From a virus, in the IMG/VR virus record IMGVR_UViG_3300031785_000073, positions 1-20,954 of that record: 20,954 bases of DNA. The stretch is one strand, 5' to 3'. The notes beneath the pieces were generated by a model. The model was not told the origin of the DNA, ran no database searches, and worked only from the letters and a program-made list of their open reading frames with translations. Shown here in pieces: positions 1-20,954 of the stretch (position 1 is the stretch's first letter; every line of letters starts with the position of its first letter). Made by a program: the position numbers and the translations under genes.

Positions 1-1
1 G

Positions 2-844
2 ATTATGGGTTTTCAAGGGGCAGACGTTGGTCGTTTTCTAAACGCAACTAAAGACAAACAAGTATTAGAAAAAAGTTATCGTTTACCCAAACAGCCGTGG
101 CATGAGGCGCAACGTATCGTTAGTCGAATACATAATAGGGCACCTAAGTCTTGGAATCCGCGCTCTGACAACGGCTCTGTACGTTGGCATCAGTCATTAC
201 AGGACATTCCGTTACATGAAGGTGAGTGGACGATTATGGGTCGCACCAATCATATCGTGTCAGGTTATGCAAACATGTTACGAGAGGACGGTATTGTATT
301 TTCACGCAATGGTAGACTGTCTATATCGCAAAAGACACACGACGCAGTTCGCAACTGGCAATCGTTAATAACAGGGACACCTATTACAGCCAAACAAATT
401 AGAAACATCTACAGCTTCATGAGTAGTGGCGTTGGTTTTAAAAGAGGTTATGGGCCACGATCTAAGGCACTATTAGCGTTAGATGAGCAGATGGAAATAA
501 CGTATGAGTATGCCGTGCAATCGTTAGGTTTGATGATAGACAGAGGTAAAGATTGGAACTTTGCCTTGGATAAACTTGACACAGATACTCAAGTGTATAT
601 CCTAAGTGCTTTAAAACGTGGAGAAAACTTAGACTCTCCTCGCATAAAATTAAGCACCATACATTCTATGAAAGGTGGAGAAAATGAAAACATTGTGGTT
701 ATACCAGACTTATCACCCGCAGCTTATCAAAGCTATATGCACAACCCAGACATCGAACATCGCATCTATTACGTAGCGGTGACTCGTTCGAAAAGCACAC
801 TTCATTTTATCGAACCGCAAACAAATAGGTTTTACACAATCTAA
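2..844 (+). CDS. UvrD/Rep-like SF1 DNA helicase, C-terminal part (cut by the left edge)
   Basis: This is the C-terminal 280 residues of a superfamily 1 ATP-dependent DNA helicase, expected to unwind DNA during phage replication or recombination. The window opens inside motif III: the first residues read I-M-G-F-Q-G-A-D, matching the family's QAIYGFRGAD. The first ATG (position 5) is therefore an internal Met and the true start lies upstream, together with Walker A, motif Ia and the DExx box. Counting from that Met, a motif IV-like stretch (K-S-Y-R-L-P) is near residues 23-28. Motif V (STIHSMKGGE) is at 217-226 and motif VI (HRIYYVAVTRSK) at 252-263, carrying the arginine finger. The stop TAA overlaps the polymerase ATG by one base (TAATG), so the two are co-translated. 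The SF1A helicase assignment is firm; the exact subfamily (UvrD, Rep or RecD2-like) cannot be decided without the N-terminus. Confidence 0.88.
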   Translation: MMGFQGADVGRFLNATKDKQVLEKSYRLPKQPWHEAQRIVSRIHNRAPKSWNPRSDNGSVRWHQSLQDIPLHEGEWTIMGRTNHIVSGYANMLREDGIVFSRNGRLSISQKTHDAVRNWQSLITGTPITAKQIRNIYSFMSSGVGFKRGYGPRSKALLALDEQMEITYEYAVQSLGLMIDRGKDWNFALDKLDTDTQVYILSALKRGENLDSPRIKLSTIHSMKGGENENIVVIPDLSPAAYQSYMHNPDIEHRIYYVAVTRSKSTLHFIEPQTNRFYTI

Positions 845-2769
845 TGCAAGAAGAACTAATATTTGACGAAAAAGTATGGACACCACCAGAGTCTTTTCCA
901 GACTTATCTCAAGAAAAACTATTAGCCATAGACGTAGAAACTAAAGATCCTAACCTTACCACTAAAGGTGCAGGGTGGTTTAGGGACGACGGACACCTCA
1001 TAGGCATCGCTGTAGCGTCAAAAGAGCAACAATGGTATTTTCCCATGCGTCATGAAGGTAGAGGCAATCTTAGCCCAAATTTGGTGGCTTCTTGGCTATG
1101 TGACCAGTTATCTTATGGCATGGACGTAGTTATGCACAACGCTCAGTACGATTTAGGGTGGTTACATCATGAGGGGATCAAGGTTCATGGTTCGGTGTTC
1201 GACACGATGGTAGCCGCAGCACTGCTTGACGAGAATAGGTTTAGTTACTCATTAGATGCGTTAGGTAGCACTTACATAGGTAAAAGAAAGGCCAATTTAG
1301 AGTTAAATACCACCGCTAGTCAGCATGGGGTCGATGCGAAGAAAGAGATGTGGCGATTACCTGCCGCTCGAGTTGCCAACTATGCCGAGACAGATGCCAG
1401 AATTACTTATGATTTATGGTCGGTGTTGCATCAAAAATTAATACAGGACGATTGTAAAAATATTTTAAATTTAGAACTAGCACTAATACCCATCATTTTC
1501 GAGATGAGAAAAAATGGCATACGCATAGATTTAGAACAAGCAGAAAAAACTAAAAAGGTTTTGGAGACAAAGGAGAAAAAACTTCTACAAGAAGTAAAAA
1601 AAGAAGTAGGCTTTTTTATAGAGCCTTGGAATGCAACAAGTCTGGCAAAGGCTTTTGATACATTGGGGTTAGATTATGAAAGAACGCAAAAATCGGGTGC
1701 ACCAAGTTTCACGAAACATTTTCTTAGCAACCACGAACATCCTATCGCACAGAAAATTCTTGAGATTAGAGAATTTAACAAAGCGAACACTACGTTTATC
1801 GACACTATTTTATCTCATCAGCATAATGGCCGCATTCATTGTGAGTTTAACCAACTTCGTAGTGAAGTAGGGGGCACCGTTACTGGTAGATTTTCATCGA
1901 GCCATCCTAACTTACAGCAAGTTCCTGCTAGGCATCCTGAGATAAAAAAGATGATACGAGGTTTGTTTTTACCTGAAGAGGGTAAATTATGGGGTAGTTT
2001 TGATTACTCTGCACAAGAACCACGGTGGTTGATGCACTATGTAAGTTTAACACCTACAACCAAAGACGATCATCGGGTGCAAGAGATAATTAAACAGTAT
2101 CACCAAGAGGACTTTGATTTTCATCAAATGGTGGCTGATTTAGCAGGAGTAGAAAGAACGATAGCTAAAACAATTAATTTAGGCATCATGTATGGCATGG
2201 GGTTAGGTAAATTATCTAATGTATTAGGCGACATATCTATGGGAGAAACAAAAGAGATACGAAATGACTATGATGATAAAGTGCCGTTTATCCGCGAGAT
2301 AGCCAACGCTGTGGCAAAGGCAGCGGAGTCTCGTAAAGAGATTCGAACCTTATTAGGTCGTAAATGTAGGTTTCCGATGCGAGAGAAAGGTGTGTATGGT
2401 AGTAAAAGCTCAGAGTTTTTACATGTGGATAGGCTAGAAAGAGAGTGGCAAGCAATACTTGATGTGCCGATAGAAGAACGAGAAAAAGACTGGGAGTATC
2501 GGAACCCTAAGTTTTTTAGGGTAGCTAATACTTACAAAGCTCTGAATCGTTTGATACAAGCGTCTAGTGCAGATCAAACCAAACAAGCGTTACTAAACTG
2601 CTATAACGAGGGTTTTACCCCAATGTTGACTGTGCATGATGAATTATGCTTCTCTATAGATAAGGAAGATGTAAGTGAAATTAAGGATTTGATGGAAAAC
2701 TGCGTTAAAATGCAAGTGCCGTCAAAAATAGATGTAGGATTAGGAGAAAACTGGGGAGAAACGAAATGA
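844..2769 (+). CDS. polA: Family A DNA polymerase with 3'-5' proofreading exonuclease
   Basis: This is the replicative phage DNA polymerase, 641 residues, with no 5'-3' exonuclease domain (as in T7 gp5). The exonuclease domain shows Exo I D30/E32 (AIDVET), Exo II N99/D103 (HNAQYD) and Exo III Y180/D184 (YAETD), so proofreading residues are intact. The polymerase domain shows TGRF at 347-350, motif A with catalytic D387 (FDYSAQEPR), and the O-helix/motif B with R438, K442 and Y450. Motif C is HDE at 598-600. The O-helix reads R-T-I-A-K-T-I-N-L-G-I-M-Y-G, so the residue equivalent to E. coli Phe762 is Leu446. The start is supported by the TAATG overlap with the helicase gene; no clear Shine-Dalgarno is visible, which fits coupling. 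The stop overlaps the next gene as ATGA. Confidence 0.97.
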   Translation: MQEELIFDEKVWTPPESFPDLSQEKLLAIDVETKDPNLTTKGAGWFRDDGHLIGIAVASKEQQWYFPMRHEGRGNLSPNLVASWLCDQLSYGMDVVMHNAQYDLGWLHHEGIKVHGSVFDTMVAAALLDENRFSYSLDALGSTYIGKRKANLELNTTASQHGVDAKKEMWRLPAARVANYAETDARITYDLWSVLHQKLIQDDCKNILNLELALIPIIFEMRKNGIRIDLEQAEKTKKVLETKEKKLLQEVKKEVGFFIEPWNATSLAKAFDTLGLDYERTQKSGAPSFTKHFLSNHEHPIAQKILEIREFNKANTTFIDTILSHQHNGRIHCEFNQLRSEVGGTVTGRFSSSHPNLQQVPARHPEIKKMIRGLFLPEEGKLWGSFDYSAQEPRWLMHYVSLTPTTKDDHRVQEIIKQYHQEDFDFHQMVADLAGVERTIAKTINLGIMYGMGLGKLSNVLGDISMGETKEIRNDYDDKVPFIREIANAVAKAAESRKEIRTLLGRKCRFPMREKGVYGSKSSEFLHVDRLEREWQAILDVPIEEREKDWEYRNPKFFRVANTYKALNRLIQASSADQTKQALLNCYNEGFTPMLTVHDELCFSIDKEDVSEIKDLMENCVKMQVPSKIDVGLGENWGETK

Positions 2770-2924
2770 TAAAAAATTTTGGCTTTTATTTATTTATGGT
2801 ATTGTATTTATTTTTTGGAGCGTTAACGATAATATCTTGTGGTATTGTAGGTGTAATAATTACCACTTTATTAAATTTAAAAGGGTGTAACGATAGTGGC
2901 CAGAAGTCCATCACCAAGACCTAG
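2766..2924 (+). CDS. Small hydrophobic membrane protein (52 aa)
   Basis: This short gene encodes 52 residues. It begins with an ATG that overlaps the polymerase stop (ATGA). A GGGGAGA Shine-Dalgarno-like run lies 5-11 bases upstream, inside the last polymerase codons. Residues about 5-37 are almost wholly hydrophobic (Phe, Leu, Ile, Val with Gly and one Cys), long enough for one long or two short membrane helices. The tail from residue 38 is polar (K-G-C-N-D-S-G-Q-K). It fills a 126-base stretch that would otherwise be empty and overlaps the start of the next gene by 29 bases. I do not recognise the family. Context and start signals support translation, but no function follows from the sequence; membrane insertion is inferred from composition. 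Confidence 0.6.
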   Translation: MIKNFGFYLFMVLYLFFGALTIISCGIVGVIITTLLNLKGCNDSGQKSITKT

Positions 2925-3213
2925 ACGACAAAAAAATATAGCCAGAACTACCACTGGTAAAAACCCTAACTTTCGCCCTACAAAAAAGGGTGCAGGTATG
3001 ACGGCTAAGGGCATTAAAGAATATCGTAAAAAGAATCCTGGCTCTAAATTACAAACTGCGGTAACGGGTAAAGTCAAACCTGGCAGTAAGGCAGCTAAAA
3101 GGCGTAAATCATTTTGCGCTAGATCGTTGGGTCAACTCAAAAAATCATCAGCAAAGACAAGGAACAATCCTAATTCTCGTATTCGACAAGCGAGAAGACG
3201 TTGGAAATGTTAG
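2896..3213 (+). CDS. Basic protein of the FCARS / DUF6321-like phage family
   Basis: This 105-residue, very basic protein (Lys/Arg throughout) uses a GTG start at 2896, with AAGGG about 11 bases upstream. Recognisable parts are a Pro/Arg-rich N-terminus (residues 2-12), a G-A-G-M-T-A-K-G block at 32-39 followed by a K-N-P-G-S-K-L-Q-T-A-V-T stretch, and the K-S-F-C-A-R-S block at 71-77. It ends in R-I-R-Q-A-R-R-R-W-K-C, so it has only two cysteines (C74 and the last residue). I recall this arrangement from a family of small phage and giant-virus proteins annotated DUF6321; the DUF number is from memory. Charge suggests nucleic-acid binding or packaging with DNA, which is inference. It is the first of four basic proteins in this block. 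Confidence 0.8.
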   Translation: MARSPSPRPRRQKNIARTTTGKNPNFRPTKKGAGMTAKGIKEYRKKNPGSKLQTAVTGKVKPGSKAAKRRKSFCARSLGQLKKSSAKTRNNPNSRIRQARRRWKC

Positions 3214-3214
3214 T

Positions 3215-3769
3215 ATGGATGACGACATTCTTGAGGCTAATATCCGCAGTGAAATACGGAATTGGTCAAAAACAGCACTAGAAGTACCAAACAAAGAGTA
3301 TAACGATTTTCCTGTATGCCCGTTTGCAGCTAAGGCTTGGAGCGACAATAAGGTTGATATTCAGTTTAAATATAGTTGCTCTCCAGAAGTTTTTTACGAA
3401 ATTCTATCTAATTACAACGATAAATATGAATTAGTAATTTTAGTTGACTTTGAATTTGACGAAGAGCCAGAGCGATTTTATGAATATTTAGATGGCATGA
3501 ATGAGTGCATATCAAATGCTAATTTTACCGATAGGGACTTATATGTTATGGGTTTTCACCCAGACGATGAGGCAAATCCAATCATAGATCATGAGGGTTT
3601 TGAACAAACAGTGGATGTAAGCTATGCTATGATTTTTATACAAAGATTAAGTTTACTGTATAAATCATCACAAAAGTTAAGTATGCTTAATTACTATAAA
3701 AGAGAAAGCGGTGATTACGAAGCGGAAACTATTATGAAACGTAGAAAAGAGCTATATAGGAGATTATAA
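3215..3769 (+). CDS. Acidic protein with CPFA and FHPD motifs, DUF1415-like
   Basis: This 184-residue, mainly acidic protein stands out among basic neighbours. Three blocks are notable: an N-terminal helix ending in V-C-P-F-A at 34-38, a central beta-like stretch (Y-E-L-V-I-L-V-D-F at 71-79), and F-H-P-D-D at 114-118 followed by Y-A-M-I-F-I-Q-R-L-S-L-L at 137-148. The order C-P-F-A, then F-H-P-D, then a Y-x-M-aromatic helix resembles bacterial DUF1415 proteins (LNLCPFA, FHPDY, SPYPMLHLLR). I therefore suggest a distant relative, from pattern alone. Conserved Cys35, His115 and Asp117 could form an active or metal site. No biochemical role is known to me. It starts one base after the preceding stop, and a strong AGGAG for the next gene lies at its 3' end. 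Confidence 0.75.
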   Translation: MDDDILEANIRSEIRNWSKTALEVPNKEYNDFPVCPFAAKAWSDNKVDIQFKYSCSPEVFYEILSNYNDKYELVILVDFEFDEEPERFYEYLDGMNECISNANFTDRDLYVMGFHPDDEANPIIDHEGFEQTVDVSYAMIFIQRLSLLYKSSQKLSMLNYYKRESGDYEAETIMKRRKELYRRL

Positions 3770-3770
3770 A

Positions 3771-3983
3771 ATGCCTGGTATGAGAAAAACTGGTATGCGC
3801 GGTGGCGGTATGAAAACTAAAATGAAGCGTGGTGGTGTTAAAAAAACTGGCATGAAACGTGGCGGTGTTAAAAAAACTGGCATGAAACGTGGTGGTGTTA
3901 AGAAGACAGGTATGCGCGGTGGCGGTATGAAAACTAAAGTCACAATGAAACGTGGCGGTGCTATGAAGAGAAAGAGAAAGTAA
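3771..3983 (+). CDS. Lys/Gly/Met-rich repeat protein
   Basis: This 70-residue protein is made almost only of Lys, Arg, Gly, Met, Thr and Val. Residues 19-48 are three perfect copies of K-R-G-G-V-K-K-T-G-M. They are flanked on both sides by near-identical copies of K-T-G-M-R-G-G-G-M-K-T-K (residues 6-17 and 46-56), and the protein ends in K-R-K-R-K. The start is well supported: AGGAG at 3758-3762 is eight bases before ATG 3771. With no acidic or aromatic residue it should be disordered and strongly cationic, able to bind nucleic acid or acidic proteins. Similar Met/Gly/Lys-rich short proteins are common in marine phages, but I know of no proven function. Confidence 0.75.
   Translation: MPGMRKTGMRGGGMKTKMKRGGVKKTGMKRGGVKKTGMKRGGVKKTGMRGGGMKTKVTMKRGGAMKRKRK
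3825..3914 (+). repeat. Three tandem 30-bp units encoding KRGGVKKTGM
   Basis: Three in-frame 30-base units encode identical decapeptides. They differ only at synonymous positions (AAG/AAA, GGT/GGC, ACT/ACA), so the duplications are old enough to have drifted while the peptide stayed fixed. Confidence 0.9.
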
Positions 3984-3984
3984 T

Positions 3985-4182
3985 ATGCCTCCTAGAACTA
4001 AAAGCAAAACTACTAAAAAGAAGTCTACGACAAAAAGCGGTGCTAAACCAACTAACCCTGCTTTATACGCAAGAGTAAAAGCAGAGGCGAAGCGTAAGTT
4101 TGATGTTTATCCCTCAGCTTACGCTAATGCTTGGTTAGTTCGAACTTACAAAAAACGTGGTGGCGGATACAGGTCTAAGTAA
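3985..4182 (+). CDS. Small basic protein with YPSAYAN motif
   Basis: This 65-residue basic protein has two parts. The N-terminus (residues 2-22) is a Lys/Thr/Ser tail, probably disordered. Residues 25-65 form a compact conserved block: P-A-L-Y-A-R-V-K-A-E-A-K-R-K-F-D-V-Y-P-S-A-Y-A-N-A-W-L-V and then Y-K-K-R-G-G-G-Y. I recognise that block from small proteins in tailed phages and giant viruses, possibly annotated DUF5872, though I am not certain of the number. It begins two bases after the preceding stop codon, and its stop TAA overlaps the next ATG (TAATG at 4180-4184). A role in DNA binding or in the virion is plausible from charge and neighbours, but unproven. Confidence 0.8.
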   Translation: MPPRTKSKTTKKKSTTKSGAKPTNPALYARVKAEAKRKFDVYPSAYANAWLVRTYKKRGGGYRSK

Positions 4183-4535
4183 TGGCTAAACCTAAAGGCG
4201 GTTTAACGGAGTGGTTCGGTAAAGGCTCTAAAGGTGATTGGGTCGATATTGGCGCACCTAAAAAAGATGGAAAGTTTCAATCTTGCGGTAGAAAATCTAC
4301 AAAGACCAGTAAAAGAAAATATCCTAAATGTGTGCCTCGAGCTAAAGCTAGGAGCATGAGCAAAGAACAAATTACTAGTGCTGTTCGTAGAAAAAGAGCT
4401 AAAGCTCAAGGCGTGGGAGGTAAACCTACAAATGTCAAAACTTTTAAAGCGAAAGCAGGTGGTTTAGCAAGTAAGATTGCGATAGGTTGTGGAGCAATAA
4501 TGAACAATAGGCGTAAAAAAACTAAATACGCTTAA
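4182..4535 (+). CDS. Basic protein with WVDIG...CGR...YPKCVP module
   Basis: This 117-residue basic protein is familiar from marine phage genomes. Residues 6-52 carry G-G-L-T-E-W-F, then W-V-D-I-G-A-P-K-K-D-G, then S-C-G-R-K-S and K-Y-P-K-C-V-P. Next come a helical Lys/Arg segment (57-74) and G-G-K-P-T-N-V-K-T-F (79-88). The C-terminus, roughly 93-117 (G-G-L-A-S-K-I, then G-C-G-A-I-M-N-N-R-R-K-K-T-K), resembles a short tail I associate with other small marine phage proteins, so this may be a two-module protein. Cys35 and Cys50 could pair or bind metal. It is coupled to the preceding gene by TAATG. Its TAA stop overlaps the opposite-strand gene's stop. Function is unknown to me. Confidence 0.8.
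   Translation: MAKPKGGLTEWFGKGSKGDWVDIGAPKKDGKFQSCGRKSTKTSKRKYPKCVPRAKARSMSKEQITSAVRRKRAKAQGVGGKPTNVKTFKAKAGGLASKIAIGCGAIMNNRRKKTKYA
4532..4535. other. Convergent gene junction with overlapping stop codons
   Basis: The four bases TTAA hold the + strand stop (TAA, 4533-4535) and the - strand stop (TAA on the complement of 4532-4534). This is where the + block and the - block meet tail to tail. I see no hairpin with a T-run on either side, so how transcription ends here is not evident from the sequence. Confidence 0.9.
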
Positions 4536-5329
4536 CCCTGTTTACGAGGACCAAAGAACGGGTTGCGTAAACCAATACCCCTCATTTCTCTAAAATTTCT
4601 CATGGGACTTTCACCAAAACCTGGTGGAAAAGGTCTGCGAGCAGGTCTAAACCCAACAGGTAAACCAAATCTAGGTGGTGGCGGTGGTCTAAAACGATCA
4701 AATCTTCCTAAAATACCGTCTAATCCAAATGTAAATTCAGGTGGTGTGCCTACTGGTCTAAAAAAACGATTATCAATTCTAGGTCGTGCAATTGGTGGTG
4801 GTAAAGGCTCAAAATCATCAAGTTGTGGAGTGGACGTTACTGGTTGATCTAAATTTGTTACATTTTCCCCTCTTAAAGTATTAAAAACTTTATTGAAAAA
4901 CCCACCCATTGCTGGTTGTTCCATAACAGGCTGTTCCATTGGTGGTGTCATTGGTGGTGCCATTGGTGGCTGTTCCATAACAGGGGGTGCCATTGGCGGT
5001 GGTTCTTGCACTGGGGGCGTTGTTGGTATTCCCATAGGAGGCTGTATATTGAGTTGCTCCGAAGGAAGTGCGGGTTGTGGCTGAGGTATCATAGGTGGTG
5101 GCGTTGGTTGTGGCGTTGGTGGTGGCATTGGTTGTGGCGTTGGTGGTGCCACTGGTTGTGGTGCTGGAGCTGTTGGTTGTGAAAAACCAGGAATCGGTAC
5201 AACTCTATTACCTTGTATTTGTAAACCACTTTGAGCTAAAAATGGACGGGGATCCATGCCTATTGAAAAACCTCTTGGAAACACAGATTGTGGATTAAAT
5301 ACTTGTAAAGAACCTAAACCATTAGCCAT
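4532..5329 (-). CDS. Proline-rich protein, probable virion-associated
   Basis: This 265-residue protein is dominated by proline. Residues 1-50 (starting M-A-N-G-L-G-S-L-Q-V-F-N-P-Q) look ordered. Residues 52-140 are low-complexity repeats of PQP, PPM, PPMAPP and MEQP. Residues 141-160 (G-G-F-F-N-K-V-F-N-T-L-R-G-E) could be a short amphipathic helix. The rest is Pro/Arg/Phe-rich, with a P-P-P-P-P run near 215-219 and a basic C-terminus. AGGGT at 5336-5340 is six bases before ATG 5329. Being last in the late block, it may be a minor structural or scaffolding protein, but I do not recognise a family. The opposite strand of the repeat region is open in two frames only because of its composition. 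Confidence 0.75.
   Translation of the reverse strand: MANGLGSLQVFNPQSVFPRGFSIGMDPRPFLAQSGLQIQGNRVVPIPGFSQPTAPAPQPVAPPTPQPMPPPTPQPTPPPMIPQPQPALPSEQLNIQPPMGIPTTPPVQEPPPMAPPVMEQPPMAPPMTPPMEQPVMEQPAMGGFFNKVFNTLRGENVTNLDQPVTSTPQLDDFEPLPPPIARPRIDNRFFRPVGTPPEFTFGLDGILGRFDRFRPPPPPRFGLPVGFRPARRPFPPGFGESPMRNFREMRGIGLRNPFFGPRKQG
4910..5176 (-). repeat. Low-complexity proline-repeat tract
   Basis: GGTGGT/CATTGG-type repeats on the + strand encode irregular PPM, PQP and MEQP repeats on the - strand (residues 52-140 of the proline-rich protein). The units are imperfect and vary in length, which suggests past slippage. Confidence 0.8.
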
Positions 5330-5388
5330 TTTTTTACCCTTTAATTTTTTTATTAATATATAGAACTAATGCGTAAACTACAAGCCCA
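5330..5388. other. Short AT-rich intergenic stretch
   Basis: These 59 bases are the longest stretch without a confident gene. They hold the ribosome binding site of the proline-rich gene and part of the possible micro-ORF. AT-rich runs such as TATATATTAAT on the - strand could resemble a -10 box, but no matching -35 is evident, and there is no terminator hairpin. Confidence 0.5.
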
Positions 5389-5423
5389 TCATTCCCAGAC
5401 CTTTGTTTTTGATGGATTAACAT
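5334..5423 (-). CDS. Possible 29-aa membrane micro-ORF (weak)
   Basis: An ATG at 5421-5423 opens a 29-residue frame that overlaps the end of the 70-aa gene and stops four bases before the ATG of the proline-rich gene. It therefore fills the only real gap in the - strand block. The peptide has a hydrophobic core (G-L-V-V-Y-A-L-V-L-Y-I) and a basic end (N-K-K-I-K-G). There is no clear Shine-Dalgarno. It could equally be chance in AT-rich DNA. Confidence 0.22.
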   Translation of the reverse strand: MLIHQKQRSGNDGLVVYALVLYINKKIKG

Positions 5424-5601
5424 AGGTAGGTAAACAAGTAGCTGCTACTTCTGGACTATTAAATTTTTTGTCTGGAGGAAAATAATTTTGTCTCCTAATA
5501 GTTTTAGCAAAATACATACATCGATTTAAATCTTTCCAGTAAGTTCTATCTCCATAGGGTTCACCATCAAGATAAACGGTTAACATGAAAACTAATAACA
5601 C
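5389..5601 (-). CDS. Small hypothetical protein with two cysteines (70 aa)
   Basis: This protein of 70 residues (from GTG at 5601) or 65 residues (from ATG at 5586) starts with a short hydrophobic run (V-F-M-L-T-V-Y-L), then D-G-E-P-Y-G. Residues 22-33 read W-K-D-L-N-R-C-M-Y-F-A-K, and 51-60 read E-V-A-A-T-C-L-P-T-Y. Cys28 and Cys56 could form a disulfide if the protein is exported or virion-bound. The GTG directly follows the preceding gene's TGA and has AGGTGG a few bases upstream, so I prefer it. I have an impression of short related proteins in other marine phages, but no function. It is part of the group of small genes after the lysis genes. Confidence 0.7.
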   Translation of the reverse strand: MLLVFMLTVYLDGEPYGDRTYWKDLNRCMYFAKTIRRQNYFPPDKKFNSPEVAATCLPTYVNPSKTKVWE

Positions 5602-6084
5602 TCAACCACCTAATGAGAGTATATAAACAAAGCCTACCAATAACCCAACAATCGCAATACAACCTAGAGAGACAAATATAAAATCAGCTGTCTTTCTTTT
5701 AAACTCTGCTCTTGCGTGTACTTGGCGTTGACGCTCTGCACGTATTTCTCGCTCCATTTGAACAAGGTCATTCCAGGCTTCTTTACCCCAAGTATAGGTC
5801 ACTAATTCGTAGATCTGCTTCCTGCCCTCCGCCATTTTTCTCTTTGCAATAAGGGCATCGAAGGCTGCCTGTTCACAGGACTTACTATCAGTAAGTTTTT
5901 TAAATAATGACGGTTTTTTTGCTCTTCGTTCTGCGGCATTAATATCTGATACACACTCAAACCATCGGCTAATGTGACCCATCGCAGATTCTAGCTCACG
6001 ACCTGAATTAACAGCTTTAGTAACACCGTTGATACATTTACCAGCTAGTGCAATAGCGGCTGTGACGGACAATGGATCAGGCAT
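5602..6084 (-). CDS. Tail-anchored helical membrane protein (160 aa)
   Basis: This 160-residue protein starts M-P-D-P-L-S-V-T-A-A-I-A-L-A-G-K. It has a long, mainly helical middle rich in charged residues, including a C-W pair of interest (W41, C44) and a coiled-coil-prone segment at about 105-131. A single C-terminal membrane helix spans residues 134-157 (F-I-F-V-S-L-G-C-I-A-I-V-G-L-L-V-G-F-V-Y). The bulk would face the cytoplasm if it is tail-anchored. I recall similar proteins near endolysins in marine phages without an assigned role. Its position after the M15 peptidase and holin candidate makes a lysis role, for example spanin-like or holin-modulating, possible but unproven. It abuts the neighbouring genes with no gap on either side. 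Confidence 0.78.
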   Translation of the reverse strand: MPDPLSVTAAIALAGKCINGVTKAVNSGRELESAMGHISRWFECVSDINAAERRAKKPSLFKKLTDSKSCEQAAFDALIAKRKMAEGRKQIYELVTYTWGKEAWNDLVQMEREIRAERQRQVHARAEFKRKTADFIFVSLGCIAIVGLLVGFVYILSLGG

Positions 6085-6294
6085 CTACTTCCACCAAATA
6101 AGTGTTGCTACAATGAACCCACAAACACTGGTTGAAATCAACATCAGTATTAAATAGGGATACATCTCTTTACAAAATTGATGTATTGCTTTCTTTTTAG
6201 TTTGCCCGCTATGTGTACGTAAATGTCTAAATAAGTCTTGTGTCATACTTTTACCTTCTTTATCTACACTTTTGATTAAATGTACCCAGGTCAT
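6085..6294 (-). CDS. Small tail-anchored membrane protein (69 aa)
   Basis: This protein has a basic N-terminal half (H-L-R-T-H-S-G-Q-T-K-K-K around residues 24-35) and one membrane helix at about 46-68 (Y-L-I-L-M-L-I-S-T-S-V-C-G-F-I-V-A-T-L-I-W-W). It ends in a single Lys. The ATG overlaps the upstream gene's TGA as ATGA, which supports this start over the internal Met17. It lies between the EF-hand membrane protein and the 160-residue membrane protein, so three membrane proteins in a row follow the endolysin. A role in lysis is an inference from position; no family recognised. Confidence 0.7.
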   Translation of the reverse strand: MTWVHLIKSVDKEGKSMTQDLFRHLRTHSGQTKKKAIHQFCKEMYPYLILMLISTSVCGFIVATLIWWK

Positions 6295-6653
6295 TTTTTA
6301 CTCATCCATGCTGAAACGCCAAAATAACCACATACAACACCTGCCATAGCAAGGTAGTACATAGATATAAGCTCTTCGAGAACGTCTAGCTTTTCAGTAG
6401 ATATTAGGTCGGTAAGTAGTATGATTGTAAGAATAATCATGCTAGATAAAGCAATCCATGACATCTTTTTTTGAGTTTGTAGTTTCTCTAGCTGTATCAG
6501 CTCTTTACTACTCTGTATCTCATCATCACTAACGATGCCATCGTGATCTAAGTCAAAACCTTCGAAACGACTATCCCTCTCCAGAGAATGAGAGCCTTTC
6601 GTAGTTTTTACCGTTGTATTTGAGTGCTTTTTTTCTATTGTTTCCTTTGACAT
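6291..6653 (-). CDS. EF-hand two-TM membrane protein, holin candidate
   Basis: This is a 120-residue protein from ATG 6653. The frame is open further up to a GTG at 6692, which has no better ribosome site. Residues 34-45 form a canonical EF-hand loop, D-L-D-H-D-G-I-V-S-D-D-E, with Ca ligands at positions 1, 3, 5, 9 and 12 and the invariant Gly at 6. A helical charged linker follows, then two membrane helices at about 64-85 and 97-117, ending M-S-K-K. Small two-TM proteins with a single EF-hand next to endolysins recur in marine phages, as I recall. Being adjacent to the M15 peptidase, this is the best holin candidate. Its first 83 bases overlap the end of that peptidase gene in another frame, and the next gene follows by ATGA overlap. 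Confidence 0.75.
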   Translation of the reverse strand: MSKETIEKKHSNTTVKTTKGSHSLERDSRFEGFDLDHDGIVSDDEIQSSKELIQLEKLQTQKKMSWIALSSMIILTIILLTDLISTEKLDVLEELISMYYLAMAGVVCGYFGVSAWMSKK

Positions 6654-7032
6654 AACTACAATGTACCCAGCCTGAGTTTGGTTCTCCTTCACGGTAGAAC
6701 TCTAAAATTAATTGATCGTAGTCCAAATTAAGCATAATCCAATGTGCCAAATCTTCATTGCTTATATGCGGTACTTCAAAATCAACCGCTTCTCCTTTTA
6801 CGTGTTGAGAACTATCACTAGATCCTATCGCACGATTCAGTTCTAAACAACGAAAACCGCTAGATGGGCGCAAAGGCACCCCATAATTGGTTCTAACAGG
6901 TTCTAGTATGTTTAGGCATACATTCTTCAAAGATTCTATTTGCGTGTCGTCAGGAGCGTTTTTAATGCCTTTACGCTCTGCTGTAGAAGACTTGGTTAGC
7001 TCCTGTAAGGTAAAATGGTCAGATAAACGCAT
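6571..7032 (-). CDS. M15-family peptidase, probable endolysin
   Basis: This 153-residue single-domain zinc peptidase of the VanY/M15 (Peptidase_M15_3-like) group is expected to cut peptide cross-links of host peptidoglycan at lysis. The visible signature is S-S-G-F-R-C at 57-62, S-Q-H-V-K-G-E-A-V-D-F at 75-85 (Zn ligands H77 and D84), a likely catalytic Glu111 in Q-L-I-L-E-F, and W-V-H-C-S at 122-126 (third ligand H124). All expected metal and catalytic residues are present. There is no signal peptide, so it needs a holin, and membrane proteins follow it directly. It starts one base after the TAA of the 1121-residue gene. An alternative role as a virion-borne lysin is possible given its place within structural genes. 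Confidence 0.9.
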   Translation of the reverse strand: MRLSDHFTLQELTKSSTAERKGIKNAPDDTQIESLKNVCLNILEPVRTNYGVPLRPSSGFRCLELNRAIGSSDSSQHVKGEAVDFEVPHISNEDLAHWIMLNLDYDQLILEFYREGEPNSGWVHCSYVKGNNRKKALKYNGKNYERLSFSGEG

Positions 7033-7033
7033 G

Positions 7034-10000
7034 TTACACCAACCCTAACGCTTTTCGCCTCTCAATGTCTGCTAATAGTTGTTCGCCTGTACCCATGCCA
7101 GGTGCCACGGGCCGTGGTTGTTGGTTCGCTAGTGGTGTAAAATTGCCTGTGTCGGGTAAGTTTAAATCTTGCACCTGTTCTCGCGCTCGTTCAATTACAG
7201 GTTGTGCTTGCTCTCTTGCTTCTTCAACTAAAGGACCAATTTCTGTCTCTGCCCTTTCAAAGCCACTACCCACACTAGTACCAGTCAATTGTGTCGTTAT
7301 AATACGAACGGCTGTTACTGCTGCCTCTATTGCTTTTTCTGCTGCTATATTTCTATCTCCTAAACGAGCACCACCTCCCTCAATTGCTCTTTGTGCTGCA
7401 TACGCTCTTAATCTAGGGCTTGTAAAAAATTTCATAACAGCTTTATTTCGCAAAGCTCTTGATAGACCTAAAATGGCTGCGGCTCCACCTAAAGCAGCTA
7501 AAGGATTAAGTATTAATGCTCCTGCAAAACCTGCTGCATAGGCGGCTGATGCCAACCCTGCTTTGCCCTTTAACACAGCATCTGAAATAACAGCTCCTTC
7601 TTTGCCTATTTTAGTTATATCATCAACAAATTCTTTGCCAAGAATATCAGTAACTAAACCGTTTCTATTTAATTCATTTAAATTTTTGAGTAATTCAGTG
7701 TTAAATTTACCTTCCTGTATTAATTCCCCAAATTTTCCTTGCATTTCAAGGGGAATTAATCGCGCCACGACTGCATCTTTTACTCTTTCTATTCCTTCTC
7801 CATCTGGACCTAACTCGGCCTTTAATCGGGTAATAGATTTAGGATTTTTTCTTAAATGCTCAATTAGTTTATCAGCATCAAAATCCTCTCCACCTACAGC
7901 TTTGAAAAAACTTTCTTGTCCTTGAAGATCTAAACGCTCTTTATCTTTTAACAACTTATCTAAAACTACATCAAGTTCTTCTGTAGATCCTAAAAATTCT
8001 CTTGATAAAGCTCTTTCACCAGAAATCCTAGCGGCCTCTTCTGCAAGACGATCGCCCTCCAATCCGCCTAATTTAAAGCCGTCCATTAAATTTTTTACTT
8101 CGTCATATCTATTACCAAAAAGTTCTTTTTGTGTGGCAACGCCTAATTGATCAAATTTATTAGCAAGTTGTCGATATGAAGCACCCCCAGTAACAGTCCT
8201 TATATTAGAATTCAACCAAGTTCGCGCTAAAGTATCTCTAAATTTATTAGCAAATTGTTCGGGATTAATATTTCTTTTAGATAAATCATCGTACTGTCGT
8301 AATAACTTAACATACTCATCAGTAGCAGATTGTCTAATAGGATCATCAATCGGTAATTTTTCTAAACTGTCATCAAGTTGAATAATTCCTTTATTTTCTC
8401 GAACTTTTTCTAATTGACTTTTTACTAAAGTTCCAGCCTCATCTAATTTTACATTACCATCTGTAATTCTTCCTTCTTCAAAAAGTTTAGCAGCATCTTC
8501 TAACAAGGTGGGTCTTGAACTTTCTCTTATTTTTAAAAGAGCATCTTCTACTTGTGCAGATGGCGTTATAGCTCTTATAAAATTACGTATTAAACCAGGT
8601 TGATTTGGTTTAACCATAGTGTTGACTACACTTGCCATATCTGCAATAAAACCATTATCAATTTTTGCTTTCAAACTATTATTTATGCCAGAATCAATTA
8701 TATCCATTCCCTCTGCATAAAATTTATTTGCTTTTTTTAATCTGCCTATTCCATCTTTTATCGCTGTGTCTTCTAATAAATTTAATGAATTTATTTTATC
8801 TAACATAGCGTTATCGATTGAATTAATTAAATTACCTACTAATTGATCGGCAGGTTGACCTTTTATTCTTGGGTCAGCTCTTGTTGCTCTAATAGCAGCT
8901 TTAAGAGCAGGTATATCTTTAATATTTAATTCATCTGATTGCTTAATTAAATTAAAAATGGGTAAATCAGCTACTTCTTCTAAACTCGCTTTTGAAATAG
9001 CTTCTCTTTGTAAAACGCCATCGGTTATTACGTCTTCACCTAACTCTTTAGCCTTTACTTGAGTTTTAAAACCAGCGTCTTGTAAAACTTTTTTTAAATT
9101 AGCCAGACTAATAGTAGAATTTTCAACACCTAGTTGATCTTCAGCAAGTCGATATAAATTGCGTGAGTGAATATTAAATAAATTAATAGCTGGTTCAAGC
9201 GTTTTTAAAAATTCTGTTGCATCTAAGTCTGGTGCAACTTTAAACGCATCCTCTAAACCTTTAAATTGAGCTGTTAAAATGCCATCTATTGCTTTTTGTG
9301 CATCACCATAAGCTGTTTTTTCATCTAACATCCTAGCAGATAATCTTTCAATAAAAGGTTCAAGTCTCTCTGCTACAGCAGAACTGGCCTCTTCTTGAGT
9401 AATTGTCCCTTTTCTAACTTTATCTAGTTGATCAGCAATAAACTTGGTGTTTTGCGCGGCCAACTCATCATTGGGAAAAATTTGTTCATAGATTGATTGC
9501 GTTCTTCCAAGAATTGCTTTACCGCTTAATGTCTCTATTGGAATAGAAGCACCCTCATCAATCATATTTCTTAAATTAACGGCTTGTTCTTCTCTTGCCG
9601 CCTCAAAAGACAATTTCCTAGCTTCTTTTGGATCGTAACCATTTTTTAAGTATTGCTCTTCAATTCTTTTACGTATCGTTTCATCAGGTGCGGCACCTTT
9701 ACCTTTCACTAGTTTTTTTACCCCCGCTACCCCACCTCTAACTAATACTTCACCGCCTAATGTAAGTAGACCCTCTACAGCCATATCTTTTAAAATTTCT
9801 TTGTTTGATTGAGTCTGCAAATTTTCAAAAATATCCTCAATAACATACTCATCAAATCCTTTTCCTAGAGCAGCTGAACCTGCTATGATTAAACTACCTA
9901 GAGGTGCTCCCATTCCTGTGGACGCAATACCCGCTCCTATTGACGCACCCACAGGTACTATTAAATTAGCTGCCTCACCGATAACATCATATTTAGAAAA

Positions 10001-10399
10001 ACCAGGTTTATTTACATAGATAGTTCCACTTTTTGGTAAACTTAATTCTTTTTTTTGCCGATCATCGACTCTATCTAAGTCTAAGATGAAATACCCTTTG
10101 TCATCTTGTAAAAAAGTACCTTCACCAAATTTTTCGGTAAGGCGTTTTACTTTATCACCTTGACTATCAGCTCTACCAAAATAAGCTCTAAAACCAACAT
10201 CTTCAATCTCTCCATCGTGTGTTGGTTTTAAACTATCGTCTTCTACGTTTTCTTTTGAAGCAACATTAATAGGAGTGCTTTTATCGATATCTCTAACAAA
10301 TTTTTGTATTTGTTGCATTTCAATAAAAGTAGGAGTATCACCCTCTATTTCGAAATCAACAAACTCATCAGGTCTAATTTCTACTGGAATTGTTGGCAT
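7034..10399 (-). CDS. Large internal virion / DNA-ejection protein (1121 aa)
   Basis: This is the largest gene here. The N-terminal 135 residues are acidic and include a F-R-A-Y-F-G-R-A-D...F-G-E-G-T-F block (70-95). Residues about 138-180 are Gly/Ala-rich and hydrophobic (N-L-I-V-P-V-G-A-S-I-G-A-G-I and on). Residues about 230-930 are long charged helices. A second hydrophobic segment at about 945-980 (A-Y-A-A-G-F-A-G-A-L-I-L-N-P-L-A-A-L) is followed by a basic stretch and an R-E-Q-A-Q/R-E-Q-V-Q helical repeat near the end. Size, helical content, two Gly/Ala membrane-like segments and position beside other internal-protein candidates fit an ejected core protein analogous to T7 gp16 or P22 gp16/gp20. 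I see no lytic transglycosylase motif. It is joined to the upstream gene by TAATG. Confidence 0.72.
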   Translation of the reverse strand: MPTIPVEIRPDEFVDFEIEGDTPTFIEMQQIQKFVRDIDKSTPINVASKENVEDDSLKPTHDGEIEDVGFRAYFGRADSQGDKVKRLTEKFGEGTFLQDDKGYFILDLDRVDDRQKKELSLPKSGTIYVNKPGFSKYDVIGEAANLIVPVGASIGAGIASTGMGAPLGSLIIAGSAALGKGFDEYVIEDIFENLQTQSNKEILKDMAVEGLLTLGGEVLVRGGVAGVKKLVKGKGAAPDETIRKRIEEQYLKNGYDPKEARKLSFEAAREEQAVNLRNMIDEGASIPIETLSGKAILGRTQSIYEQIFPNDELAAQNTKFIADQLDKVRKGTITQEEASSAVAERLEPFIERLSARMLDEKTAYGDAQKAIDGILTAQFKGLEDAFKVAPDLDATEFLKTLEPAINLFNIHSRNLYRLAEDQLGVENSTISLANLKKVLQDAGFKTQVKAKELGEDVITDGVLQREAISKASLEEVADLPIFNLIKQSDELNIKDIPALKAAIRATRADPRIKGQPADQLVGNLINSIDNAMLDKINSLNLLEDTAIKDGIGRLKKANKFYAEGMDIIDSGINNSLKAKIDNGFIADMASVVNTMVKPNQPGLIRNFIRAITPSAQVEDALLKIRESSRPTLLEDAAKLFEEGRITDGNVKLDEAGTLVKSQLEKVRENKGIIQLDDSLEKLPIDDPIRQSATDEYVKLLRQYDDLSKRNINPEQFANKFRDTLARTWLNSNIRTVTGGASYRQLANKFDQLGVATQKELFGNRYDEVKNLMDGFKLGGLEGDRLAEEAARISGERALSREFLGSTEELDVVLDKLLKDKERLDLQGQESFFKAVGGEDFDADKLIEHLRKNPKSITRLKAELGPDGEGIERVKDAVVARLIPLEMQGKFGELIQEGKFNTELLKNLNELNRNGLVTDILGKEFVDDITKIGKEGAVISDAVLKGKAGLASAAYAAGFAGALILNPLAALGGAAAILGLSRALRNKAVMKFFTSPRLRAYAAQRAIEGGGARLGDRNIAAEKAIEAAVTAVRIITTQLTGTSVGSGFERAETEIGPLVEEAREQAQPVIERAREQVQDLNLPDTGNFTPLANQQPRPVAPGMGTGEQLLADIERRKALGLV

Positions 10400-12054
10400 T
10401 ATTTAACTCGAATTAATTTACCATCTTGCAACACTATTTTACCTTCTTGTTGCCGTAAAGAACTTAAAGTTCCTACTTCTTTATTAAGTTTTAATAATTC
10501 ATCTTCAGTAATGTTTGATGGGTCATATACAAAATCTAAACCAATATCTATTTCATTTCTTCTTGCTATAAAAATATCCTCTAATAACTGTAAAGCTCTG
10601 TCAGCTTCATCGTAATTTTTAAACCAATCTGGGTTTGCCATTATTTCTTCTTCCCAAATTTTAGTATCGTAATTGGAAATACCATTACCAGTTTCCTGTG
10701 TTAAAAATCTTTTATATCTACCCATAATTGCTTTTATATTTTGACGATAAACTTTTTCAGATGTTGCTTTACCCACATTTAAATCTGGAAAAACTGCTTT
10801 GGCGATTGATACTAATCTATCATTAGCAAATGCAAGAGAACCCCCTCGATCTGCAATATCTTTAGCTGCACTTCTCATTTCACCTATTAAATCTAAAGCA
10901 TCGTCTACACCGTTTCTTGCGGAAATAAATTTTTTAGCTTGGAGATCAGGAACTAATACTCGTCTTTTGCTAGGGCTTTCTTTATCATAAACAATTGGTA
11001 CTTCAAAAAATGAACCATCTCCTCCACCTTGTAAAAATTTTATCTGTTCCTTTCCCTCAAACTTTCCTGGGTCGGATAATTTTTTAACTCTTTCTATTGC
11101 TAATTGGTTTCGATCTTCCATATTTTGTAAAAAAATATCTCTTTTAAAATCCAGAGTAGCTGCGGCAGAGGCTCTCTCAGCAGCTATATCTTGAGCCTCT
11201 CTTTCTAAGGCATATTTACTAGCTGATAGCTCAATCTGCTGTTCATACGCTCTTTTTTCTTTAGCATCTTCGGTAAAGGTATCGCCCATAGCTAAAAAAC
11301 CTTTTGATATGTTCTGTATTGCATTAGGACTTTCTCCTGCTGCTATAGCCATGCCAAGTTTTGCTAAATCCATACCTTTTTCAAACTTACTTTTACCTTT
11401 ATATTCAGGCATAGCTTCCATAAATCTAGAAACGTATGTATCTAAAGCATCTTTTTTAACTTCATCTGCTACTGGTTGGTTTAGTAATCCAGTAAGATCG
11501 TCCACATCCTTTTTATTCTCAGGATTTTTAAATGACGAGCCAACATTAACTTTTGCTTTTTTTCTTACGTCACCTTCTTGTATTCTTTTTTGCGTTTCTG
11601 GTGATTTTATAGACTCTCTAAACTCTTTCTTACTTAAAGGTTTTTCTTCGATTTGCTCTATGGCTTGTGTTGTTTCTTTTTCTTTTTGTTCTACTCGTTT
11701 CGCCTCTTCTCTGTCCAAATAAGATTGTAACAACTCTCCTGTTTTTGGAGATTGATTATTTAACTGCTCAGAAACTGTAATTGGTTTTTGTGCAGCCCCA
11801 AATGCAGTAAATGGATTGATAACATCTAAAATATTTTTTCCAGTAATAGGACTTTCCTCTAATATTTTTTCACCAGCTCCAGCAATAAGTTTTGTTGGTA
11901 TTTCCATCCCTTGCCCAATAAGTCTTGACAAAAGATTAGCGTCACTACCACCCTTACCCTCACTTATATCCCTTATTGTTTGAGGAGACACATCTATCCT
12001 GTCACCACCTTCTTGTTGCTGTCGCATTAGTTCTCGTAATTGACCTATTCCCAT
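10399..12054 (-). CDS. Probable internal virion protein, coiled-coil rich (551 aa)
   Basis: This mainly helical protein starts M-G-I-G-Q-L-R-E-L-M-R-Q-Q-Q. Residues 110-170 are very charged and likely disordered or coiled. Residues 223-265 carry the block K-G-M-D-L-A-K-L-G-M-A-I-A-A-G-E-S-P-N-A-I-Q-N-I-S-K-G, which I recognise as a recurring motif in marine phage structural proteins. It is followed by a long Ala/Glu/Arg helix (about 258-325) of coiled-coil character. The last 230 residues are mixed, with a G-R-Y-K-R-F-L-T-Q-E-T segment. Start choice is firm: GGAGG lies seven bases upstream of ATG 12054, overlapping the end of the previous gene. Context suggests an ejection or core protein, but no enzyme motif is seen. 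Confidence 0.72.
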   Translation of the reverse strand: MGIGQLRELMRQQQEGGDRIDVSPQTIRDISEGKGGSDANLLSRLIGQGMEIPTKLIAGAGEKILEESPITGKNILDVINPFTAFGAAQKPITVSEQLNNQSPKTGELLQSYLDREEAKRVEQKEKETTQAIEQIEEKPLSKKEFRESIKSPETQKRIQEGDVRKKAKVNVGSSFKNPENKKDVDDLTGLLNQPVADEVKKDALDTYVSRFMEAMPEYKGKSKFEKGMDLAKLGMAIAAGESPNAIQNISKGFLAMGDTFTEDAKEKRAYEQQIELSASKYALEREAQDIAAERASAAATLDFKRDIFLQNMEDRNQLAIERVKKLSDPGKFEGKEQIKFLQGGGDGSFFEVPIVYDKESPSKRRVLVPDLQAKKFISARNGVDDALDLIGEMRSAAKDIADRGGSLAFANDRLVSIAKAVFPDLNVGKATSEKVYRQNIKAIMGRYKRFLTQETGNGISNYDTKIWEEEIMANPDWFKNYDEADRALQLLEDIFIARRNEIDIGLDFVYDPSNITEDELLKLNKEVGTLSSLRQQEGKIVLQDGKLIRVK

Positions 12055-12057
12055 AAA

Positions 12058-12981
12058 CTAACCTCCAAAAAATCCTGATAGGCTTGGCAATCCTGCTGCT
12101 CCTCCCAAACCTGAAACAGCTAATCCTGTACCAATGGCCGTGGACAACGGGCTAGCACCTGGAGCTTGAGTTGATGTTATTTGTTGTGAAAGCGAAGGTA
12201 CACCCCTTAAAATATCACTTTGAAACTGTAATCTCATAAATGGGTCTTGCGCTTGCGCTTGTTGATTTAAGAAATCTGTATCGAGCTGTCTTTGTCCAAA
12301 GGCTTGTTCGAGTCCACCTAACCCTAGTTGTGCTTGTTGTCCTTGTAACCCTATATTACCTAATAAAGTAGCCAACCCAGCTTGTCTTGCTTGCTGATTT
12401 TCAAAGGCTTTTTGTGCATCTTGAAACGCTTGCGACTGTAAACCTGCGATAGTTTTAGCACGAACGTCTTGCAAACCTCTACCTAATTCTGCTTCTTGCA
12501 CTGCTTGACGAGTGCCACCAAAAGCACCTTGCGCCACTTGATTACCACGTAATTGACTAAGTTGTCGTAAACCACCTCTATCTATTTCTTTGAGAGCAGC
12601 ATCTCTTACTAACTCTAGGTTTGGGTCCATAAATTGTCGTAAATTTTCAGCAGTAGGGGCCTGTGCTGTGCCTCTAGCTAAGTCAGCAGCCTCAGTTAAA
12701 AATGGTAAAAAGGAGGGTAAGCCTTTTGCTGCCTCTATATCTCTAGCCGTTATGCCACTTAGAGGAGCAACCTTTTGTGTTGGTAAAGTTCTAGGGGTTG
12801 AGCCTAACGCAAAAACAGGATCTAATAATCTTCTAGTGTAATCCTCTAAAAAAGGAGCCTGTCTATTGATTACTGACTGTGTGGTTTCATTTGGATTCGT
12901 ACTCATAGTGCTTCCTGTTCTTGTTCCTGTTGATCCGCTTCCACTCGCAAGTGCTTGTTGTCTTCGAGCTGGATCTATCAT
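12058..12981 (-). CDS. Gln/Ala-rich internal virion protein (307 aa)
   Basis: Residues 1-45 are polar and low-complexity. The conserved core, at about 120-245, reads D-P-N-L-E-L-V-R-D-A-A-L, then L-R-G-N-Q-V-A-Q-G-A-F-G-G-T-R-Q-A-V-Q-E-A-E-L, then S-Q-A-F-Q-D-A-Q-K-A-F and L-G-N-I-G-L-Q-G-Q-Q-A-Q. This long amphipathic Gln/Ala helix is one I recognise from many uncultured marine phage and cyanophage structural clusters. The C-terminus is Gly/Ser/Leu-rich. The role is presumably an internal core or ejection protein, with T7 gp14 as the nearest functional analogue, but that is inference. ATG 12981 has AGGG about 12 bases upstream; Met26 (12906) also has an AGGA site and could be the real start. 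Confidence 0.75.
   Translation of the reverse strand: MIDPARRQQALASGSGSTGTRTGSTMSTNPNETTQSVINRQAPFLEDYTRRLLDPVFALGSTPRTLPTQKVAPLSGITARDIEAAKGLPSFLPFLTEAADLARGTAQAPTAENLRQFMDPNLELVRDAALKEIDRGGLRQLSQLRGNQVAQGAFGGTRQAVQEAELGRGLQDVRAKTIAGLQSQAFQDAQKAFENQQARQAGLATLLGNIGLQGQQAQLGLGGLEQAFGQRQLDTDFLNQQAQAQDPFMRLQFQSDILRGVPSLSQQITSTQAPGASPLSTAIGTGLAVSGLGGAAGLPSLSGFFGG
12062..12066 (-). promoter_or_regulatory. Strong Shine-Dalgarno GGAGG
   Basis: GGAGG on the - strand lies inside the final codons of the 307-residue gene, seven bases before ATG 12054. It is the strongest ribosome site in the - strand block and suggests high translation of the 551-residue protein. Confidence 0.8.
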
Positions 12982-12993
12982 TTTATTTTTACC

Positions 12994-14208
12994 CTATGCC
13001 ATTCTTTCAAATCGACTCATCAAGTCGTACATTCTTGCTGCACCTAAATCTCTGTCTCCGTTACCTGCACCCCTAACTGCTTGTGCTGTTAACACAAACT
13101 CACCGTCAGATAATCTTGCAGGTATACTATCGGATGTACCAGTACCTGGGCCTACTATTTCACCGCCCATAGCTGCTAAAACTTCACCTGGATAAGCAGA
13201 TCTTAAATAACTTTGTGCATCTCCTACATCTATACCTGTAATTCTAGCTAATTCACTGGCATTAAAAGCTGGCATAATAGCTGCTAACCTTCTATTTTCT
13301 ATCGCTTCTGCACTACCTCTTTCTGATAACGGAGTGCTAAAATATGCTTGTGCCGCTGTTTGTTGTGGGTTTGGATCTGTTCTTTGTTTATTAAAATCTG
13401 ATTGATATTTAGCGGCTAAAAGACCCGCTCCTACTGGTAAAACTGCACCTAATATATTTTTTCCTGTTTCACTTTTTAAAAAGTCTGTTACTCCAGCTAA
13501 ACCTCTTCCTTTACTTTGAGCCGCTTTCTCGGGTTGAAGTTTTTTTGCTAATTCTTTAACTTTGGCTTCTCTACCCGCTTCTGTAAATTCTCCAAAGGCT
13601 TTTCTAAATGTTTCCTTACCCATTTCTGGATCTCTACCAAATAATTGACCAATGCCTATTCTTTTACTTTGTCGAGGATCTAAGGATAAATTTTGTTGTG
13701 CTCCTGTAAAACCTGAACCTAATTTTTGCAAAAAAGTTGAACCCTGAGGTGCTCCTTGAAAACCTTGTACTCCGCCCGCTAACGCTTGACTTCCAAAATA
13801 AGCTGATGTAGCTGAACCTAAAATTTTGTCAATTGATTTACCTTCTAAAGCACCTATACCCCCTGCTACTGCTGCTCCTGCTGCGGGACCAGCTACTGCG
13901 CCTACAACAATTGGAGCTGCTACTTTGGCAACTTTTACAACTTTTTTAAATAATTTTTTAAAGAAAAACTCTGGTTGACCCGTGATAGGGTTAATACTAT
14001 TTAAGGTGTTACCTACGACATAACGATTAGGGTCTTGAATACCCATTAATTGCATTTGTCTAAATAGTTGGTCTTTTAGGTTTGGGTTAGCTTCTAATAT
14101 CTCCGCAGGAACAACTGTCTCACCCTCTGCTGCGTGTACCATATAGGTATCACCATATCTTCCAAACTCTGCTAAATTGTCTGCTAATTGTTGTATGCCG
14201 TTAGTCAT
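12994..14208 (-). CDS. Virion protein with duplicated GE-V-A motifs and hydrophobic centre (404 aa)
   Basis: The N-terminal block (residues 22-80) reads Y-M-V-H-A-A-E-G-E-T-V-V-P-A-E-I-L, N-P-N-L-K-D-Q-L-F and M-G-I-Q-D-P-N-R-Y-V-V-G. It is followed by a basic F-F-K-K-L-F-K-K-V-V-K-V-A-K segment and a Gly/Ala/Val membrane-like stretch (about 95-120). A second hydrophobic Gly/Ala patch is near 250-265. The C-terminal block (345-404) carries G-P-G-T-G-T-S-D-S-I-P-A-R-L-S-D-G-E-F-V-L-T-A-Q-A-V-R-G-A-G. Both terminal blocks are widespread in marine phage structural proteins by my recollection. The protein probably crosses or perturbs membranes during DNA ejection, or forms part of the internal core; this is inferred. 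It overlaps the preceding gene by eight bases, consistent with coupling. Confidence 0.75.
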   Translation of the reverse strand: MTNGIQQLADNLAEFGRYGDTYMVHAAEGETVVPAEILEANPNLKDQLFRQMQLMGIQDPNRYVVGNTLNSINPITGQPEFFFKKLFKKVVKVAKVAAPIVVGAVAGPAAGAAVAGGIGALEGKSIDKILGSATSAYFGSQALAGGVQGFQGAPQGSTFLQKLGSGFTGAQQNLSLDPRQSKRIGIGQLFGRDPEMGKETFRKAFGEFTEAGREAKVKELAKKLQPEKAAQSKGRGLAGVTDFLKSETGKNILGAVLPVGAGLLAAKYQSDFNKQRTDPNPQQTAAQAYFSTPLSERGSAEAIENRRLAAIMPAFNASELARITGIDVGDAQSYLRSAYPGEVLAAMGGEIVGPGTGTSDSIPARLSDGEFVLTAQAVRGAGNGDRDLGAARMYDLMSRFERMA

Positions 14209-14551
14209 CTCTAGTGATCTCTAAATAGCTGCCTACTACGTGTAAGCGGTTAGCGTTACCTGCCGTAACTTTTAAAGCCTCCCCTTCTTCTACTACTAAT
14301 GGCGCAGATAGTAATTCAACCGTGCCATTACCAGTGGTGGCTTTGACGTTAAACAATACGAATACGTTAGATGACGCATCGGTAATTGTCAATGTTATAG
14401 TGGAAGCTGACCCACTATCGTCTGCAACTAGAATAGATTTAAAAATAGCTGTTGCGGGGTTAGTCGTGCTTGAGGCCGTTGGTGCGGTGTATAAAGTAGT
14501 TACATCTGTTGTAGTTAAGTCTACTTTAGCATTTTTATAAAACGTACTCAT
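14201..14551 (-). CDS. Small beta-rich structural protein (116 aa)
   Basis: This short, Thr/Ser/Val-rich protein has the alternating pattern of a beta sandwich: S-T-F-Y-K-N-A-K-V-D-L-T-T-T-D-V-T-T-L-Y-T-A-P at the start, I-F-K-S-I-L-V-A-D-D and T-I-T-L-T-I-T-D in the middle, and P-L-V-V-E-E-G-E-A-L-K-V-T-A-G-N-A-N-R-L-H-V-V-G-S-Y-L-E-I-T at the end. I recognise this outline from small proteins in tail/neck regions of marine podoviruses and cyanophages. It is probably a capsid- or tail-decorating protein. It follows the 55-residue gene directly (TAG then ATG) and its stop lies inside the next gene's start region. No enzymatic motif is present. Confidence 0.8.
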   Translation of the reverse strand: MSTFYKNAKVDLTTTDVTTLYTAPTASSTTNPATAIFKSILVADDSGSASTITLTITDASSNVFVLFNVKATTGNGTVELLSAPLVVEEGEALKVTAGNANRLHVVGSYLEITRDD

Positions 14552-14719
14552 CTAACCTAAAAACCACGCTATGCTACGAGCATTATCAGTGCTCTCTACC
14601 TGTTGTGGAAAATCTTTACTTTGCAAAGCTAGTTCGATTTCTCGCAAAATGCTTTGTAGGGTATCTGGATCGTATTCATCAGGTGCCTGTGCTAACGATG
14701 ACAGAAGTAGTTTAGCCAT
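14552..14719 (-). CDS. Small conserved-looking tail-cluster protein (55 aa)
   Basis: This short gene fills the whole interval between the gp10-like gene and the small beta protein. Its ATG overlaps the upstream TAA (TAATG at 14717-14721), and its TAG directly abuts the next ATG. The 55 residues begin M-A-K-L-L-L-S-S-L-A-Q-A-P and continue with an acidic helix, Y-D-P-D-T-L-Q-S-I-L-R-E-I-E-L-A-L-Q-S-K-D-F-P. They end A-R-S-I-A-W-F-L-G. I am not certain of a family. The exact fit between two tail genes with coupled junctions on both sides argues strongly that it is real. A minor tail or assembly role is possible. Confidence 0.72.
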   Translation of the reverse strand: MAKLLLSSLAQAPDEYDPDTLQSILREIELALQSKDFPQQVESTDNARSIAWFLG

Positions 14720-17019
14720 TATCGCCTCCCATCAGGTCTAAGGTCAAGTCTAGTGTCCCCTAACGTCCAGTTAACATTAGATATATTACTCTCAATACGT
14801 AAAGCTATTTGTCTTGCTCTAGCTCGAATAAAAGCCTGTTGCGTGGTAGGTAATACCGCATTAGTTGAATTAGTCGCTAACGTGTCACCAGGAAAGTTTC
14901 TAGTCTTTAACACAAAATCTACCTGATTTGTTGCTGCAATATCAGGAATAATACGACTAACTAGCATAAAATTATTGCCATCGGGGTCTAAATCAAAATC
15001 AGCAGACTCAACAAAACTAGTCATAGCTGCACCATCATCAGTCGTGCCTGTCTCATGAGTAAATACTGAAGTATTACCATTACTGTCATTACCTGCCGCT
15101 CTAGGTAAAGTATGAATATTAAAATCTAACCAGGCAGTGCGTGATAATGTTCCTATGTCCCAAGTTTTTTCGGCATAATTATATTTAACGTACTTATCAT
15201 TTTCTTCAGAACCAGAAGACGGATAGAACCAAAATATCTCATCAAACATTTTATTCGAACCCGCTACAATTTTTTCGCTTTGATCAATATTAATATCGTC
15301 AAAAATATGCCGTAACACCGTGCAAGGTATAATAGATAAGCGACCTGCATACACATAAAAGTTTTCTGTACTCATCCAAAACACACTATCAGCAACTGTG
15401 GTTACTGCGTTAGGCCCTATTAAAGCTGTGTTACTAGCTAATAAAGTAATACCAAAAGTATTAGGAGGTCCTATAAATTTCATAGAATGCGTATTAACAT
15501 CTGTGTAAATTAATATTTCTTGTTTTGTTTTTACTGCACGAATAATTTCTGAACCAGAAGATATGGTCAAGCCACCTGCGGTATTAGTAATTCTTGGTGT
15601 CCACACAAAAGGGTTTTCTTGATCTGAAAATCTTACATGCAAAGGATTACGTACTGTAGAGCCAACTTCATTACAGCCGAATGCTAGAACGTGTCTATCG
15701 TCAGTTGATACCATTATTTGTCTAACAATAGTTGGTGCGTCTGATGCACCTGATTGTGAGGCTAAATCAGTAGCTCTTGTTCCTGTTGTTAGAGTTCTAT
15801 CCCAGTAGTAAGGGGTGTTATCTTTAGCGTTAAAAACTAAATCTTCACCAAAATTATCTTGAAACCATAATCGCAACTGCAAATTAGGACTAGTGTTATC
15901 TGATAAATTACCCCAACCAGAAAAACTATTTGCTAGTGTGACTGTGTCACCATCACTATGAGATGCGTTAGCAGTTGTGGGAGAAGTTCGGTCAGTTCCA
16001 CTATAAACATTGGTACCTCTAGCAGAACGGGTTAGATCACTTAATGTAGCCGTTGATACAGTGTCATATAGTATCAATTCATTATTAATTTTTATTAATC
16101 CTAAAAATTTTACACTAGCACTACTACTAGCCGCAGCTGCTGTTGTACCGTCTGCACCTCTGGTCAAACCACTAAAGGTATTATTAGCATTAGCTGTATA
16201 AATAATATTTTCACTACCAATTTTTATTGTGCCTCTTGCTGGAAAACTAGAACTATCAGCTACAGCGATAGTTGCAGCATCTATCTCGATGTCAACAGAT
16301 AAAGTTGTATCTGACGGTAAAGTAAAACCTGTAACACTAGTTAAAGTAATCGAAGTAGCACTATTGCTTACTGCACCATTTAAAGTGGTTACTGCGACAT
16401 CTTGTAAATTACCGCCATATAAACCAGCACTCCAACCAACGCCACCCACTGCTGAACTAGATCCTGTTGTTAATTCATATTTTGCCGTTACTGTTCCGCC
16501 ACCTGTACCAGCTCCAGACGCTACATCTCCAGTGTCTATTTTATATTGTGAGGAACTTAACACTTCGGTAATACGATGATTAGTATTTATGGCAGAAGCA
16601 GCTACACCTTGAAATGTACTTGCACCTGAAAATGTAACATAATCTCCTGTTGATGCACCATGAGCCGTGTCTGTTACGGTTAATACAGAGCTACTGCTAG
16701 TAGAAGTAAAAGGATTAGAAAGACCCGTTTGTGTATCACGAAGAGGAGTTATATCAAAATAATTACCACCTTCTTCGATTAAAAATTTATCACTAGTTCC
16801 TGTACCCATAAATTTAGAACCGTCTAAAGCAACCCAACTAAATAAAGACCGCACTGTACCTAAAATAGTAGAGGTGCTTAGTTTCAACCAACCGCCTAAC
16901 TTTTCAGGACGGCCTTTACGAAAGCGTATTAAACTAGAATCAAACCAACCCATTTCATTTGCATAAGACGTACTTTCTTTATTAACTCCTGGTCTAAATT
17001 GTAGTTTTACTAATGGCAT
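14719..17019 (-). CDS. P22 gp10-like tail / packaged-DNA stabilisation protein (766 aa)
   Basis: The N-terminus M-P-L-V-K-L-Q-F-R-P-G-V-N-K-E, then G-W-F-D-S-S-L-I-R-F-R-K-G-R-P-E-K-L-G-G-W (24-44), is the hallmark of a marine phage family I relate to P22 gp10 (Phage_stabilise). In P22, gp10 attaches to the tail below the portal and keeps DNA inside. Beta-propeller-like strands follow (from about 370), including W-F-Q-D-N-F-G-E-D-L-V-F-N-A-K and F-W-M-S-T-E-N-F-Y-V-Y-A-G-R-L. The end is N-W-T-L-G-D-T-R-L-D-L-R-P-D-G-R-R. Between residues about 100 and 362 sit extra beta modules, including a duplicated I-K-I-x-x-E-x-I-x-Y element, so it is longer than P22 gp10 (about 470). TAATG junctions join it to genes on both sides. 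The gp10 relation is by pattern only. Confidence 0.75.
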   Translation of the reverse strand: MPLVKLQFRPGVNKESTSYANEMGWFDSSLIRFRKGRPEKLGGWLKLSTSTILGTVRSLFSWVALDGSKFMGTGTSDKFLIEEGGNYFDITPLRDTQTGLSNPFTSTSSSSVLTVTDTAHGASTGDYVTFSGASTFQGVAASAINTNHRITEVLSSSQYKIDTGDVASGAGTGGGTVTAKYELTTGSSSAVGGVGWSAGLYGGNLQDVAVTTLNGAVSNSATSITLTSVTGFTLPSDTTLSVDIEIDAATIAVADSSSFPARGTIKIGSENIIYTANANNTFSGLTRGADGTTAAAASSSASVKFLGLIKINNELILYDTVSTATLSDLTRSARGTNVYSGTDRTSPTTANASHSDGDTVTLANSFSGWGNLSDNTSPNLQLRLWFQDNFGEDLVFNAKDNTPYYWDRTLTTGTRATDLASQSGASDAPTIVRQIMVSTDDRHVLAFGCNEVGSTVRNPLHVRFSDQENPFVWTPRITNTAGGLTISSGSEIIRAVKTKQEILIYTDVNTHSMKFIGPPNTFGITLLASNTALIGPNAVTTVADSVFWMSTENFYVYAGRLSIIPCTVLRHIFDDINIDQSEKIVAGSNKMFDEIFWFYPSSGSEENDKYVKYNYAEKTWDIGTLSRTAWLDFNIHTLPRAAGNDSNGNTSVFTHETGTTDDGAAMTSFVESADFDLDPDGNNFMLVSRIIPDIAATNQVDFVLKTRNFPGDTLATNSTNAVLPTTQQAFIRARARQIALRIESNISNVNWTLGDTRLDLRPDGRR
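16012..16242 (-). repeat. Duplicated beta module inside the gp10-like protein
   Basis: Residues 260-291 (G-T-I-K-I-G-S-E-N-I-I-Y, then L-T-R-G-A-D-G-T) and 305-336 (G-L-I-K-I-N-N-E-L-I-L-Y, then L-T-R-S-A-R-G-T) share the same spacing and key residues. They are two diverged copies of one module. Confidence 0.65.
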
Positions 17020-17207
17020 TATAATCTCAACAATAAAGTGATAATCACACCTGCCATGCCTGTCAACAAAGCAAATGTATGTTGTCTAATATTTCTTTCA
17101 ATATTTTCTAGTCGGTTAAATACAGTTTTATCTCGTTCCTCAGAACGGGCTACATGCGCTTCTAGTTTTGCATCTAGTTCATGTACTTTTTCAGTTGCAT
17201 CATTCAT
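17019..17207 (-). CDS. XhlA-like small coiled-coil membrane protein (62 aa)
   Basis: Residues 1-42 form an acidic/basic coiled coil (H-E-L-D-A-K-L-E-A-H-V-A-R-S-E-E-R-D-K-T-V-F-N-R-L-E-N-I-E). A single C-terminal membrane helix at about 44-61 (F-A-L-L-T-G-M-A-G-V-I-I-T-L-L-L) ends in R-L. The coiled coil followed by a short C-terminal helix matches the layout of the haemolysin XhlA-like family, which acts with holins in some Bacillus prophages. That is a fold-level comparison, not proof. It sits between a tail fibre and a tail protein, far from the endolysin, so it may act at the membrane for adsorption or ejection rather than lysis. Its stop overlaps the next ATG (TAATG). Confidence 0.68.
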   Translation of the reverse strand: MNDATEKVHELDAKLEAHVARSEERDKTVFNRLENIERNIRQHTFALLTGMAGVIITLLLRL

Positions 17208-17210
17208 TGA

Positions 17211-18773
17211 TTAACTTCCCTCTAATGCAGCCACTCTTGTTTTTAACGATTCTATTTCAGTTACAGCTTCCTGTAATGCAGCAGTTAACAAAGGAACTAA
17301 TTTAGCCAAATCCATACCTTGATACTCTTCAGTTTCTCCTGTTTTTTCAAAAGTAAATCCAGTTACATGAAGGTCTTTAGGTTTTTCTTCTTCAGTTCCA
17401 ATAACATTTCCATCTTTATCTTTTATTGTTCCAGTATCAATCATACCGTCTTTTTCACCAGTAACTGCTTCTGGCACTGTAGCCATTACTTCATGCGCTA
17501 AAAAACCGTCTTGTGTTGGGGTATCTTCAAAATTAAATCTTTTAGGTTTAAGTTGATTTAAACGAGAAATCCCATCAGTAATATTAACTACATTCTTTTT
17601 CAATCTGTAATCTGAAAATGTAATATAAGCTGTATTACTGTTGTTTGTTGAAATATACCCAACAGTAGTTCCCGCACTATTTTGAAAAGCCGCAGGAACA
17701 CCTATACCACTTGCCGTTGATCTAAATAAAATTCCTGCATAAGTAAGAAAATTATAGCCGTAAGAAGCATTAAAATGTGCCCCACGATGGTTAATATACG
17801 CATTGGAATTAGTTAAATTTACATCATGAAAGAAAGATGCCGAACCTGAAGCTGAACCATCTAATGTTAGTGCAGTAAAATTGGTACCACCTGCGTTCAT
17901 TTTAAACAATATGTCAGTATTAGAACCTTGAGCGTCAATTTCGATATTTCCTGCTGTAGTTGCTAATGTGGAAGCCGCATCACCTGTGCCTATGTCATCT
18001 AATGCTACACTAGCTGATACACTACCAAAGACCAAATCACTACCATCGCTTTTTAAAACTTCACCATCACTGCCTAGTGCAAGAGCCGATGGATCTCCAT
18101 TTGAATCACCAACTATGATTTTTCCTCGGCTTAATCCTGCCATCTTTGCGAGCGTTACTGCGTTATCTTGGATATCATTAGTTTCTATTGTGTCATTTGG
18201 AAATGTTGGCACTTGTGTAAAATCAACTACACCACCTGATGAAATAGATATAGCATCTGGATCACTAGCGGAACCAATAGTACCTGCGTCAGGAATAAGC
18301 ACGTTGCCAGTAGTAGTGAGCTGACCTGTGGTTATTTTTTTAGATAATAAACTTGTAACTGCGGCTCCACTACCTGCACCATCAGCAATTACAATATCAA
18401 AACCGCCATTAGGTATGGTGACGTTTGCTCCACTACCTTGTGAAATAATTATAGAATATGGACCACTGCTACCACTATCTGTTGTAGAATTAATAATAAA
18501 ATATAATTTATCTTGGTCATTAGGACTAATGGTAATAGTATTGTTAGCACCTAAAGCACCTGTAAAATTTATAACTTTAAATTGACCGTCTGATAAAGAA
18601 CCATCAGAAGTAGTTAAAGTGTGAGTAGTTCCAGATAGTGCAACAGAACCAACCCCAGACAAAACCCTGTCAATAATATCAAAATTAGTATTAAGTGTGC
18701 CACCCCATTGACCTTCCTGATCACCCGCAGCTGGTTTTTCAAGTCCATTATTTACAGTAAAACTACTGCTCAT
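17211..18773 (-). CDS. Tail fibre with C-terminal S74 intramolecular chaperone (520 aa)
   Basis: This is a receptor-binding or adsorption fibre. The N-terminus (residues 1-45) has F-T-V-N-N-G-L-E-K-P-A-A-G-D and W-G-G-T-L-N-T-N-F-D-I-I-D, a presumed virion-attachment region shared with the next fibre. A Ser/Gly/Thr/Asn beta-rich shaft follows. The C-terminal Peptidase_S74 domain starts at S387 in S-D-Y-R-L-K-K-N. S387 and K392 match the known Ser-Lys dyad for self-cleavage, and F-L-A-H-E-V is at 424-429. The protein ends in a coiled coil (V-T-E-I-E-S-L-K-T-R-V-A-A-L). By family knowledge, the domain helps trimer folding and is then released. Relative to its neighbour it has about 30 extra residues (about 443-486) before the coiled coil. 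It directly follows the other fibre (TAAATG). Confidence 0.9.
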   Translation of the reverse strand: MSSSFTVNNGLEKPAAGDQEGQWGGTLNTNFDIIDRVLSGVGSVALSGTTHTLTTSDGSLSDGQFKVINFTGALGANNTITISPNDQDKLYFIINSTTDSGSSGPYSIIISQGSGANVTIPNGGFDIVIADGAGSGAAVTSLLSKKITTGQLTTTGNVLIPDAGTIGSASDPDAISISSGGVVDFTQVPTFPNDTIETNDIQDNAVTLAKMAGLSRGKIIVGDSNGDPSALALGSDGEVLKSDGSDLVFGSVSASVALDDIGTGDAASTLATTAGNIEIDAQGSNTDILFKMNAGGTNFTALTLDGSASGSASFFHDVNLTNSNAYINHRGAHFNASYGYNFLTYAGILFRSTASGIGVPAAFQNSAGTTVGYISTNNSNTAYITFSDYRLKKNVVNITDGISRLNQLKPKRFNFEDTPTQDGFLAHEVMATVPEAVTGEKDGMIDTGTIKDKDGNVIGTEEEKPKDLHVTGFTFEKTGETEEYQGMDLAKLVPLLTAALQEAVTEIESLKTRVAALEGS

Positions 18774-20498
18774 TTATTTTGCCTCCAAAGCTGCTACTTT
18801 CGTTTCTAGCACTTCAATTTTTGCTATAGCTTCTTGCAAAGCTGCCGTAAGCACAGGCACAAGTTTTGCCTGATCTAAAGCCTGTGGATCTATATTACCA
18901 TTACTATCAACCGCATCTTTTTCACCTACTACTGCTTCGGGAACAATACTAGCTACTTCATGTGCTACAAACCCATCTACAGTTTTGCTTTTGTTGTCTT
19001 TGAAATTAAATCTATAGGTTTTAAAATTTTTAACTCTATCAATAGCTCCAGTTAAATTAACAAGATTTTCTTTAATTCTGTAGTCTGAACTAGTGGTGTA
19101 AGCAGTTGCAGAACCACTACATGATATACTTCCTGCCGAGGTACCGTTACCACTTGTTCTAAAAGCAAGCATCGTAACTGATGAAGGAGAAGCAATAGAT
19201 GAATTTAAAATCATAGCGTTACTAGCAAAATCGATATAAACTATGGCTGAAGAAGCCTCTGTATTACCTTGCGCCCCAAAACATGCTGTTGCAGAATTTA
19301 TACACTTCCACAATCTATTAACACCAGCACCTAAGACATAATTTTTAGCCGCATCTTTTCTAGTTCCATTTACTCCAAAATCAAAAGATACGTGTGATTC
19401 TGGGAAAACTGCGTTTTCTGTGCCCTCTCCAGAAACAGTCATAACATCAGTGGTAGTGCCACCATTTGTTGAAGCAAAAGATATTTTACTATCTTCTGAA
19501 CCATCTGCGGCAGTTGTGAGTTTAGATTTTATTCTACCAACTGTGGTTTCATTGCCACCTGCATCATTCATTAAAAAGTCAATCTGTCCACCAAGGTCAT
19601 TATCAGCAGCGGTTCCTGCGCCTCTAGTTCTTTTTAAATTTAATATTGGGCCTGCACTAGCATCGTTAGTAATTGAATTTAAAGTAGTCTCTGTGCCTGT
19701 GGTTTCTATACTATTCACAGCAGCACCAGCTGTGATAGTTTGTAAAGTAAGTTTGCCATCTTCTGTAGTGTTTGAAACATCTAGTGCAGTTGTTGTAATT
19801 TTAGCGAAATCTACTTGTGTGTTATTATCATTTTCCATTTTAAATTCTATCTGACCACCCACATCATTATCATCAGGACTATCAGTTGTTCTATTAAGAA
19901 TTAATACAGGAGCAGCGTTGGCATCGGCTTTATCAATATTAATTTGTAAACCTGAATCCGCTACATGGGCCAATGAAATTTCACTATCTGCGCCAAAATC
20001 TATTTTACCGCTGTCTGACACCAAACTTAGATCATTTGCTATTGCTATATTCTCTAAAACATTTATGACAGTTGATGATGACCCACTACCAGGAAACTTT
20101 AAAATATAGTCTTTACCTGCTAATAATTCTACATCTCTAGCGGCATCATAAGTTCCTTGAAAAATTAAAATACTTCTACTACCAGATAAACTATTTCTTA
20201 CAAATACTACTTTTTCAGCGTCATTAGGGGTAAGTTGAACAAAAGCAGTGCCTCCTAAATCTCCACCATCTTTAAATTCAATATATTTATTTCTACCATT
20301 TGATGATGTGCCATTGGTAATAGGTAAATCATTAGGAGATCCTGAGCTGCCCGTAGCCCCTAAAGTAATTTCTACTACTCCATTTGTAGCTTCGTCTATT
20401 AAATCCATGTTTGTGTTAGACATAGTTCCCCAGGTACCTGCCTTGTCACCAGTTGCTGGTTTTTCTATGCCTATGTTCGTTGTAAATGTACTAGCCAT
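18774..20498 (-). CDS. Second tail fibre with S74 intramolecular chaperone (574 aa)
   Basis: This is a paralogue of the next fibre, with N-terminus F-T-T-N-I-G-I-E-K-P-A-T-G-D-K-A-G-T-W-G and N-T-N-M-D-L-I-D (residues 5-35). The shaft holds two diverged copies of a repeat (about 196-257 and 283-347) with P-V/I-L-x-L-x-R-T and N-D-x-G-G-Q-I-x-F. A globular region at about 370-465 has three Cys (399, 406, 460) and may bind receptor. The S74 domain starts at S471 (S-D-Y-R-I-K, dyad K476) with V-A-H-E-V near 511-515 and a C-terminal coiled coil (I-E-V-L-E-T-K-V-A-A-L). AGGA eight bases upstream supports the start at 20498. It is in the same operon as the cupredoxin-like gene, ten bases away. Confidence 0.9.
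   Translation of the reverse strand: MASTFTTNIGIEKPATGDKAGTWGTMSNTNMDLIDEATNGVVEITLGATGSSGSPNDLPITNGTSSNGRNKYIEFKDGGDLGGTAFVQLTPNDAEKVVFVRNSLSGSRSILIFQGTYDAARDVELLAGKDYILKFPGSGSSSTVINVLENIAIANDLSLVSDSGKIDFGADSEISLAHVADSGLQINIDKADANAAPVLILNRTTDSPDDNDVGGQIEFKMENDNNTQVDFAKITTTALDVSNTTEDGKLTLQTITAGAAVNSIETTGTETTLNSITNDASAGPILNLKRTRGAGTAADNDLGGQIDFLMNDAGGNETTVGRIKSKLTTAADGSEDSKISFASTNGGTTTDVMTVSGEGTENAVFPESHVSFDFGVNGTRKDAAKNYVLGAGVNRLWKCINSATACFGAQGNTEASSAIVYIDFASNAMILNSSIASPSSVTMLAFRTSGNGTSAGSISCSGSATAYTTSSDYRIKENLVNLTGAIDRVKNFKTYRFNFKDNKSKTVDGFVAHEVASIVPEAVVGEKDAVDSNGNIDPQALDQAKLVPVLTAALQEAIAKIEVLETKVAALEAK
19458..19913 (-). repeat. Two fibre-shaft repeats in the second tail fibre
   Basis: Residues 196-257 and 283-347 share P-(V/I)-L-x-L-x-R-T, then N-D-(V/L)-G-G-Q-I-(E/D)-F and a later K-(L/I)-(T/S)-(L/F). 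The copies are diverged at both protein and DNA level. Confidence 0.7.
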
Positions 20499-20507
20499 TG
20501 TATTATC

Positions 20508-20954
20508 CTATGCTGCTATTTCTTCCCAATTAGGGTTTCCGTTTAGTGTAACATTTGTATAAAGAACAGGTGTATTTATTTGATTTCCCATACCGCTATG
20601 AACAGTACAAAAATAATGCAGTGTTGGTGTACCAGAAACAACCACTATTTGCAAATAAGAACCTGACTGTCCTTGAGTGCCAACTATTGTAACATTGTCT
20701 GAATAAATCGATCCTCCTGCGTGTGTTCCATCAGAAGTAGTAGATAGTCTAAAGGGATGTAATGCTGTTGTACTATTAGATGTATCAAATCTATAAGTTT
20801 TTCCTTCTATCAATGTAAGCACTGGACGTTCCACACCATCAATATAAAAAGCATTACCGCCTCCAGTCTTGGGATACACCGTAACTATAAAAGTAATAAT
20901 TGGATTAGTGTCAATATCACTATAAGTAACAGTTTGTGAATCATCTACTAAAGA
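20508..20954 (-). CDS. Cupredoxin-like virion protein (N-terminus cut by the right edge)
   Basis: The frame stays open to the right end of the window (about 25 residues upstream of the first possible GTG, position 20879, including P-I-I-T-F-I-V-T-V). That GTG is therefore internal and the gene runs off the edge. Counting from it, the domain shows G-G-G-N-A-F-Y-I-D-G (6-15), G-K-T-Y-R-F-D (26-32), H-P-F-R-L-S (41-46), D-G-T-H-A-G-G and L-H-Y-F-C-T-V-H-S-G-M-G (87-98). H41, C91, H94 and M97 fit the ligand set of a type 1 copper site, with C-x2-H-x2-M spacing like amicyanin. Such domains recur in marine phage virion proteins by my recollection. Its place next to two fibres points to a structural or receptor-facing role. 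Whether copper is bound is unknown. Confidence 0.82.
   Translation of the reverse strand, partial: SLVDDSQTVTYSDIDTNPIITFIVTVYPKTGGGNAFYIDGVERPVLTLIEGKTYRFDTSNSTTALHPFRLSTTSDGTHAGGSIYSDNVTIVGTQGQSGSYLQIVVVSGTPTLHYFCTVHSGMGNQINTPVLYTNVTLNGNPNWEEIAA

Follow-up and report, generated by a model that had tools for sequence, protein, structure and literature searches.

Class II holins, for example lambdoid S21, have two transmembrane (TM) segments with both termini in the cytoplasm (N-in/C-in), and we know of no class II holin that carries an EF-hand loop. Within EF-hand loops, an invariant glutamate at position 12 favours Ca2+ over Mg2+, and a single unpaired loop is usually of modest affinity. 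In mycobacteriophages of cluster F1, the N-in/C-in protein LysF1a, which has two TM segments, sets lysis timing jointly with LysF1b (PMC13056207). Here, a virus record of 20,954 bases (IMGVR_UViG_3300031785_000073, positions 1 to 20,954; hereafter the window) was analysed, whose minus strand encodes at 6291-6653 a protein of 120 amino acids with an EF-hand-type loop and two predicted TM segments. The features of this locus are as follows.

6291-6653, minus strand: gene of the EF-hand/two-TM protein, ATG start; relative of PHROG 27150 and holin-like lysis-cassette protein, with family members at 499 loci
6519-6554, minus strand: EF-hand-type, predicted Ca2+-binding loop of 12 residues, DLDHDGIVSDDE (amino acids 34-45), from pattern, conservation and profile match to calmodulin-type EF-hands in the PDB
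6399-6455, minus strand: TM1 (amino acids about 67-85), a continuation of the loop's exit helix (amino acids 43-80 in the model), from hydropathy and model
6315-6371, minus strand: TM2 (amino acids about 95-113), with the small-residue-rich stretch AMAGVVCGYFG and the basic C-terminal tail SKK, from hydropathy, model and conservation
6571-7032, minus strand: M15_3 peptidase endolysin, upstream neighbour, from Pfam and PHROG; 83-nt overlap with the EF-hand gene
6085-6294, minus strand: 69-residue protein with one C-terminal TM segment, downstream neighbour, overlapping the end of the EF-hand gene
5602-6084, minus strand: 160-residue PHROG 32327-like protein with a C-terminal TM segment, recurrent partner in EF-hand cassettes, from PHROG match and neighbourhoods
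5389-5601, minus strand: 70-residue protein, last in the block, from its reading frame

In transcription order, the block runs from the endolysin through the EF-hand gene to the genes for the 69-, 160- and 70-residue proteins, and the start of the EF-hand gene overlaps the 3' end of the endolysin gene. The endolysin was matched by Pfam M15_3 (E = 6.5e-20) and by PHROG 894, 'endolysin' (E = 2.5e-41), and a TM or signal segment is not apparent in it. Its nearest cultured relatives belong to pelagiphages such as HTVC035P and HTVC010P, hence the host of the window phage is plausibly a SAR11-type bacterium. Long genes, probably encoding structural proteins, lie upstream of the endolysin gene. Pfam and PHROG searches with the 69-residue protein gave no family match. 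ATG at 6653 is the likely start of the EF-hand gene, because contig L002, a close relative, has GTA in place of the upstream GTG at 6692. Comparison with contig L005 in the EF-hand frame revealed 35, 21 and 60 differences at codon positions 1, 2 and 3, respectively, indicating that the frame is under protein-level selection. Elsewhere in the window (17019-17207, minus strand), a 62-residue tail-anchored, coiled-coil-like protein with a weak match to PHROG 1193, 'hemolysin', is encoded; in other contigs, EF-2TM genes are preceded by genes for similar small proteins (cluster 10).

A first-pass annotation of this DNA had described a canonical EF-hand with all calcium ligand positions filled, placed ahead of two membrane helices in the gene following the endolysin. 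The overlap with the M15 endolysin gene, the hydropathy profile and the structural model agree with this arrangement. The loop itself matches the full PROSITE-type EF-hand pattern, with D1, D3, D5, G6, S9 and E12 followed by a hydrophobic residue, so that every ligand position is occupied. Among the 96 window ORFs of at least 35 amino acids only the EF-hand protein contains this pattern, which was obtained in 181 of 200,000 shuffles of the same protein and in eight of the ORFs outside the family, which total 2.18 million residues. Relatives were gathered from viral-contig scans with several family members as queries, one of which matched at least 595 viral contigs. These scans yielded 288 unique proteins, 282 of them complete at the N-terminus, and all 282 keep the loop, with ligands at positions 1, 3, 5, 9 and 12, glycine at position 6 and a hydrophobic residue at position 8. 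The mean pairwise identity of the family is 42% (loop, 65%; rest, 40%). In the weighted alignment, D1, G6 and E12 reach 1.00 and D5 reaches 0.99, other strong columns being Q61, M64, W66, A68, V107 and A115, while the codons of the ligand positions vary freely at synonymous sites. As a control for loop bias, residues 39-112 of the protein from phage DC31, which leave the loop out, were used as the query. The loop was present at 79 of 80 loci, the one exception being cut by a contig end, and this result ruled out a search bias towards the loop. The loop, kept by all 282 complete relatives, those retrieved with the loop-free query included, is not a product of chance.

The family profile aligned with the EF-hands of EhCaBP and calmodulin in the PDB (1jfj and others), over the loop and the exit helix (E = 1e-9 to 1e-6). 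Single-sequence Pfam EF-hand models scored the window protein below their cut-offs, because its incoming helix is short or absent. In the model this helix comprises residues 29-33 only (five residues, modest confidence); 51 of 285 relatives have at most eight residues ahead of the loop, too few for an incoming helix, and the CRP-9 member begins MVVDF-DIDGDGQITAEE, leaving no room for one. The term 'canonical EF-hand' therefore suits the loop but not a full helix-loop-helix: the protein appears to be a half EF-hand, in which a single loop is followed by a long exit helix that turns into TM1. From its homology to Ca2+-binding loops of solved structure, Ca2+ binding by the loop is very probable; position 12 is always Glu, the bidentate Ca2+ ligand.

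Hydropathy analysis placed the two TM segments after the loop, at about residues 67-85 and 95-113 (computed on L002, which has the same 120-residue layout). An AlphaFold model (mean pLDDT 76.9) contains helices at 43-80, starting at the loop, and at 86-119, with pLDDT of about 83-95 over the membrane hairpin and 50-66 over the N-terminal 40 residues. Foldseek searches with the EF-hand protein against BFVD and PDB revealed no similar structure. Lys and Arg were counted in the 282 proteins: the 15-residue flank ahead of TM1 holds 2.8 on average, the hairpin 0.85 and the 15-residue flank behind TM2 2.05. The summed positive charge of both termini exceeds that of the hairpin in every protein. This charge bias favours a cytoplasmic location of both ends, the topology of class II holins; the call is not strong, because the N-terminal flank carries a net negative charge (+2.8/-4.0 per 15 residues on average).

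The window protein was matched by the PHROG 27150 profile over the exit helix and TM hairpin (E = 6.5e-9), and two distant relatives gave E-values of 0.0032 and 2.4e-4. PHROG 27150 is a family of unknown function, and the relatives are phage proteins annotated 'hypothetical'. No NCBIfam model scored above its cut-off for the EF-hand protein, and the Pfam, PHROG and NCBIfam matches included no EF-hand-bearing class II holin. A scan of genome contigs with one query returned a single weak match (26% identity, contig L263), which went unrecognised by the family profile. On the strength of this one query, a bacterial origin was rejected and the family appears to be viral. Its members in cultured phages come from Roseobacter phages CRP-9, CRP-1 and CRP-345, Limnohabitans phage DC31, Sinorhizobium phage phiN3, HTVC008M and Melnitz. 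The first-pass annotation had connected the loop with the timing of lysis in calcium-rich seawater. As stated, this idea fails: the freshwater phage DC31 and the Sinorhizobium phage phiN3 keep the loop, and external Ca2+ would reach a loop on the cytoplasmic side only after a leak. Literature searches for EF-hands together with holins or lysis cassettes returned unrelated papers only, with no EF-hand holin described.

To describe the neighbourhoods, the loci were grouped into 45 sequence clusters (85% identity, single linkage). In 26 of these clusters, an endolysin and/or spanin gene is found on the same strand at a distance of up to 2.5 kb; 13 have no recognised lysis gene nearby, and six are T4-like, with the EF-hand gene not beside a lysin. 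Residence in a lysis cassette, as expected of a class II-like holin, is thus found in the window and in 26/45 clusters, but not for the T4-like members. When 111 neighbouring proteins were scanned against PHROG, endolysin, peptidase and Rz-like spanin families led the matches; a Pfam scan of cassette neighbours added one GTA_holin_3TM. In CRP-9 and CRP-1 the EF-hand gene directly precedes the annotated endolysin gene, and in CRP-345 it precedes a spanin and an endolysin gene. The cassette of DC31 is ordered PHROG 32327-like, EF-2TM, Rz-like and endopeptidase (L-alanyl-D-glutamate peptidase), homologous Rz proteins matching Rz-like spanin PHROGs. Apart from the u-spanin itself, the EF-hand protein is the sole two-TM protein beside the endolysin and u-spanin of CRP-9, the other very small two-TM candidate of that genome (54 amino acids) being encoded in the early region. 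The PHROG 32327-like partner, with its C-terminal TM segment, lies just upstream of the EF-hand gene in many clusters and downstream in the window; its function is unknown, and it often starts MxDPxxxx (window 5602-6084, minus strand; clusters c0/c10).

Phage DSL-LC04 provides a direct comparison. Its cassette consists of the MSDLDPIIGTAK... protein, which has one C-terminal TM segment and, judged by eye, resembles the PHROG 32327-like partner, followed by a 'holin of 3TMs' and an M15 endolysin 45% identical to that of the window. The 'holin of 3TMs', directly before the endolysin, is a PF11351 protein (E = 6.2e-7). Hence, a recognised holin sits here in the slot that is filled elsewhere by the EF-hand protein. 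The 'putative lysozyme' gp73 of CRP-207 (L010:3292-3873), next to a family member, looks like an N-terminal TM segment plus a coiled coil; the label is doubtful and carried no weight in the analysis. Pelagiphage HTVC023P (L505:3802-4167) encodes a different 121-residue protein with the EF-type loop DKNKDGKISGED and one TM segment, as the fourth gene after an M15 peptidase.

In the T4-like members (HTVC008M, Melnitz, phiN3 and others) the EF-hand gene is located between the genes for the baseplate hub assembly catalyst and the tape-measure protein; the member in HTVC008M lies at L093:3959-4291 and Melnitz-3 gp108 at L094:4001-4330. T4-like phages scatter their lysis genes. The T4 holin profile PF11031 matched none of the 15 T4-like family-bearing records, with no positive control responding. 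The Melnitz methylophage paper uses the word holin only within 'pinholin'; its authors suggested that a curli pore (CsgGF) is the analogue of a pinholin (PMC9004378).

GTA_holin_3TM (PF11351) was found in six of 48 family-bearing records (G001, G002 and G036-G039), and the other 42, many of them fragments, gave no match. G001 and G002 are 34-kb relatives of the window phage, in which this gene follows terL, directly or after one small gene, and is far from the M15 endolysin (L509:1459-1851 and L510:1492-1884). Over 6.9 kb, contig L002 of G001 shares 93% identity with the window, thus the window phage probably carries GTA_holin_3TM beyond the window end. In G036-G039 the coordinates place GTA_holin_3TM no more than about 0.5 kb downstream of the EF-hand gene, and in L475 (G037) it is the next gene. 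PF11351 had no match on the window protein or the window record, and no member was found in CRP-9 or DC31. An hhalign comparison of the family with GTA_holin_3TM (probability 0.5%) gave no profile relation, and the EF-hand protein as a divergent GTA_holin_3TM was ruled out for lack of profile support. With a GTA-type holin in the close 34-kb relatives, the EF-hand protein need not be the holin of the window phage, in which it may act as a second holin or a holin regulator. The first-pass designation as a holin candidate thus gains from lysis-cassette residence with endolysin and Rz/u-spanin and from the class II-like predicted topology, but does not extend to the holin of this particular phage, given GTA_holin_3TM in the 34-kb relatives and in four other family records.

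The EF-hand/two-TM family is real, widespread, unannotated and holin-like, with an invariant Ca2+-type loop. Read from sequence, it combines this loop and a TM hairpin with conservation, lysis-cassette residence and a slot common to a known holin family. The label 'holin-like lysis protein' is well supported by cassette residence, the holin slot in DSL-LC04 and the predicted N-in/C-in topology. We put a probability of about one half on the full explanation, in which a holin-class lysis protein permeabilises the inner membrane and is subject to feedback through a Ca2+-fed loop. The protein, with both ends cytoplasmic, would gather in the inner membrane late in infection, and we infer that it helps to permeabilise this membrane, so that the M15 endolysin encoded alongside could reach the wall; in phages that have spanins, these would then finish lysis. 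The Ca2+ feedback is speculative. In the Ca2+-poor cytoplasm the loop would presumably be empty or bound to Mg2+, and the first leaks would admit Ca2+, upon which the loop could close and order or stiffen the TM1 helix. Oligomerisation might thereby accelerate, giving positive feedback at triggering rather than a seawater sensor.

A purely structural loop, always loaded with Mg2+ or Ca2+ and serving the folding of a lysis protein or capping its TM1 helix with no sensing, is a serious competitor to the feedback part of this explanation, not to the holin part, and we give it somewhat less than an even chance. Invariance alone fits sensing and structure alike, the loop starts the 43-80 helix of the model, and the modest affinity usual for a single unpaired loop also suits a structural role. 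However, Glu at position 12 in 282/282 proteins favours Ca2+ over Mg2+, and constant metal loading is not expected if the topology holds, because the predicted cytoplasmic side is Ca2+-poor. At the other extreme, a functionless chance motif in an overlapping frame might have been suspected from the 83 nt shared with the endolysin gene and the Pfam EF-hand scores below cut-off; conservation of the loop in all 282 relatives refutes it, protein-level selection speaks against it as well, and its probability is negligible.

It is possible, though doubtful, that the EF-hand protein is a partner of a holin, either an antiholin or a regulator of lysis timing, while another holin, for instance the GTA_holin_3TM after terL in relatives of the window phage, forms the pore. 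The six records that hold both families are in keeping with such a partnership, a ligand-binding cytoplasmic loop suits a regulator, and paired holin-like timing proteins are known from LysF1a and LysF1b (PMC13056207). On the other hand, GTA_holin_3TM was not found in 42/48 records (many of them fragments), and CRP-9 and DC31 gave no PF11351 match and have no other multi-TM protein of unknown role in the cassette, which would leave a pure regulator without an obvious target in these phages. Still less probable is a virion or DNA-ejection protein that is packaged with the tail and inserts into the host inner membrane, its loop being loaded by extracellular Ca2+ at entry. Such a role would suit the gene position between hub assembly catalyst and tape-measure genes in T4-like members and the long, probably structural genes upstream of the endolysin in the window. 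Yet most other clusters have Rz/u-spanin and endolysin neighbours, the scattering of lysis genes in T4-like phages weakens the positional argument, and the Melnitz paper mentions no holin (PMC9004378). The holin-class explanation extended to its widest form, a widespread phage-only family of calcium-gated holins that assembles cooperatively once Ca2+ from the first leak fills the loop, makes lysis switch-like and also serves T4-like pelagiphages and methylophages without a described holin, strikes us as unlikely, if less so than the virion protein.

For many aquatic phages in which no lysis protein of this kind is annotated, the family supplies a candidate; at least 595 viral contigs were matched by one query. 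Melnitz carries a member, though its paper describes no holin gene (PMC9004378). If the loop regulates pore formation, a divalent-cation switch would, to our knowledge, be built into a holin-class protein for the first time and would offer a clear molecular handle on lysis triggering. An EF loop without variation is a surprise in a phage lysis gene even if its role is structural only.

Compared with known systems, the family meets several of them in part. PHROG 27150 includes a match to the HTVC008M protein from the loop onward (E = 2.4e-4), whereas its annotation holds neither a lysis role nor an EF loop. Calmodulin and EhCaBP (PDB 1jfj and others) share the loop and exiting helix that align with the family profile; in contrast to them, the family protein has one unpaired loop, a short or absent incoming helix and an exit helix that runs into a TM segment. 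GTA_holin_3TM (PF11351) is likewise a small TM protein with an N-terminal helix, a TM hairpin and a basic tail, and in DSL-LC04 its gene immediately precedes that of the M15 endolysin within a similarly composed cassette, but it lacks the EF loop, and both families co-occur in some phages. LysF1a and LysF1b, likened here by description, belong to another kind of host and come with no mention of an EF-hand in the abstract, yet LysF1a, a two-TM, N-in/C-in lysis-cassette protein, has the topology predicted for the family and shares the control of timing with a second holin-like protein (PMC13056207). Class II holins such as lambdoid S21 resemble the family in predicted topology, size, basic C-terminus and the company of endolysin and spanin genes.
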